Shown in pieces: positions 1 through 64,000 of a stretch of DNA of 64,000 bases. Source of the DNA: Gammaproteobacteria bacterium (GTDB lineage: Bacteria; Pseudomonadota; Gammaproteobacteria; Eutrophobiales; Eutrophobiaceae); assembly GCA_030829985.1 (NCBI GenBank), contig JAURNW010000035.1, forward strand, positions 68,091 to 132,090, read 5' to 3'. A program made the translations under genes and the position numbers. The notes below the pieces were generated by a model. It was given only the letters and a program-made list of their open reading frames with translations, had not been told where the DNA came from and ran no database searches. Position 1 is the first letter of the stretch. Each line of letters opens with the position of its first letter.

Positions 1-2
1 AT

Positions 3-737
3 CGATACAGTAAAATCATGACCGTCGGCCAGCGTGTAATTGCGACCTCGGAATATATAAAAAAATATATTCTGGATAATTACCCAACGGTAGATGAAAA
101 AAATATTGAGGTTATTCATCGTGGCATCAGCAGGAATTCATATCCGTTTAAATACAAGCCGTCATGTGACTGGCTCACTGAATGGAACAAACAATACCCG
201 GAACTAAATAATAAATTTATCATTACGCTTCCGGCGAGAATAACAAGATGGAAAGGCCATAATGATTTTGTTGATATTATCACCAGGGCAAACACAATGG
301 GACTAAATGTTCATGGCCTTATAGCTGGCGGCACCGAACCCAACAAGGAGCGCTATTTACAGGAATTAAAATCTATTATTGAGCAAAATAAAATGGGAGA
401 TCATTTTACTTTTGCTGGGCACCGTGACGATATGAAAGATATCATGTCTATATCAAACATTGTCTTATCTCTCGCAAAAATACCAGAGGCTTTTGGACGA
501 ACAGCGCTGGAAGCATTGTTTCTCGGCGTACCGGTTATTGCCTATGATCATGGCGGTGCTGCAGAAGTGCTGAGTGAACTATTTCCTAAGGGTAAAGCAA
601 AACCTCTTTCCGTTGATAGTGTCGTCTCACTAATTTCAGAATTTTATGAAACTATGCCGGAAGTTCCCGAACGAAATAGTTTCACTTTGGAAACCATGCT
701 GGATAAAACGATTTCTATTTATAATTCTTTTTATTAA
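3..737 (+). CDS. Glycosyltransferase family 4 (GT-B), 5'-truncated by window edge
   Basis: The reading frame is open from base 3 and continues upstream of the window, so the N-terminal half is missing; the ATG at 18 is internal (the preceding codons read RYSKI). The visible part is the C-terminal nucleotide-sugar-binding half of a GT-B retaining glycosyltransferase: RVIATSEYI at the domain junction, LPARITRWKGHNDFV, then EAFGRTALEALFLGVPVIA with the EX7E-type glutamates that contact the donor, followed by DHGGAAEVL. The family transfers sugars to LPS or polysaccharide at the cytoplasmic face of the inner membrane. It leads a plus-strand run of surface-glycan genes, 10 bp before the next start. 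The sugar and acceptor cannot be told from sequence. Confidence 0.9.
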   Translation, partial: RYSKIMTVGQRVIATSEYIKKYILDNYPTVDEKNIEVIHRGISRNSYPFKYKPSCDWLTEWNKQYPELNNKFIITLPARITRWKGHNDFVDIITRANTMGLNVHGLIAGGTEPNKERYLQELKSIIEQNKMGDHFTFAGHRDDMKDIMSISNIVLSLAKIPEAFGRTALEALFLGVPVIAYDHGGAAEVLSELFPKGKAKPLSVDSVVSLISEFYETMPEVPERNSFTLETMLDKTISIYNSFY

Positions 738-747
738 AAAATTATAT

Positions 748-1656
748 ATGACAACGGCCACAAAATTTGTCGCAATATGTATAGCAACTTATAAGCGACC
801 AGCGTTATTAAGTCGATGCTTACATGCTATCGAGAATTTAATATTACCGGTAAAAACAGAGATTCTGGTTGTTGTGGTTGATAATGATATTGCAAAAACG
901 GGCAAACAAACTATTGATGAAACAAGATCAGGCCTGTCAATGCCATTATATTATTTTGTCGAAGACGTTCGAGGAATTGCTTCCGCCAGAAACCGATTGC
1001 TTAAAGAGGCTGTCGCTAAAAAAGCAGAATACATTGCCTTTATGGATGATGACGAATTTCCAGAGAAAACCTGGCTACAAAATGCTTTCTTGATTTTGGA
1101 TAAATATAATGCCGATGTTGTCACTGGTCCTGTAGTAGCTTTATCTGAGGAAGGAGAAGTCACCTCAACCACACAGGGAAAATATACAGACGGGCAAGCG
1201 CCAAGAAAAGTCTCTACCAACAATGTTTTATTTAAAATCAAGTTGGTAACTACGGATCAGCTCCAGTTTGACTTAAGGCTAAACCTGACCGGCGGCGAGG
1301 ATTTCGAATACTTTGACCGCTCCCTCACCAAAGGGAACAAACATGTCTGGGCCGAAGATGCCGTTGTTTATGAAACAATAGTGAAAGAAAGAACTACTAA
1401 AAAATATTTATTTTACAGACATTTTACCGGCGCAATAAATAACGTAATACAATATAAACATAATAAGGGAGCGCTGGCGGCCTGGCTCCATTTCTTTTTT
1501 AAGATAATAGGCAAAGCTTTCGGAGCACTATTAACCTTTATTACGTATATTTTTACATTCAACAAAAAGAAGCTGGAGAAAAGCATCGTTAAACTAGCCA
1601 GCTCACTAGGCTATATGAGCGGTCTTTTAAATATAGTCATTGAGCGCTATCGATAA
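748..1656 (+). CDS. Glycosyltransferase family 2 (GT-A)
   Basis: A 302-residue protein starting at the ATG at 748. The frame is open back to 646, but that would overlap the upstream glycosyltransferase by 92 bp, so 748 is preferred. It begins with the GT-A nucleotide-binding strand VAICIATYKRP and carries the metal-binding MDDDEFPE (a DxD-type motif) about 100 residues in, then the acceptor-region GGEDFEYFDR. A C-terminal hydrophobic stretch (FFFKIIGKAFGALLTFITYIF) suggests membrane association. The family makes inverting transfers of sugars to lipid-linked glycans or LPS core. It sits second in the surface-glycan run. Substrate unknown. Confidence 0.88.
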   Translation: MTTATKFVAICIATYKRPALLSRCLHAIENLILPVKTEILVVVVDNDIAKTGKQTIDETRSGLSMPLYYFVEDVRGIASARNRLLKEAVAKKAEYIAFMDDDEFPEKTWLQNAFLILDKYNADVVTGPVVALSEEGEVTSTTQGKYTDGQAPRKVSTNNVLFKIKLVTTDQLQFDLRLNLTGGEDFEYFDRSLTKGNKHVWAEDAVVYETIVKERTTKKYLFYRHFTGAINNVIQYKHNKGALAAWLHFFFKIIGKAFGALLTFITYIFTFNKKKLEKSIVKLASSLGYMSGLLNIVIERYR

Positions 1657-1666
1657 AAATAACCCT

Positions 1667-2947
1667 ATGACCAAAACAATTAAAAACACAGCGAACGACT
1701 GTTTCCTGTGGCTAAAGAATTACTGGCCATGTCTTTTAATAATTTTAGCAATCATTGGTTTTGAAAGTAAATCCCTTTATAACTATCCTATCGGGATTAT
1801 GGCTTTACTGGGTCTATATAATATATTTGTTTCGCCTAAGAGCTTGTTTCAGGATAAAACATTAAAATTATTTTTATACGCTTTTTTGTGCCTATGGTTA
1901 CCCTTATTAATATCACTACCAGACGCAGTTAACATTCATCACTCATCAAAGACCGTGTTGCCTTATTTAAGGTTTTTTTTCGCGGGTGTTTTTATTATTT
2001 CCGCGTTGTCTAAAGATCAACAACGTTCGAATTTAATAGTCTCTTCTGTCTTTATAATTGTTACCGTTTGGTGTATCGATGCATCTATCCAGTTTTTTTC
2101 CGGGCACAACCTTTTAGGTTTTCCCTATATTGCTTTTCAAGGAATTACGGGGATGTTTTATCCGAGAAATACAATTTCTCATATTTGTTCAATCTTATCC
2201 GGCTTTTGTTTTTTTTATATATTCCTTAATTTTAATAAAAAACGATGGTTGGTCATTAGTTTGATCCCCTTGTTTTTTATTGTTTTATTAAGTGGAAGAC
2301 GTGCTGCATGGGTAATGCTGGCTTTATCATCTTTTGGTTTTTTTATTTATATGTATCTTTGTTCTCAAAATAAAAAGATGATATTAAAAACAACAGCCGT
2401 GATTACATTCGCTATAACTCTCTCATTATCATCAACGATAATATTACATAAACCAACCAATGACCGCTTCAATACTACGCTGGGATTATTTAGTAATAAT
2501 TTTGAAACTATAGATAGTGCAAGTGCAGGACGTTTATCTCTTTGGAAAGTAGGCTTTACAATTTTCAAATCCAATCCGGTTAATGGTATTGGTCCACGCG
2601 GCTACAGACATGTGTTCCATGAGTATTCTTCAACGGATAATTACTGGTTTACCGATCCGCCACAAACTCATCCGCATTTGCTTATACTTGAAATTATGGC
2701 TGAAACCGGAGCTATTGGCTTGTTTGGCTACTTAACATTACTATTTTTCCTGATCAAAGGAGCAATAAATAGAAAAGCATTGAAGTCGGAGCTTCCTTAT
2801 TTATTACCTGTATTAGTCGCAATATTTCCGTTTAATGCACATATGGCATTTTATGGATCGATATGGTCTAGCATGACATGGTTGTTGATATCGTTATATT
2901 TTGCTAATGCAAAATCAATTATAAACAACGAACGACTCAAGCAATAA
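1667..2947 (+). CDS. O-antigen ligase / polymerase (WaaL-Wzy family) membrane protein
   Basis: About 426 residues, mostly hydrophobic, with roughly ten membrane segments. A larger periplasmic loop near the C-terminus contains GIGPRGYRHVF and, further on, DPPQTHPHLLILEIMAETGAIG, the arrangement typical of Wzy_C/WaaL proteins (conserved R and an H near 'THPHN'-like sequence). WaaL ligates undecaprenyl-linked O-antigen to lipid A-core on the periplasmic side; Wzy polymerises repeat units. Family membership is clear, but ligase and polymerase cannot be separated here. A TTG at 1640 inside the previous gene could extend it by 9 residues; the ATG at 1667 is preferred. The next gene starts 4 bp downstream, suggesting one operon. 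Confidence 0.87.
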   Translation: MTKTIKNTANDCFLWLKNYWPCLLIILAIIGFESKSLYNYPIGIMALLGLYNIFVSPKSLFQDKTLKLFLYAFLCLWLPLLISLPDAVNIHHSSKTVLPYLRFFFAGVFIISALSKDQQRSNLIVSSVFIIVTVWCIDASIQFFSGHNLLGFPYIAFQGITGMFYPRNTISHICSILSGFCFFYIFLNFNKKRWLVISLIPLFFIVLLSGRRAAWVMLALSSFGFFIYMYLCSQNKKMILKTTAVITFAITLSLSSTIILHKPTNDRFNTTLGLFSNNFETIDSASAGRLSLWKVGFTIFKSNPVNGIGPRGYRHVFHEYSSTDNYWFTDPPQTHPHLLILEIMAETGAIGLFGYLTLLFFLIKGAINRKALKSELPYLLPVLVAIFPFNAHMAFYGSIWSSMTWLLISLYFANAKSIINNERLKQ

Positions 2948-2951
2948 TGGC

Positions 2952-3914
2952 GTGAAGATACTAATCATAAAATTGGGCGCTTTGGGCGATGCTATAATTT
3001 CAACTTCTATAATCAAGCAAATCATAGATCATCACTCTTTAGAAGAACTACATCTACTCACAACGCCTGCGTTTTCTGAATTATTTTCTCATTTTGAAAA
3101 AGTTAAGGTTGTCGCTTTCGAACGCAAAGGACTGCTGAGTGTATTTAAAGCAGTCAAATGGATTAGAGGTCAACGCTTTGATCAAATTTATGACTTGCAG
3201 TCAAATGACAGAACCGCCTTTTTGTGTAGTCTGTCCGGAGTGCCTTACCGAGCTGGAAATCATCCGCGTTTCCCCTACCATAAACACCCGGAGAAACCTT
3301 ATGTCGGTGAGTGTCATTCGTTTGATCGACTAAACCAAATCATCGAGTCCGCAAACATTCAACCTGCCAAACCATCGCCCTATTTACCTGTGCCAGAAGT
3401 CGCTCGTACCGAAGTAAATGATTGGTTAATCAAACACAATCTAAGCAAAGGCTCTTTTATAATTATTCATGCCGGCTCCAGCCCGCTACACATTAAGAAA
3501 CGCTGGCCTTACTTTGCAGAACTGGCCACCAATTTAAGCGCGCTGTATGACATTGTGTGGGTTGGCAGTAAAGATGATCGGGAATTAAATCGTAAGTTAA
3601 GTTCCTGTGTAGGCATTGATGCAACAGACGTTTTTAGCATTTACGGCCTTGTGGAGCTTGGGAAATATGCGAGATTTGCCGTAACAAATGATTCAGCGCC
3701 AATGCATATTTTATCCTGCTCACATATCCCGGTCTTTGGTCTGTTTGGACCAACCTATGCGCGTAGAACTCACGCTCTCGGCCAACTTGATAACATTATT
3801 ACTGCTGACGACAAAGCTATGGCGCTTGATGATAATGAATTCAGGCCTTCAAACATATCGAATATTTCTATCGATAAAGTACTTAATAAGCTTGGCGAGA
3901 AGGGGCTGTTATGA
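2952..3914 (+). CDS. Glycosyltransferase family 9 (heptosyltransferase-like)
   Basis: A 320-residue protein with a GTG start. It opens with KILIIKLGALGDAIISTSII, the GT9 signature in which the Asp of GDA(I/V) is catalytic in heptosyltransferases. The second Rossmann domain has FIIIHAGSSPLHIKKRWP, whose Lys/Arg contact the ADP-heptose phosphates, and TNDSAPMHILSCSHIPVFGLFGPT, the classic D(S/T)xxMH donor site. The family adds heptose to the inner LPS core at the cytoplasmic membrane. It lies 4 bp after the ligase-like gene and its stop overlaps the next start as ATGA, so the two GT9 genes are probably translationally coupled. The exact sugar is an inference. Confidence 0.9.
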   Translation: MKILIIKLGALGDAIISTSIIKQIIDHHSLEELHLLTTPAFSELFSHFEKVKVVAFERKGLLSVFKAVKWIRGQRFDQIYDLQSNDRTAFLCSLSGVPYRAGNHPRFPYHKHPEKPYVGECHSFDRLNQIIESANIQPAKPSPYLPVPEVARTEVNDWLIKHNLSKGSFIIIHAGSSPLHIKKRWPYFAELATNLSALYDIVWVGSKDDRELNRKLSSCVGIDATDVFSIYGLVELGKYARFAVTNDSAPMHILSCSHIPVFGLFGPTYARRTHALGQLDNIITADDKAMALDDNEFRPSNISNISIDKVLNKLGEKGLL

Positions 3915-5002
3915 ATCTTGCGGACAAGATCGCCTTGTCATATATAGAACTGATTAGGCTGGTACGCCTGTTCATAATTAATACTTTTTCCAGGCTTTTA
4001 TTCAGGAAAACCAGCAGCATTAAAAAAATACTTATCAATCGGGACGGCGCTTTTGGCGACTCAATTGTTGCCTTACCTGCGTTAAATATAATAAGAGAAA
4101 ATTATCCTGAAGCGCAGATTGATTTGTTGTCAATCAATGACAGCAATATTTCTTTTAAGGATCTAGGCTTAAAAGACAACCTGATAAACACTTTTTTTAT
4201 TATTACTAAGCAACAACGCGCACAAACTTTAAAGGATTTGAAATTGGCCGGCTACGACTTATTTATTCAAATACCTCAAAATATTGGCATATATAAATCT
4301 ATCAGAAATATGCTGCTTGTGCGTTTTTATCTGAAGATTAATCACGCATTCGGTTGGGACAGCGGCAGAATAAAATCTTTCATGCGATTACAAAAAAAAT
4401 ATCTCTCTATACCTACGGAAACAAAACGTTTTATTAGCAGCTTGCAAAAACATGATCTTCATGGTCAGCTTCGCTATTCGCTTGTTGGCCAAGAACCTGA
4501 AAATCCTTCATTAAAAGATTTGATCAATACACATCCGATTATTGTTTTTTTAATCGGTGGAAAACTTCGACCCAAAAAATGGCCTTTGGATCACTGGGTT
4601 TCTTTGGCTAACCTGATTGGCAGTAACTACACTATTTTGATCGCGGGGGGAGAAAAGGAGATAAAAGAAGCTGATTACATTGTGTCGAAATCTAAAAACA
4701 CGACTAATGTTTGCGGGAAATTATCCGTTACGGAATTATATTACGTATTAACAAAAACCGTTATTGCAATTAGTCTCGATACAGGCGCAATGCACTTGTG
4801 TGATGCTGCCGGAACCAGGGTTATCGCGCTAATATCTACCAGAGACTTGTCTAATAAATGGTGGCCAAACAATGAAGGGTCCGTTGTTATAGAAAAGGTA
4901 TTGCCATGTAGTTTTTGTCTGAAAACAGTTTGTTCTGACAATATTTGTATGAAAAAAATAACGCCTGAAGAAGTTTACGCTGCTTTTAGTACAGTTGATT
5001 AA
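3911..5002 (+). CDS. Glycosyltransferase family 9 protein
   Basis: A 363-residue protein whose ATG overlaps the previous stop by 4 bp. The N-terminus has a hydrophobic lead (LFIINTFSRLLF), then ILINRDGAFGDSIVALPAL, the GT9 nucleotide-binding motif with GDS in place of GDA. The C-terminal half has LRPKKWPLDHW and ISLDTGAMHLCDAAGTRVIALIS, the donor site. Near the C-terminus is a cysteine-containing stretch, VLPCSFCLKTVCSDNICMKKI, as in some WaaF-like proteins. A role in LPS core assembly is the natural inference from family and neighbours. It is the last gene of the plus-strand run and converges on the gene ending at 5029. Confidence 0.87.
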   Translation: MNLADKIALSYIELIRLVRLFIINTFSRLLFRKTSSIKKILINRDGAFGDSIVALPALNIIRENYPEAQIDLLSINDSNISFKDLGLKDNLINTFFIITKQQRAQTLKDLKLAGYDLFIQIPQNIGIYKSIRNMLLVRFYLKINHAFGWDSGRIKSFMRLQKKYLSIPTETKRFISSLQKHDLHGQLRYSLVGQEPENPSLKDLINTHPIIVFLIGGKLRPKKWPLDHWVSLANLIGSNYTILIAGGEKEIKEADYIVSKSKNTTNVCGKLSVTELYYVLTKTVIAISLDTGAMHLCDAAGTRVIALISTRDLSNKWWPNNEGSVVIEKVLPCSFCLKTVCSDNICMKKITPEEVYAAFSTVD

Positions 5003-5028
5003 GATAAGTTATCTTGGAACATTTATAT

Positions 5029-5991
5029 TTATTTCATAAGCCTGCTTTGATCTTCCCAAAGTTCACGCCAATCACAAAATGGAGGCAAGCAATGTGCTTC
5101 TTGTAGATGCACGGCAACCGCCGGTATTGGTGAAAAGCCGGGAATATGCTGAAACAAGCGATCTGTTGTTTTTTTCTCTGAACCCAGGTGCCTTAGTTTA
5201 GAATTTTTTAAGCCCATATATTTTGTATTTTCAAAATAATCCCAATACTCACTCACGACAGAAGAATGAACAAAAAAAGTATGTGTCGCGTGACTCATAG
5301 TTCGCCAACGTCTATTTTCACCCAACACAATATAAGAAGGGTAACTAAATTGGCTATATATCGACTCATGTTCTTGTGGGTGAATCAATAAGTGTTGTTT
5401 TGTTTGGTAAAATACTTTTTGATAAAAACTCATCATTTCAGAAACGGCATCATTTGAATGAAGATAGTCATCTTCACAAAAATAAAAAAGAGCATTTTTA
5501 TTTTTTGCATACGCAAAAGTTTCATTTAACGACGGGCCTTGCCCGGCCTCTTTAGTCGTTATTATTTCATAGCCACATTCAAGTTTTGAACATAAGCCTT
5601 TTATTTTATCTATCACGGAACTGTCGGATCGATCATCAAAAATAGCAAAGTTAATATTCAGGCCTTTACTACAGGCATCATTAACCGAGATTATCAATGA
5701 ATTTATACAAGTCAAAAGATGCTCTTCAAGGCCAACACCCGTTAGTTCGCTACGCTTTCCCTTGGCGCGTTTTTGATTAATACACGTACGCAGACAGACT
5801 TGCAACGTATTCACATTACTGGAATCACTCAAATCGGCTTTAACGTCCGAGTTAAAAGACTCATAAATTTTTTCTTGATCAAGAAATTCGCCCGTATTCT
5901 TGAGGGGCAACAAATTATATTCGGGATGTTTTTTAATCGCATAGCCGCGCTTTTTTAAAATCCTGTCCAGAATCCGTAAAACCTCATTCAT
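5029..5991 (-). CDS. GT-A-fold glycosyltransferase-like protein of unknown specificity
   Basis: A 320-residue protein. The middle looks like a GT-A/GT2 core: LQVCLRTC at the first strand, INFAIFDDRSDSSVIDKI at the second nucleotide-binding strand, then FYFCEDDYLHSNDAV, an acidic EDD cluster in the position of the metal-binding DxD motif. The C-terminal part is rich in aromatic residues and His (SHATHTFF, IPAVAVHLQEAHC). The first ~65 residues match nothing I recognise. Its ATG overlaps the stop of the upstream GT9 by 8 bp, pointing to co-translation, and it ends the LPS-related genes downstream of mnmE. The glycosyltransferase assignment rests on fold-level motifs and context; the substrate is unknown. 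Confidence 0.6.
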   Translation of the reverse strand: MNEVLRILDRILKKRGYAIKKHPEYNLLPLKNTGEFLDQEKIYESFNSDVKADLSDSSNVNTLQVCLRTCINQKRAKGKRSELTGVGLEEHLLTCINSLIISVNDACSKGLNINFAIFDDRSDSSVIDKIKGLCSKLECGYEIITTKEAGQGPSLNETFAYAKNKNALFYFCEDDYLHSNDAVSEMMSFYQKVFYQTKQHLLIHPQEHESIYSQFSYPSYIVLGENRRWRTMSHATHTFFVHSSVVSEYWDYFENTKYMGLKNSKLRHLGSEKKTTDRLFQHIPGFSPIPAVAVHLQEAHCLPPFCDWRELWEDQSRLMK

Positions 5992-6892
5992 GTAACAAAC
6001 TCCTTATCGCATTACTAACTTCATTTGTTGAAATATTACGTGCGTCATCATTTGCGCCCTGTATGCAGACCGAGTTGCCACCCCATGGACGAAACCGTTC
6101 AGGCCTCATGCTGCTGAAAAAACTAATGGTGGGAACTTTTACTGCACTAGCCACGTGCCCAAGACCAGAGTCAGGACCAATATATAAACATGCTTTTTCT
6201 ATCAAAGCTGCCGCATCTAATAAACTGTTTCCTACTGTGTTTAAATATTGAATATCTACATTACGACAGATTTCTTCTGTCATGGCGGTTTCAAATTCAT
6301 TGCCCAAAAAAATTACTCCTGAAAAGTCATTTTTATGAGTATTGAGTAACTCGATATACGTCTTTCCATTCAAGGATTTTTCAGGCTTACGACAATCTCC
6401 AACTGAGAGAGCCAATAGATTTTCTTTGTTGGGAAAAACTGATAGCTCTTTATTCGCATAATTTTGATTAGCATCAGCCAACCATAACTCTGTGTCCGGT
6501 ATAGGCTCATCACCATGCAAACGCGCAACAACACCCATAATTTCTTCAACGGCATGCGGCCCGTAACTCTTTGCCGACCATTTAGTATATCGTTTTCCAC
6601 CGCGTAATAGGTAAGCGAGCCCATCACTTCGAACATCAACAATAATATCGTACCTGTTTTTCCATAGCTGGAGTAATAATGCTGGCACACCGCGCAGCGC
6701 CTTATTTTTATTTTTTAAATAAAGATGATTTATGAAAGGGCAATTTTCATATAACTGGGCAGCACGCTTATCTGTTACGATGTCAAAAAGCGCCTCTGGA
6801 AACTTATTGTGTAAAGTCTTCATCACGGGCGTTGTCATTATGACATCGCCGACATTGCTTAAACCAATAAAGAGTATCTTGTTTGCACTCAT
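5984..6892 (-). CDS. Glycosyltransferase family 9 (heptosyltransferase-like)
   Basis: A 302-residue protein, slightly short for the family. It begins NKILFIGLSNVGDVIMTTPVM, the GT9 motif with the GDV catalytic Asp, and has YIGPDSGLGHVASAVKVPTISFFSS, a donor site in which the usual T/S-xx-MH is G-L-GH. Loss of the Met suggests an ADP-heptosyltransferase relative with shifted specificity, though this is inference. It lies between a DUF6165 gene (31 bp upstream) and the GT-A-like gene it overlaps by 8 bp, all on the minus strand downstream of mnmE. The likely role is LPS core sugar transfer at the inner membrane. Confidence 0.86.
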   Translation of the reverse strand: MSANKILFIGLSNVGDVIMTTPVMKTLHNKFPEALFDIVTDKRAAQLYENCPFINHLYLKNKNKALRGVPALLLQLWKNRYDIIVDVRSDGLAYLLRGGKRYTKWSAKSYGPHAVEEIMGVVARLHGDEPIPDTELWLADANQNYANKELSVFPNKENLLALSVGDCRKPEKSLNGKTYIELLNTHKNDFSGVIFLGNEFETAMTEEICRNVDIQYLNTVGNSLLDAAALIEKACLYIGPDSGLGHVASAVKVPTISFFSSMRPERFRPWGGNSVCIQGANDDARNISTNEVSNAIRSLLHE

Positions 6893-6923
6893 GCTATTAA
6901 TCTAAATCATTACTGCAGGAAAG

Positions 6924-7325
6924 CTATTGATTGTTGCTTGAGTAATCACGATATGACTTTTCTTCTACTAATTCTGATCCGGTTTTACTGTTTATAAGGC
7001 GCTTAATTTCCGCGCGCCTATCATTTGTAACATAAACCGACCTGGCTAATGCGATAAACTCTGCATCAAATTTCTGTTCGTTTTCTTTAAGTCTTATTTT
7101 GTCTTCAATTTCCCATAAGCATTCGTTGATTTTTTTTAAATCATCGATTTGATCATCAAGATTAATACTAATATAAGATGAAGACTTCCACTGCGTTTGC
7201 AAAACATGAAGTTCCTTTTTTACATTTTCTAATTTTTCAGCATCGTTCATCCTCTCCTGCTTAATTTGCAGTATTGTTATTTTATCCAACAACTCGCCTA
7301 CAGAAATATCTATTTGTATACTCAC
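6924..7325 (-). CDS. DUF6165 family protein (LPS-locus conserved protein)
   Basis: A 133-residue soluble protein with a GTG start preceded by AAAGGGGCAG on the coding strand. The N-terminus IQIDISVGELLDKITILQIKQ is the hallmark of DUF6165, followed by a charged helical region (ERMNDAEKLENVKKEL) and a conserved IEDKIRLKENEQKFDAEFI segment. The family is repeatedly found next to LPS biosynthesis genes, but no biochemical function is known to me. Here it lies 12 bp downstream of mnmE and 31 bp upstream of a GT9 gene, consistent with that association. The helical content suggests a small coiled or helical-bundle protein. Confidence 0.75.
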   Translation of the reverse strand: MSIQIDISVGELLDKITILQIKQERMNDAEKLENVKKELHVLQTQWKSSSYISINLDDQIDDLKKINECLWEIEDKIRLKENEQKFDAEFIALARSVYVTNDRRAEIKRLINSKTGSELVEEKSYRDYSSNNQ

Positions 7326-7337
7326 AGTACTGCCCCT

Positions 7338-8681
7338 TTATTTACCAATACAAAATCGTGAAAATACAGCGCCCAGCACATCATCACTGGTTACCCTTCC
7401 GGTTAATTCGTCAAAGCCTGATAAACACTGCCGTAATGATTCTGCCTGCACTTCTAATCCAGCACCATCTTCAATATCTTTAATCACTTGTTTTAAATGG
7501 CTGCTTAGCATACGCAGACAATCAACGTGTCGCTGCCGAGAAAAAATCAGATCTTCTTCTCCCCCATCAATTTCAAGATTTGCAGATATTGCATCGATCA
7601 AGCCGTCCATGCCTTTGCCGGTTTTTGCCGAAACAAAAACTTCACTGTCAGGATTTGTTAAACTAGTATCATCACAAAGATCTATCTTGTTTTTTACGAC
7701 AAGAATCTTCGCTCCTGCAGCAACACGATCAAGCAATCCGGCGCTAATATCAACTTGACCCAATGTATTATCATGAACATAAAGAACTATGTCCGCTAAA
7801 CCCAGCGCTGTATGCGCACGTTCTACGCCGGCTGACTCTACTTCATCATTCGTTTCTCGAATGCCAGCCGTATCAAGCAAAGTGACAGCATAGCCACCAA
7901 GCAAAACTTTCTCCTTGATAACGTCTCGCGTTGTCCCAGGCGTAGCAGAGACTATTGCGGAATCAATACCAGACAAATAATTTATAATACTGGACTTGCC
8001 CGCATTTGGTTGACCAACGATAACAATGGTTGGGTTCGAATCAAGCACGCGCCCCGCCTCTGCTTTTATTAACAATGCATCTAGAATATCAAGGCACTGT
8101 TGTATTTCTTTAGCTGCAGGGTGGGTGTCAATCACAACGTCTTCTTCTTCGGGAAAATCCAACGCTGCTTCAATTAATGCCTTAGTATTAAATATGCGAT
8201 CTCTCAGCCTATTAATGTCGTTAGAAAAAACACCTTGTAATGATTGTATTGCGCCAAGCGCGGCTTTTTTTGAGTTACTGTCTATCAGATCCGCAACAGC
8301 CTCTGCCTGAACCAGGTCAATTTTATTATTCAGGAAAGCCCTTTCTGTAAACTCGCCCGGCAACGCCAATCTTGCGCCTAAAGAAACAATTTCTTCTAAT
8401 AACATGTTAAGCACTATGCGACTACCATGAACGTGGCACTCCAAGACATCCTCACCGGTATATGATGCAGGTTCTTTAAAAAATAAAGCGATGCCTTTAT
8501 CTATTATTGTTTTGTCTGACAGTGTAAAAGAAACGTACTTTGCTACGCGAGGCTCTGGCACATGACCCGACAAAGAGGTGAAGATTGAACTGGAGAGTTT
8601 CCCGGAAACACGCACAACACCTAGGCCGCCTCTGCCGGGAGGTGTTGCTATTGCAGCTATTGTTTCATTTTTTTCAGTCAT
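7338..8681 (-). CDS. mnmE: tRNA modification GTPase MnmE (TrmE)
   Basis: A 447-residue protein that with MnmG installs the 5-carboxymethylaminomethyl group on wobble uridine (U34) of several tRNAs. The start is the ATG at 8681 (MTEKNETIAAIATPPGRGG, the standard N-terminus); the frame extends 16 codons further without family support. The order is an N-terminal folate-binding domain with GRGGLGVVRVSG, a helical domain, an inserted G domain near residue 225 with GQPNAGKSS (G1), TTRDVI (G2), DTAGI (G3) and NKID (G4), and the C-terminal FCIGK with the catalytic Cys. It lies between yidC and LPS-related genes on the same strand; mnmG is not adjacent here. Confidence 0.97.
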   Translation of the reverse strand: MTEKNETIAAIATPPGRGGLGVVRVSGKLSSSIFTSLSGHVPEPRVAKYVSFTLSDKTIIDKGIALFFKEPASYTGEDVLECHVHGSRIVLNMLLEEIVSLGARLALPGEFTERAFLNNKIDLVQAEAVADLIDSNSKKAALGAIQSLQGVFSNDINRLRDRIFNTKALIEAALDFPEEEDVVIDTHPAAKEIQQCLDILDALLIKAEAGRVLDSNPTIVIVGQPNAGKSSIINYLSGIDSAIVSATPGTTRDVIKEKVLLGGYAVTLLDTAGIRETNDEVESAGVERAHTALGLADIVLYVHDNTLGQVDISAGLLDRVAAGAKILVVKNKIDLCDDTSLTNPDSEVFVSAKTGKGMDGLIDAISANLEIDGGEEDLIFSRQRHVDCLRMLSSHLKQVIKDIEDGAGLEVQAESLRQCLSGFDELTGRVTSDDVLGAVFSRFCIGK

Positions 8682-8703
8682 AGCGTGTTGGCGCTTAACC
8701 GAA

Positions 8704-10371
8704 CTATTTAGTAGCGCTGGCGCGCTCAATATTACGAGTTATCATCCACTGCTGGGCGATGGAAAGAGCATTGTTAACTACCCAATATAAAACCAGGCCA
8801 GATGGGAAAAAGGCAAAAAAGACTGTAAACACTACTGGCAACACAGACATCACTTTTGCTTGTACAGGATCCATCGGCGCCGGGTTTAACTTCTGTTGTA
8901 CGAACATGGTTATGCCCATCAACAAAGGCAAAACAAAATAAGGATCCGGAATAGACAGATCATGAATCCATAAAATAAAATCCGCCTGCCTTAACTCAAC
9001 GCTTTCTAATAAGACCCAATACAATGAAATAAATACAGGTATTTGAATCAAGATAGGGAAACACCCGCCCAGAGGATTGATCTTTTCCTCCTTATAAATA
9101 TCCATCATTGCTTGATTAAGTTTCGCACGATCGTCTTTATAACGATCTCTGATAGAAAGCAGTCTAGGCTGAACTTTACGCATGTTAGCCATGGAGCGAT
9201 AACCAGCAGCAGATAGTTTATAAAAACAAATTTTGAGCAAAAGCGTTACCAGAATAATCGCCCAGCCCCAGTTATTGGTAAAGCCATGAATATAGTCCAG
9301 GACCCAATAGAGTGGCTTTGCAAGAAACCAGAAAATACCGAAATCAACCGTTAGATTAAGACCTTCTGCGATATGTTCCAGTCGCTTTTGAAGTTTCGGT
9401 CCAAAATAAACACGGTGCGTAAGGTTGTCGCTGGATCCAGCCAAGATTGTTTTGGCCGGACTAATTGCACCAATAACATAGCTATTGTTATCGGGGTTTA
9501 GAGTGTAGTAGTGAAACTTGTCTTCTGTTGAGGCGGGAATGAGCGCGGTGATGAAATAGTGCTGCAACATTGCGACCCAGCCATTCGTAATATCAACAGA
9601 GAGCCGATCTTCTTTAATATCATCGAAGTCTATTTTTTCGTAGCGCTTTTCAGGAGAAGAAATGACGCTGCCAGTATAGGTGTATATAAACCGGGATCCT
9701 TTATCTACTGGATCGGTACGGTTTATTTGCCCATAAGCACTGCCGGTCCAATCTGATGTCGTTGCATTTAAAACTTCATAGTTTATATCCGCAACATATT
9801 GGCCTTTATAGAAGGTATAGGTTTTTATTACTTTTAAACCGTCATCAGATTCCCACATAAGCGGGACGGAGAGACTGTCTTTGCCATCTAAAACGTAGTT
9901 ATTTTTAGGCGCGGTAAAAAGTGTTTTATGATTAGCGCCGTCTTGTTTGCTTAACAACCCGCCTTGTATGATATAAAAATTATTACCATCATGATCTAGC
10001 AAGACCACCTTATCGTCTTGTTGTTTTTTAGAAACGGGATAATTCAACAATTCAAGATGCCGTATGGTTCCGCCCAGCGTATCAATTTCTAAATCGAGAA
10101 GATCTGTTTTAACATGAATCACCTCGCCGCTTGAGCTGTGCTTATTTTTCTCGCCGAGCAACAAAGAGGGTGTTTGCTTATTTAATTCTGTGCTTGGTGC
10201 CTCAGGCAAATCATCAATATTAGGAGTGACTTCTGCTAACGGTTCATAAGCTGATGATTCGCTGCTGCTTTGAATGGGCTGTTGGTTTCCGTAATCTTCA
10301 TGCCAGGACTGCCAGATCATCATTAGAACAAGACCTAATGCAACCAATAAAATAAACCGTGTTGTTTCCAT
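8704..10371 (-). CDS. yidC: Membrane protein insertase YidC
   Basis: A 555-residue inner-membrane insertase and chaperone that works with SecYEG or alone. The N-terminal membrane anchor (RFILLVALGLVLMMIW, about residues 5-20) is followed by the large periplasmic domain typical of Gram-negative YidC (about residues 60-345), then the conserved five-segment core beginning at LAKPLYWVLDYIHGF. The core includes GWAIILVTLLLK, the cytoplasmic helical hairpin with MANMRKVQPRL and YKEEKINPLGGCFPILIQIPVF, and a C-terminal VLYWVVNNALSIAQQW. Length and order match the family. Its ATG overlaps the yidD stop by one base (TAATG), so the two are probably coupled in the rpmH-rnpA-yidD-yidC operon. Confidence 0.98.
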   Translation of the reverse strand: METTRFILLVALGLVLMMIWQSWHEDYGNQQPIQSSSESSAYEPLAEVTPNIDDLPEAPSTELNKQTPSLLLGEKNKHSSSGEVIHVKTDLLDLEIDTLGGTIRHLELLNYPVSKKQQDDKVVLLDHDGNNFYIIQGGLLSKQDGANHKTLFTAPKNNYVLDGKDSLSVPLMWESDDGLKVIKTYTFYKGQYVADINYEVLNATTSDWTGSAYGQINRTDPVDKGSRFIYTYTGSVISSPEKRYEKIDFDDIKEDRLSVDITNGWVAMLQHYFITALIPASTEDKFHYYTLNPDNNSYVIGAISPAKTILAGSSDNLTHRVYFGPKLQKRLEHIAEGLNLTVDFGIFWFLAKPLYWVLDYIHGFTNNWGWAIILVTLLLKICFYKLSAAGYRSMANMRKVQPRLLSIRDRYKDDRAKLNQAMMDIYKEEKINPLGGCFPILIQIPVFISLYWVLLESVELRQADFILWIHDLSIPDPYFVLPLLMGITMFVQQKLNPAPMDPVQAKVMSVLPVVFTVFFAFFPSGLVLYWVVNNALSIAQQWMITRNIERASATK

Positions 10372-10601
10372 TAATTATTCTTCATTGTTTTTTGAGGTAC
10401 CGGATCGAAACCGCCCTCATGAAAAGGATGACAACAACAAACGCGTTGTACGCCTAAAGACAAACCTTTAACTGTTCCGTGCTCTTTAATAGCTGTAACC
10501 ATATATTCAGAACATGTGGGATAGAACCGACAGCTTGGTGCTAAAAAAGGGCTAAGATAACGCTTATATATCAAAATCAATTTGATTAAAAACTGCTTCA
10601 T
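10371..10601 (-). CDS. yidD: Membrane protein insertion efficiency factor YidD
   Basis: A 76-residue protein that supports YidC-dependent membrane insertion. It shows the family pattern: an N-terminal amphipathic/hydrophobic segment (FLIKLILIYKRYLSPFL), then CRFYPTCSEYMVTAIKEHG with its paired cysteines, and VCCCHPFHEGGFDPVP near the C-terminus. Length is normal. It sits between rnpA (ATGA overlap at its start) and yidC (one-base overlap at its end), the standard order. I place it at the inner face of the cytoplasmic membrane on family knowledge. Confidence 0.96.
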   Translation of the reverse strand: MKQFLIKLILIYKRYLSPFLAPSCRFYPTCSEYMVTAIKEHGTVKGLSLGVQRVCCCHPFHEGGFDPVPQKTMKNN

Positions 10602-10945
10602 TTACAGAGTTTTTCCCAATGTGCGGCCAATCTTGGCTCAATAAGCTTGCTGTTAACATCCAAAGAACTCTTAACAAGGACAACAATATCTTTGCCTTCC
10701 AGTTGTTTTTTTCTTGATCGAAAACTTTCTCTGATCACACGTTTCAATCGATTACGTTCAAATGACTTCTGGATATGTTTTTTAGGAACAGCCAATCCGA
10801 GCCGAGCCTGTCTATTACCATTATCTTTGGCAATAAAAACAAATGATTTATCACTGGAACGTAATCTTGTAGAAAACACGTGCTTGAATTCTTCCGATTT
10901 CGATAATCTGTTGTCTGATCGAAAACGGCTCCCGAATGAATTCAC
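10598..10945 (-). CDS. rnpA: Ribonuclease P protein component
   Basis: A 115-residue basic protein that binds RNase P RNA for 5' processing of tRNA precursors. It contains the conserved core RLGLAVPKKHIQKSFERNRLKRVIRESFR, whose RNR(L/I)KR segment is the RNA-binding signature; the terminal residues EKLC are a plausible family C-terminus. The predicted start is GTG at 10945, 13 bp from rpmH, and I see no strong Shine-Dalgarno there, so the exact start is the weakest part of the call. Its stop overlaps the yidD start as ATGA. Confidence 0.95.
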   Translation of the reverse strand: MNSFGSRFRSDNRLSKSEEFKHVFSTRLRSSDKSFVFIAKDNGNRQARLGLAVPKKHIQKSFERNRLKRVIRESFRSRKKQLEGKDIVVLVKSSLDVNSKLIEPRLAAHWEKLCK

Positions 10946-10958
10946 GCTTTATAAAGAA

Positions 10959-11093
10959 CTATGCAGAAAGCCTTTTTCTGCCTTTATTTCTGCGTGCTTT
11001 AATAATAGCTCTTCCTGATCGGCTTTGCATACGCGCGCGAAAGCCGTGGTTTCTTTTTCGTTTTAATGTACTTGGTTGGAACGTTCTTTTCAT
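10959..11093 (-). CDS. rpmH: 50S ribosomal protein L34
   Basis: A 44-residue ORF that translates as [20 protein letters not shown] and continues with [20 protein letters not shown] before ending RLSA. This is the complete, highly basic L34 sequence with its invariant MKRTFQPS start and [14 protein letters not shown] core. The start is the ATG at 11093 and the stop TAG lies at 10959-10961. It is the first gene of the leftward rpmH-rnpA-yidD-yidC operon, and the 180-bp gap to divergent dnaA must hold both promoters. Confidence 0.98.
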
Positions 11094-11199
11094 ATGCAAT
11101 TGCCTTCGCTTACTTTACGGCTCTTAAAAGGGCGCATATGTTACTGTTGCAACTACAAATAAGTCAATTACAACCTGCATATATAACAAAAATTGTTCT

Positions 11200-11208
11200 T
11201 GTGGATAA
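11200..11208 (-). promoter_or_regulatory. DnaA box in rpmH-dnaA intergenic region
   Basis: TGTGGATAA on the plus strand is the exact complement of the consensus DnaA box TTATCCACA. It lies 66 bp upstream of the dnaA GTG. It overlaps a weak sigma70-like candidate (TTGTGG at 11199-11204, 18-bp spacer, TATACA at 11223-11228), which would allow DnaA to repress its own gene. The box is seen directly; the promoter and autoregulation are inference. Confidence 0.75.
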
Positions 11209-11273
11209 CTATTTTGATCGGGTATACACTCTTGGCTTCTCTTCACCATCTGAAATTCAACGAGGGTTTATAA

Positions 11274-12635
11274 GTGGGCATTTCCCCATGGAAACGTTGC
11301 CTAGAGCGGCTTGAGGGTGAATTATCACCCCAACAATTCAACACATGGATAAGACCATTACACGCGATTGAAGGTGATAATGTTATAAGGTTGTTAGCAC
11401 CAAACAGGTTTGTGCTTGATTGGATTAGTGAGCGCTATCTAACCAGAATAGAAGAATTGCTGTCAGCACAAGATGTAAATGGCGAACAAATTTCACTCAA
11501 AATTGAAATCGGCAGCCGGAACAGCAATATAACCGAAACCAAATTAAAAGGGGCCGACAACGAACAAAAAACCGGTTTTTCGAGCGACAAACCCCCAATA
11601 AAGCCAGTTAAGCATTCAAATAACCTCAATACTTTTTTTACATTTGATAATTTTGTAGAAGGTAAATCTAATCAATTAGCCAGAGCGGCATCAATGCAGG
11701 TCTCTGAAAACCCCGGTAGCGCCTATAACCCGTTATTTATATATGGCGGTGTTGGCTTAGGCAAAACACACCTTATGCATGCTGTTGGCGCTGCTATTAT
11801 CAAACAAAAACCCAATGCAAACATTGCCTACCTTCACTCTGAAAGGTTTGTCGCTGATATGGTCAGGGCACTACAACATAATGCCATAAATGAATTTAAA
11901 CGACATTATCGATCATTAGATGCGCTCTTAATTGATGATATTCAATTCTTTGCAAAAAAGGAGCGATCTCAGGAAGAGTTCTTTCACACCTTTAATGCTT
12001 TGCTTGAAGGACAACATCAAATTGTATTGACATGCGATCGTTATCCAAAAGAAGTTAATGGCCTTGAAGAACGCTTAAAATCACGCTTCGGATGGGGTTT
12101 AACGGTTGCTATTGAGCCACCGGAACTGGAAACACGCGTTGCTATTATTAGAAAAAAAGCATTGTTGGTACAAAAAGAAATACCGGATGAAGTTTCTTTC
12201 TTTATAGCAAAGCGGTTTCGCTCTAATGTGAGAGAACTTGAGGGGGCGTTAAATCGTGTAATAGCAAACTCAAACTTAACCGGCAAACCCGTTACGCTTG
12301 AATTTACACAGTCTTCTTTAAGAGATTTACTTATAATTCAAGATAAACAAGTTACTATGGAAAATATCCAAAAAACGACTGCTGAATATTACAAAATAAG
12401 AGTAGCTGATTTATTATCAAAACGACGCAATCGATCTATTGCTAGACCAAGACAAGTTGCTATGGCTATTTCTAAAGAATTGACTAATCACAGCCTCCCT
12501 GAGATTGGGGACGCTTTTGGTGGCCGAGATCATACAACCGTTTTACATGCGTGCAGAAAGATACAAGAATTAAGAAAGACGGAACACAGAATTGAAGAGG
12601 ATTATGTAAATTTAACAAACATATTAACAAGCTGA
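11274..12635 (+). CDS. dnaA: Chromosomal replication initiator DnaA
   Basis: A 453-residue AAA+ initiator that binds DnaA boxes, melts the origin and loads DnaB. The GTG start at 11274 follows GAGGG and gives [20 protein letters not shown], aligned with domain I of other DnaA proteins; domain I continues to [15 protein letters not shown] low-complexity linker lies near residues 85-120. Then comes domain III with Walker [16 protein letters not shown], Walker [10 protein letters not shown] and sensor regions, and domain IV with [16 protein letters not shown] and the DNA-contacting [15 protein letters not shown]. Length is normal. It begins the rightward dnaA-dnaN-recF-gyrB set. Confidence 0.99.
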
Positions 12636-12643
12636 CCATGGAT

Positions 12644-12652
12644 TGTGTATAA
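12644..12652 (-). promoter_or_regulatory. DnaA box (TTATACACA)
   Basis: TGTGTATAA on the plus strand reads TTATACACA on the minus strand and fits the relaxed DnaA-box consensus TTATNCACA exactly. It lies 9 bp after the dnaA stop. Confidence 0.6.
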
Positions 12653-12678
12653 GTATGCTTATAACTTTATTTAAATAT

Positions 12679-12687
12679 TTATCAACA
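12679..12687 (+). promoter_or_regulatory. Degenerate DnaA box (TTATCAACA)
   Basis: TTATCAACA differs from TTATCCACA at one position. It is followed within a few bases by a second weaker copy (CATCAACA at 12691). Support comes mainly from its place between two better boxes. Confidence 0.4.
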
Positions 12688-12711
12688 TTTCATCAACAGT
12701 TAATCGTAATT

Positions 12712-12720
12712 TTATCCACA
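12712..12720 (+). promoter_or_regulatory. Consensus DnaA box (TTATCCACA)
   Basis: TTATCCACA is a perfect consensus DnaA box, 106 bp upstream of the dnaN start, facing the AT-rich segment. It is the strongest single origin signal in this gap and may also serve regulation of dnaN. Confidence 0.75.
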
Positions 12721-12825
12721 GCTAATAAGACAGGTTAAAATCCCGTATATTATTGATTTACAATATAAAAATAGATTACTAACATAATTTCAATTACTAA
12801 TAGTAATAATAATAGGTATATATAT

Positions 12826-13926
12826 ATGAAATTTAATATTAATAGAGATGTTCTATTACCCGTATTACAAACCGTAAGCGGGGTAGTTGATAGACGTCAA
12901 ACATTACCAATTCTTTCAAATTTATTACTAAATATTAGCGAAGGATCATTGTCTGTTACCGCCACCGATATGGAAGTGGAGTTAATTGTCGGAATTGAAT
13001 TAAAGTTACAGCAACCCGGCGAGCTTACATTGCCAGCAAGAAAACTATTAGATATATGTCGCGCATTACCTGCAAAAGCCGAACTTCAGTTTGAAGTTAA
13101 AAACGACAAGGTGTTGATTAAATCTGGCAAAAGTCGTTTTACATTGGCTTCACTGCCAGCACAGGAATACCCTGTGATAGATATTACGGAAAACATTGTT
13201 AGTTTTAATATTAAACAACATGAACTTGAGCAATTACTGGAAAACACACAGTTTGCAATGGCTCAACAGGATGTACGCTATTATTTAAACGGCTTATTAT
13301 TGGAAATCACCGCAGACAAGCTTAGGGCGGTTGCAACGGATGGCCATAGACTGGCATTAGATGAAGCAGCGATAAAGTCGTCTATCAAAGAACCAATACA
13401 AATCATAGTCCCAAGAAAAGGCATTACGGAATTAACGCGCCTGCTCCAGGATGAAGACAGCGAAATAGAAATACAGATCAGCACCAATCATATTAGGGTA
13501 AAAAATAACAATATTTGTTTTACAAGCAAGTTGATCGATGGCCGTTTCCCTGATTATCAACGTGTAATTCCGGAGTTGAGCGAAACCCCTGTTTTTGCAG
13601 ATAGAGAAGAATTAAGAAATAGTCTTACACGAGCCTCCATTCTTTCTAATGAAAAATATAGGGGAGTGCGAATCGTGTTCGACGCCAACAGTCTTAGAGC
13701 GCTGGCTCATAATCCCGAGCAAGAAGAAGCAGAAGAAGAACTAGAAGTTGAATATAAAGGCGGAGAGATTGAAATAGGGTTCAACGTTTCCTATTTACTG
13801 GATACACTATCTATTATTAAAAGTAAGAAAGTAAAATTAAGCGTCCTGGATCCAAACAGCAGTTGTTTAATATTACCTGAAGACGAGTCGAACTGTCAGT
13901 ACGTCGTTATGCCAATGCGCCTATAA
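12826..13926 (+). CDS. dnaN: DNA polymerase III beta subunit (sliding clamp)
   Basis: A 366-residue clamp protein; the dimer encircles DNA and tethers Pol III and other clamp-binding proteins. It begins MKFNINRDVLLPVLQTVSGV with the family's RRQTLPILSNLLL, and has the second-domain AMAQQDVRYYLNGLLLEI and ATDGHRLA. It ends QYVVMPMRL, the C-terminal segment (MPMRL) that forms part of the peptide-binding cleft. Length matches the usual 366-367 residues. It lies 3 bp before recF. An acidic stretch near residues 300-310 (EQEEAEEELEVEY) sits in the position of a variable loop. Confidence 0.99.
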   Translation: MKFNINRDVLLPVLQTVSGVVDRRQTLPILSNLLLNISEGSLSVTATDMEVELIVGIELKLQQPGELTLPARKLLDICRALPAKAELQFEVKNDKVLIKSGKSRFTLASLPAQEYPVIDITENIVSFNIKQHELEQLLENTQFAMAQQDVRYYLNGLLLEITADKLRAVATDGHRLALDEAAIKSSIKEPIQIIVPRKGITELTRLLQDEDSEIEIQISTNHIRVKNNNICFTSKLIDGRFPDYQRVIPELSETPVFADREELRNSLTRASILSNEKYRGVRIVFDANSLRALAHNPEQEEAEEELEVEYKGGEIEIGFNVSYLLDTLSIIKSKKVKLSVLDPNSSCLILPEDESNCQYVVMPMRL

Positions 13927-13929
13927 TTA

Positions 13930-15015
13930 ATGTTTTATATTGAACAGCTTAACGCCTGCTCAATTCGAAACCTGACAGAATTTAGTATCGAGCCAAGCCC
14001 AAAACTTAATTTTTTTTATGGTCCAAATGCGAGCGGCAAAACATCCATCCTTGAGTGTGTATATTTATTATCACGAATTAAATCATTTAGAAGCAAAAGA
14101 ATAAATGATGTTATTACCAGGGGTGAAACAAAGCTAAATGTGTTTGCTAAAGGAAAAAACAATGAAAACTCCTTTTCCGTAGGTGTAGAAAAAGGTTACG
14201 GCATAACGAAAATAAGGTTTGACGGGGAGGCGATACAAACGGCGTCAGAACAAGCCAAACTCCTGCCAGTATACATATTGACCCCGGATCACCACATTTT
14301 GTATACAGGAACCCCGAAAGACAGAAGACATTGGCTGGATTGGTCGCTGTTTCACGTGGAACATAATTATATAGCGATCTGGAAAAGCTACCATCGGGCA
14401 TTACGACACAGGAACGCATTGTTAAAATCAGATAGAGCTATTAACTCATCTGAAATAGATGGTTGGGAAAAAAGGATGTGCGAAGAAGCCATGAAAATTG
14501 ACGAAATGAGGATGAGCTACCTCACCGATCTGAATAACTTATTAAATGATCTTTATATACCAAAGGTTTTAAACGGCAACGCTAGCATTAAATATTTAAA
14601 TGAAAGTTATGCAGCGCGTGATTTAAAAGAACTTTTATCTAAAAACAGGGCTGATGATATAAAAAGAGGCTACACAAATTTTGGCCCGCATCGAACAGAC
14701 GTATCATTTAGTTACGAAACCTTTAACGTGGCTAAACACTTGTCTCGCGGACAGACTAAACTGTTCAGCGCTGCATTAATATCTTCACAAATAGATAAAC
14801 TAAGAAAGTCAGGAAAAAAGTCTATAGTGCTTGTTGATGATCTTGACGCCGAGCTTGATAAGGTGTCGTCAATAAAATTACTGGGCATGTTGTCGCAAAA
14901 TAATACACAAACATTCGTCTCTTCGTTGTCGCCACCAGAATGGGTGCGGCAGGATAAAGACGTTCATGGTATGTTTCACGTGAAACACGGAAACATAAAG
15001 AAAGTGGTAGAATAA
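13930..15015 (+). CDS. recF: DNA replication and repair protein RecF
   Basis: A 361-residue SMC-like ATPase that with RecO and RecR helps load RecA at gaps. It has Walker A GPNASGKTSILECVYLL near residue 33, the signature LSRGQTKLFSAALI near residue 275, and Walker B SIVLVDDLDAELD near residue 300; these come together in the ATP-bound dimer. The start is the ATG at 13930, 3 bp after dnaN. Two stretches of the coding sequence are palindromic parS-like sites (14348-14363 and 14972-14987) and are read as LFHVEH and MFHVKH, so protein and DNA function overlap here. Confidence 0.98.
   Translation: MFYIEQLNACSIRNLTEFSIEPSPKLNFFYGPNASGKTSILECVYLLSRIKSFRSKRINDVITRGETKLNVFAKGKNNENSFSVGVEKGYGITKIRFDGEAIQTASEQAKLLPVYILTPDHHILYTGTPKDRRHWLDWSLFHVEHNYIAIWKSYHRALRHRNALLKSDRAINSSEIDGWEKRMCEEAMKIDEMRMSYLTDLNNLLNDLYIPKVLNGNASIKYLNESYAARDLKELLSKNRADDIKRGYTNFGPHRTDVSFSYETFNVAKHLSRGQTKLFSAALISSQIDKLRKSGKKSIVLVDDLDAELDKVSSIKLLGMLSQNNTQTFVSSLSPPEWVRQDKDVHGMFHVKHGNIKKVVE
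14348..14363. promoter_or_regulatory. parS-like site 1 (inside recF)
   Basis: TGTTTCACGTGGAACA. This matches the conserved chromosomal parS sequence TGTTNCACGTGNAACA bound by ParB, with the CACGTG core intact and one base pair breaking the palindrome. It lies within recF, less than 2 kb from the candidate origin, where centromere sites are expected. parA and parB are not in the window. Confidence 0.8.
14972..14987. promoter_or_regulatory. parS site 2 (inside recF)
   Basis: TGTTTCACGTGAAACA, a perfect 16-bp palindrome identical to the best-known chromosomal parS consensus. It lies near the 3' end of recF, about 620 bp from site 1. ParB should nucleate here and spread; binding itself is inferred from sequence identity. 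Confidence 0.88.
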
Positions 15016-15028
15016 TCCGGTTAGTTAA

Positions 15029-17449
<2,421 letters not shown>

Positions 17450-17455
17450 TTAATT

Positions 17456-18121
17456 TTAGGTTCTGGCAATAGCCCATACTTCAACGCGGCGACAACCTGC
17501 CTTAATAAATAGAGAGGCGACTTCGTTAACGGTTGATCCGGTGGTAACTACATCATCGACAATCGCGATATGGTTCAGTGGGTAGTTCTTAAGTAATTTG
17601 AAAGCACCTTTAACGTTATTTTTTCTCATTTCAGCGGATAACGCGCTTTGTGGCCCAGTGTTTTTTGTGCGTTTACATAAAGAGCCGTCAACAATGAGGT
17701 CCAGTTGTTTAGCCAGGTTTTTGGCTAATTCCAGAGATTGGTTATAGCCGCGTTCCTGTTGCCTTATTTTATGTAGCGGAACAGGAATAATAATCTCTGG
17801 CAGGCTTCGATTACAGACAAGCTTCTTTTTAATTTTTTTAGCGAAACATCGAGCTAGTTCAGGGCGCCGATTGAATTTAAATTCCTGTATGAGTCGTTTG
17901 GCCGGATACTGGTAGTCAAACAAAACCGTTGTGCTGGAAAAATACGGAGATTGATTGATACAAGCACCACATAGAGCGTTTTTGTTGGTCCTGCGAGCGC
18001 AGACCGGGCAGCGTTAAGCATCGATAATAAAGTCGTATTCACACGCATTACACCAGACGTCGTTACAACGCGATAAACAAAAAAAACAAACTCCCGAGAA
18101 AATAGTTGTTTTGGCTTCCAT
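17456..18121 (-). pseudogene. comF: comF family phosphoribosyltransferase interrupted by an in-frame TAA
   Basis: From the ATG at 18121 the frame encodes an N-terminal zinc-ribbon half (FFCLSRCNDVWCNACEYDF) ending IIDA, then a TAA at 18014-18016. It continues in the same frame with RCPVCARRTNKNALCGACIN, FDYQYPAKRLIQEFKFNRRP and the phosphoribosyltransferase signature AIVDDVVTTGSTVNEVA. The four CxxC-type elements and the PRTase domain are in the normal ComF order, so one nonsense codon (for example from CAA or AAA) splits an otherwise intact ~221-residue gene. A shorter product could start at the TTG at 17923, but it would lack the zinc ribbon. ComF takes part in DNA uptake for natural transformation. 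A sequencing error is the main alternative. Confidence 0.82.
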
Positions 18122-18127
18122 GTCTAT

Positions 18128-18160
18128 TTGTTAACCTGTTAAAAATTAAAATGTTTACAA
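18128..18160. promoter_or_regulatory. BirA-type biotin operator upstream of bioB
   Basis: Left half-site TTGTTAACC (18128-18136), 15-bp spacer, right half-site TGTTTACAA (18152-18160). The known BirA operator is TTGTnAACC, a 14-16-bp spacer, then GGTTnACAA; the left half is perfect and the right has one mismatch. It lies 82 bp upstream of bioB and 7 bp upstream of the divergent comF start, so biotinylated BirA could control both directions. A TACAAT hexamer at 18156-18161 overlaps the right half and could serve as the bioB -10 box. Confidence 0.8.
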
Positions 18161-18242
18161 TTCTGCTTGTTACACAATTGTTACATTTTGACCCGTTTAT
18201 GTTCAGCATTTGAACAAAAGAATTTACATAACACACTAAATT

Positions 18243-19208
18243 ATGCATCAAGAAAATAAACCAACAGTAAAAAATAACTGGACCAAAGACGAAGTTGTGG
18301 CGTTAATTACCAGACCATTTAATGATTTAGTCTTTGAAGCACAACAAGTACATCGAAAGTACTTTGATCCTAATCTGGTCCAACTAAGTACACTAATGAA
18401 TATAAAAACCGGGGGCTGCCCGGAAGATTGTGGATATTGTCCGCAAAGCGCCCATTACAATACGGGGGTGAATGCTGAAAAACTTCTGCAGCTTGATGAT
18501 GTAATAGCACAGGCGCAAAAGGCTAAAGACAAGGGTGCAACAAGATTTTGTATGGGAGCCGCATGGCGACAACCAAAACAGAAAGATCTTGAAAAAGTAA
18601 TAGATATGGTTGAAGCCGTTAAAAACATCGGCATGGAAACTTGTGTAACATTGGGCATGTTAAAACAAGATCAGGCTCAAGAACTAAAATCAGCGGGCTT
18701 AGATTATTACAATCACAATCTGGATAGTTCACCAGAGTTTTATTCTAAAGTAATTAGCACAAGAGACTATCAAGAACGGTTAGACACGCTTGATAATGTT
18801 AGAAATGCCGGTATCAATGTTTGTTGTGGCGGCATTATTGGTATGGGCGAGGGCGTGAATGATAGAGCTGGACTGTTAATTAGTTTGGCAAATATGGCGG
18901 TTCACCCGGAAAGCGTTCCAATAAATATGTTGGTTAAAGTTGAAGGTACGCCGCTGGATGAAGCGGAAGATGTCGATGCCATAGATTTTATAAGGATTAT
19001 TGCGAGCGCGAGAATAATGATGCCTGCTTCATATGTCCGCTTGTCTGCGGGTCGAAGTGAAATGTCTGAAGAGATGCAGGCTTTATGTTTTTTAGCTGGT
19101 GCTAATTCTATTTTTTATGGTGAGAAGTTATTGACTACAGACAACCCGCAATTATCAGAAGATCATAAATTATTTGAGCGGCTGGGCATTCAAACAAGCC
19201 GTCATTGA
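18243..19208 (+). CDS. bioB: Biotin synthase
   Basis: A 321-residue radical-SAM enzyme that inserts sulfur into dethiobiotin to make biotin, the last pathway step. The cluster motif CPEDCGYC places the three [4Fe-4S] ligands at about Cys59, Cys63 and Cys66. The [2Fe-2S] ligands and conserved core are visible in [30 protein letters not shown] and the [15 protein letters not shown] strand, with RLSAGR near residue 260. Length is normal. It is the first gene of bioB-bioF-bioC-bioD and sits downstream of the BirA operator, so biotin repression is expected. Confidence 0.98.
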
Positions 19209-19241
19209 TAATTGACTCTCGTTATTAAACATTTTTAAAAA

Positions 19242-20396
19242 GTGAACTTGTTTGACGAAATAGACCAACGCAAGAAAGACGGTTTATTCAGAGTAAGGAA
19301 AACATTAGATAGCGCGCAAGGCCCATTAGTAACAATAGATGACAATGAGTTTTTAAACTTTAGCAGCAATGATTATTTAGGGCTGGCAAATAATGAAATC
19401 TTGAAAAGCGCCATGATAGACGCAATCAATGAATATGGTTTAGGCGCAGGATCATCCCAGCTTGTTGTTGGTCATTCAAAACCACACCAAAAGCTGGAAC
19501 AAAAACTAGCCTCGTTTTTAAAAAGAGATGCTGCGTTGGTTTTTCCCTCCGGTTATCAAGCGAATCTGGCTGTTGCGTCAGCATTGGTCGATAAGAATAC
19601 AGTTGTAGTTCAAGACAAGCTTAATCATGCTTCACTAATTGATGCTGCACGGTTGTCTGAAGGCAAATTTGTTCGGTATCGTCACAAGGATCTGAAACAC
19701 CTGGAGCTGCTGTTGGAAAAACATAAAAAACATAATTTAATAATTATGACTGATGGTGTTTTCAGCATGGATGGAGATTACGCGCCGCTTGTTGAAATAG
19801 CAGATTTATGTAAAACATATAATGCGACGTTGATCGTTGATGATGCACATGGCCTTGGTGTTCTGGGTGAATCAGGCGCCGGATTGCCAGAAGAGTCAGG
19901 GCTTAATCAAGATCAGCTGCCATTGTTGATAGGCACATTTGGAAAGTCTTTTGGCGTTAGTGGTGCGTTTGTATCAGGGAGCGCTTTACATATAGAAGCC
20001 TTTATACAGAAAGCAAGGGCTTATATTTATACAACTGCAATATTGCCTTCCATCGCTTCAACTATTGATCGCGCTATCGATCTTGTGATCGATGGTGATC
20101 ATTTACGTCAACATATAAAAACGCTGGTTAAGTCATACAAAAAAAAGAGTAATGAATTAGGTTTGAAGATCAATGAATCAGAATCACATATACAGCCGTT
20201 CGTAATAGGGGGGTGTAATGAAACAGTGGCGCTGAGCAACGAGCTTTATAAGGATAAAATTCTTGCCACTGCTATCCGCCCCCCGACAGTTCCAAATGGA
20301 ACCTCTCGATTAAGATTAAGCATCACGGCAGCACACAATGAAGAGCAGGTGGAGAGACTTGTTTGTTCGATCAAAAAGCACTTAGGTGAAAATTAA
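19242..20396 (+). CDS. bioF: 8-amino-7-oxononanoate synthase
   Basis: A 384-residue PLP enzyme condensing pimeloyl-ACP (or -CoA) with L-alanine to give KAPA. The start is the GTG at 19242. It has LNFSSNDYLGLANN at the N-terminus, GAGSSQLVVGHSKPHQKLE, MDGVFSMDGDYAPL, the PLP-phosphate and ring contacts VDDAHGLGVLG, and the PLP-binding lysine in GTFGKSFGVSGAF (about Lys235). Length is normal. It is 33 bp downstream of bioB. In many gammaproteobacteria bioH follows directly, but here a 94-bp gap leads to bioC. Confidence 0.97.
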   Translation: MNLFDEIDQRKKDGLFRVRKTLDSAQGPLVTIDDNEFLNFSSNDYLGLANNEILKSAMIDAINEYGLGAGSSQLVVGHSKPHQKLEQKLASFLKRDAALVFPSGYQANLAVASALVDKNTVVVQDKLNHASLIDAARLSEGKFVRYRHKDLKHLELLLEKHKKHNLIIMTDGVFSMDGDYAPLVEIADLCKTYNATLIVDDAHGLGVLGESGAGLPEESGLNQDQLPLLIGTFGKSFGVSGAFVSGSALHIEAFIQKARAYIYTTAILPSIASTIDRAIDLVIDGDHLRQHIKTLVKSYKKKSNELGLKINESESHIQPFVIGGCNETVALSNELYKDKILATAIRPPTVPNGTSRLRLSITAAHNEEQVERLVCSIKKHLGEN

Positions 20397-20420
20397 TCAA
20401 AAGCCGGGCGCAGAGTGATG

Positions 20421-20436
20421 TGTGATTGTGGTCACG
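20421..20436. promoter_or_regulatory. CRP-like site between bioF and bioC (tentative)
   Basis: TGTGATTGTGGTCACG matches the CRP/Vfr consensus TGTGA-N6-TCACA except for the last base. It is in the 94-bp non-coding gap inside the bio operon, where regulation by cAMP would be unexpected, so it may be chance. Confidence 0.25.
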
Positions 20437-20490
20437 CGACGTTTATTTCGAAACAACAAGAAACGCTAAAGATAATTAAAAGGTTTGTTG

Positions 20491-21396
20491 ATGCAGGATT
20501 CTAGTAACGATGTTTATAAAATTGATAAACGACTTGTATCGTCGGCGTTCAATGCAGCAGCAAAAGATTACGATACGAGTTCATTGCTGCAGCAAACTGT
20601 TGCAGACCGCCTAATAGAATCATTCGAGCTTATAAAGATAAAGCCGTTATCAATCCTTGATCTTGGTTCGGGTACTGGCTATGGGTCAAAAAAGTTAAAA
20701 CAACGGTTTAAAAAAGCGCAGTTCTTTCAGAGCGATATTGCTTTAGAAATGTTAAACACATCGCGCAAACAGTCCCCGACATTTTTTTCAAAAAACCATT
20801 TCCTTTGTGCCGACGCAGGAAATATGCCGCTTAAAGATGCTCAGTTCGATCTGGTGTTTAGCAGTTTGATGTTGCAATGGTGCAGCAATCTGGATCTGGT
20901 GTTTGCTGAGGTTAAACGAATGCTTAAACCCGGCGGCGTGTTTTTATTCGCAAGCTTTGGCCCAGACACATTGAAAGAGTTGCGCGAATGCTGGCAACAG
21001 GTTGATGAAGATATACACGTAAACGCGTTTGTAGATATGCACGATATTGGTGACTCATTAATCCGAAATGGAATGGATGCTCCTGTGTTAAGCGTTGAAC
21101 ATATTGTTTTGACCTATGGCGGCTGCAAGCAGCTAATGCACGAGTTAAAAAATATTGGCGCGCACAATGTAAATAAAGGTCGACGAAAAACGCTAACCGG
21201 CAAACAGCGTTTAGATAAGGTCGTCTCGCATTACGAAACATTCCGATCAGGCAATAAATTGCCCGCTACCTATGAAGTTGTTTACGGACATGCTTGGCGG
21301 TCACATCAGGAGAGCAGCGGCAGCGCGGGTGATAATTCTCAATCAATTTCATTAGAGCAGTTAAAACAGGATCTCAAGGCGAGAAAGCATAAATAA
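20491..21396 (+). CDS. bioC: Malonyl-ACP O-methyltransferase
   Basis: A 301-residue SAM-dependent methyltransferase that caps malonyl-ACP as its methyl ester so fatty-acid synthesis can make the pimeloyl chain. The ATG at 20491 follows AAAGG; two TTG codons just upstream are in frame but less likely. It shows VSSAFNAAAKDYDTSSLLQQ, the typical BioC N-terminus, motif I ILDLGSGTGYGSKKL near residue 55, DAGNMPLKDAQFDLVFSSLMLQWCSNL and KPGGVFLFASFGPDTLKEL. The methyl ester must later be removed by BioH or a replacement esterase, which is not encoded here. It lies 2 bp before bioD. Confidence 0.95.
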   Translation: MQDSSNDVYKIDKRLVSSAFNAAAKDYDTSSLLQQTVADRLIESFELIKIKPLSILDLGSGTGYGSKKLKQRFKKAQFFQSDIALEMLNTSRKQSPTFFSKNHFLCADAGNMPLKDAQFDLVFSSLMLQWCSNLDLVFAEVKRMLKPGGVFLFASFGPDTLKELRECWQQVDEDIHVNAFVDMHDIGDSLIRNGMDAPVLSVEHIVLTYGGCKQLMHELKNIGAHNVNKGRRKTLTGKQRLDKVVSHYETFRSGNKLPATYEVVYGHAWRSHQESSGSAGDNSQSISLEQLKQDLKARKHK

Positions 21397-21398
21397 AT

Positions 21399-22079
21399 AT
21401 GGTCAAAGGTTTTTTTATTACTGGCACAGATACCGGCGTCGGCAAAACGTGGTTTACGCTGGCTCTGATGCAGGCATTTAAGAAGCGAGGATTTAAAACC
21501 AATGGCATGAAGCCCGTCGCGAGCGGCGGTAGTTATATTGACGGCAAGCTAATGAATGATGATGCGAGATTAATATTGCAGCATTGTGACGAGCCTGTGA
21601 ATTATGAGCACATAAACCCATTTGTATTTGAAACGCCTGTCTCGCCTAATTTTGCTGCTAGAAAAGCGGGTAGAATTGTCGAGCTTGATAAGATCGTCGC
21701 TAGTTATAATCGATTAGCATCAGTATGTGACATTATTGCTGTAGAGGGCATAGGTGGTTGGCGAGTGCAACTAACTGACGAAATCGGAACAGCGGACCTG
21801 GTACGCGAGCTAGAGTTGCCTGTCATTCTGGTGGTTGGCTTGCGTTTAGGCTGTATTAATCACGCAATATTAACTGCGGAAGCGATTAAGGCAGATGGCT
21901 TAAACTTATGTGGCTGGGCGAGTAATCAGCTAGATAAAGATTATCTGCTCAAGCAAGAGACGACGGAATTATTAAATCAGGAGCTGGTTTGTCCTAATAT
22001 TGGGAATCTAGACCATATGCTTTCGCCAGATGCAGAAGAAATGGCTGAAAAAATAGATCCATCTTTTATCTTGGGCTGA
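21399..22079 (+). CDS. bioD: Dethiobiotin synthetase
   Basis: A 226-residue ATP-dependent carboxylase that closes the ureido ring of DAPA to give dethiobiotin. The P-loop is GTDTGVGKTWFTLAL (residues 8-22). KPVASGG follows, then DDARLIL, INPFVFETPVSPNFAA with catalytic residues typical of BioD, and VEGIGGWRVQL as the second nucleotide/Mg site. ASNQLDKD near residue 172 fits the adenine-binding NxxD-like position. Length is normal. It is the last gene of the operon. No clear terminator follows, but the next gene is 371 bp away. Confidence 0.96.
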   Translation: MVKGFFITGTDTGVGKTWFTLALMQAFKKRGFKTNGMKPVASGGSYIDGKLMNDDARLILQHCDEPVNYEHINPFVFETPVSPNFAARKAGRIVELDKIVASYNRLASVCDIIAVEGIGGWRVQLTDEIGTADLVRELELPVILVVGLRLGCINHAILTAEAIKADGLNLCGWASNQLDKDYLLKQETTELLNQELVCPNIGNLDHMLSPDAEEMAEKIDPSFILG

Positions 22080-22450
22080 GATTCTAGATAATATAAGCTT
22101 AAGGTTGCATCGAGTGCGTAATTTAGGGCATATTGTCGCACCAAGAAGTGGAGAGAAACCATTGGGTTATGGATCGCGGGATCAATGTTAAGCGATAAAA
22201 CCTAATAAATTTAAGCCAAAGAACCCATATTATTAGGGCGTTTGAGAGCACGTTAAAATCTTTGAGCTTAAGTAAAACATAAGAAATACAATTCTTTCAG
22301 CTTGATTGGTGATGTGTCATCATCGCCGAATTATTATAAGTTGTTTGGTTGATCCACATGAAGTTGTGGCATAGCAATAGAATTGTAAAAGTAATATTTG
22401 TAAGAATTTAGTTATTAAAAATAAAAATCATCAATGCTGAGGATTGCTGT
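22080..22450. other. 371-bp non-coding gap before the cytochrome oxidase operon
   Basis: No ORF or RNA gene is recognisable. It must hold the coxB promoter. Visible structure: an inverted repeat CCTAATAA (22201-22208) and TTATTAGG (22230-22237), and a small stem CCACA-TGAAGT-TGTGG near 22351-22366. GAGGA precedes coxB as Shine-Dalgarno. No FNR-like or other consensus operator is evident. Confidence 0.5.
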
Positions 22451-23596
22451 ATGTCAGTCGATAAATTAAAACAAACTGTGCTCGGAGTGGTTGCAGTTTC
22501 ATTGTTTTTAGCTAGTGGAGCAGTTTTTGCCGGATTAGCTGATATGCCACTCAATTTGACACAGGGTGTGACCGAAACCAGTCAAAGAGTCTACGATTTA
22601 CACATGATCATCCTGTATATCGTTACGGTGATTGGAATACTTGTCTTCGGCGTTATGTGCTGGTCAATCTTTCACCACAGGAAGTCTAAAGGCGCTGTTG
22701 CAGCACAGTTTCATCACAGCACCGCAGCTGAAATCGCTTGGACGATTATCCCTATTATAATTTTGGTTGCTATGGCCATTCCTGCCACAAAGACCTTAAT
22801 CTTTATGGAACAAACGGGCGACGCTGAAATGACCTTAAAGGTCACTGGCTATCAATGGAAATGGAAATACGATTACCTTGATGAAGGCGTCACTGTTTGG
22901 AGTGCGTTAGATCAAGCTAGTAATGAGGCTCGACAAATGGATTCAGGCATCGATCCAAATACAGTGGAAAATTATTTATTAGATGTTGATAACCCAATAG
23001 TTCTGCCTGTTAATACAAAGATTAGAATATTAACCACAGCGGCAGATGTAATTCATGCCTGGTGGGTTCCCGCCTTGGGCTGGAAGCGCGATGCGATTCC
23101 AGGTTTTATCAATGATAACTGGACGAATATTAAAGAGCCCGGCGTTTATAGAGGCCAATGCGCAGAATTGTGTGGTAAGGATCATGGCTTTATGCCGATT
23201 GTTGTTCATGCTGTTTCTAAAGAAGAATATGCGGCATGGATTGAAGAACAAAAAGCCGCAGCGCTTGCAGCCGCCGATGGTGCCAATCGTGAATGGACTA
23301 AAGATGAGCTGTTAGCAAAAGGCAAGGACGTTTATGCAGCTAACTGTGTTTCATGTCACCAAGCTAATGGCAATGGTGTAGAAGGGTTGTTCCCCCCATT
23401 AAATGGTAGCGCCATTGTAAATGGTTCAGCGGCAGACATGATTGGTCTTGTGTTGAATGGCAAGAATTTGATGCCTGCGTTCAAGGATCAATTAAATGAT
23501 GCTGACCTTGCTGCTGTTATGACGCATGAGCGTAATTCTTGGGACAATACGGCAAAAGATATTATTCAGCCTGCTGATGTAAAAGCTGCAAGATAA
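22451..23596 (+). CDS. coxB: Cytochrome c oxidase subunit II with fused cytochrome c domain
   Basis: A 381-residue subunit that takes electrons from cytochrome c. An N-terminal signal/membrane segment (VVAVSLFLASGAVFAG, to about residue 28) is followed by two membrane helices near residues 50-70 and 95-115. The periplasmic cupredoxin domain then binds CuA through HAWWVPALG and CAELCGKDHGFM (about Cys237, Cys241, His245, Met248). A C-terminal class I cytochrome c domain follows, with CVSCH (Cys299-Cys302-His303) and a distal Met in NLMPAFKDQL. The fusion gives a caa3-like architecture. It is the first gene of the oxidase operon; electrons pass CuA to heme a in subunit I. Confidence 0.97.
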   Translation: MSVDKLKQTVLGVVAVSLFLASGAVFAGLADMPLNLTQGVTETSQRVYDLHMIILYIVTVIGILVFGVMCWSIFHHRKSKGAVAAQFHHSTAAEIAWTIIPIIILVAMAIPATKTLIFMEQTGDAEMTLKVTGYQWKWKYDYLDEGVTVWSALDQASNEARQMDSGIDPNTVENYLLDVDNPIVLPVNTKIRILTTAADVIHAWWVPALGWKRDAIPGFINDNWTNIKEPGVYRGQCAELCGKDHGFMPIVVHAVSKEEYAAWIEEQKAAALAAADGANREWTKDELLAKGKDVYAANCVSCHQANGNGVEGLFPPLNGSAIVNGSAADMIGLVLNGKNLMPAFKDQLNDADLAAVMTHERNSWDNTAKDIIQPADVKAAR

Positions 23597-23652
23597 TTTA
23601 ATAATTTAAACTTATATAAACAACGAATAGAAAGTTAATAGAGGATAGATAG

Positions 23653-25251
23653 ATGAGCTACGGGGCTGTCCACGACGACGAACATCACGATCACAAACCA
23701 ACAGGCATTGGTCGTTGGTTATTTTCAACAAACCACAAAGACATTGGCACCATGTATTTGGTGTTCGCTCTAACAATGTTCTTTATCGGCGGTGCCATGG
23801 CGATGGTTATCCGTTTAGAGTTATTCCAGCCGGGCATGCAGTATGTCGACCCGCAGTTTTTCAATTCAATGACTACAGTGCATGCGCTGGTGATGATCTT
23901 TGGCGCGGTGATGCCAGCTGGTGTCGGTTTAGCCAACTGGATGATTCCGATGATGGTCGGCGCGCCAGACATGGCTATGCCACGAATGAATAATATGAGT
24001 TTCTGGATTCTGCCATTTGCCTTTACTTTGTTGTTATCAACATTTTTTATGCAAGGCGGTGCGCCGGCAGGTGGCTGGACTATGTATCCACCATTAGTGT
24101 TGCAGCTTGGTGATGGCCTGCCATTTTTGATCTTTGCCGTGCATTTTCTTGGGCTCTCATCAATTATGGGCGCGATTAATATCATCGCGACGGTATTCAA
24201 TATGCGTGCACCTGGCATGACATTTATGCGGTTGCCGTTATTTGTTTGGACCTGGATTATTACCGCGTTTCTGTTGATCGCTGCTATGCCTGTACTTGCC
24301 GGTGGCGTAACAATGCTATTAACGGATAGGTTTTTCGGGACTGCGTTTTTTGATGCAGCTGGCGGAGGTGATCCGGTTATGTTCCAGCATGTATTCTGGT
24401 TCTTTGGTCATCCTGAAGTATATATCTTGGTGTTGCCATCATTCGGCATCATCTCGCAAATTATACCAACCTTTTCACGTAAGCCATTATTTGGTTATGC
24501 GTCGATGGTATATGCGACAGCGTCGATTGCCTTTTTGTCGTTCTTTGTTTGGGCGCATCATATGTTTACCGTGGGTATGCCTCTGGCAGGTGAGTTATTC
24601 TTTATGTATGCCACCATGGCGATTGCGGTACCGACTGGTGTAAAAGTCTTTAACTGGACGGCAACCATGTGGAAGGGTTCAATGACGTTTGAAACGCCAA
24701 TGTTATTTTCTATCGGTGTTCTGTTTATGTTCACCTTGGGTGGTTTTACCGGATTGATGATGGGTATTACCCCGGTTGATTTCCAGTACCATGACACTTA
24801 TTTCATCGTAGCACATTTCCATTACGTTCTTGTGCCGGGCATTGTTTTCGGTATCGTTGCCGGCGTTTATTATTGGCTGCCAAAATGGACCGGTGTTATG
24901 TATGATGAAACATTGGGTAAATGGCATTTCTGGACATCGACAATTTCTGTAAATGTCTTGTTTTTCCCGATGCATTTCTTAGGTCTTGCAGGCATGCCGC
25001 GTCGAATTCCTGATTACAATACCCAGTTTACGGACTGGAATCAGATCGTCAGTGTTGGTGGTATCGCCTTTGGTTTGAGTCAGTTGATCCTCGTTTGGGT
25101 TGTGATCAAATGTGCTCGCGGCCAAGGAGAGAAAGCAACGGATCAAGTTTGGGAAGGCGCGCACGGCCTAGAGTTTACATTGCCGTCGCCACCACCATTT
25201 CATAGCTTTACTACTCCTCCGGAAGTAACGGAAGCTACAGCACATTCTTAA
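23653..25251 (+). CDS. coxA: Cytochrome c oxidase subunit I
   Basis: A 532-residue heme-copper oxidase core with 12 membrane helices. It holds low-spin heme a, heme a3 and CuB and reduces O2 while pumping protons. Visible markers: TTVHALVMIFGAVMP (heme a ligand region), FWFFGHPEVYILVLP with the CuB His and its cross-linking Tyr plus the helix VI Glu, VWAHHMFTVGMP (the two other CuB histidines), and DTYFIVAHFHYVLVPG (heme a3 and heme a ligands). The GHPE motif marks an A1-type enzyme with D and K channels. The His-rich N-terminus (DDEHHDHKP) is unremarkable. It lies 56 bp after coxB. Confidence 0.98.
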   Translation: MSYGAVHDDEHHDHKPTGIGRWLFSTNHKDIGTMYLVFALTMFFIGGAMAMVIRLELFQPGMQYVDPQFFNSMTTVHALVMIFGAVMPAGVGLANWMIPMMVGAPDMAMPRMNNMSFWILPFAFTLLLSTFFMQGGAPAGGWTMYPPLVLQLGDGLPFLIFAVHFLGLSSIMGAINIIATVFNMRAPGMTFMRLPLFVWTWIITAFLLIAAMPVLAGGVTMLLTDRFFGTAFFDAAGGGDPVMFQHVFWFFGHPEVYILVLPSFGIISQIIPTFSRKPLFGYASMVYATASIAFLSFFVWAHHMFTVGMPLAGELFFMYATMAIAVPTGVKVFNWTATMWKGSMTFETPMLFSIGVLFMFTLGGFTGLMMGITPVDFQYHDTYFIVAHFHYVLVPGIVFGIVAGVYYWLPKWTGVMYDETLGKWHFWTSTISVNVLFFPMHFLGLAGMPRRIPDYNTQFTDWNQIVSVGGIAFGLSQLILVWVVIKCARGQGEKATDQVWEGAHGLEFTLPSPPPFHSFTTPPEVTEATAHS

Positions 25252-25273
25252 GCGAAAATAGATAGAATTGGTA

Positions 25274-25396
25274 ATGAGTGATAACAATCAAGCTGATGCT
25301 GAAAAGGAGTTAGCGGCAAAGAACATGCGAGTAGCGATTATCTGCGGCTTGGTTGCCCTGGCTTTTTATATCGGCTTTATCATGTTCTATGTTTAG
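25274..25396 (+). CDS. Small cytochrome oxidase assembly membrane protein
   Basis: A 40-residue ORF starting at the ATG at 25274, with a charged N-terminus (SDNNQADAEKELAAKNMR) and one membrane helix (VAIICGLVALAFYIGFIMFY). Short proteins of this shape lie between coxA and ctaG in many proteobacterial oxidase operons and are called cytochrome oxidase small assembly protein. It starts 22 bp after coxA and ends 2 bp before ctaG. The role is known only from that context. Confidence 0.75.
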   Translation: MSDNNQADAEKELAAKNMRVAIICGLVALAFYIGFIMFYV

Positions 25397-25398
25397 TA

Positions 25399-25977
25399 AT
25401 GGCTGAGGCAACAACACGCACAGCACAAAAGTTATTTGTCTTTGCTATTGCGATGTTTGGTTTTGGTTATGCCATGGTGCCGTTGTATGACGTGCTTTGT
25501 GATATTACCGGCTTGAATGGCAAAACAGGTGAAACAACGATTGCTGCAGTCGCGTCAGGTTACGTCGACAAAGATCGATTGGTAACAGTACAGTTTGATA
25601 CGAATGTGAATACAGCATTGCCTTGGAATTTTAAGGCAATCGAGTACACGATGAAGGTGCATCCTGGTGAAATATCCGAGGCTGTTTTCGTCGTAGAGAA
25701 CAAGTCCGATAAAGACATTGTCGGGCAAGCGGTACCAAGCGTGGCGCCTTCACAAGCGTCTTTATATTTTAATAAAACAGAGTGTTTTTGTTTTACTAAT
25801 CAAACGCTTGTTGCTGGTGAAAGGAAAGAAATGATAGTGCGTTTTGTCGTTGGCGCTGAGTTGCCAGAAAAGATTAAAACAATGACGTTGTCTTATACAT
25901 TTTTTGAAGCGCCTGATAGTGAAGATGTTGTGTTCTCCAACAAAAGCACTGTTGAGGCGATAGATGCAAAAGGTTAA
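25399..25977 (+). CDS. ctaG: Cytochrome c oxidase assembly protein CtaG/Cox11
   Basis: A 192-residue inner-membrane copper chaperone that delivers copper to CuB of subunit I. One N-terminal membrane helix (LFVFAIAMFGFGYAMVPLYDVLC, about residues 12-34) contains the conserved MVPLYDVLC. The periplasmic immunoglobulin-like domain holds the copper motif KTECFCF (about residues 127-133) and ends with TLSYTFFEA. Length is typical. It is 2 bp from the small assembly protein and 32 bp from coxC, inside the oxidase operon. Confidence 0.96.
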   Translation: MAEATTRTAQKLFVFAIAMFGFGYAMVPLYDVLCDITGLNGKTGETTIAAVASGYVDKDRLVTVQFDTNVNTALPWNFKAIEYTMKVHPGEISEAVFVVENKSDKDIVGQAVPSVAPSQASLYFNKTECFCFTNQTLVAGERKEMIVRFVVGAELPEKIKTMTLSYTFFEAPDSEDVVFSNKSTVEAIDAKG

Positions 25978-26009
25978 AAACAATAATTAATTGAAAACGA
26001 GGAATAGTT

Positions 26010-26903
26010 ATGTCTGACTCACACGGTGCTTATTTTATACCGGAACCAAGCCGTTGGCCGATTGTAGGAACGCTGGCTTTGTTCCTGTCCTTCATTGGTG
26101 GAGGCATGATGTTAAATGGCTCAGGTTTTGGGACATTTCTTCTAGGGCTTGGTATAGGCGCAGTCATCTATATGTTTTGCGGTTGGTTTTCAGACGTCAT
26201 TGGTGAAAGTCTTGCCGGTAGTTATAACAAACAGGTTGATGTCAGTTTTCGGTGGGGAATGAGTTGGTTTATCTTTTCCGAAGTCATGTTCTTTGCAGCA
26301 TTCTTCGGCGCCTTATATTACATACGTGTTTTATCCGTGCCTTGGTTAGGTGGTGAAGGTGCGGGATTCGCAACACACATGTTCCTGTGGCCAGACTTTG
26401 AGGCGGTATGGCCATTGATGATGACACCAGATATGTCTCTAGCGGGCGTCGAATCAAAATTCATGGAAATTAAAGACGTTATTCCTGCCTTTGATGTTCC
26501 GCTTGTTAATACAATATTATTACTGTCTAGTGGTGTAACCATTACGCTTGCTCACCATGCATTGAAGAAGGATCACCGTGCGCCTTTATGTTGGTGGTTG
26601 GCTGCAACCGTTTTGTTAGGTTTTGTCTTTGTTTATTTTCAAATCGGTGAATATGCGCATGCTTATCACGAACTTGATTTGACCATGAAATCAGGTGTAT
26701 ATGGCTCCACCTTTTTTATGTTAACTGGTTTTCATGGCTTTCATGTAACGATGGGCGCGACAATGATTTTGGTCATATTAGTAAGATCGATGAAAGGGCA
26801 TTTTTCAGCAAAAGATCACTTCGCTTTTGAAGGTGTTGCCTGGTATTGGCATTTTGTTGATGTTGTTTGGTTGGGTTTATATGTCTTTGTTTATTGGATA
26901 TAG
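26010..26903 (+). CDS. coxC: Cytochrome c oxidase subunit III
   Basis: A 297-residue subunit with seven membrane helices that stabilises subunit I. The helices can be followed from RWPIVGTLALFLSFIGGGMM. It has the conserved WGMSWFIFSEVMFFAAFFGALYY stretch, HHALKKDHR, and C-terminal TGFHGFHVTMGA and VAWYWHFVDVVWLGLYVFVYW, the family end. It starts 32 bp after ctaG and is followed by a strong terminator, so structural genes and ctaG probably form one transcript, with surf1-ctaA-ctaB transcribed separately. Confidence 0.97.
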   Translation: MSDSHGAYFIPEPSRWPIVGTLALFLSFIGGGMMLNGSGFGTFLLGLGIGAVIYMFCGWFSDVIGESLAGSYNKQVDVSFRWGMSWFIFSEVMFFAAFFGALYYIRVLSVPWLGGEGAGFATHMFLWPDFEAVWPLMMTPDMSLAGVESKFMEIKDVIPAFDVPLVNTILLLSSGVTITLAHHALKKDHRAPLCWWLAATVLLGFVFVYFQIGEYAHAYHELDLTMKSGVYGSTFFMLTGFHGFHVTMGATMILVILVRSMKGHFSAKDHFAFEGVAWYWHFVDVVWLGLYVFVYWI

Positions 26904-26925
26904 ATAAATAAGCTTGCAGTACACG

Positions 26926-26955
26926 AAGGCGCTGCTGATGTAGCGCCTTTTTTAT
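26926..26955 (+). terminator. Rho-independent terminator after coxC
   Basis: A perfect 8-bp stem AAGGCGCT (26926-26933) / AGCGCCTT (26942-26949) with an 8-nt loop, running into TTTTTTATTT. It lies 23 bp after the coxC stop and can also end the convergent minus-strand gene at 26982 only weakly. Confidence 0.88.
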
Positions 26956-26981
26956 TTGAGATATTATTGTAAGAGTTGTCT

Positions 26982-27200
26982 TTAGAAGCCGGCGGTATGT
27001 GGCTGAATCCAGCCAAATCTAAAACCAACGAAAAGAGAAACAAATAAAAGAATAGACAGCGAAATTCTAAACGTAAGTGAAGTCACCAGGCGTTTTGATT
27101 TGGAATCATCATTGATTAAAAAAAACCCTCCAGCTAATAACGAAGCGCCAATCGAGAAAAGAATGATCACGATGTATATTTTAAAAAGTATTGTAGCCAT
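26982..27200 (-). CDS. DUF2909 twin-transmembrane protein
   Basis: A 72-residue protein from the ATG at 27200; the frame is open further upstream to 27422, but that would run into the divergent surf1 gene. Two membrane helices are visible (IYIVIILFSIGASLLAGGFFLI and ISLSILLFVSLFVGFRFGWI) joined by a short charged loop (NDDSKSKRLVTSL), ending in QPHTAGF. This is the DUF2909 pattern, commonly found opposite surf1 in gammaproteobacterial oxidase loci. Function unknown; an assembly or lipid-contact role is only inference. Confidence 0.75.
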   Translation of the reverse strand: MATILFKIYIVIILFSIGASLLAGGFFLINDDSKSKRLVTSLTFRISLSILLFVSLFVGFRFGWIQPHTAGF

Positions 27201-27261
27201 TGTTCTAGCCTCGAGTTTTTTAGTAAATGCTCTAGCAGTATAACTAGCAAATATAGCTTTA

Positions 27262-28020
27262 ATGAAATTAATTATAGGCAAGCTGTGTTTTAGCCCTCGT
27301 CTTTTAACGAGTTTGCTTGCTTTAGTTTTCTTTTGTTTATTTGTTTTTCTTGGGTTTTGGCAGTTGGATCGCGCGGAATATAAAAGGACGTTATTTGCTG
27401 AATTTGAAACCAGACAATCCAACGGAGCGATTAGTCTTGATCAAGACAAAATCAAACAGCTAAAAAAAGAAGATATGCTTTGGCAATCCGTTAATATAAC
27501 TGGTCAGTTTTTAGAGCAATATCAGATATTACTAGACAATCAGGTGGAACAAGGACAGGCCGGCTATTATGTTTATACGCCGTTTAAAATAGAGGGTAGT
27601 GAGCAAGTTGTTCTGATAAATCGAGGTTGGTTGCCAATAGGCAATAATCGGCAAACTAGCCCGGAGATTGTAACAACAAATAATATTGTAGATATTACAG
27701 GCGTTATTAAAAATGTCCCAAAGACCGGTATGTTATTAAAAGAGGCATTGCCAGAAACCTTGGGCGATACGGTTTATCGTGTGCAACGAATTAATATTGA
27801 AGAGTTGCAAAACTTAACCGGGACAAGCTTATTGCCCTATATTGTCAGGTTGTCTGCTGACTCGGGGCACGGTTACCGCAGACAGTGGCATGCGCCAGGA
27901 TCAGGTGAGAGTCGGCACTTGGGTTATGCTTTCCAATGGTTTGCGTTTGCGACGGTGTTGCTGGTTATATATTTATTGTTGAATGTTAAGAAAATTAAAC
28001 AGGACAGAGAACATGGGTGA
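27262..28020 (+). CDS. SURF1 family cytochrome oxidase assembly protein
   Basis: A 252-residue inner-membrane protein thought to help heme a insertion into subunit I. It has two membrane helices at the ends (LLTSLLALVFFCLFVFLGFWQL near residue 25 and GYAFQWFAFATVLLVIYLLL near residue 225) flanking a periplasmic domain. Family signatures are LGFWQLDRAEYK, QILLDNQVEQGQAGYYVYTP, VLINRGWLP and the C-terminal HLGYAFQWFAFA. Length is normal. Its stop is overlapped by the next ATG, so coupling is likely. Confidence 0.94.
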   Translation: MKLIIGKLCFSPRLLTSLLALVFFCLFVFLGFWQLDRAEYKRTLFAEFETRQSNGAISLDQDKIKQLKKEDMLWQSVNITGQFLEQYQILLDNQVEQGQAGYYVYTPFKIEGSEQVVLINRGWLPIGNNRQTSPEIVTTNNIVDITGVIKNVPKTGMLLKEALPETLGDTVYRVQRINIEELQNLTGTSLLPYIVRLSADSGHGYRRQWHAPGSGESRHLGYAFQWFAFATVLLVIYLLLNVKKIKQDREHG

Positions 28021-28621
28021 AGAAAACAATAATAAAAAAAACAAGATAACGCTTGTTCTGGTTGTTGTTGCGTTTTTAAGTCCGGTAATTTTGTCATGGG
28101 TTGTTTTTAACTACACGGATATAGGTCAAGGGCGTGGCACATCAAATAAAGGCGATCTAATAACACCTGTTAGGCCGATTGATAATCTTGCCATGATTGA
28201 TCCTATGAACGCCGACAGAAAAGAAACGCTGCATGGGAAGTGGAGCATGGTTTTTGTAACAGACTCCTGCGCTGACGTTTGTATGGATAATGTTTATCGC
28301 ATGCGACAAATACATATGATGATGGATAAGCATTCTTTACGCGTGCAAAAAGTGTTGTTATTGACGGCGCAACGTCCAGAGGAGCTTGCCAAGCTCTTTA
28401 CAAATTATGCTGGGCAACAAGTAGTCAACCCGGATTTAGTGGATGTTGATGTTTTGTTGGAAAAGTTTAAATTAGAAGCCTCGGATAACCCGTTGACAAA
28501 TTCACGTATTTATATCGTAGACCCGTTAGGCAATTTAATGATGAAGTTTGAGCCAGACGCAAACCCGAGAGACATCATGACCGATCTTAAAAAATTACTA
28601 AGAGCTTCTCGCATTGGTTAG
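28013..28621 (+). CDS. Oxidase-locus membrane protein with CxxxC motif (thioredoxin-like, SCO-related position)
   Basis: A 202-residue protein with one N-terminal membrane helix (ITLVLVVVAFLSPVILSWVVF) and a periplasmic domain. Start ATG at 28013, 8 bp overlap with the surf1 gene. The domain contains FVTDSCADVCMDNVYRMRQIH, a CxxxC pair where SCO proteins have CPDVCP, and a C-terminal RIYIVDPLGNLMMKFEPDANP that resembles the end of a thioredoxin fold. Uncharacterised proteins of this type sit between surf1 and ctaA in many gammaproteobacteria. I infer a redox or copper-handling assembly role; the SCO proline is absent and no typical SCO gene follows ctaB here. Confidence 0.72.
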   Translation: MGEENNNKKNKITLVLVVVAFLSPVILSWVVFNYTDIGQGRGTSNKGDLITPVRPIDNLAMIDPMNADRKETLHGKWSMVFVTDSCADVCMDNVYRMRQIHMMMDKHSLRVQKVLLLTAQRPEELAKLFTNYAGQQVVNPDLVDVDVLLEKFKLEASDNPLTNSRIYIVDPLGNLMMKFEPDANPRDIMTDLKKLLRASRIG

Positions 28622-28627
28622 ATAGCT

Positions 28628-29629
28628 ATGCAAGTTAATTCGATCTTATTAAATATTGTGCGTGTAGCCACAGCTCTTGCATTAGTTGTTATTGTCTTGG
28701 GCGCTTATGTCCGGTTAACAGATGCTGGCTTGGGCTGTCCAGATTGGCCTGGTTGCTATGGAAAATTATTAGTACCTGCAAGCGAAGGAGCAACATCACA
28801 GGCAAATATTGCTTATCCAGATAGGCCGCTAGAGCATGCGAAGGCCTGGAAAGAAATGATCCATCGTTATGCTGCTAGCACACTGGGTTTATTAATCTTA
28901 ATAATGGCTGGCTTGGCTTGGAAATATAACCAGTTAGCACATATGCGTACATTCACCACTGTCTTATTATGTTTAGTAATATTTCAGGGCATGCTGGGTA
29001 TGTGGACGGTGACCTTATTGCTAAAGCCCATTATCGTAATGTCGCACCTGCTTGGCGGTTTAACTATTTTGTCTTTGTTATATTGGAGTACGTTAAGGCA
29101 GCAATCTCACAACGGTGTCTTTGTAAGTGTTGCTAATAAAAAACAATTACCTTTCGTCATTGGCGGCCTGGTTGTCTTGGTTAGCCAAATATCTTTAGGC
29201 GGTTGGACCAGCTCAAATTATGCTGCGCTGGTTTGCCCGGATTTTCCGACTTGTCAGGGAGTTTGGTGGCCAAAGATGGACTTCAGCGAAGGGTTTATAC
29301 TCTGGCGTGGGTTGGGTATAGATTACGAAGGTGGAGTATTGCATGGTACGGCCAGAACGGCGATTCATATGGCGCATCGAATTGGTGCTGTTATAGCATT
29401 TGTCACTTTGCTGTTTATTGCAATTCAGGCATTAAGATCGAGCTACAATAAACTGAAATATACGGGCCTTGCTGTTTTAGTTTTATTACTGGTTCAGGTC
29501 TCATTGGGAATAGCAAACATAAAACTAAACCTGCCATTATCAGTAGCAGTGGCGCACAATGGGGTAGCTGCGTTATTATTGCTGTCTCTGGTGACCTTAT
29601 TGCACCAGTGTCTGCCAGTTAAAAAATAA
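28628..29629 (+). CDS. ctaA: Heme A synthase (COX15/CtaA)
   Basis: A 333-residue membrane enzyme converting heme O to heme A. About eight helices are arranged as two similar halves. The conserved histidines lie in [20 protein letters not shown] (first half), VMSHLLGGL, and [14 protein letters not shown] and [13 protein letters not shown] (second half). The extracytoplasmic loop [17 protein letters not shown] carries the paired cysteines of the family, and a second pair occurs in [16 protein letters not shown]. Length is normal. It is 6 bp after the CxxxC protein and 14 bp before ctaB. Confidence 0.96.
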
Positions 29630-29643
29630 TCAGGAGTTCTCCC

Positions 29644-30552
29644 TTGGAAGATCAATCACTTACAGACGCCGCTGCCGTAGGCTTGCGAGATTACCTAGCA
29701 CTTTGTAAGCTAAAGGTAGTATCGCTGATCGTCTTCACAGCGATTGTCGGTATGTTTTTGGCGACACCAGCCATGGTGCCTTGGGATATTCTATTTTATG
29801 GGACAATCGGTATTGGACTAGCGGCCTGTTCAGCTGCCGCTATTAATCATGTCGTCGATCACAAGATTGACTCGATCATGGCACGAACCAATCTTCGTCC
29901 TTTGCCCAAAGGTAAGGTCAGCTTGTTAAATGCTGTTATTTTTGCCTGGTTTCTGGGAACCATCTCCATGGGTGTTCTGGCATTTCTGGTCAACCCGCTA
30001 ACAGCAGGTTTAACAGCCCTTTCCTTAATTGGTTATGGTTTTATATATTCAATGTACCTGAAACGTGCGACGCCTCAGAATATCGTCATTGGCGGCGCTG
30101 CGGGTGCTGCGCCACCAGTCTTGGGTTGGACAGCAGTTACCGGCACGCTGGATCCTAATTCATTGTTATTGTTTCTGATTATCTTTGCCTGGACGCCACC
30201 ACATTTCTGGGCTCTGGCTATTTATCGACGTGAAGAATACGCGAAGGTAAACATACCAATGCTTCCTGTTACACATGGTGTTGAATTTACGCGTCTGCAT
30301 ATACTGCTCTATACCATCGTGTTGTTTATAGTCACTCTACTGCCTTATCTTGTCGGCATGTCAGGCCTTTTTTATCTCATCGGTGCTGTTTTGCTCGGTG
30401 GCGGGTTTCTTTATTACGCTATTCGGATGCAATTTGACCATAGAGATCGTTTGGCTATGCAAACATTCTCGTTCTCTATTGTCTATTTAATGCTCATGTT
30501 CGCATTTTTATTAATAGATCATTATATCCCGTTACTCGCCAGCGTTCTCTAG
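29644..30552 (+). CDS. ctaB: Protoheme IX farnesyltransferase (heme O synthase)
   Basis: A 302-residue UbiA-type prenyltransferase that adds farnesyl to heme B, the step before CtaA. The start appears to be TTG at 29644, preceded by AGGAG 8 nt upstream; no ATG fits the conserved N-terminus [20 protein letters not shown]. The two Asp-rich diphosphate sites are present as [21 protein letters not shown] (about residues 67-88) and [25 protein letters not shown]. About eight or nine membrane helices follow the family layout. It closes the oxidase region. Confidence 0.96.
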
Positions 30553-30655
30553 CGCTAGTCCCGCCCTAACTACGTTTTCCTGGGTTATTTCATCGCTGAA
30601 CAAATGAACTGTGAAATTATTTTATGGTCACAGAGATATTCTCAGGAGAAATGAT

Positions 30656-31174
30656 ATGGAGCGTAGACAATTTATAATGCAAGCAGGGAGCCTTGCCGGC
30701 TTATTTATTACCATGGGTTCAAGTGTTTTGGCTCATCCAATTAACAACAAGATAAATTTGACCCCACTCAAAAAAGAGCACGAAGAATGGCGCAAATTGA
30801 TTTCTAGTCAGGAATATAAAATCTTATTTGAAGAAGGTACTGAGCCACCGCAATCAAGCCCGCTTAATAATGTGAAGCAAGATGGAACCTTTATTTGTGC
30901 TGCGTGTTATTTGCCTTTGTTTGAGTTTGATAAAAAATATGAGAGCGGTACAGGTTGGCCAAGTTTCTATGAGCCCATTCCTGGACGAGTGGAGACCAAG
31001 TTAGATCTTTCTCTTATCTGGCCACGTACGGAATATCATTGTATTCGGTGCGGCGGTCATCAAGGCCATGTGTTTGATGATGGACCACAGCCAACAGGAT
31101 TACGTTATTGTAATAATGGCTTGGCGCTTAAATTTATTCCAGCCGATAAACCACTGCCTGAACTAAGAGGTTAA
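30656..31174 (+). CDS. msrB: Peptide methionine sulfoxide reductase MsrB, exported
   Basis: A 172-residue enzyme that reduces methionine-R-sulfoxide in proteins. The ATG at 30656 follows AGGAGAA. The N-terminus MERRQFIMQAGSLAGLFITM, then GSSVLAHP, looks like a Tat-type signal (RR-x-F) with a cleavage region, implying periplasmic action. The domain has the two zinc CxxC pairs (CAAC and CIRCGGHQGHVF), GTGWPSFYEPI, and the catalytic Cys in RYCNNGLALKF. It lies 2 bp before msrA, so both stereoisomers would be repaired by one operon. Confidence 0.93.
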   Translation: MERRQFIMQAGSLAGLFITMGSSVLAHPINNKINLTPLKKEHEEWRKLISSQEYKILFEEGTEPPQSSPLNNVKQDGTFICAACYLPLFEFDKKYESGTGWPSFYEPIPGRVETKLDLSLIWPRTEYHCIRCGGHQGHVFDDGPQPTGLRYCNNGLALKFIPADKPLPELRG

Positions 31175-31176
31175 GC

Positions 31177-31767
31177 ATGTCCCGATATATTCTCGCTCTA
31201 TTGTTATATAGCATATCAATTATCGCCTACGCAGAGAATGAAGTTGCTGTTTTTGCTGGCGGTTGTTTCTGGTGTATGGAAGGACCTTTCGACAAATTAG
31301 ATGGTGTCATTAGTACAACCTCGGGCTATACTGGCGGCCATACTGAGAACCCGACCTATGAAGAAACTTCTTCGGGTAGAACCGGACATTATGAAGCCGT
31401 TCGAATTATATATGATTCCACAAAGGTAAGTTATCAAAAGTTACTGGATGTATATTGGAAGAATATTGATCCGTTCGATGCGCGTGGTCAATTCTGCGAT
31501 AAAGGGCCGCAATATCGTGCAGCGATATTCGCGAGGAATGATGAAGAAAAGGAATTAGCAAACAAGAGTAAGGCCGAGCTACAAGATAAATTAAAAAACA
31601 AGGCAACTATAGTAACCGAGATTCTGCCAGCGTCAGTGTTTTATACGGCTGAAGATTATCATCAAGATTATTATATAAATAATTCTGTTCGTTATAAATA
31701 TTATCGCTATGCTTGTGGTCGGGACAAAAGGCTGGAACAAGTAGAGAATATTATAAATCCAAAATAA
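31177..31767 (+). CDS. msrA: Peptide methionine sulfoxide reductase MsrA, exported
   Basis: A 196-residue enzyme for methionine-S-sulfoxide. A Sec signal peptide (YILALLLYSISIIAYAEN, cleavage near residue 19) precedes the domain. The catalytic motif is AGGCFWCMEGPF (Cys near residue 29), followed by GYTGGHTENPTYEE, GHYEAVRIIYD and the family's FCDKGPQYRAAIF, ending near ILPASVFYTAEDYHQDYY. A C-terminal Cys (RYACGRD) may act as resolving Cys. It starts 2 bp after msrB; the pair forms an envelope methionine-repair operon. Confidence 0.94.
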   Translation: MSRYILALLLYSISIIAYAENEVAVFAGGCFWCMEGPFDKLDGVISTTSGYTGGHTENPTYEETSSGRTGHYEAVRIIYDSTKVSYQKLLDVYWKNIDPFDARGQFCDKGPQYRAAIFARNDEEKELANKSKAELQDKLKNKATIVTEILPASVFYTAEDYHQDYYINNSVRYKYYRYACGRDKRLEQVENIINPK

Positions 31768-31772
31768 TCTTG

Positions 31773-32435
31773 TTAAGATTCTATTGCTCGTTCATAACGC
31801 AGTATCTGCCCTTTAAATTCTTTAGCAAGATAACCTGTTTCAGACGGCTGAGATTGACTGTGTGAATAACCAAGCACCACCATCCTCTTGCTGAAACGAG
31901 CATGCCGTCCTCGACCGGGATCAACGATGATTACTTCGCATTCTGGTTTAGCGTGTTGATCGATAAAGCTTGATAATAAATCTGCATGTTCATCTTCATA
32001 AAGAATATCACTACCTAGAATAAGATCGAATTTTCCCAGTTTACTTAATTCATCTCCCCAGCCCGTTCTAACAAACGGTATGGTTTTGCCGTTATTAAGA
32101 ACTACATTTTGTTTTAGAAAATCTTCAGCCTCTGGGTGATAGTCTGTTGCCGTTATATCTGCGCTACGTTGATTAAGTACCAGGCTTGTTAATCCAATGC
32201 CACAACCTATTTCCAGAATGCGTTTTCCTTTAACAGCAAAATCAGACATGAGATGAGCAAGAACTTCACTGGAAGGCCAAATTACGCCAAACAGTGACCA
32301 TTGTGCTGAAGATATGCCTAGCTTCTCAGCAATGCCATTAGCATCGAAAAATTGTTGTTTGTCTCGAAGGGTTCGTAAATGAATATCAATATCACCGAAT
32401 TCAATGGTTTGATAGCTGATGCGTAGTGAAGACAT
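31773..32435 (-). CDS. Class I SAM-dependent methyltransferase (METTL21/Methyltransf_16-like)
   Basis: A 220-residue soluble methyltransferase. Motif I is RILEIGCGIGLTSLVL near residue 70, the acidic ribose contact DYHPEA follows, and LGSDILYEDEHADLL is the post-I/IV region; the D(I/V)LYE sequence is characteristic of the METTL21/ETFB-lysine-methyltransferase-like group, which modifies proteins. A Trp-rich lead (SSAQWSLFGVIWPSSEVLA) matches that family. The substrate is unknown. It converges on msrA, 5 bp apart, and has no obvious partner upstream. Confidence 0.8.
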   Translation of the reverse strand: MSSLRISYQTIEFGDIDIHLRTLRDKQQFFDANGIAEKLGISSAQWSLFGVIWPSSEVLAHLMSDFAVKGKRILEIGCGIGLTSLVLNQRSADITATDYHPEAEDFLKQNVVLNNGKTIPFVRTGWGDELSKLGKFDLILGSDILYEDEHADLLSSFIDQHAKPECEVIIVDPGRGRHARFSKRMVVLGYSHSQSQPSETGYLAKEFKGQILRYERAIES

Positions 32436-32555
32436 AGAACCTCGTTGATTTATTAGGGCGTGGATATCTGTTAAGAACCTAAATCACCACGCTGCAGAAA
32501 CACTTTATACCTATATGCTCCGACTACCTAATAATGCACCCATCCGTTAAAAATA

Positions 32556-33422
32556 TTATTTGTGATTAGTGAAGATATTTAATTGATCAAGAATTTTTCC
32601 GGGATGATGCGAGAATATAGATTTATAAGATTGTTCCACCCGTTTAATTTGTTTCTTAAGACTTTTGTCGATGAGATTCTTTAAGGTTTTATGATCATCC
32701 TCGTTCAGGTTTATTTGTTGTAGGGCATTCTTCAACATGACCAGATCATTGATTTGCCCCAGCCTGTCCCCCAGCTTATTAATAAGTTTTATGTATTTAA
32801 AGTTGATCTCAGGGTAAGCATCATAGATATAGCCCAGTTGGTAGTTTAAGTATTTCATCCATTTTCGGAGATTATGTAAATCATCGAAACCGCCATTTTT
32901 AGAAAAGGCTTTTTTACCGTTATAAAATATTTTTTGGTATGTATATTTAATACCATTTTGTATTTGTTCGGAGCTAAAGTCATAAGAAATTAATATGTCT
33001 TTGATGATTTCTAACTCATCATTGATTCGTTGTTTAATTTCTTCCCAATCAGCCTTTGAAAGACCGGCGTCCAGAGGTAGCATTTGTTGTAGGTTAATGA
33101 TTACAGCTCGTTCTTCCACCCCTTTGTTTTTATTGTGTAACCTTTGTAAGACCTGGTGAATTACTTCGTTGTTACGAGTTTGTCCCATGTCATGTGAAAT
33201 TTCACGTAAACATTGATCGCTTTTATGCCAGTCATAATCTCCATGATCAATTTTTAACAGTCGTAGCCAGGCACGTAAGCGTTTTATATCAACCCGAATA
33301 TGATGAATATAGTCAGCCTCATCCTCCGGCTTTGATATGTGATTTTTAAGACCAACAATGACACGAAGCACAGGTTTTCGTATTAATGTTTTTAGTCCGT
33401 TAGATTTAGGAGGAGATTTCAT
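32556..33422 (-). CDS. CHAD domain protein
   Basis: A 288-residue, helix-rich, His- and Lys-rich protein. The CHAD signature is HHIRVDIKRLRAWLRLL near residue 40, with a second conserved helix HNLRKWMKYLNYQLGY near residue 182 and LGDRLGQINDLVML. CHAD domains bind inorganic polyphosphate through conserved basic residues. It lies 21 bp downstream of a Na/phosphate symporter gene on the same strand and is probably co-transcribed with it, which fits a phosphate/polyphosphate theme. GGAG precedes the ATG. Confidence 0.85.
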   Translation of the reverse strand: MKSPPKSNGLKTLIRKPVLRVIVGLKNHISKPEDEADYIHHIRVDIKRLRAWLRLLKIDHGDYDWHKSDQCLREISHDMGQTRNNEVIHQVLQRLHNKNKGVEERAVIINLQQMLPLDAGLSKADWEEIKQRINDELEIIKDILISYDFSSEQIQNGIKYTYQKIFYNGKKAFSKNGGFDDLHNLRKWMKYLNYQLGYIYDAYPEINFKYIKLINKLGDRLGQINDLVMLKNALQQINLNEDDHKTLKNLIDKSLKKQIKRVEQSYKSIFSHHPGKILDQLNIFTNHK

Positions 33423-33443
33423 TTGATAGCTAAATTTTAGGGT

Positions 33444-35126
33444 TTATTGTTCTGTCAATATTGGCATGTCAGATGAAAGCGTTGTCTCAGGTATAGCTAA
33501 AAGAATGCGCGTCGATTCGAGCAATGCTGAACATGAAAGATAAAACGCCCGGTTAACATTTAACAGGCTGGATGTTTCCATATCATCAATTACATCCTGT
33601 CCAGAGCCAGAGTAGATCTCCTGAATAAATTTTTCATAGCCCTGTCGTAGATATGTTTTTAGTTCAATGAATTTTTCATTCGTTAATTCAGGGTTATTAT
33701 TTATCAATAATAAAATTAATTTCCTATACATCAATTCAACTTCATTTTTAAAGCCATTCTGCAAAGCGTTCACTGTTGTAGACGAAGAATGGCGAAAATC
33801 CATTAGATTATGTCGAATGTCCTTAATAAATTTTGCTGCATAACTAACATTCCGCACAGCATGGTTTAATTGGGTTAGTTTGTTAAGTGATTTTTCATCG
33901 TTGGTTTTGCTTTGTACCATGTATGTATAGCCCAATACTTCACCGGCTGAACGTTTAAGAAGCGCATAATCGTGCTCGAAGTCAAGGTGGACATCATCAG
34001 AATATGTGAAATCTTGTGGGTAGACATGGTGCTGCTTAACTTTAAAACAGTGAAGGTTTAATTTTATAGCGTGAAAAATGAGAGCTGATAGTTCCTTGCG
34101 AACAGCTTCTGTTGCTGCTTCGGCCACATCAACTGATACGCGTCTTATATACAGGCACATGCTGCCATCTGTTTTTTTACTATCCGGGATCAGCCAGGCC
34201 AGGAACTGGATGAAGCGGTCAATAAATGGCATAAAGACGGTAATGCCGACTATATTAAACAGAGAGTGAAAGGCGACTACAGAAAGCAGGGGATCGGTCA
34301 TGCCAAGAACTATTGTAATAAAATAAAGATAGGCGGGTACCAATAGCAGGGCAAGCGAACTGGTTATAAGGTTATAAAATAAATGAGACATAGCGACACG
34401 TTTCTTTTCTGTTGTTGCTTTTAATGCACCAAGCAATACTGTGCTGGTTGTGCCAAGGTCAGCGCCAATGATTATAGGTGCTGCTTCTTGCAGTGAAAAA
34501 ACCTCTGCGTGTAGCGCGCTTAACACAATCATCATCGCTGCTGAGCTTGATTGTATAATAGCCGTGAAGATTGCTCCGGCAAAAAAGTAAAAAAACAGGT
34601 TGTGGCCATGGAAAAAAGAAACATCGACTGCTTCGGTTAATGACGCAAACCCCCCTGTCATTTCAGATAGCCCCATTAATAACAAACCCAAGCCTAATAG
34701 TAGATTGCCATAGAAATAAGGTCGCGTATCCCGTGTTAAAAAGACAGTGCAGAATGCGCCGGTAGCCAGTAATGGTTGAGCGTAATCTACAAGGTTGAGT
34801 TTAAATCCGATAAGCGCGACTACCCATCCGGTGAAAGTTGTTCCAAGGTTGCTGCCAATAATAATGCCGAAAGCATTGCGTAACTCAAGCATGCCAGCTC
34901 CAACGAAAGCCAGAATAATAAGACCGACGAGCGAGCTGCTTTGTAAGAATGCGGTGACGAGCGTCCCCGTTAAAACCCCGCGAAGGGGAGAGCTTGTTTG
35001 ATCACGTAAAAACCTCTTCATGGCACTGGAACCTAGTCCGCGCAAGCCCTGCTCAAGCATAAACATGCCGAGAAGAAATAACCCAAGCCCCGCGAGAAAA
35101 GCCCAGAGTTTTATGTCTTGAATCAT
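33444..35126 (-). CDS. Na/Pi cotransporter family protein with PhoU-like domain
   Basis: A 560-residue protein. The membrane half (about residues 1-310) has two Na/Pi repeats marked by FLQSSSLVGLIILAF and IIQSSSAAMMIVLSA, plus GSNLGTTFTGWVVALIG and GADLGTTSTVLLGAL, the paired QSSS/GxNxGTT elements of the NptA/NPT2 fold. The C-terminal ~200 residues are helical and PhoU-like (AATEAVRKELSALIFHAIK, HAVRNVSYAAKFIKDIRHN). The family exports or imports phosphate using sodium. It precedes the CHAD gene by 21 bp, and an FNR-like 14-mer lies 89 bp upstream. Confidence 0.9.
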   Translation of the reverse strand: MIQDIKLWAFLAGLGLFLLGMFMLEQGLRGLGSSAMKRFLRDQTSSPLRGVLTGTLVTAFLQSSSLVGLIILAFVGAGMLELRNAFGIIIGSNLGTTFTGWVVALIGFKLNLVDYAQPLLATGAFCTVFLTRDTRPYFYGNLLLGLGLLLMGLSEMTGGFASLTEAVDVSFFHGHNLFFYFFAGAIFTAIIQSSSAAMMIVLSALHAEVFSLQEAAPIIIGADLGTTSTVLLGALKATTEKKRVAMSHLFYNLITSSLALLLVPAYLYFITIVLGMTDPLLSVVAFHSLFNIVGITVFMPFIDRFIQFLAWLIPDSKKTDGSMCLYIRRVSVDVAEAATEAVRKELSALIFHAIKLNLHCFKVKQHHVYPQDFTYSDDVHLDFEHDYALLKRSAGEVLGYTYMVQSKTNDEKSLNKLTQLNHAVRNVSYAAKFIKDIRHNLMDFRHSSSTTVNALQNGFKNEVELMYRKLILLLINNNPELTNEKFIELKTYLRQGYEKFIQEIYSGSGQDVIDDMETSSLLNVNRAFYLSCSALLESTRILLAIPETTLSSDMPILTEQ

Positions 35127-35192
35127 ATGCCTGCTCTAGTCCATAGAGTCATAAAGGTGATTTAAATAATTTAAGTTTGTTGAGAGATTATG

Positions 35193-35345
35193 CTAGGCAT
35201 GTCCTTTTTCTATATTGATCTGGCGCAAAGTAATTAGCAATGTATAGGCTGCCGGGGTTAGAGGCCGGGTGGTGATCCACGTAGCAGGGACGATAAATAT
35301 AATAATCAAAAGCCATGCTATGACGTTGCTTGTTTTATTGCTCAT
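35193..35345 (-). CDS. Possible small membrane protein
   Basis: A 50-codon ORF with one clear hydrophobic helix (NVIAWLLIIIFIVPATWITT) followed by a polar tail (LRQINIEKGHA). The frame is open upstream to 35528, but the longer form would overlap the divergent FecR-like gene by about 80 bp, so the internal ATG at 35345 is the more sensible start. It lies upstream of the Na/Pi gene on the same strand, and its 3' end contains the FNR-like 14-mer. No family recognised; it may be non-coding. Confidence 0.3.
   Translation of the reverse strand: MSNKTSNVIAWLLIIIFIVPATWITTRPLTPAAYTLLITLRQINIEKGHA
35215..35228 (+). promoter_or_regulatory. FNR/Anr-like site 1, upstream of the Na/Pi gene
   Basis: TTGATCTGGCGCAA. 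The first half TTGAT with a 4-bp spacer matches FNR/Anr sites; the second half CGCAA departs from ATCAA. The same 14-mer, with two purines varying, recurs at 39839 and 52905, each time upstream of a gene. Here it is 89 bp upstream of the Na/Pi start. Confidence 0.5.
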
Positions 35346-35448
35346 AGGAATCAAGTGTAGTGTATATTGATATAAATAGAAGAGTAATAACTGGAACTCG
35401 GCCAATTTCAAAAGGTCTTTATAAAAAGCATATTCTCCGGGAAACAAT

Positions 35449-36075
35449 ATGAGTGCCAAGAAAATAAAAAGAAGAAATTTCCTAATAAACAGTGCCGGCA
35501 TTGGTCTCTCATTAATGTTGCCGGGCATGGCAAATGCTGCAAATATTCATGAGCTCATCGGTAAAGTGTTTATTAATAATAAAAAAGCTGAACCAACCTC
35601 AATAATCCACCCTGGTGATCTGGTAACGACAGGGCATGGCGGCCGAATTAGTTTCAGTGTTAATAAAGATGCGTTTATGCTTAAGGAAAGAACCAGCATG
35701 AGAATTGAGTCTAACGATAATTTTTTTATTAACTCATTACGCTTGTTAACCGGCAAATTGCTTAGTGTATTTGAAAAAGGGGATGATCGTAAAATCATTA
35801 CTTCAACGGCAACAATCGGCATTAGAGGAACAGGTTGCTTCCTTAGTGTAATGCCGTATACAACATATTTTTGTACGTGCTATGGCAAGACCCAATTACG
35901 CGCACAAGACTTGCGTGAAGAATTCGAAGCAACACATCATAATGCACATCAACTCGATTTTGATGGTATGTCTGTGATGGGTATGCACGCAATGCGAGTT
36001 ATTGATCACTCGGATGATGAATTAAGACAGCTCGAGGGTTATGTTGGGCGAGTGCCATTTTTTGATAGACCCTAA
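35449..36075 (+). CDS. Exported FecR-domain protein
   Basis: A 208-residue protein with a Tat-like signal: SAKKIKRRNFLINSAGIGLS, then LMLPGMANAA, with RRNFL in place of the RRxFL consensus. The rest resembles a FecR domain: VTTGHGGRISFSVNKDAFMLKE, TGKLLSVFEKGDDRKIITSTATIGIRGTGCFL, which is the conserved region (xTxxAxxGVRGTxF in the family). FecR domains usually act as periplasmic anti-sigma or sensory modules, but no sigma factor or TonB receptor is near. The domain is short and ends with a Cys-rich YFCTCYGK. It may be a stand-alone FecR protein. Its last 4 bp overlap the convergent MEKHLA gene. Confidence 0.75.
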   Translation: MSAKKIKRRNFLINSAGIGLSLMLPGMANAANIHELIGKVFINNKKAEPTSIIHPGDLVTTGHGGRISFSVNKDAFMLKERTSMRIESNDNFFINSLRLLTGKLLSVFEKGDDRKIITSTATIGIRGTGCFLSVMPYTTYFCTCYGKTQLRAQDLREEFEATHHNAHQLDFDGMSVMGMHAMRVIDHSDDELRQLEGYVGRVPFFDRP

Positions 36076-36536
36076 TCTAGCATCGTCCATTTCTCAAACA
36101 TGGCGGCTTGACCATAATAGACATCATTTATGTCTACTATGTTCCAGATAGTTGCGTCCTCAATCAAAAACCGTTTTCCTGAAGATGAAACTCTTACACC
36201 TGAGTAATTATCCATAAAGCCATTAGCGGTCACGCACGCCATTAATTTTTCTCTTTCCTTGCGGCTAGTCATTTCAACAGATTCACGAGAAGGAGTTTGA
36301 ATAAATCGATCCCATTTCAACTCAAATAATTTAAGTGCAGTCTTATTGCCGAAGTTAAAAATCGGATCGTTCTCTATCCCATGAGAAACAACAGCGAAGG
36401 GGGCTTTATATAGAGCGATAATTGAAGTTTCTGTGTCCTTGTTATTAGTTATCAGCTTTTTGTTGGTCCAGTGTGCATAGCTTGAACAAAGAAGCTGCCC
36501 GTGTTTTAAATAAAAGTCGTTACTAAGATCAGGCAT
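36072..36536 (-). CDS. MEKHLA-domain protein (PAS-like)
   Basis: A 154-residue protein matching the MEKHLA family over its length: LLCSSYAHWTNKKLI, APFAVVSHGIENDPIFNFGNKTALKLFEL, TSRKEREKLMACVTANGFMDNYSGVRVSSSGKRFLIEDATIWNI and a C-terminal YYGQAAMFEKW. The fold is PAS-like, so small-molecule or redox sensing is plausible, but no function is established. It lies 19 bp downstream of a small membrane-protein gene on the same strand. Confidence 0.82.
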   Translation of the reverse strand: MPDLSNDFYLKHGQLLCSSYAHWTNKKLITNNKDTETSIIALYKAPFAVVSHGIENDPIFNFGNKTALKLFELKWDRFIQTPSRESVEMTSRKEREKLMACVTANGFMDNYSGVRVSSSGKRFLIEDATIWNIVDINDVYYGQAAMFEKWTMLD

Positions 36537-36555
36537 GAGTATATCTTAATAAGGT

Positions 36556-36771
36556 TTAATTTATGATTTCAAGATCACTTTCACATTTATTTAGTAATGT
36601 TTTTTTCTCAATAAACGCCAGTTTTTCATTTGTTAATTCTGTTATAAGTGAAATATTTTGTTTATGAAGATCGCTATGTATTTTACGTTGATAAATATTC
36701 CCGGAGATGCATAAGACGAATAGGATAAAAACAACAATTAGTACATCAAGGTGCAGGGTAAATTTTTTCAT
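36556..36771 (-). CDS. Small single-pass membrane protein, unknown
   Basis: A 71-residue ORF with a strong Shine-Dalgarno (GGAAG, 5 nt before the ATG). One membrane helix (VLIVVFILFVLCISGNIY, about residues 10-27) is followed by a charged, coiled-coil-like stretch (DLHKQNISLITELTNEKLAFIEKKTLLNKCE). I recognise no family. It is probably co-transcribed with the MEKHLA gene. Confidence 0.55.
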   Translation of the reverse strand: MKKFTLHLDVLIVVFILFVLCISGNIYQRKIHSDLHKQNISLITELTNEKLAFIEKKTLLNKCESDLEIIN

Positions 36772-36971
36772 TAATCTTCCTTAGTTTAAAAACAGGCTTG
36801 AAATTATAGTGAGCGATCTGGAGTAAGCTAACTTTTGTTTTGAAAAACACGATTACGTCACAGTTTAAGTATTTAATGCAGTACTAATCTACATAACAAA
36901 ATCAACCGGATTGTTAATAAATGAACTTAGATCAATTATAGCGTCAAATAGGTTAAGCAAAAGGAGATAAC

Positions 36972-37286
36972 ATGAAAAATAAGATTTTAGTTGTAGGCAT
37001 CGCATTATTATTGTCTGGCCCAGTATTGGCCGATGATCTTGTGCTTGATTCTGCTGTAGGTGGTGCAGTTGGCGGTGCCGTAGGTGGCGCTGTTGGTGCC
37101 GTACTAGGCGGGCGTGATGGCGCCATTATCGGTGCTGGTGTTGGTGCCGCGACAGGCGCAGCCGTAAACACGAGTGGACATGTTGACGATAGCCATAGAG
37201 AGCATGACCGTTATAAAGAAGGCTCTCATCACCATTATTCTGGAAAGTTTTGCCCTCCAGGACAAGCCAAAAAAGGCCGTTGTTAA
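36972..37286 (+). CDS. Exported glycine-zipper protein with His-rich tail
   Basis: A 104-residue protein. A Sec signal (KILVVGIALLLSGPVLADD, cleavage near residue 20) is followed by a glycine-zipper helix with GxxxG repeats (AVGGAVGGAVGGAVGAVLGG, then IIGAGVGAATGAAV), which usually packs in membranes. The tail is His/Lys-rich (DDSHREHDRYKEGSHHHYS) with two terminal cysteines (KFCPPGQAKKGRC). AAAGGAG precedes the ATG. The family is common and uncharacterised; the His/Cys tail could bind metal. It ends at a bidirectional terminator. Confidence 0.78.
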   Translation: MKNKILVVGIALLLSGPVLADDLVLDSAVGGAVGGAVGGAVGAVLGGRDGAIIGAGVGAATGAAVNTSGHVDDSHREHDRYKEGSHHHYSGKFCPPGQAKKGRC

Positions 37287-37289
37287 ATT

Positions 37290-37317
37290 AAAAAACCGGG
37301 ATAGTCCCGGTTTTTTA
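37290..37317. terminator. Bidirectional Rho-independent terminator
   Basis: AAAAAACCGGGA-TAG-TCCCGGTTTTTT: a 12-bp nearly continuous stem with A and T tracts on both sides. It serves the glycine-zipper gene on the plus strand and the dienelactone-hydrolase-like gene on the minus strand. Confidence 0.92.
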
Positions 37318-38049
37318 TAGGTTCTCTTCAAGAAATTTTGTAAAGCGTTGCCAGGATTGTTTGTCGGCCTCTTCGCGATAACGATCCGAACCAAATACTG
37401 TAAATGCATGAGGTGTATCACCATAGCTGATCATCTCATGCGCAACGCCAGTGTGTTCCAGTTCCATCGCCAGATTGGCAAAATCGACCATTGTGATTGC
37501 GCTATCTGCACTGCCGTGAAAGACAAGGATTTTTCCTTTGGTCTTCTTGTAGTCCTGGTTTGGTGGTGTGCTCAAACCGCCATGGAACGTAACATAACCC
37601 TTTAAGCCAAAACCTGTTCGTGCAAGCTCAAGCACTGCCGCACCACCAAAACAATATCCTATCGCCACCGCATTACTCAGGTTACCACCATTAGCCTGAG
37701 CTGTTTCCATCGCGCCATGTAGTAACGCCCGCATCTTCTTTCTGTCTTTATATAATGCGCCGGTATGCTGGCGTTTATCAGTTACTTCTGTTGGTCGTAT
37801 CCCGGTGCCAAATAAGTCAGCAGCAAAAACGGCATAACCCAGGTCAGCTAACATATCAGCACGTTTTATTTCGTAATCTGTCAGGCCATCCCAGTCATGA
37901 ACGAGAAGTATCATCGGCGCATCTTTAGTGGGCGAGGTGTAATAGCCCTCGTAGCTTTTGCCATCGACCTCATAGGCAATGGTCTTTCCTGCTGCCATGA
38001 CAGCAGGAGATATAATTAACATTAATAGTAAGCCGCTAATAAACCGCAT
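37315..38049 (-). CDS. Exported dienelactone hydrolase family protein
   Basis: A 244-residue alpha/beta hydrolase with a signal peptide (FISGLLLMLIISPAVMAAG). Two ATGs compete; the one at 38049 is preferred because AGGAG sits 7 nt before it, whereas the ATG at 38064 would place that sequence inside the gene. The nucleophile is Cys in IGYCFGGAAVLEL, the acid is probably the Asp in HGSADSAI, and the His is in DTPHAFTVFG, the DLH triad. MILLVHDWDGLTDYE forms the oxyanion region. Substrate unknown; the family cleaves lactones and esters. It would act in the periplasm. Confidence 0.88.
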   Translation of the reverse strand: MRFISGLLLMLIISPAVMAAGKTIAYEVDGKSYEGYYTSPTKDAPMILLVHDWDGLTDYEIKRADMLADLGYAVFAADLFGTGIRPTEVTDKRQHTGALYKDRKKMRALLHGAMETAQANGGNLSNAVAIGYCFGGAAVLELARTGFGLKGYVTFHGGLSTPPNQDYKKTKGKILVFHGSADSAITMVDFANLAMELEHTGVAHEMISYGDTPHAFTVFGSDRYREEADKQSWQRFTKFLEENL

Positions 38050-38221
38050 CAATTTGCTCCTCATACATTCATCATTGTGTTGAGCGTATAGCCATATGAT
38101 TTATGCTAGCCCATAAAGTTTAATCATAATTTACGTCTCAGTTACGCAAAGCAATAGAAATCAAAAATCTATTGTAGTGAATTTGGTAAAATTAGTCTGA
38201 AAACGATTCAGACAGCAGCAA

Positions 38222-38644
38222 TTATTTTCTCTCGCGCTTTACCCAGAAAATAAATAAAACAATCACTCCAATCAGAAACAGAATGATCCCGTAATTCATA
38301 GGCCCGTAAGACCCACCTAAAACAGCCTCAGCGGGATTAGCAGGAGAATAATAAACGGTCACCTTCGTGTCTTGTAAGTGGGTTGGCATATCGTGGTTAA
38401 ACTTTTTGTCGCTGTTAACCGTGTAATAGGTCTTGCCTGCGTAATAGCCAACGATCAGCTGATAACACGTGCCGACCCCTTTTCCGCAAGACCAGGTGTT
38501 GTGCTCAAAATCAACGACCGTGCCCTCAGTTTTGGCCCAGCTTAAGGCTGTGTAAGATGCTTTGCCAATGTTATAGCCGCCCCACAAAACAAAACAGATC
38601 GCGCCTATAAAGATAACTTTTATATTGCTCGCAGGTATGCTCAT
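38222..38644 (-). CDS. DUF3592 membrane protein
   Basis: A 140-residue protein with membrane helices at both ends (NIKVIFIGAICFVLWGGYNIG and YGIILFLIGVIVLFIFWV) and an extracytoplasmic domain between them. It has the DUF3592 features SWAKTEGTVVDFE and VTVYYSPANPAEAVLGG. Two cysteines (WSCGKGVGTC) may form a disulfide. Function unknown. It stands alone on the minus strand. Confidence 0.78.
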   Translation of the reverse strand: MSIPASNIKVIFIGAICFVLWGGYNIGKASYTALSWAKTEGTVVDFEHNTWSCGKGVGTCYQLIVGYYAGKTYYTVNSDKKFNHDMPTHLQDTKVTVYYSPANPAEAVLGGSYGPMNYGIILFLIGVIVLFIFWVKRERK

Positions 38645-38902
38645 TTAGTTAATGCTCCGGTTGTTGGCCCGATAGATTGCCAGACTATAAAATGATTAGG
38701 GCGTTGAAGGGCTTAGTATCAGAATCGATCCTTGTTATGTTAGTAATCTAATTCGGCACAGCTAAATAGTTTGTGTCTCAGCTTTACGAGATAACAAACA
38801 GCCTATAGTGCATAATGCTAATCTCAAATTGATTGAATTTCATCCCAATCACCAGGATTAATGAGATTATTATCCTAAATAACAGAAACAGGAGAAAATT
38901 AA

Positions 38903-39349
38903 ATGGTTGTAAAAAAGAAGTCCGTTGTAAAAAATATTGCTTTGGTCAAAGTGCTTGACACGGCATTAGCAAATCTTGATATGGCAACTACCAATGGCGC
39001 GAAGGTATTAGCGCTGGCGACTAAAAATAGTAAGCAATCTGCGCTTGAAGGAAGACGTCTGAGTAAAAAACGCGTAACTTTAATTAAGCGTCGTAAAGCG
39101 GCCGCGGCAAAAGCACAAAAAGATCCTGTTGCAGCTAACAAGGCTGCATTGAAGGCAGTTGATAAAGAATTGGCAGCGATCAGAAAAGCAGCGGCAAAAA
39201 ACAGAACAGTTAAAGCAGCTAACTTTGATGAATTGTCTGGTTTACGCACAAGTTGTAAGCGATTAAATGCCTACACAAAGGCAATCGCAGCAGCAGACAA
39301 AGCACTGAATAAACCAAAGAAAAAGGTCAGAAGACGTAAAGCAGCATAA
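38903..39349 (+). CDS. Lys/Ala-rich basic protein (histone H1-like composition)
   Basis: A 148-residue protein with an AGGAG Shine-Dalgarno 9 nt before the ATG. By count it has 28 Lys, 12 Arg and 33 Ala against 9 acidic residues. It opens KKKSVVK and ends NKPKKKVRRRKAA. In between are alternating helical segments such as KRRKAAAAKAQKDPVAANKA, and one more ordinary stretch (NFDELSGLRTSCKRLNAYTK). The composition is like AlgP or histone H1-like nucleoid proteins, but the repeats of AlgP are absent. DNA or RNA binding is inferred only from charge. Confidence 0.65.
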   Translation: MVVKKKSVVKNIALVKVLDTALANLDMATTNGAKVLALATKNSKQSALEGRRLSKKRVTLIKRRKAAAAKAQKDPVAANKAALKAVDKELAAIRKAAAKNRTVKAANFDELSGLRTSCKRLNAYTKAIAAADKALNKPKKKVRRRKAA

Positions 39350-39370
39350 TTTTGTTAATCAATATCTAGC

Positions 39371-39390
39371 CCGCCGCCCTTCGGCGGTGT
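39371..39390. terminator. Hairpin between convergent genes (possible terminator)
   Basis: CCGCC-CTTC-GGCGG (39374-39387) is a stable stem with a tetraloop, but no T tract follows on either strand. It may be a factor-dependent terminator or transcript-stabilising hairpin for the genes ending at 39349 and 39402. Confidence 0.4.
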
Positions 39391-39401
39391 CGGTTAGATA
39401 G

Positions 39402-39776
39402 TTATTCTTGAGTATCGGTTTTAATCCAGTTATTAGCCTCATTTAATTCATCAAAGGCAAAGTGTTTTATCTCTGCATTGATGAAATGGCTGGCGACATG
39501 TTCTGCAAATTCACCTATAGCTGAATCAGTGACAAGAGCGACGCAAGCCACTTTTTTATGATGGTCTTTAACAAAACGTAAATGTTTTATCAGCGCAGAA
39601 AAGGAATCCCACCCGGGAAAAGATTTAGTGTGAATTAAAACACCATTAAGACTGCCCGACTTTTCAATGTAAGGATCAACGATCCTGGCAGCAGCCTTAA
39701 AGTCCTCTTCCGATAGCGCCCCTTCAGGCTCTAGCAGAACAATACCTTCTTCTTCATCCAGATCGATATGTAGCAT
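39402..39776 (-). CDS. STAS/SpoIIAA-like protein
   Basis: A 124-residue soluble protein. The ATG at 39776 follows AGAGG by 6 nt, so it is preferred over the GTG at 39782. The pattern is that of the SpoIIAA-like family: MLHIDLDEEEGIVLLEPEGALSEEDF, then a helix and the strand NGVLIHTKSFPGWDSFSALI, and VACVALVTDSAIGEFAEHVASHF before a C-terminal AFDELNEANNWI. These are related to STAS and lipid-binding folds; the physiological role is unknown. An FNR-like 14-mer lies 63 bp upstream of the start. Confidence 0.8.
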   Translation of the reverse strand: MLHIDLDEEEGIVLLEPEGALSEEDFKAAARIVDPYIEKSGSLNGVLIHTKSFPGWDSFSALIKHLRFVKDHHKKVACVALVTDSAIGEFAEHVASHFINAEIKHFAFDELNEANNWIKTDTQE

Positions 39777-39838
39777 ATGCACCTCTATGGTTATTAAAAC
39801 CGCTCAGCTCAAGTATAAGATGTAGTACACGCTCTAAA

Positions 39839-39852
39839 TTGATCTAACGCAA
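39839..39852 (+). promoter_or_regulatory. FNR/Anr-like site 2, upstream of the STAS-like gene
   Basis: TTGATCTAACGCAA, the second copy of the recurring 14-mer, 63 bp upstream of the STAS-like start and in intergenic DNA. It fits an activator site position on the minus-strand gene if the promoter lies just downstream. Confidence 0.5.
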
Positions 39853-40053
39853 GAGATGTTGAAGTAATAGAAAACAAGTCTGTTCACTTGAATGTAATTT
39901 CAAGATTTAAATTTCAGCTTTCGGCCCAGACTGTGTGAAAATGCATAAGCAGTCATTAGATTAAACATCTTTTAACCACTGTTTAATGTGAAATGTAGAG
40001 CTCATAATACAGGGGTCGTGATTCAATTCCATCCATAGCTACCATTCTTAGAG

Positions 40054-40616
40054 TTACCCACTATATTCAGTCGAAATTTTTCTGTGTTTTATGTTCAAAA
40101 ACTTTTCAAGCTGTAATTCTATGAAAAATGCTTCTTCTGGTGATTGAATAAAATTCAATAGCTTAATTTGCTGTTGTGACTGTGTGATTGCGATAAGCTG
40201 GTAAATATGGCCCAACTCGCCATCTATTATTCTCTTAAAGAATAGCTGATCTATATCAGAAGAAGAAAGATCTACCACAGGCATCCAAAATGTTGGAATA
40301 GGCCCATTCTTAACTATTAACCTGTCCGCGCTTATTTTTATAGAGGTTTTATTAATAAAAGTCAGGAGATAATAAAAAAAGAATATCTCTACACTTACTT
40401 TCAACCAAAAAAACATTATCCTCATTTGGTCATTACTTAATGCTTCTTTCCTATGCACACTAATTAAATACCATGTCAGAAAACAAAGAAATATTGCTAA
40501 AAAAGAACATTGAACCAATTAAACCATGCTCTTACTATTTCAATAGAATGCTCAGCCTCATATAAAGATATCCTATTTGGTTTTCGCGATCTAAATTTGT
40601 ATATGAGTTTTGACAT
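40054..40616 (-). pseudogene. Frameshifted membrane-protein gene
   Basis: From the ATG at 40616 a frame reads MSKLIYKFRSRKPNRISLY onward to RAWFNWFNVLF and stops at TAG (40497-40499). The -1 frame at the same point continues LAIFLCFLTWYLISVHRKEA and runs to 40054. The junction is a run of six T on the minus strand (40499-40504); one more T would fuse the two into a 187-residue protein with two membrane helices and a C-terminal PH-like region (IKISADRLIVKNGPIP ... IELQLEKFLNI). The family, as I recall it, has this layout: a hydrophobic N-terminus with conserved W, then the HGPIP-like motif. A homopolymer deletion or sequencing error is likeliest; a slip at TTT-TAG cannot be excluded. Confidence 0.62.
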
Positions 40617-40922
40617 ATTTACTTCTAATAAACCAGTATAAAAAAAGATTACTTTATTTTAGATTTTAGAATCAATTAGTGCGAAACCCAAGCTGTATGT
40701 GAGGTCAACTATACCAAAAAGAGAGCAGTGTTTTGGCACAATGCAGTGCTATAAATGAACGTGCCTTTACGCTGGATAGATGACATATAAAATAATCAAG
40801 ACTTATGACTGCTTTGGGTGGCGACGTTAGCAGAATATTAAATCAAAAAAATGGCTCTTTTCGGAGCCATCTTATTACTTGCTTAATGATACTTGATTCG
40901 TCCTGTATCAAGTTGCTTACGT
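40617..40922. other. Non-coding gap downstream of rpoH
   Basis: 306 bp with no convincing ORF. It holds the rpoH terminator at its right end (40845-40870) and presumably the promoter of the frameshifted gene at its left end. Nothing else recognised. Confidence 0.5.
40845..40870 (-). terminator. Rho-independent terminator after rpoH
   Basis: On the minus strand: ATGGCTC-CGAAAA-GAGCCAT followed by TTTTTT. The stem is 7 bp (40851-40857 / 40864-40870) with a 6-nt loop and lies about 50 bp after the rpoH stop. Confidence 0.88.
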
Positions 40923-41774
40923 TTACGCTGTGATTGTCTCGCGCAATTTTTTCATTGCATTGTTTTCTATCTGCCGTATCCGTTCGGCGGAGACTTCATG
41001 TATTGCAGCGAGTTCGTGCAAGGTTGCTTTATCTTCGGCTAACCAGCGTTTGGCAATGATGTCTTTACTGCGATCATCTAATTGCGCTAGCGCATGCAGT
41101 AACGATTCCTGACTTTCATCATCGAGCTGTGCGGTTTCGATTAATTCTTCCGGACCCGCACTTTTATTTTCAAGGTAATAGGCTGGTGCATATACGGATT
41201 CATTATCGTCATCGTCACTCATGCCATCGAAAGACGCATCGTAATTACTCATGCGTTTTTCCATTTCCATGACTTCACTTGGTTTAACACCAAGATCTTT
41301 TGCAACAGCGTCGACTTCGCTTTGATTTAACCAACCTAAACGTTTCTTGGATGAACGCAGATTAAAGAACAGTTTGCGCTGTGCCTTGGTGGTCGCAACT
41401 TTAACAATGCGCCAGTTCTTAAGAATGAATTCATGCATTTCTGCGCGTATCCAATGTACGGCAAATGAAACGAGTCGGACACCGACGTCTGGATCAAAAC
41501 GTTTTACCGCTTTCATCAGGCCCACATTGCCTTCCTGAATCAGGTCGGCTTGTGGTAAACCATAGCCGCTATAGCCACGCGCGATTTTCACAACGAAGCG
41601 TAAGTGTGACATGACTAAACGACGTGCCGCTTCGATATCGCTTTCATCTCGAAGGCGTCTGGCCAAAACCTGTTCTTCATCAAGAGACAGTATTGGCACC
41701 CGATTGACGGATGAGATATAGCTTTCTATCGACCCGGTCGGTAATGCGAGTTGTAAGTTCGTTAGCTGATTCAT
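40923..41774 (-). CDS. rpoH: Heat-shock sigma factor RpoH (sigma-32)
   Basis: A 283-residue sigma-70-family factor that directs transcription of heat-shock chaperone and protease genes. It has [24 protein letters not shown] (region 1.2), [20 protein letters not shown] and [19 protein letters not shown] (region 2), [23 protein letters not shown] (2.4), the RpoH box [10 protein letters not shown] that separates sigma-32 from other sigmas, and a C-terminal helix-turn-helix [22 protein letters not shown]. Length is normal. It lies downstream of ftsX but has its own promoter region with a CIRCE element 43 bp before the ATG, suggesting HrcA control. Confidence 0.98.
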
Positions 41775-41817
41775 ACCCTTTTCCTATTAAGTAAATCGGC
41801 ATCTATAATGCGAAAGT

Positions 41818-41844
41818 TTAGCACTCCAAAGCTATGAGTGCTAA
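41818..41844. promoter_or_regulatory. CIRCE element (HrcA operator) upstream of rpoH
   Basis: TTAGCACTC (41818-41826), a 9-bp spacer, and GAGTGCTAA (41836-41844): a perfect 9-9-9 CIRCE inverted repeat. It begins directly after a candidate rpoH -10 box, so bound HrcA would block transcription start. hrcA itself is not in the window. Confidence 0.93.
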
Positions 41845-41872
41845 TTTTTAGAAAAGTTCGGTTCAAAGTCAA
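41845..41872 (-). promoter_or_regulatory. Candidate sigma70 promoter of rpoH
   Basis: On the minus strand, TTGACT (41867-41872), a 16-bp spacer and TAAAAA (41845-41850). The transcription start would fall inside the CIRCE element. A second possible -10 (TATAGA) lies between CIRCE and the gene. Hexamer matches are moderate; the call rests partly on the operator position. Confidence 0.5.
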
Positions 41873-41919
41873 GCTTAAGTAATTGAAATTAATACCGTAT
41901 ATGACTGGCATTAGTGATG

Positions 41920-42921
41920 CTAGATGGGTTCGATAGCGCGTAAATGGCGTTTTACGGCGATCCATGAGCCGACGAGGCCCAAGGCAATACCAGTTCCTAA
42001 TAAAATCAATGAGTTACATAGGCCAAGACCGATAAGCTCAAAGTCACTGGAGTAGAGGTTAGCCAATTGTTTTACTGGTCCGTCCAGCAGTTGCATCGAT
42101 ATGGTAATCAACAGCCAGGCAATGATACCGCCAAACACGCCATACCAGAGACCGCTATACAGAAAGGGTCGTTGTATAAAACTGTCTGTGCCACCAAATA
42201 GTTTGGTGATCTCTATCTCTGAACGTCGGTTATGTATCGCCAGTCGAATGGTGTTGCCGATGATCAGTAACACAGCGACAGCCAGTAGCGTCGACAGGAT
42301 AATGATAAGTCGATTAATGATATCCAGTATATACAGCAGTCTTTTTATCCAACCACTATCAAATTGAGCGCTGTCCACTTCGGGCATCGCTTCGAGTTCT
42401 TTTATCAAGTCTTCGGTTTGAGTGTCGTTCCTGCCATCAAGCTTCGGTTTAACGAGGATAACGTTTGGCAACGGGTTCTCATCAAGCGTATCGAGAGCTT
42501 CAGCAAAGCCGGATATTTTTTGATATTCAGACAATGCGTCTGCTCGTTTGATCAATATCGTTTCGTCGATAGTATTTTTGCCAGACAAGCTTGTCGCTAA
42601 TTTGCTGGCCTCAGTTTCATCAACATCTGTTTGCAGAAACAGGGTTATTTGTAACGAACCATCCCAGCTTGATGAAACATAGCGCACGTTATCCAGTAAT
42701 AGATAGAAGCTTGCCGGTAAGGCGAGTGAAATACCAATCACGGCAGTGGTTAAAAGATTACTGACCGGAAATTTAATATATTGCCCGAGGCTGAATATAA
42801 ACGCCTGAGCATGCTGCAACAGCCACATGTCAAAGCGTCGTTTTATCTCACTCTTGCTGGCAGACTTGGTCGGGCGCGAGTTCTTTTTTCTATTCGCTGG
42901 TCTCATCTTTGCCCCGATCAT
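41920..42921 (-). CDS. ftsX: Cell division protein FtsX
   Basis: A 333-residue permease-like partner of FtsE that regulates septal peptidoglycan hydrolysis. A basic cytoplasmic N-terminus (RPANRKKNSRPTKSASKSE) precedes the first membrane helix. A periplasmic domain with SSWDGSLQITLFLQTDVDE and LPNVILVKP follows (about residues 75-195), then three more helices ending GLVGSWIAVKRHLRAIEPI. Length is normal. Its ATG overlaps the ftsE stop as ATGA. It is last in ftsY-ftsE-ftsX, with rpoH next. Confidence 0.96.
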   Translation of the reverse strand: MIGAKMRPANRKKNSRPTKSASKSEIKRRFDMWLLQHAQAFIFSLGQYIKFPVSNLLTTAVIGISLALPASFYLLLDNVRYVSSSWDGSLQITLFLQTDVDETEASKLATSLSGKNTIDETILIKRADALSEYQKISGFAEALDTLDENPLPNVILVKPKLDGRNDTQTEDLIKELEAMPEVDSAQFDSGWIKRLLYILDIINRLIIILSTLLAVAVLLIIGNTIRLAIHNRRSEIEITKLFGGTDSFIQRPFLYSGLWYGVFGGIIAWLLITISMQLLDGPVKQLANLYSSDFELIGLGLCNSLILLGTGIALGLVGSWIAVKRHLRAIEPI

Positions 42922-43592
42922 TCTGTCGGTGTCCCACTGTGAGTCAAGATGCGGCCCATCTTGAGAGTGATAATGCGTTTTGACATGCGTTTAATCATAT
43001 CAAGGTCGTGACTGGCTATAAGCACAGTTACGCCAACCTGATTAAATTGTTCAAATAATTTCATTGTGTCCCAGGAAAGCGCCGGATCAAGATTACCAGT
43101 TGGTTCGTCAGCCAATAAGATAGCAGGCCGATGGACTACTGCTCTTGCTACACCAACGCGTTGTTGTTCGCCACCGGATAGCGCCATGGGGTAGCTATTC
43201 GCTTTTTGTAATAAACTCACCTTATCCAGGGCCGCTTGTACGCGTTTACGAATTTCCTGATGACGGTAACCCGCGATAACCAGTGGTAACGAGACATTAT
43301 CAAACACAGTCCGATCATTTAGCAGGCGGTGATCCTGAAACATGAAACCAATATGACGCCGGAAGATAGGAATACGTGCGTTACGAACGCGTTCCAGATT
43401 TTGTCCGTTGATAATAATTTGTCCGCGCGTATGACGGTCAATCAGCGCAATTAAACGTAAAAGTGTACTTTTGCCTGCGCCAGATCGTCCGGTAATGTAC
43501 ACCATCGCGCCACGTTCGATGTGAAGGTTAATATTACGCAGGGCTTCATTGCCGCCCGGGTAACTCATATGGACATTGGTAAGTCGGATCAT
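42918..43592 (-). CDS. ftsE: Cell division ATP-binding protein FtsE
   Basis: A 224-residue ABC ATPase that powers FtsX at the divisome. Walker A is GRSGAGKSTLLRLI (near residue 36), the Q-loop follows in FMFQDHRLL, the signature is LSGGEQQRVGVARAVVH, Walker B is ILLADEPTGNLD and the switch His is in LIASHDL. MIRLTNVHMSYPGGNEALR is the standard N-terminus. Both ends overlap neighbours by 4 bp (ATGA), so ftsY, ftsE and ftsX are translationally coupled. Confidence 0.98.
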   Translation of the reverse strand: MIRLTNVHMSYPGGNEALRNINLHIERGAMVYITGRSGAGKSTLLRLIALIDRHTRGQIIINGQNLERVRNARIPIFRRHIGFMFQDHRLLNDRTVFDNVSLPLVIAGYRHQEIRKRVQAALDKVSLLQKANSYPMALSGGEQQRVGVARAVVHRPAILLADEPTGNLDPALSWDTMKLFEQFNQVGVTVLIASHDLDMIKRMSKRIITLKMGRILTHSGTPTE

Positions 43593-44545
43593 GATTCTGC
43601 TACAAGTAAGGCATCAATAAACTCAGCCGCATTAAAAGGCCGCAAGTCTTCAACCTGTTCGCCTACGCCTATAAATCGAATAGGAATGTTTAATTCTTCT
43701 GCCAGTGAAAAAACGATGCCTCCCTTTGCAGTGCCGTCAAGCTTGGTTAAAACAATACCATCAACACCGATTATTTCATTAAACTGTTTTGCTTGTATTA
43801 ATGCATTTTGTCCGGTTCCGGCGTCCAGCACCAATAAAACTTCACTTTGTAAATCCGCATCAAACTTATTGCCGATACGATGAATCTTTTTCATTTCATC
43901 CATCAGGTTGTCTTTATTATGTAAGCGACCTGCTGTGTCAGCAATCAAGACATCGATATTATTTGCACGGGCGGATTTCAACCCATCAAAGATGACAGCG
44001 CCGGAATCGGATCCGTGGGATTGAGCAATTACCTTGATCGCATTGCGCTCGCCCCAGACTTGTAATTGCTCGATTGCCGCTGCGCGAAAGGTATCACCTG
44101 CCGCCAGCATCACACTTTTACCTTCAGACTGCAGGCGTTTGGCCAGCTTGCCGATAGTCGTTGTTTTGCCGACACCATTCACGCCAACGACCAGTATAAG
44201 ATAAGGTTTGTTTGGAATGTCTGGAATGGTTAGTGCTTTTTCGACCTGTTTCAGCGCAGGTAACAAGACTTGTTTCAATTGCTCCAGCGGATTTTCAGTC
44301 GAATTCTTTTTAGATTCAGCCTTTAAAAGCTGAATGATCTGATCAGTCGTTTTCATGCCGATATCTGCCAGAATTAAACGATCTTCCAGTTCTTCTAGTG
44401 TGGCATTATCAATAACTGTTTTGTTGCGGCTAAAGAGCCCGCCAAAAAGACCGGTGCGTGTACGTTTCAGACGTTCTGCAAGTGTTGCACTCTCGCTCGA
44501 TTCTGCCGGATTTTTTGCGCCGCTTTTTTTCTTGAAACCAAACAC
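43589..44545 (-). CDS. ftsY: Signal recognition particle receptor FtsY
   Basis: A 318-residue SRP GTPase that receives ribosome-nascent chain complexes at the membrane. The start is GTG at 44545 (FGFKKKSGAK). The acidic A domain of E. coli FtsY is reduced here to a short charged lead (about 25 residues). The N domain follows, then the G domain with GVNGVGKTTTIGKLA, the insertion box with DTFRAAAIEQL, DTAGRLHNKDNLMDEM, TKLDGTAKGGIVFSL and the C-terminal IGVGEQVEDLRPFNAAEFIDALL. It is divergent from the M16 peptidase genes. Confidence 0.97.
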   Translation of the reverse strand: MFGFKKKSGAKNPAESSESATLAERLKRTRTGLFGGLFSRNKTVIDNATLEELEDRLILADIGMKTTDQIIQLLKAESKKNSTENPLEQLKQVLLPALKQVEKALTIPDIPNKPYLILVVGVNGVGKTTTIGKLAKRLQSEGKSVMLAAGDTFRAAAIEQLQVWGERNAIKVIAQSHGSDSGAVIFDGLKSARANNIDVLIADTAGRLHNKDNLMDEMKKIHRIGNKFDADLQSEVLLVLDAGTGQNALIQAKQFNEIIGVDGIVLTKLDGTAKGGIVFSLAEELNIPIRFIGVGEQVEDLRPFNAAEFIDALLVAES

Positions 44546-44684
44546 GAAAATAAATTATCTTAGTATGCTGTCATTAAGTTGCGGTATCCTACCATTAACT
44601 TATATCGAACTCATAAAGAGAAATACGCTCTATATAGGGTGCACCACAGAATTCTAATTCCATAACAAAAGATAAATATAAAAA

Positions 44685-46076
44685 ATGAACTATACCTGTA
44701 GATCTTCAAAAATAGTTTTGTTGGGCCTGATTTTAATCTTGCCCGGCCTGGCCAGCGCAAAAGTTACCGAATATCAACTCGAAAACGGCCTCAAGTTACT
44801 GGTAAAGGAAGATCATCGTGCCCCGGTTGTTGTGACTCAGGTCTGGTATAAGGTAGGCGGTAGTTATGAACATGACGGAATCACCGGTTTATCACATGCG
44901 CTTGAACACATGATGTTTAAGGGTACTGAAAAATTTCCGAATGGTGAATTCTCACGCATCATCTCGGAAAATGGCGGTAGCGATAATGCGTTTACCGGGC
45001 CGGATTACACTGCCTATTTTCAGACATTGGAGAAATCACGACTCAAGACCAGTTTTGAGTTGGAAGCCGATCGTATGCGTTACCTAACGTTGCCAGCGGA
45101 AGAATTTGCCAAAGAGATAGAGGTTGTTAAAGAAGAACGTCGCTGGCGTACTGAAGATAACCCTCAGTCTTTTTTGTATGAAGTCGCGATGGCAACAACC
45201 TATCAAACCAGCCCTTATCGTTATCCCGTAATTGGTTGGATGCAGGATCTCGATAACATGACCATAGAAGATTTAAAGGCGTGGTATCAAAAATGGTATG
45301 CACCTAATAATGCGACACTGGTTATTGCCGGTGATGTAAATCCCGATGAAGTGTTTGAGATGGCCAAGAAATACTTTGGTCCATTACCTGCAGGCGAGCC
45401 AATTAGCGTGCAGTCTCTGGACGAAGTAGAGCAAAAAGGAATAAAACGCATCACGGTAAAGCGTCCGGCAGAATTACCTTATTTAATGATGGCGTATAAA
45501 ACGCCAGTGATTAAACCGGATAGTATTAATAAAGATAAACATGATTGGGAGCCTTATGCGCTGGAAGTATTAGCAGGCATTCTCGATGGCGGCAGTAGTG
45601 CACGCATTACCAGTCGTTTGGTTAGAGGCAGTGAGATTGCTGCTGGTGCAAGCGCAGGTTACCGAATGGTTTCTCGACTGGATAATTTGTTCACGCTGTC
45701 GGGTACGCCTTCTAAAGGCAAAACGGTACAGGAACTGGAAACAGCATTGCGTAACGAGGTTCTGGATTTACAGCAAAACCCGGTAACCGAAGAAGAATTA
45801 CAGCGTGTTAAAGCGCAGGTTATTTCCGGTGATGTGTATGAAAAAGACTCTATGTTTTATCAGGCAATGATACTGGGCACATTGGAAACGGTAGGTCTGT
45901 CATGGAAAATCGCAGATGAATATGTTGATGGTGTAAAAGCAGTAACAGCGGAGCAAGTTATGGCAGTAGCAAAAAAATATCTGATTGATGACCGATTAAC
46001 CGTCGCAGAACTTGATCCATTGCCATTAGATGGGCAGCCACGACGGCCGAGAGGAGGTAATCCTCATGTTCGTTAA
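44685..46076 (+). CDS. M16 family zinc peptidase (pitrilysin-type), exported
   Basis: A 463-residue periplasmic protease. A signal peptide (SSKIVLLGLILILPGLASAK, cleavage near residue 25) precedes the M16 domain. The zinc site is the inverted motif HALEHMMFKGT (HxxEH) with the distal Glu about 75 residues later in EIEVVKEERRWRTE. The C-terminal half has SSARITSRLVRGSEIAAGASAGY. It pairs with the next gene, which encodes a second M16-like subunit, as in many proteobacteria. The overlap with the next gene is small (start at 46066 lies inside this gene). Targets unknown. Confidence 0.92.
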   Translation: MNYTCRSSKIVLLGLILILPGLASAKVTEYQLENGLKLLVKEDHRAPVVVTQVWYKVGGSYEHDGITGLSHALEHMMFKGTEKFPNGEFSRIISENGGSDNAFTGPDYTAYFQTLEKSRLKTSFELEADRMRYLTLPAEEFAKEIEVVKEERRWRTEDNPQSFLYEVAMATTYQTSPYRYPVIGWMQDLDNMTIEDLKAWYQKWYAPNNATLVIAGDVNPDEVFEMAKKYFGPLPAGEPISVQSLDEVEQKGIKRITVKRPAELPYLMMAYKTPVIKPDSINKDKHDWEPYALEVLAGILDGGSSARITSRLVRGSEIAAGASAGYRMVSRLDNLFTLSGTPSKGKTVQELETALRNEVLDLQQNPVTEEELQRVKAQVISGDVYEKDSMFYQAMILGTLETVGLSWKIADEYVDGVKAVTAEQVMAVAKKYLIDDRLTVAELDPLPLDGQPRRPRGGNPHVR

Positions 46077-47529
46077 TAGCACCTCTAAAAATGCACTTTT
46101 TCCGCGATTACTTCGTCGAGTCCGTGCTCAAATCCTCATGTATGACTTATACACTCCGGTTCTGCGCGCGGCCTCTCCTCGCACTCACGAAAAAACCACT
46201 ATTTTTAGAAGCACTATAAAAATTATTGTATGTGCAATGTTGTTTTCAAGTTGGTCGGCTCAAGCTTCACCAAAGATTGAGACTTGGAAGACCAGTAGCG
46301 GCGCTGAAGTCTACTATGTACATGCGCCTGAATTGCCCATGGTTGATATGCAACTTGTGTTTGATGCGGGCAGTAGTCGTGATGCAGAACTGCCGGGACT
46401 AGCTGCATTAACCAGTGGTTTACTGGAGCAAGGTGCTGATGGTTTGGATGCTGACGCAATTAGTAAAGGTTTTGAATCACTCGGCGCAGTTTTTGGTAGT
46501 GATGCTGGCTACGACTCTGCCTCAGTGCAATTAAGATCATTAACGGAAGTGTCATTGTTGGCTGATGCAATTAAAAACTTTAAGCGTGTCATTTCAAAAC
46601 CGGATTTTCCAGCAGATGCGTTAGAACGACGTCGCGCGCGAACTTTAATAGGATTGAAATCGAAACAACAATCACCGGGTGCTTTAGCAAGAGATGCTTT
46701 TATGAAGGCACTCTATCAATCACATCCTTATGCTCAACCAACGGAAGGTACAGAAGAATCTGTTGCAGCAATCAAGCGCAAGGACATAGAAGCATTTTAT
46801 AAAGAATATTATGTCTCAAATAATGCAATAGTTGCGATTGTCGGTGCGGTTGATCGTAAACAGGCTGAGAAAATTGCTGAAGACATTACCAGTGGTTTGC
46901 AGAAGGGCACAAAAGCAAAGCCACTGGAAAAGGTAAGAAGTCTGGATAAGTCGAATAAAATATTTATTGAACACCCGTCTATGCAAACTCATATTCTTGT
47001 AGGGCAGCCTGGACTCAACCGTGGTGATCCGGATTACTTTCCGTTATATGTGGGCAACCATGTACTTGGCGGCGGCGGTATGGTGTCGCGTTTGTTCGCG
47101 GAGATTCGTGAAAAACGAGGACTGTCTTACAGTGCTTATAGTTATTTTTCACCGATGCGTTTTGAAGGCCCTTTTATTGCCGGCTTACAAACTAAAACAG
47201 GACAAGTCGATGAAGCCTTGTCGGTGTTGATGGAAAATATAGAAAGCTTTATCAAGGACGGCCCAACGGAAGAAGAATTAATTGCTTCCAAGAAAAACAT
47301 AACCGGTGGTTATCCATTGCGAATCGATAGTAATGGCAAAATTCTTAACTATGTTGTCGTCATTGGCTATTACAAGTTGCCGTTAGATTACCTTAATACG
47401 TTTAATGCCAATGTCGAAGCGGTAACTATCGAACAGATAAAAGATGCTTTTAAACGACGGGTTAAGCCAGACAAACTGGTGACAGTGATGGTTGGTAAGC
47501 CTGCGGAAGAAAGCAAAGAAGGTTCCTGA
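46066..47529 (+). CDS. M16 family peptidase-like protein, exported, with insertion in signal peptide
   Basis: A 487-residue protein whose start at 46066 is set by a strong AGGAGGTAA 4 nt upstream. The usual zinc HxxEH is absent (LPGLAALTSGLLEQGAD in that position), so this is the non-catalytic partner of the preceding peptidase, with the conserved RLFAEIREKRGLSYSAYSYF in the C-terminal half. A normal signal peptide (IKIIVCAMLFSSWSAQASP) is preceded by 44 unusual residues rich in Arg and Pro, encoded by a palindromic element at 46083-46214. Without it the N-terminus would read MFVNSTIKIIVCAMLFSS, a normal Sec signal. The extension may impair export. Confidence 0.88.
   Translation: MFVNSTSKNALFPRLLRRVRAQILMYDLYTPVLRAASPRTHEKTTIFRSTIKIIVCAMLFSSWSAQASPKIETWKTSSGAEVYYVHAPELPMVDMQLVFDAGSSRDAELPGLAALTSGLLEQGADGLDADAISKGFESLGAVFGSDAGYDSASVQLRSLTEVSLLADAIKNFKRVISKPDFPADALERRRARTLIGLKSKQQSPGALARDAFMKALYQSHPYAQPTEGTEESVAAIKRKDIEAFYKEYYVSNNAIVAIVGAVDRKQAEKIAEDITSGLQKGTKAKPLEKVRSLDKSNKIFIEHPSMQTHILVGQPGLNRGDPDYFPLYVGNHVLGGGGMVSRLFAEIREKRGLSYSAYSYFSPMRFEGPFIAGLQTKTGQVDEALSVLMENIESFIKDGPTEEELIASKKNITGGYPLRIDSNGKILNYVVVIGYYKLPLDYLNTFNANVEAVTIEQIKDAFKRRVKPDKLVTVMVGKPAEESKEGS
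46083..46214. mobile_element. 126-bp palindromic MITE-like insertion in a coding sequence
   Basis: Terminal inverted repeats TCTAAAAAT (46084-46092) and ATTTTTAGA (46201-46209) are perfect over 9 bp. The inner arms are imperfectly complementary (TTTTTCCGCGA against TCACGAAAAAA) and the centre is a hairpin TGTAT-GACTT-ATACA (46139-46153), which lies at the exact middle of the element. It is flanked by the direct repeat AGCAC (46078-46082 and 46210-46214), a candidate target-site duplication. Element plus one repeat copy is 132 bp, exactly 44 codons, and it has no stop codon in the host frame. It encodes no transposase. Other copies should exist elsewhere in the genome. Confidence 0.78.
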
Positions 47530-48085
47530 GCTCTTGGCCGCTCCGGGAAAGATTCGGCTTATTGCCGGCAAGTGGCGTGGCAGAAAACTGGATGTTATTG
47601 ATTCGCCCGGGTTGCGTCCGACACCTGATCGAATTCGTGAAACCCTGTTTAACTGGTTGCAACAACAGATTGTTGGCGCACGATGTCTGGATCTGTTTGC
47701 AGGTACCGGTGCGCTTGCGTTCGAGGCCCTGTCGCGTGGCGCAACTGAAGTCGTCATGGTTGAGTCCAATCCAAATATAATCGAATCCTTAAACCAGCAT
47801 GCAGAAACACTGGGTAGTGAAGGGCATATAATTCAACTCGCAGACGCAATAGGCTGGATGAAGCAAGGTATCAAAGGATTTGATATTATTTTTCTCGATC
47901 CACCCTTTGGTCAGGGTTATATCGAACAATGTTGTACAATAATAAGTGAACAGTCATTGTTGAATGCACGTGGGCTGGTTTATATTGAATCCGAAAAGAG
48001 CTTAAGCTTGCCGGATGGTTGGGAAATCAGAAAACAAACGAAAGCTGGCAATGTGCAATCAGCGTTAATTGAGCCGGCGGATTGA
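47492..48085 (+). CDS. rsmD: 16S rRNA (guanine966-N2)-methyltransferase
   Basis: A 197-residue SAM-dependent enzyme that methylates G966 of 16S rRNA. It has IRLIAGKWRGRKLDV, the RsmD N-terminus, LRPTPDRIRETLFNWL, motif I CLDLFAGTGALAFEALSRGA, and the catalytic FLDPPFGQGY. The start is unclear: the frame opens with TTG at 47492 inside the M16 gene, and another TTG at 47534 would remove 14 residues. The upstream gene ends at 47529. It precedes coaD, the standard order. Confidence 0.93.
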   Translation: MVSLRKKAKKVPELLAAPGKIRLIAGKWRGRKLDVIDSPGLRPTPDRIRETLFNWLQQQIVGARCLDLFAGTGALAFEALSRGATEVVMVESNPNIIESLNQHAETLGSEGHIIQLADAIGWMKQGIKGFDIIFLDPPFGQGYIEQCCTIISEQSLLNARGLVYIESEKSLSLPDGWEIRKQTKAGNVQSALIEPAD

Positions 48086-48104
48086 AAATCAAAAAGAGGC
48101 AGAA

Positions 48105-48581
48105 ATGACAACAGCAATCTATCCAGGTACATTTGATCCTGTTACCAAAGGCCATGAAGATATTGCGTTACGCGCATCAAATCTGTTTGATAAAGTTATT
48201 GTTGCTGTCGCTGATACCAGCAGTAAGAAGACGCTATTTACAATTGATGAACGCGTTGCAATGGCCGCTAGCGTCTTGTCTCAAGTCAGTAATGTTGAAG
48301 TAATCCCTTTTCGGGCTTTGGTAACAGATGTTGCGCGTGAGAAAAACGTAAGTGTAATCGTTCGTGGGGTTCGAGCTGTATCAGACTTTGATTACGAGTT
48401 TCAAATGGCGGGAATGAACAGGCAGTTAAACGCTGATGTTGAAACTGTCTTTTTAGTGCCATCTGAAAACCTGGCTTGTACCAGCTCTAGTTTGGTACGT
48501 GAGATAGCTTCTTTAAACGGAGATGTCAGTTTGTTTGTTGATGAAGTTGTTGTTGTTGCCTTAAAACAAAAATTTTCTTAA
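48105..48581 (+). CDS. coaD: Phosphopantetheine adenylyltransferase
   Basis: A 158-residue enzyme joining 4'-phosphopantetheine and ATP to dephospho-CoA, the penultimate CoA step. The ATG at 48105 follows AGAGG; the frame extends 12 codons upstream without family support. It has AIYPGTFDPVTKGHEDIALRA with the T/HxGH nucleotide site, SVIVRGVRAVSDFDYEFQMA, and the C-terminal CTSSSLVREIASLNGDVS, all in the family positions. Length is normal. coaBC, the enzyme two steps earlier, is in the same window at 61034. Confidence 0.97.
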   Translation: MTTAIYPGTFDPVTKGHEDIALRASNLFDKVIVAVADTSSKKTLFTIDERVAMAASVLSQVSNVEVIPFRALVTDVAREKNVSVIVRGVRAVSDFDYEFQMAGMNRQLNADVETVFLVPSENLACTSSSLVREIASLNGDVSLFVDEVVVVALKQKFS

Positions 48582-48641
48582 TCAGATGCAAAACTCATTT
48601 CTGCACTGCGTTCTTTATTAATCGATAACAAACTTAATCCG

Positions 48642-50318
48642 ATGAAGTTCTTGTCTTTATTTGCCTGTGTTTTATTTTTTATATCCACACTTGTTTTTGC
48701 CGAGCCGCTTAAGCAGGCGGCAATTGCTAGCGCACACCCTTTAGCAACCCAAGCCGGTATCGAAATCTTAAAAAAAGGCGGGAATGCCTTTGATGCAGCT
48801 GCAGCTGTAACCGCATCTTTAGCTGTTGTTGAACCGTATAGTTCGGGATTAGGTGGTGGCGCATTCTGGTTGCTTCACCGTGCATCAGACAGCAAACAAC
48901 TGATGATGGATGGCCGTGAAAAAGCGCCTATGCGCAGTACTCATGATATGTATCTGGATAAATCCGGTGATGTTATTAAGGGCTTGTCATTAAACGGTGC
49001 GTTAGCAGCAGGTATCCCCGGCGTTCCTGCCGGCATTGATCATCTAGTGAGATACTATGGGCGCTTGAGCCTGGAAGAAGTTCTTGCTCCAGCGATTAAA
49101 CAGGCCAGTGAAGGTTTTGCAGTTTCAAGACGTTATCAAAAACTGATGGGCTACAGGTTGGACGTAGTTAAGCAATATTCTGAAACGGCACAGATATTCC
49201 TTAAAAATTTTAAAGTGCCTGCTGTTGGAGAATTGATCGTTCAAAAAGATTTGGCGAACACGTTGTTGGCGATCGCAAATAATGGCAGCAGGGGTTTTTA
49301 TCAGGGTCCTGTGGCAAAACAGTTAGTTTCCAGCGTTAGAAATAATGGCGGTATCTGGGAATTGGATGATCTTGAAAAATACCAGGTTATTGAACGAGAG
49401 CCGATCGTTATTGATTATAAAGGTATCAAGGTGATTTCTGCTTCACCACCATCTTCAGGCGGCATTGTAATGGGGCAGGCGTTGAATATTCTGGAGCAAT
49501 TCGATTTACATAAGCTGGAGCCGGTCACACGTAAACATGTCATTATTGAAGCCATGCGTCGTGCTTATCGAGATCGTGCAGCTTATCTTGGTGATCCTGA
49601 TTTTATTGATATCCCAATTGAACGTTTATTAGATAAAGACTATATCGAAGGTCTGGCATTAACTATCGATACTGAACGGGCTACGCCCAGTAGTGAGCTC
49701 AGTGATATTACTGCTGAACAACATACGGGAACGGACACTACTCATTTTTCAATTGTTGATGCCGATGGTAATCGTGTATCAGCGACATTAAGTATTAACT
49801 TGCCCTTTGGTTCAGGCTTTGTTGCCAAGGGTACTGGTGTACTTTTAAATAATGAGATGGATGATTTTTCAGTTAAACCATTAACGGCAAATGCCTATGG
49901 CCTGATTGGTGATCATGCTAATGCGATTGCGCCCGGCAAACGTCCTTTATCAAGTATGACGCCAACCTTTCTCGAAACAGAAGATCGGAGTGGCATACTG
50001 GGTACACCAGGAGGAAGCCGTATCATCAGCATGGTGCTGTTGGGTGTATTGGATTTTGCCGAAGGTAACCCGCCAAGTTCCTGGGTTAGCTTGCCACGTT
50101 ATCATCACCAATATTTGCCCGATGAAGTTCAATATGAACCAGGTGGTTTAAGCTATGATGAACAAGCAGTGCTTGAATCCAAGGGACATGTATTAAAAGA
50201 AAAAAATCGTCAGTATGGCAACATGCAGGCAATAATGATCTGGAAGAAAAAAGATTTAACGTTTGCTGCCAGTGATCCCAGGGGTGAAGGATTGGCAGAA
50301 GTATTATATCTTCCTTAA
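48642..50318 (+). CDS. ggt: Gamma-glutamyltransferase, exported
   Basis: A 558-residue periplasmic N-terminal-nucleophile hydrolase that cleaves or transfers the gamma-glutamyl group of glutathione. A signal peptide (LSLFACVLFFISTLVFAEP, cleavage near residue 20) precedes ASAHPLATQAGIEILKKGGNAFDAAAA. The precursor is cut before the catalytic Thr, which is in DTTHFSIVDADGN (about Thr366). The second-subunit motifs are NLPFGSGFVAKGTGVLLNNEMDDF and SSMTPTF, and GTPGGSRI forms the oxyanion region. Length is normal. It stands between coaD and an unrelated gene. Confidence 0.94.
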   Translation: MKFLSLFACVLFFISTLVFAEPLKQAAIASAHPLATQAGIEILKKGGNAFDAAAAVTASLAVVEPYSSGLGGGAFWLLHRASDSKQLMMDGREKAPMRSTHDMYLDKSGDVIKGLSLNGALAAGIPGVPAGIDHLVRYYGRLSLEEVLAPAIKQASEGFAVSRRYQKLMGYRLDVVKQYSETAQIFLKNFKVPAVGELIVQKDLANTLLAIANNGSRGFYQGPVAKQLVSSVRNNGGIWELDDLEKYQVIEREPIVIDYKGIKVISASPPSSGGIVMGQALNILEQFDLHKLEPVTRKHVIIEAMRRAYRDRAAYLGDPDFIDIPIERLLDKDYIEGLALTIDTERATPSSELSDITAEQHTGTDTTHFSIVDADGNRVSATLSINLPFGSGFVAKGTGVLLNNEMDDFSVKPLTANAYGLIGDHANAIAPGKRPLSSMTPTFLETEDRSGILGTPGGSRIISMVLLGVLDFAEGNPPSSWVSLPRYHHQYLPDEVQYEPGGLSYDEQAVLESKGHVLKEKNRQYGNMQAIMIWKKKDLTFAASDPRGEGLAEVLYLP

Positions 50319-50402
50319 GCCACATCATTATTGAATGAAGCGCGCTGTCTTTGTAAAGCATGGAAAAGAAATATTGATCTTGGTGTAAAGTCTGCGCCGC
50401 TA

Positions 50403-51728
50403 TTAAATTTTCCTAAACAGACGAAAGCCCAGGTTGAAGGCCCGGTATGTTGGTGAATACCAGTAACGGTTAGCTGATCGCACTCCTGTCGGAATGTTGT
50501 ACCATGATCCGCCGCGCGCCACACGATTATCGCATGAGTCACTAATGTATTCATCGCCATTGCTGGGGGCATCGTCGTAACCTTTTTTCCAGCAGTCTTC
50601 AACCCATTCCCAAACATTGCCGTGCATGTCATACAAGCCAAAAGGATTTACTTTATAAGTGCCTACCGGAGCTGTTTTGGCAACACCATCATTACACTCA
50701 ACATGTCTCCAGCCATAGCGATTTTCTTTTTGCCCTACTTCATCATATAAATTGGCATACAAACATAATTCATTTTGTGTGTTGCCGAAGTGATAGTCTG
50801 TTGTACTTCTGGCTCGCGCCGCGTATTCCCATTTTGCTTCTGTCGCTAATCGATAGTTGCTGCCAGTCTCTTTATTTAGCCATTCGATATACGCCTTCGC
50901 ATCATTCCAGCTTACGCAAGTTACAGGATGTTGATCAGTTTGAGTGAAGCCCGGTTCGTACCAGTTCACGCCTTCTTTCCAGCCAAAGTCAACGCCGCCG
51001 CCATCAGCAAAGCATCCTTTAAAAAAGGTATTCTTTTCAGCGTCAGTCATATATCCGGTGGCATCAATAAATTTTTTAAACTGGCCTCTGGTTACTTCAT
51101 GTTTCGCCATTTCAAAAGAGTCGACCGTAACTAAATGTTGCGGTTTTTCATCATTCCTGCCAGCTAATGTTCCCATCAAATAGGTGCCACCAGGAATCAA
51201 AATCATTTCTCCGGCAAGTTCGTTCTGTTCTGATTTAATATTTTCGGGTCGTTTATCTTGTTGAAGAATTTGTTCGAGATGTTTCTCTGCGTCAGATACG
51301 GCGATAGCATCCGGGTTAATTTTGCGTATCTCTTTCAGGTATTTTCTGGCCCCTTCATAATCTTTATTGTTGAGTGCCTCCTGTAAAGATTGGGTATGTC
51401 TTTTAAGGATATTGGAAAGAATCCGGGCAGCGCCCAAGTGGTCCGGGTCTTGTTGCAGGATTTCCCTTACCATCTCAAGGGCATTATCACCATCGGGCTC
51501 AGTTAAATACCCTGCCTCCATAAACTGTTGAGCAGCACTTAGCAGACGTATGATGTCTGCGGTCATCAGGTCTTCACTATTTTGATCAATACCCTCGTTT
51601 ACGGCGAAAGTATTTGTGATCGGAAGTACGATTAAGGTAATTGTCAGAATTAATGCAGTCGAAAAGATTTTCTCATAAGTTCTTTTCAATTTTATTGAAG
51701 GTGAAATTTGACTCAGTAGGTTCATCAT
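50403..51728 (-). CDS. SUMF1/formylglycine-generating-enzyme-like protein with TPR-like N-terminus
   Basis: A 441-residue exported protein. The N-terminal hydrophobic segment (IFSTALILTITLIVLPITNTFAV) is a signal or anchor. A helical region with repeat-like units follows (VREILQQDPDHLGAARILSNIL, EALNNKDYEGARKYLKEIRKINPDA), then the FGE-sulfatase domain from about residue 170: IPGGTYLMGT, EVTRGQFKKFIDATGY, HPVTCVSWNDAKAYIEWLN, LATEAKWEYAARA, YDMHGNVWEWVEDCW, VARGGSWY and a terminal GFRLFRK. Bacterial members with this layout often act in signalling or lipoprotein contexts rather than on sulfatases. No sulfatase is nearby, so substrate is unknown. Confidence 0.85.
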   Translation of the reverse strand: MMNLLSQISPSIKLKRTYEKIFSTALILTITLIVLPITNTFAVNEGIDQNSEDLMTADIIRLLSAAQQFMEAGYLTEPDGDNALEMVREILQQDPDHLGAARILSNILKRHTQSLQEALNNKDYEGARKYLKEIRKINPDAIAVSDAEKHLEQILQQDKRPENIKSEQNELAGEMILIPGGTYLMGTLAGRNDEKPQHLVTVDSFEMAKHEVTRGQFKKFIDATGYMTDAEKNTFFKGCFADGGGVDFGWKEGVNWYEPGFTQTDQHPVTCVSWNDAKAYIEWLNKETGSNYRLATEAKWEYAARARSTTDYHFGNTQNELCLYANLYDEVGQKENRYGWRHVECNDGVAKTAPVGTYKVNPFGLYDMHGNVWEWVEDCWKKGYDDAPSNGDEYISDSCDNRVARGGSWYNIPTGVRSANRYWYSPTYRAFNLGFRLFRKI

Positions 51729-52075
51729 AACTTATTCTTTTTATTGGTTATTTGTTATTATTTTTTCTTACAATATGTATATTTATGTATAAAAAGCGTC
51801 ATTTGCCCATTAATCATCCATGATTGAAATGCTTAAGAATGATGTGTGTATCAGAACGACCAAGATAGTATAGACTCAGAAAATGTCTGTAAGTTTAATC
51901 TACTCTTTATTTTAAAAGTTCTGCAACGCAAAACACACCCACCATTATGCTTTAAATACAGGTGTGTACACTAATGTAATTAAATAAACAGACTGACATT
52001 TTTCGATAGCTTAACAAAAGCGTCATGATCAAGCACTATTATGGGATAACCCTATAGTCACTCGATCCTTACAGG
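51729..52075. other. 347-bp non-coding gap between mutM and the SUMF1-like gene
   Basis: No coding ORF or RNA gene recognised. Both flanking genes are on the minus strand, so the gap holds the end of the mutM transcript and the SUMF1-like promoter. A short GGG-ATAA-CCC stem near 52043 is too weak to call a terminator. Confidence 0.45.
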
Positions 52076-52891
52076 TCAGCGTTGACAGAAACAGCAATAA
52101 AACGTTGAGCGCTGCCCAAGGCGGATCATTTTTATTGGTGTTTTACAGTTATTACAAGCCTCGCCTTTTCTGTCGTAAACTTGTAGTTCGTTTCTGAAAT
52201 AACCAGGATTACCCTCGCCATTAATGAAATCGCGTAAGGTAGTCCCTCCTTTTTCTATAGCACTATTCAAAACCCGTTTTATGGCAACAACCAGTTTTTC
52301 ATAACGTACTTTTGATACCTTCCCCGCTTTTTGTGACGGATTGATACCCGCCATAAAAAGCGCTTCGTTTGCGTAGATATTGCCCACGCCAACGACAATG
52401 CGGCTATCCATTATGAATGTTTTTATGGCTTGTGTTCGTTTTCTTGATCGAGCATATAGATAAGTTGAGTCAAACCCTTCACTTAGGGGTTCAGGCCCGA
52501 GGTGACGGATCAATTTATGATCCAGAGGGTCATCGGTAGTCCAGAGTATCGAGCCGAATTTTCGGGGGTCACGAAAACGCAATGAACATCCTGATTCAAA
52601 TACGATATCAACATGATCGTGTTTCTCGGGTGTTTGTTTTTCTCGCAGTACTCTTAAACTGCCGGACATCCCCAGGTGCAATAACATGCAGCCATTATCA
52701 GTATAAAAGAGTAAATACTTTGCGCGCCGCTCAAGTTTTTTTATGATTTTGCTTTTTAGAGATCGTTTTAGGGATAGTGGGATTGGCCATCGTAACTGTC
52801 GTTCTCGAATAATGATCTCTTTAATGATTTGACCAACAACATAAGGCGCGATACCTTTTCGTGTTGTTTCTACCTCGGGAAGTTCCGGCAT
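52076..52891 (-). CDS. mutM: Formamidopyrimidine-DNA glycosylase
   Basis: A 271-residue base-excision enzyme that removes 8-oxoguanine and FapyG. The N-terminal catalytic MPELPEVETTRKGI has Pro2 (nucleophile after Met removal) and Glu3. KYLLFYTDNGCMLLHLGMSGSL contains the conserved Lys and His. The helix-two-turn-helix is VVGVGNIYANEALF (about residue 165), and the C-terminal zinc finger is CNNC followed by FYCCFCQR. In many gammaproteobacteria it lies beside coaD and rpmG; here other genes separate them. Confidence 0.98.
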   Translation of the reverse strand: MPELPEVETTRKGIAPYVVGQIIKEIIIRERQLRWPIPLSLKRSLKSKIIKKLERRAKYLLFYTDNGCMLLHLGMSGSLRVLREKQTPEKHDHVDIVFESGCSLRFRDPRKFGSILWTTDDPLDHKLIRHLGPEPLSEGFDSTYLYARSRKRTQAIKTFIMDSRIVVGVGNIYANEALFMAGINPSQKAGKVSKVRYEKLVVAIKRVLNSAIEKGGTTLRDFINGEGNPGYFRNELQVYDRKGEACNNCKTPIKMIRLGQRSTFYCCFCQR

Positions 52892-52904
52892 AATTTATAT
52901 TGTA

Positions 52905-52918
52905 TTGATCTAGCGCAA
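52905..52918 (+). promoter_or_regulatory. FNR/Anr-like site 3, between mutM and the P-type ATPase
   Basis: TTGATCTAGCGCAA, the third copy of the 14-mer, in the 64-bp gap between divergent mutM and the P-type ATPase gene, 38 bp upstream of the ATPase ATG. At this distance from the start codon the promoter would be close, so activation or repression are both possible. Confidence 0.55.
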
Positions 52919-52955
52919 ACGGAGAGTCATAGTGTGTTGATAGAGTACCATCAGA

Positions 52956-55664
52956 ATGAATTCCACAATAACTAAAAATAAACTTCCCGAATATCATTTA
53001 TGTTCATTAGATGATTTATTTAAGCAACTGCTTACAACACAAAGTGGTCTGACATCAGACAGCGTAACTCAAAGATTAGAAAAATTTGGAACTAACGAAT
53101 TACGCGTTAAACAAGAAGTTCCGGAAATAGTAAAGTTTTTAAAACAATTCAAAAATTTCTTTGCCTTATTACTTATTGCCGGAAGTGCACTGGCATTTTT
53201 CGCTGAGCAACTGGATCCGGGTGTAGGTAATCTTTATATCGCTATTGCTTTATTTGGTGTGACTGTCTTAAACGCAGTTTTTACATATATTCAGGAACAT
53301 CAAAGCGAAAAGATAATGGAAAGTTTCCGCGATTTGATGCCAAGCATGGTTCGTGTTTTTCGTGATGGTGATGAAGTTGAAATTGATGCTAGCTTGATAG
53401 TACCTGGAGATATTATACATTTAAGCGAAGGCGATCGTGTTCCAGCTGACGGTCGTTTACTAAAAGATAATTTATTTCGTGTTGACCTCAGTAGTTTGAC
53501 CGGAGAAAGTGAAGCTATTCTTCTGGATAGTAATCACCAGCATGAAAACCCGCTTGAGAGCCATAATATGGTGTTTTCCGGTTCTTTGGTAGAGAGTGGT
53601 GATGGTCTAGTGGTTGTTTGTGCAACGGGTATGGAAACCCAGATTGGCAAGATTGTACTCTTGACCAAGGAGACCACGGAAGTTGCAACTCCGATTGGTA
53701 AAGAACTTAAATATTTTATTCGTATAATCAGCGCTATCGCAATTGTGCTCGGTGTTTTATTTTTTATTGTTAGTTTTGCTATAGGCAAAGGCATGATCAG
53801 CAGTTTGATTTTTGCTATAGGCATTATTGTTGCCAATGTGCCTGAAGGATTGCTGCCTACTGTGACATTAGCATTAGCCATGGCCAGTAAACGCATGGCA
53901 CGTAAGAACGCACTAATAAAGAATCTGGAAAGTGTAGAAACGCTGGGTAGTTCAACAGTTATTTGTACTGATAAGACCGGCACTTTGACGCAAAACAAAA
54001 TAAGTGTTCAAACCGTCAGTTTTTCAGATGCAGAATATCAAACTCAGGACATTACCCCGGGTTTACAGAATCTTGAATTGGCATGCCGGATCATGAGTTT
54101 GTGTAATAACGCGAGGTTAACAAAAGATGGTTATTTAGGTGAATCTACGGAAGGCGCTTTATTACTGTTTGCTAATAAACAGCATTCGGATGTGAATTAT
54201 AATGAATACACGCGTGTGACTGAAAAGCCATTCGAGTCATCTACCCGCCATATGATTACAATTAATCATTATCCTGCTTTATCAAATAATCAGGCTTACT
54301 TAAAAGGTGCGCCAGAAGTTGTTTTGTCGATGTGTGACCGATTCATGGATGGAAATATAGAGCGTCAACTCGACGAAACCTCGCGTCAAACTTTGTTAAG
54401 TAAATTTAATAGTCTAGCCGAGCGTGGTGAACGTGGACTGGCTCTCGCTTATCGGAATACGGATGGTGAAGAAATAGTCGAAGATGCTTATATTTTCGTT
54501 GCGATGATTGGCATGCTGGATCCATTTCGACCGGAAGTGCCGGACGCGCTTTCCAAATGTCGAACAGCGGGTATACGCGTTTTTATGATGACCGGTGATT
54601 ATGGTCCTACGGCAGAAACAATTGGCCGACAAATTGGCTTATATACTGGTGATGGTAAGGTGATTCATGGTGATCAACTTGCGAATGTGGATGCTGAAAG
54701 TTTAAGTAAAATACTGGATGAAAGAGAATTAATCTTTGCGCGTATCTCGCCACAACAAAAATTACAAATCGTCAGAGCATTACAAGCTAAAAAAGAGATC
54801 GTCACAGTGACAGGCGATGGTGTTAATGATGCCCCGGCTTTGAAGAATGCTGATATGGGTGTGGCAATGGGAATCATGGGTACCGATGTGGCAAAAGAAG
54901 CAAGCGATATGGTTTTGATGGATGATAATTTTGCAACCATTGTTACTGCTATCGAAGAAGGTCGAACAATTTTTGATAATATAAAGAAATTTATTGCCTA
55001 CATACTAACCAGTAATATACCCGAGATTACGCCTTTCATTGCCTATGTCCTGCTGGATATTCCACTGCCAATAACAGTTGTGCTTATTCTTGCTATAGAT
55101 TTAGGTACTGATCTACTGCCGGCTGTGGGTTTAGGTGCAGAACATCCTGAGACTGATGTCATGTTAAAAAAACCTCGATCTCGTGATGAACGTTTATTAA
55201 CACGAAACCTGCTGTTTATGAGTTACGGAATTATCGGCATGATCCAGGCTGCCGCTGGCTTCTTTAGTTTTTTTGTCATCTTGTATAATGGTGGCTGGGA
55301 GTATGGTCAGGAACTGGCAAGTAACACATTCTTATATCAACAGGCAACTACCGCCTTTTTAGCCTCTGTTGTTATATGTCAGGTTGCAGATGTGCTGATA
55401 TGTCGCACTCGTCGCCAGAGCTTATTTAATGTCGGCTTGTTGAAAAACCATTTGGTACTGCTTGGTATTGCTGCAGAACTTTTATTAGTCGCTTTGATTA
55501 GTTATGCCCCATGGTGCAATGTTCTTTTTAATACGGCACCACTTGAGTATTGGCATTTTCTGCTCAGCGTGCCTTTTGCCTTATTGATTTTCTTTGGTGA
55601 TGAGATGAGAAGATTCTTTGTCAGAAGAGATAATCCTTTTGTTCTGAAATGGCTCACCTGGTAG
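52956..55664 (+). CDS. P-type cation ATPase, Na,K-ATPase-like (P2 type)
   Basis: A 902-residue pump. An N-terminal cation-ATPase domain (HLCSLDDLFKQLLTT) precedes the membrane core. The actuator loop has SLTGESEAI; the phosphorylation site is VICTDKTGTLTQN (about Asp339); the nucleotide domain has KGAPEVVLSMCD; the hinge is MMTGDYGPTAETIGRQIG and VTGDGVNDAPALKNADMGVAMG. Transmembrane helix 4 reads VANVPEGLLPTVTLALA, the P2-type ion-site sequence closest to Na,K-ATPase rather than SERCA. A C-terminal cation-ATPase domain supplies four more helices. Sodium or potassium is therefore the likely cargo, but direction and ion are inference. Confidence 0.92.
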   Translation: MNSTITKNKLPEYHLCSLDDLFKQLLTTQSGLTSDSVTQRLEKFGTNELRVKQEVPEIVKFLKQFKNFFALLLIAGSALAFFAEQLDPGVGNLYIAIALFGVTVLNAVFTYIQEHQSEKIMESFRDLMPSMVRVFRDGDEVEIDASLIVPGDIIHLSEGDRVPADGRLLKDNLFRVDLSSLTGESEAILLDSNHQHENPLESHNMVFSGSLVESGDGLVVVCATGMETQIGKIVLLTKETTEVATPIGKELKYFIRIISAIAIVLGVLFFIVSFAIGKGMISSLIFAIGIIVANVPEGLLPTVTLALAMASKRMARKNALIKNLESVETLGSSTVICTDKTGTLTQNKISVQTVSFSDAEYQTQDITPGLQNLELACRIMSLCNNARLTKDGYLGESTEGALLLFANKQHSDVNYNEYTRVTEKPFESSTRHMITINHYPALSNNQAYLKGAPEVVLSMCDRFMDGNIERQLDETSRQTLLSKFNSLAERGERGLALAYRNTDGEEIVEDAYIFVAMIGMLDPFRPEVPDALSKCRTAGIRVFMMTGDYGPTAETIGRQIGLYTGDGKVIHGDQLANVDAESLSKILDERELIFARISPQQKLQIVRALQAKKEIVTVTGDGVNDAPALKNADMGVAMGIMGTDVAKEASDMVLMDDNFATIVTAIEEGRTIFDNIKKFIAYILTSNIPEITPFIAYVLLDIPLPITVVLILAIDLGTDLLPAVGLGAEHPETDVMLKKPRSRDERLLTRNLLFMSYGIIGMIQAAAGFFSFFVILYNGGWEYGQELASNTFLYQQATTAFLASVVICQVADVLICRTRRQSLFNVGLLKNHLVLLGIAAELLLVALISYAPWCNVLFNTAPLEYWHFLLSVPFALLIFFGDEMRRFFVRRDNPFVLKWLTW

Positions 55665-55666
55665 TT

Positions 55667-56572
55667 TTATCTTTCAATTAATTGCAAATTACTCGAACTG
55701 CTATTTTCCATATTATTGTTTTCGTGCAACAGTAATCTTCCAGCATCATCACTACCCAAATGATATTGAATACCAAGATCTTTGCGGCCAAGAACCAGGT
55801 GAGGTTCAGTTGAAACAATTACAAATACAATGAAATTATCATTCGTGGACGTCACTATTATGTGTGATTCAGTTTCAGGCTGGGTATACATGCCTACCGA
55901 TATCGCATTTACATTTTCCCAGTTAAAAATAATATTTTTTAATTGATCCGGTTTAATATCTATTAATGAATCTGTCTTCCATTGAGTATCTTGTTTCTCG
56001 ATTTTATTGTCGGGGAACTCAATAACTTTTATATCAAAGCCAACTGGCAATATTTTTGTGTCGGTAAAAAATGTGGCATTGGTAGTGAGTTGTTGATACA
56101 GAAAATCGTTTGTTAAATGAATTTTTTTATCAAACAAGACATAACGACGTTGATCAATTGCATCAGTGTTGCCAAATTCAAAAATGTGTTCACCGAGTTT
56201 TAACGTAATGAATGGATCGGCAAGGTCAAATCGTGCCAAATCTACATCATCTGATTTTAATTGGCCATGTGATTCGGTTTTCAATAATTGTAACATCGCG
56301 TCGATACGTGCACTATTTGCCAGAAATTTTTGCGGCGCACTCATATACCAGACGTCGCCTTCTTTATTAAAGATAAAGTTGTTCAAACCTTTTCTTAATA
56401 CTTCTATGTGTACTATTTCTTCAGGTTTGACGTTTGATAATAAAGGTAGTGGTTGTTCAGTATTATCTTCAGAAATAAAAAAACTGGCAGATAGAATTAT
56501 AATAAAAACTAATAAGCCGACATTAACCCAGATACGTTTATCCACGTTATTGTTTTTTTCTGCGTAAACCAA
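55667..56572 (-). CDS. DUF4340 domain protein (Gld-type operon)
   Basis: A 301-residue protein with one N-terminal membrane helix (IWVNVGLLVFIIILSASFFI) and an extracytoplasmic domain with LPLLSNVKPEEIVHIEVLRKG and DVWYMSAPQKFLANSARIDAML, which are DUF4340 features. The start is uncertain: TTG at 56572 overlaps the upstream gene by 26 bp, or GTG at 56545 gives a protein 9 residues shorter. It is the last gene of a four-gene ABC operon (ATPase, permease, GldG-like, DUF4340) that recurs in many bacteria. It converges on the P-type ATPase, 2 bp apart. Function unknown. Confidence 0.78.
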   Translation of the reverse strand: MVYAEKNNNVDKRIWVNVGLLVFIIILSASFFISEDNTEQPLPLLSNVKPEEIVHIEVLRKGLNNFIFNKEGDVWYMSAPQKFLANSARIDAMLQLLKTESHGQLKSDDVDLARFDLADPFITLKLGEHIFEFGNTDAIDQRRYVLFDKKIHLTNDFLYQQLTTNATFFTDTKILPVGFDIKVIEFPDNKIEKQDTQWKTDSLIDIKPDQLKNIIFNWENVNAISVGMYTQPETESHIIVTSTNDNFIVFVIVSTEPHLVLGRKDLGIQYHLGSDDAGRLLLHENNNMENSSSSNLQLIER

Positions 56573-57920
56573 TCGTAATACTGATGACGATTAATACTGC
56601 TGGCAAGATAAATAAAAAGCCTATGCCAATAACACCTAACGCCGTTGATGAAATATTCAGCTGAGTATCTTTTGCCACTTTGGGCGGGATAGCAATAAAT
56701 TCATCATCACTACTCAACCAGTTTATCAGGCGTGTGCCGAGTTCATTATTACCACTGTTAGCAAGATAAGTGTTTGACAAGAAATCACCATCACCCATAA
56801 CAACAATACGTTGTTGTTTAGTGACGAGTTCATCGCCTTGTTCTGCGTCAATCTCACGTTCCAGGCTAATGCCAATTGTTAACGGTCCAAGGGTGTCACT
56901 ATCTTTATTAAATTCAACCTCACCTTCCAGTTTCGCTGTCTCACTCCATGTGTGATCGCCAGTGCCTAATATAGGATTGGCATTCCATTTGTCTGATGCG
57001 AGTATTTCTATAGCGCCGGTCATCGGAAACAACGTTGTATATTCAAAACCTTCTGTAATCGGGTGAGGGGAATACAAGGTTTTGGTTACTAGTGAAATAG
57101 TAGGATCATTAATACCAATTAATTGACCGGCATAATCAATAATCGCACCCTTATAAAATCTCAAGGAAAGTAATTCTTGCAGGGCATCCAGCTTATATAA
57201 TGGCCCTGGTTCATGTAGCCACAATAAATTACCACCACGATTGATATAAGAAAGGATCAGATCCAGTTCTCCTGGAAGATAGTCAATGCGTGGACTGGCA
57301 ATAACCAGAATGCTTGTATTGTCAGGGATAGCCTGTGTCTCACCAAGATTGATGGGCTGTACCCGATAACCCTGATTGAATAATTGTTTTACCCACTCGC
57401 CCATATCATGATTGGCATCACCCAACGCATTGCGTTCGCCATGACCTTCAACAAATGCAACCCAGCGTTCCTGATTACGGGCCAGTCGTTGTAAGGCGTT
57501 TGTAAAAACCTGTTCTTTGTCAGATTTTACATGTTCACTTCGATCCTGATAGCGAACAATAATTTCACCATCAACACTAATACCAAGATTACGTACTTCA
57601 TCCGGTACTGCATCCGGGTTAACAAAGCGCAATACTATGTCTGGTTTATGCCGTTGATATTTTGCTATGAATTTTCTAACGGCATCACGTAACAATGCAT
57701 TTTCTCGCGCATATGATGTGATTTCTATCTTGTCGGGCATGCGCGCCAGTAGATCCCGACTGGTTTGAGACAGTGTGTGTCGGCCGGTTTCAGTCCAGTC
57801 ATATTCTACGGAATACTTATGGCTTAGCCAGGCAAGCAAGCCGGCACTTATGCTCAAAAGACAAAGCATAATGATGCTATTTAAACGGTTTTGTAAGCGT
57901 GTCTTTTTGGTCATGAACAT
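56547..57920 (-). CDS. GldG-like ABC-associated substrate-binding membrane protein
   Basis: A 457-residue protein with membrane helices at both ends (NRLNSIIMLCLLSISAGLLAWLS and ALGVIGIGFLFILPAVLIVISITIGL). Between them is a periplasmic domain with SVEYDWTETGRHTLSQTSRDLL, VDGEIIVRYQDRSEHV, FVEGHGERNALG and LDLILSYINRGGNLLWLHEPG, the GldG/ABC_transp_aux pattern. In Bacteroidetes GldA-GldF-GldG are linked to gliding, but the same set in proteobacteria has no proven role. It lies 6 bp after the permease. Confidence 0.82.
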   Translation of the reverse strand: MFMTKKTRLQNRLNSIIMLCLLSISAGLLAWLSHKYSVEYDWTETGRHTLSQTSRDLLARMPDKIEITSYARENALLRDAVRKFIAKYQRHKPDIVLRFVNPDAVPDEVRNLGISVDGEIIVRYQDRSEHVKSDKEQVFTNALQRLARNQERWVAFVEGHGERNALGDANHDMGEWVKQLFNQGYRVQPINLGETQAIPDNTSILVIASPRIDYLPGELDLILSYINRGGNLLWLHEPGPLYKLDALQELLSLRFYKGAIIDYAGQLIGINDPTISLVTKTLYSPHPITEGFEYTTLFPMTGAIEILASDKWNANPILGTGDHTWSETAKLEGEVEFNKDSDTLGPLTIGISLEREIDAEQGDELVTKQQRIVVMGDGDFLSNTYLANSGNNELGTRLINWLSSDDEFIAIPPKVAKDTQLNISSTALGVIGIGFLFILPAVLIVISITIGLRRKKQ

Positions 57921-57926
57921 TTTAAA

Positions 57927-58673
57927 TCAACCATAAGTTCGTTCAGCATCAAGTCGCCAGATACTTAAGATTATGAAAAAGACAGAGACAATAATATAAA
58001 ACAATACATCCGTTGAATTGAATACACCGGTCAATAAACTGGTGTAGTGTTTGAGCAAGGACAAATAAGAGAATAATGCGGCCATCCCTTCCGATGCATT
58101 AGTGCCGGCGATGTTTATTATCCACAATAAAAACAGAACGCCAAAAGTACTAATTGCAGCAATCGCCGGTGAGCTGGTTAATGATGAAATAAATAAGCCA
58201 ATGGAAGCGAACGCAGACATCAATAAAAATACACCAATCAGGCCTGAAGCGATTTGACCCAGATCCAGTTCTGTGCCGAACATTAGTGAGGCCGGCATCA
58301 GGCTAATCATGAGTAGCATCAGGCAATAAAATACAGTTATCCCCATATATTTACCAAGCACCAGTTCAGTGATGCTGATAGGCGAAGAGACTAACAGCTT
58401 GATGGTACCTAAGCGGCGTTCTTCAGTGATTAAACGCATTGTTAATAATGGCGATACCAATAACATCACCACTCCGGAAATCTGATACATGCCGGAGACA
58501 ACGACATCGGTTAAACCGGAAGCAGCAGACGAGGGTTGCATGTATTGCGATAACAATAAATAGAAGAAGATGGCTATCAGGAATTGAACTACTGCGAGAA
58601 TCAACCAGGCCAGGGGCGATTTAAATAAGCGTCTTAGTTCATTGGCAGCAATCAAATTTATATTATTAATCAT
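57927..58673 (-). CDS. ABC transporter permease (GldF/ABC-2 type)
   Basis: A 248-residue permease with six membrane segments (for example WLILAVVQFLIAIFFYLLL, VVMLLVSPLLTMRLITEERRLGTIKLL, AAISTFGVLFLLWIINIAG). LITEERRLGTIKLLVSSPIS is the conserved ABC-2 cytoplasmic loop that contacts the ATPase. Its ATG overlaps the stop of the ATPase gene by 4 bp. Substrate unknown. Confidence 0.87.
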   Translation of the reverse strand: MINNINLIAANELRRLFKSPLAWLILAVVQFLIAIFFYLLLSQYMQPSSAASGLTDVVVSGMYQISGVVMLLVSPLLTMRLITEERRLGTIKLLVSSPISITELVLGKYMGITVFYCLMLLMISLMPASLMFGTELDLGQIASGLIGVFLLMSAFASIGLFISSLTSSPAIAAISTFGVLFLLWIINIAGTNASEGMAALFSYLSLLKHYTSLLTGVFNSTDVLFYIIVSVFFIILSIWRLDAERTYG

Positions 58674-59632
58674 GACCTGGTCTCATTTTCTACTAGCAGA
58701 TTATGATCGCTGTGTGTCAAACGCATAAATACAGATTCAAGCGATGTGTCTCCAGGGTTGAGTTTGTACAAACCCCATTTGTCACTTACCGCTTTATTAA
58801 CGATCGCATCAATTGCATTTGATTCGGGGTTAAGATTAATGCGTAGTGAATCCTCGCTGATGCTTTCTACCGAGGTGACACCTTCTATGCTGAGTAATGC
58901 TTCCAACGCGGGTGGCGTGCGTAAACTGATTTCAATGCTGTCAGGTTTGCCAGCATTGTTTTCCAATTGATCCAGAGGCTGGTCTAAAACAATGTTGCCT
59001 TGATTGATGATCAAAACGCGATCACACAAACTCTGAACTTCCGAGAGAATGTGAGTTGACAAGATCACACTGTGGTCTTCCCCAAGCTCTCGCATTAATT
59101 CTCTTATTTCACGGATCTGAATTGGGTCAAGCCCCGAAGTTGGCTCATCAAGAATGATCACCGAAGGGGAGTGAATAATGGCTTGAGCAATGCCGACACG
59201 CTGTTTATACCCCTTGGATAAGTTTTGTATTAAACGTGGGCCTGAAGTTTCGAGTCCGCAACGTTGTTTAGTGGCACTAATTGCTTCTTTGAGCATTTCC
59301 TTTTTTATGCCCCGCAATTTGGCGGCGTACGTTAAATACTCATCAATAGTCAGATCGTTATAGAGCGGTGGTTGTTCCGGTAAAAAGCCAATATGCTGTT
59401 TTGCCAGACGTGGTGTTTCATGAATGTCGTGCCCTGCAATATTAACGGAACCATGATTTGCAGCGAGCACACCACAGATAATTTGCATGGTAGTTGATTT
59501 GCCAGCGCCGTTCGGCCCTGAAAAGCCAAGGATTTCGCCGCGATGGACATTGAAGCTGACATTTTCTATGGCGCGTTGTTGACCATAAAAACGTGAAAGT
59601 TCTTGAACTGATATAAGTATTTCACTCTCCAT
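58670..59632 (-). CDS. ABC transporter ATP-binding protein (GldA-like)
   Basis: A 320-residue ATPase. Walker A is GPNGAGKSTTMQIICG, the Q-loop is GFLPEQPPLYND, the signature is LSKGYKQRVGIAQAIIH, Walker B is VIILDEPTSGLDP, and the switch His is in LSTHILSEVQ. A C-terminal ~80-residue domain (GVTSVESISEDSLRINLNP) is typical of ABC-2 exporters. It is the first gene of the four-gene Gld-type operon and drives the permease. Confidence 0.93.
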   Translation of the reverse strand: MESEILISVQELSRFYGQQRAIENVSFNVHRGEILGFSGPNGAGKSTTMQIICGVLAANHGSVNIAGHDIHETPRLAKQHIGFLPEQPPLYNDLTIDEYLTYAAKLRGIKKEMLKEAISATKQRCGLETSGPRLIQNLSKGYKQRVGIAQAIIHSPSVIILDEPTSGLDPIQIREIRELMRELGEDHSVILSTHILSEVQSLCDRVLIINQGNIVLDQPLDQLENNAGKPDSIEISLRTPPALEALLSIEGVTSVESISEDSLRINLNPESNAIDAIVNKAVSDKWGLYKLNPGDTSLESVFMRLTHSDHNLLVENETRS

Positions 59633-59733
59633 TGCGGAGCTATTATTCTTATAACGCGATAAGTTGCAAGTACCTTGTAGATATTCGTTTGAGAGCTCCC
59701 GTACAAACGAAATACATTACGTCCATGTAAAAA

Positions 59734-59759
59734 AAAACCCGCGTTAAGCGGGTTTTTTT
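59734..59759. terminator. Rho-independent terminator after rpmG (bidirectional)
   Basis: AACCCGC-GTTAA-GCGGGTT (59736-59754) with an A tract on the left and a T tract on the right, so it works on both strands. On the minus strand it ends the rpmB-rpmG transcript, directly after the rpmG stop. Confidence 0.93.
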
Positions 59760-59761
59760 AT

Positions 59762-59917
59762 TTATTTAATCTTGGCTTCTTTATAAATGACGTGTTTACG
59801 GACGACCGGGTCATATTTTTTTATTTCCATTTTATCCGGCATGGTGCGTTTGTTTTTGGTCGTAGTGTAAAAATGACCAGTTTCTGCTGATGAGACGAGT
59901 TTGATTTTATCGCGCAT
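59762..59917 (-). CDS. rpmG: 50S ribosomal protein L33
   Basis: A 51-residue [23 protein letters not shown], continuing [20 protein letters not shown] and ending [11 protein letters not shown]. This is the complete L33 family sequence (KIxLxSSAxTGHFYTTxKNKR, KKYDPxVRKHVxYKEAKIK). It lacks the CxxC zinc pair found in some L33 versions, so it is the zinc-free (C-minus) form. It lies 11 bp downstream of rpmB and is followed by a strong terminator. Confidence 0.97.
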
Positions 59918-59928
59918 AATATTTTACC

Positions 59929-60165
59929 TCAGGCCGTTTTTTTACGGGCTTTAATGTCCGCAAGGACATCTTCGATGCCTTTTTTGTCAATAATGCGTAA
60001 GCCTTTTTTGCTGACGCGTAATCTTACCCAACGACTCTCGCTTTCTATCCAGAATCGTCGTGACTGCAGATTAGGCAGAAAACGGCGTTTTGTTTTGTTA
60101 TTGGCATGGGATACATTATTCCCAACCATCGGGGCTTTCCCCGTTACTTCGCATACTCGTGACAT
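59929..60165 (-). CDS. rpmB: 50S ribosomal protein L28
   Basis: A 78-residue ribosomal protein with [40 protein letters not shown] and [21 protein letters not shown], the normal bacterial L28 sequence and length. It has only one Cys in the N-terminal segment, so it is also a zinc-free type. It is the first gene of the rpmB-rpmG operon. Confidence 0.98.
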
Positions 60166-60262
60166 GGTTATTCTCGTCGTTCACAATAAAAAAGAGCGCG
60201 GATTGTACATGTATTAAGTCCCGGATCCAAGCCTTTGCGTAATTGCTTATTAGTATATTAGT

Positions 60263-60937
60263 TTATAATAATCCACGTTCCGCGAATGAGGTGGCAGCGC
60301 TATTGCCAATTATCAGGTGATCCAGTACCCGAACATCAACCAATTTTAGTGCTTTTCTCAATTCCTGAGTCAAATTAATGTCCGATTGACTAGGCTCTGC
60401 AATGCCAGAAGGGTGATTATGAGAGAAAATTACCGCCGCAGCATTGTATTTCAAGGCGGCACGGACTACCTCTCGGGCATGAACCTGAGCGCTATCTATG
60501 GTCCCTCGAAATAGTTCGTCAAAACTGATCAATCGATGACGATTATCAAGATATAGGCAGGCAAAAACCTCATAAGGGTAGGCGCGAAGCTTCAATGTCA
60601 GAAAATCACGGGTTTGTTCCGGGCTGGTAAAGGCATCACCTGCCTCTAATTCTGACTGTAAATATCGGCGCCCAAGCTCTATGGCGGCTTTAACCTGTAC
60701 GTATTTGACTGTGCCCAGACCTTTAGTCATGCAAAATTCCTGTTGGCTGGCATCAATCAATTGGCGCAAGCCCTGAAATTTGTCTAATAATTCTCTGGCC
60801 AGATCCAGAGCGGATAGCCCTTCACGACCAGTACGGAGAAAAATGGCCAGTATTTCAGCATCTGACAGGGCGGCAGGCCCTTTTGTTAGCAGTTTTTCTC
60901 TTGGTCTTTCGTTGATTGGCCAGCTTGAAATCGGCAT
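60263..60937 (-). CDS. radC: RadC/MPN-domain protein
   Basis: A 224-residue protein. The ATG at 60937 follows GGAGTG; seven further in-frame codons upstream lack support. An N-terminal helix-hairpin-helix-like part has [27 protein letters not shown] and [22 protein letters not shown]. The MPN/JAMM domain has [15 protein letters not shown] and the metal motif [17 protein letters not shown] (HxHPSG...D). Despite the name, a DNA-repair role is not established. It keeps the conserved place between rpmB and coaBC. Confidence 0.93.
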
Positions 60938-61033
60938 CGTAACACTCCTTGTTATCAATGGGACTAAATGTATGTAAGTACATGCTCATTCTGTGCGCGA
61001 CTTGCAACAATAATAAGGTAAAATCACGAATAT

Positions 61034-62248
61034 ATGTACAGATTAACTGGAAAAAGAATTTTACTGGGTGTCACTGGCGGCATTGCGGCCTACAAGTCTG
61101 CGACGCTAATACGTTTGTTGCGTCAGCATGGTGCTGATGTGCGTGTCGTTATGACGCGCAATGCTTGTGAATTTATTACCCCTTTGACTTTACAAGCCCT
61201 GTCAGCACAGCCAGTTCATACCGACTTACTGGATTTAGAAACAGAGTCGGCAATGGGTCATATCGAACTGGCAAGGTGGGCGGATCTGGTTTTAGTTGCG
61301 CCTGCCAGTGCAAATTTTGTCGCCAGGCACGTTAATGGTTTTGCTGAGGATTTGCTTAGCACCTTATGCCTTGCTACCTCTGCCCCTGTCATGCTTGCGC
61401 CGGCGATGAATCAGCAAATGTGGCTTAACTCGGCCACACAAGAGAATTTTGAAAAAATAAAAGCCAGAGGTATCACTATTCTGGGTCCGGCATCGGGCGA
61501 CCAGGCTTGTGGTGAAAATGGTCCTGGTCGAATGCTCGAACCGGAAGATATTGTGCCATTTGTAGCAGATTCATTTGTAACCAATGTTTTAAGCGGATCG
61601 CGATTGTTAGTTACGGCAGGTCCAACCAGAGAGGCGATTGATCCAGTGCGCTATATCAGTAATCGTAGTTCCGGTCGTATGGGTTATGCTGTAGCAATGG
61701 CTGCTATAGAAGCCGGTGCAGAGGTTTCTCTTGTGTCTGGCCCCGTTAACATTACAGCTCCGGATCGTGCGAACCTGGTTAATGTAACGACAGCTATGGA
61801 AATGTATGATGCCGTCATGCAAAAAATCCGTGATACGGATATTTTTATCTCGGCAGCCGCAGTAGCGGATTACAGTGTTGAGTCCATTGCAGCACAAAAA
61901 ATAAAAAAATCCGATGATTCATTTCAGCTAATGCTGAAAAAAAACCCGGATATTCTGGCCGAAGTAGCTGCCTTGCACAGCCCACCATTCACTGTAGGTT
62001 TTGCGGCAGAGACTGAAAATCTTGCGGTCAATGCGCAGTCTAAATTGAGATCTAAAAAACTCGATATGATCGCGGCTAATCAGGTTGGCGAAGCACTTGG
62101 TTTTGATTCAGAGACAAATGCTTTAACCGTATTTTGGGGTGCTGAACAAAAACAATTGGAACGTGCTTCTAAAAACACCTTGGCGAAAACACTGATAAAA
62201 TTAATTGCCGATCAATATAATGAAAAAAATTCTAATAAAACTCATTGA
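61034..62248 (+). CDS. coaBC: Bifunctional phosphopantothenoylcysteine decarboxylase/synthetase
   Basis: A 404-residue fusion. The CoaC half (about residues 1-190) is an FMN decarboxylase with [20 protein letters not shown], the catalytic His in [21 protein letters not shown] and the CGENGPGRM flap with the active Cys. The CoaB half (about 190-404) has [20 protein letters not shown], then [11 protein letters not shown], and [12 protein letters not shown]. It joins cysteine to 4'-phosphopantothenate and decarboxylates the product, feeding CoaD. Its 3' end overlaps dut by 29 bp. Confidence 0.97.
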
Positions 62249-62702
62249 TAAACGTTTGGGTAATGAATTTCCATTGCCGGAATATGCGACAGAAGGTTCG
62301 GCTGGACTCGATCTTTGTGCTTGCCTGGATACATCATTGGAAATAATGCCTGGTGATACTGTATTAATACCTGCCGGATTTGCTCTTCACATCGCGGATA
62401 ATGCTTATGCAGCTGTATTATTACCTCGCTCAGGTTTGGGACATAAACATGGTATTGTGTTAGGTAATTTAACCGGGTTGATAGATTCAGATTATCAGGG
62501 AGAGATATTCGTCTCATGCTGGAATAGAAGTAATGCAGCATTTACCATAAACCCCGGCGATCGCATTGCGCAAATGGTGATAGTACCGGTAGTACAAGCT
62601 AAATTTGAATTTGTTGATTCCTTTACAAAGACCATACGAGGTGATGGCGGGTTTGGTCACACAGGCGTGTCACAAGACATAGGAGAAAAGATTAATGGTT
62701 GA
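62220..62702 (+). CDS. dut: Deoxyuridine 5'-triphosphate nucleotidohydrolase
   Basis: A 160-residue trimeric dUTPase that hydrolyses dUTP to dUMP. The start is the ATG at 62220, 29 bp inside coaBC. The five motifs are present: [12 protein letters not shown] (1), [15 protein letters not shown] (2), [13 protein letters not shown] (3), [14 protein letters not shown] (4) and [12 protein letters not shown] (5). Length is slightly above typical because of a short C-terminal tail. Its stop overlaps the next ATG. Confidence 0.97.
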
Positions 62703-64000
62703 TGGTCCGGTTACTAATCGTCGATTTAGTCGACGCGTTGTCAGAAAGGCAGTGCTTATATCGGTATGCGTAATTGTGATTTTATTTGTTGTGGGCGGAG
62801 GCTGGAGATTGTTTTTAAACATATCCGCTAACAATGAAGAAGAAGCGCTTGAGGAACAGAATGCAATGGCACGAAGTGTAGCGGTCACTGTTGAAAAAAA
62901 TCTGGCACAAACCAAAGCAAAATTATCTGCTTTGGCTAAAGACGTACAAACCATCGAATTGTTTGAACAGGGCGCAGATGATTCGACATTAAAAGCTGTT
63001 GCCAAAGAAAAACAAGCCGGATTTGAGCAAGCTTTGAAGTTACGCTACATAAAACCTGGCTCATATAAGTTAGATGATGGTGAGTTTCCCCCATTAAGTT
63101 ATGCTTCTTCGGCGATGTTGAAAAAAGCAGAGACAACCAGTCAAATTAATACAGAAGTTCATTTATTTGGGGCTGATGACCAACATGTCGTTATGATTGA
63201 ACGTGTTGTTAATAATGCTTATCAATTGATAGGACTGCTGCACCTGAGTCTGAATGTCGCATTACTTGGTGATCTAATGCAAGGACAGGAGTTGAAAGAG
63301 GGGTATGCTGAACTTGCTCAACGGACAGGCGGCAGCGCATTAACCTTGGCAAAACTAGGTAACCCAAACCAAAGACAAGGCGAAGCTGTTACTGTCAGCG
63401 TTAATGACACGCGTTGGGTTATTGCTTATTGGTCGGGAGAATCATTCCTTCCTGTGGAGGAAGAGATGGTTTCTTCCGGATTACCGATACTGTTAATTGT
63501 TCTGCTTATATTAATTGTTTGTGGCGGTTTGTATTTTGTCTATCTAAAGAGAGGGGGTTCATCCTCGTCAGATGAGGAGGATGATTTAATTACCTATGAA
63601 GGTGCAGTACGCGCTATTTCAGAAGGCGCACATGCGGGCGTTGAGCAATTAATTCCGCACCTGCCAAAAGCGGATAGAATTACGGCAAATCTTAAGCCCT
63701 TGTCACAGGGACTCTCGACTGATGATGCTACGATGATTGCAGTACCGCCGAGTGAGCCTGAACCAAAACTACAGAAAAAAACCGAAGCAAAAAATAATGA
63801 TGTTGCACCGGCACCGGCACCAGAAATCGCTAGCAGTGAAATAAAGCAAACGGAGATTGCGCCCGTAATTTTTCGCGCCTATGACATTCGTGGCGTAGTT
63901 GGTGAGTCACTAACCGAAGCTGCTGTTTATGAAATTGCTAAGGCTATAGGCACGATCGCTGATGAGCGTAACCAAAGAACTATTGTTGTTGCGCGAGATG
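62695..64000 (+). CDS. algC: Phosphomannomutase/phosphoglucomutase with N-terminal membrane domain, cut by window end
   Basis: Starts at the ATG at 62695, overlapping dut, and is open to the window edge (about 435 residues visible). The first ~400 residues are not catalytic: a membrane helix ([21 protein letters not shown]), a predicted extracytoplasmic region with coiled-coil ([20 protein letters not shown]), a second helix ([22 protein letters not shown]) and a Ser/Asp- and Pro-rich linker. The mutase domain begins at [20 protein letters not shown], the conserved PMM/PGM start. The membrane-tethered form is known in several gammaproteobacteria, where AlgC supplies LPS and polysaccharide sugars. 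The catalytic Ser lies beyond the window. Confidence 0.88.

Follow-up and report, generated by a model that had tools for sequence, protein, structure and literature searches.

The heat-shock sigma factor gene rpoH of an uncultured gammaproteobacterium is preceded by a perfect 9-9-9 CIRCE element (41818-41844, minus strand) that probably serves as an HrcA operator overlapping a sigmaE (RpoE)-type rpoH promoter, so that HrcA would block sigmaE-driven rpoH transcription. We found the element in a 64,000-nucleotide stretch of contig JAURNW010000035.1 (here called the window). What the DNA shows directly is the operator, the extent to which it is conserved and occurs together with hrcA, and the motif and geometry of the promoter.

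The rpoH gene (40923-41774, minus strand) encodes a sigma-32 of 283 amino acids (TIGR02392, 405.7 bits against a cutoff of 323), and a likely ribosome-binding stretch, AGGAAAAGGG, lies before its ATG (41776-41785, minus strand). When up to three mismatches were allowed, TTAGCACTC-N9-GAGTGCTAA at 41818-41844 was the window's sole CIRCE match (shuffles gave an expectation of 0.03), and it has no mismatches. In the orientation of rpoH, the left arm occupies 41844-41836, the loop 41835-41827, and the right arm 41826-41818, which leaves exactly 43 bases to the ATG (41774, minus strand). The pattern search and the TIGR02392 assignment agree with the first-pass annotation, which had described a mismatch-free 9-9-9 CIRCE 43 bp before the rpoH ATG. 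The element sits in the ftsX-rpoH gap of an ftsY-ftsE-ftsX-rpoH cluster (ftsX, 41920-42921, minus strand, the upstream neighbor of rpoH; ftsE, 42918-43592, next to ftsX; ftsY, 43589-44545, next to ftsE), and this gene order is the same in Escherichia coli. Elsewhere in the window, 38903-39349 encodes a small Lys/Ala-rich protein of 148 amino acids with a histone H1-like composition.

The presence of hrcA in the genome had been set beforehand as a test of HrcA control of rpoH. The genome (2.17 Mb, 35 contigs, completeness rating 100%) encodes hrcA as an intact 353-amino-acid frame (PF01628, E = 2.3e-66, over the cutoff). A genome-wide search for further CIRCE copies (up to three mismatches) returned exactly three sites, at rpoH, groES (58 nt upstream of the gene), and hrcA (35 nt upstream of the gene, heading hrcA-grpE-dnaK-dnaJ). 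Because hrcA is present and CIRCE occurs only at rpoH, groES, and the hrcA-grpE-dnaK-dnaJ operon, rpoH is very likely under HrcA control. The proposal of the first-pass annotation that HrcA governs rpoH is thus supported by the repressor gene, by the two other CIRCE copies, and by family-wide conservation of the element and its class-wide tracking of hrcA (see below). The operator is that of classical HrcA/CIRCE control (groESL and hrcA-dnaK), and the repressor gene is likewise in the genome. In contrast to the classical targets, the target in the window is the heat-shock sigma factor itself, and the operator overlaps a predicted ECF-type promoter, whereas classical CIRCE elements follow a sigma-70 -10 box.

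The CIRCE sites of the other two operons have features of their own. The groES loop, nominally free, is conserved and starts with ACT (89%, 89%, and 93% at the three positions; 27 sites, including L001:1501-1527), a pattern that differs from that of the rpoH and hrcA sites. All 15 hrcA sites collected (L003:1501-1527, L004 to L010, and L200 to L206) carry TTTGCACTC in place of TTAGCACTC, and ATT follows the element. The operator is possibly weaker for it, or a promoter, TTGCAC-N17-TAAATT, may be embedded here.

We then surveyed 130 rpoH loci, 50 from the genome itself and from its genus, family, and class and 80 from named genomes, calling CIRCE at up to two mismatches (a few loci were duplicates of one genome). 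The 86 loci from hrcA-bearing genomes comprised 76 with CIRCE, 3 with a diverged CIRCE, 6 with none, and 1 that was too short. The corresponding numbers for the 44 loci without a detected hrcA were 37 with none, 6 with CIRCE (several from incomplete metagenome-assembled genomes), and 1 too short; relatives in these counts are not independent samples. On the RpoH tree, hrcA changed at least 12 times and CIRCE 11 times. A strict sister-pair test of hrcA against CIRCE gave about 1.9 same versus 0.3 opposite, with too few well-supported pairs for significance. A CIRCE upstream of rpoH was also predicted in 2004 for Geobacter sulfurreducens (PMC545781, Table 8), where it is perfect and located at -51, and the other targets there, groESL and hrcA-grpE-dnaK-dnaJ, are those of the window genome. 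That species is a deltaproteobacterium, and the part of PMC545781 available to us does not report an overlap of CIRCE with a sigmaE promoter. Given CIRCE at 76 of 86 hrcA-bearing loci and the G. sulfurreducens prediction, HrcA control over rpoH appears to be a common state in hrcA-bearing gammaproteobacteria, not an oddity of this genome. The hierarchy had been described at first as differing from that of E. coli. E. coli lacks HrcA, and the same survey and PMC545781 indicate that the arrangement is not unusual.

A few loci had unusual elements. Four of them (L091, L104, L140, and L161), with Pseudoxanthomonas, Xanthomonas, and Luteimonas among their sources, have a diverged rpoH CIRCE with GCAGTC in its left arm; two of these four pair this arm with GACTGCTAA, and the sigmaE-type -35 element is kept. 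Locus L166 has a tandem pair of CIRCE-like repeats before rpoH, the upstream copy being TTAGCAGTC...GAGTGCTAA.

The distribution also bears on whether the repeat works as an operator at all. It might be a relict CIRCE with no regulatory effect, and some rhizobial groESL operons do have a CIRCE that does not control heat induction (PMC3989490). At rpoH, however, both arms are near-invariant although the loops and flanks differ between species, and CIRCE is mostly absent where hrcA was undetected, so a relict has only the slimmest chance of being the right reading. Alternatively, the inverted repeat could act in the mRNA, as a stability hairpin or a thermometer. Folding of a transcript that contains the whole repeat does give a perfect 9-bp hairpin (minimum free energy, -18.5 kcal/mol), but this energy is only modestly better than that of shuffles (z = -1.7), and the ribosome-binding stretch is not paired with the hairpin itself. 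Across loci, the start codon lies anywhere from 10 to 312 nt away, the presence of CIRCE tracks hrcA, and with a sigmaE start inside the element the mRNA would contain just one of the two arms. With unremarkable folding, no pairing with the ribosome-binding stretch, and a variable distance to the ATG, we rejected the hairpin or thermometer as very improbable.

To return to the operator, we focused on the promoter beneath it by aligning 78 rpoH promoters on their CIRCE elements. The alignment contained one strong conserved upstream block, G/T-GAAC-T-T at -16 to -10 relative to CIRCE; this is the sigmaE -35 element (GGAACTT; PMC8103513). The loop of the rpoH CIRCE starts mostly with T, A, A (62% T, 65% A, and 69% A), and together with the TC that ends the left arm it forms TCNNA, a sigmaE-type -10 element, 16 nt after the -35. 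In the window, the predicted -35 is CGAACTT (41854-41860, minus strand), 10 to 16 nt before CIRCE, and the predicted -10 is TCATA (41833-41837, minus strand) after a 16-nt spacer, with TC being the end of the left arm and the remainder belonging to the loop. The former assignment comes from the 78-promoter alignment with its controls and from a holdout search, and the latter from the loop composition at rpoH compared with the groES and hrcA sites. From this geometry, transcription would start approximately at 41826-41828 (minus strand), 5 to 7 nt past the -10 and inside CIRCE.

The groES and hrcA CIRCE sites, drawn from the same genomes, served as controls. GAAC was found at -15/-16 from CIRCE in 52 of 78 rpoH sites, 0 of 27 groES sites (P = 1.7e-10 by Fisher's test), and 1 of 15 hrcA sites (P = 1.6e-5). 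Since nearly all control sites lack GAAC at this position, the sigmaE motif layout is specific to rpoH and not a by-product of CIRCE. In the holdout search (369 gammaproteobacterial genomes, mostly outside the first set but with some overlap with the discovery set), the composite GAAC-N11/12-CIRCE occurred in 129 genomes, compared with 1 for a control of the same composition (CAAG). All 30 composite loci that we opened lay upstream of rpoH, at 21 to 312 nt. Culturable relatives that share the layout include Aromatoleum buckelii (L151) and Plasticicumulans lactativorans (L141). The conserved promoter under the rpoH CIRCE is therefore most likely of the sigmaE (RpoE) type and not of the sigma-70 type.

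The first-pass annotation had instead seen a candidate -10 box one base before CIRCE, as part of a sigma-70-like TTGACT-N17-AAAAAT (41844-41872, minus strand). HrcA would then sit over an ordinary sigma-70 promoter (TTGACT with TAAAAA or AAAAAT abutting CIRCE) in a copy of the groESL layout. TTGACT at 41872-41867 and AAAAAT together match sigma-70 at 9 of 12 positions, ending at CIRCE, and the groES sites of the same genomes show exactly such a design, with all 27 following TTGAC promoters (TTGACA type). In contrast, TTGAC occurs at this position in only 3 of 78 rpoH promoters, the match is at chance level (1 found, 0.7 expected) and unconserved, and conservation falls on the sigmaE element instead. 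We thus rejected this -10 box as probably a chance match and regard a lone sigma-70 promoter under the operator as unlikely.

Less easily set aside, if still doubtful, is that two promoters overlap CIRCE, sigmaE and vegetative sigma-70, putting both basal and stress transcription under HrcA. The sigma-70 -10 would here consist of the end of the right arm and the three bases that follow it (TAAAAT or TAAACT). Bases 27 to 29 from the start of the rpoH CIRCE are A, A/C, and T, with T in 94% of the 78 sites; among the sites listed, those of groES mostly lack this T and those of hrcA all have it. Such a promoter has no separately conserved -35, however, and in HrcA-minus genomes the bases at the equivalent distance are unconserved. 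For 41815-41817 in the window and the homologous positions (A, A/C, T), the sigmaE reading leaves the conservation unexplained, and an overlapping sigma-70 -10 might explain it.

The sigmaE-type promoter remains our preferred assignment, and we looked for its sigma factor in the same genome. The genome encodes rpoE (TIGR02939, 302.9 bits against a cutoff of 236), followed by RseA-like and RseB-like frames (named by reading the frames, not by family search). The window motif CGAACTT-N16-TCATA fits the rpoH P3 type of pattern, with a -35, a spacer of about 16 nt, and a TC-rich -10. The first base of its -35 is off consensus and TCATA is a weaker form of the -10; in several other members of its genus, the -35 element has drifted (GAATTT, GAATGC, and TAAATC). 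Exact GGAACTT-N16-TCNNA was not enriched genome-wide (3 matches versus 5 in the reversed control), and no clear copy of the motif was seen before rpoE itself, so the specificity of RpoE here is assumed from relatives. A scan of the genome for sigma-32 promoters gave ten matches. One, TTGAA-N14-CCCCAT (L173:1501-1525), is positioned 67 nt upstream of an Hsp20-like gene, which would fit a sigma-32 regulon acting downstream of rpoH; another precedes a tRNA-synthetase-like gene and is inside another frame, and the remaining matches had no qualifying downstream gene.

Genomes without hrcA suggest how the composite may have arisen. Most of their CIRCE-less rpoH promoters retain (G/T)GAAC-N16-TC, and in about two thirds of these promoters the match had a P value of ≤0.05 relative to shuffled versions of the respective 250 bases. 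E. coli MG1655, in which the profile search gave no HrcA match as a control, has no CIRCE before rpoH but has TGAACTT-N16-TCTGA 121 nt before the gene. This motif fits P3, the sigmaE (RpoE)-dependent promoter of E. coli rpoH (PMC8103513), and its 16-nt spacer is that of the predicted window promoter. The simplest history would be an old sigmaE promoter that was overlaid by CIRCE, with CIRCE lost along with hrcA. We lean, by a small margin of confidence, toward the sigmaE promoter with an HrcA operator in its -10/start region being the ancestral two-input rpoH gate of Gammaproteobacteria, and E. coli P3 a remnant left after loss of hrcA and the operator.

From this arrangement we infer how rpoH would respond to stress. 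Envelope or heat stress would free RpoE, which would recognize GAACTT at 41860-41854 and the TCNNA -10 inside CIRCE and begin transcription within the element. As long as chaperonin capacity is sufficient, HrcA would occupy CIRCE and keep rpoH off; with the -10 and the predicted start site thereby occluded, the RpoE holoenzyme would be unable to open the promoter. The dependence of HrcA on GroEL is known from the Bacillus system. Heat or unfolded protein would disable HrcA and release rpoH alongside groESL and hrcA-grpE-dnaK-dnaJ, and published work, summarized in PMC8762339, describes a loss of HrcA binding to CIRCE upon heat or other stress. The rpoH gate would then read "sigmaE active AND HrcA inactive."

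HrcA control of rpoH is known in kind, and the new point, provisionally, is the sigmaE-CIRCE composite. We found no description of the composite in the literature searched, and no paper there treating HrcA, sigmaE (searched as one word), and rpoH together; a Proteobacteria-wide regulon paper mentions neither HrcA, rpoH, nor CIRCE. The textbook picture of rpoH regulation was drawn in E. coli, which has no HrcA and in which no repressor opposes sigmaE at P3. If our reading of the composite is right, sigmaE and HrcA jointly govern the positive heat-shock regulator in many gammaproteobacteria; the E. coli scheme would then have arisen from this one by simplification, and E. coli would be the exception. 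Chaperonin status could then feed back transcriptionally on the synthesis of sigma-32, beyond its activity and stability. An ancestral gate of this kind, if true, would have fused envelope stress, sensed through sigmaE, with cytoplasmic chaperone capacity, sensed through HrcA.
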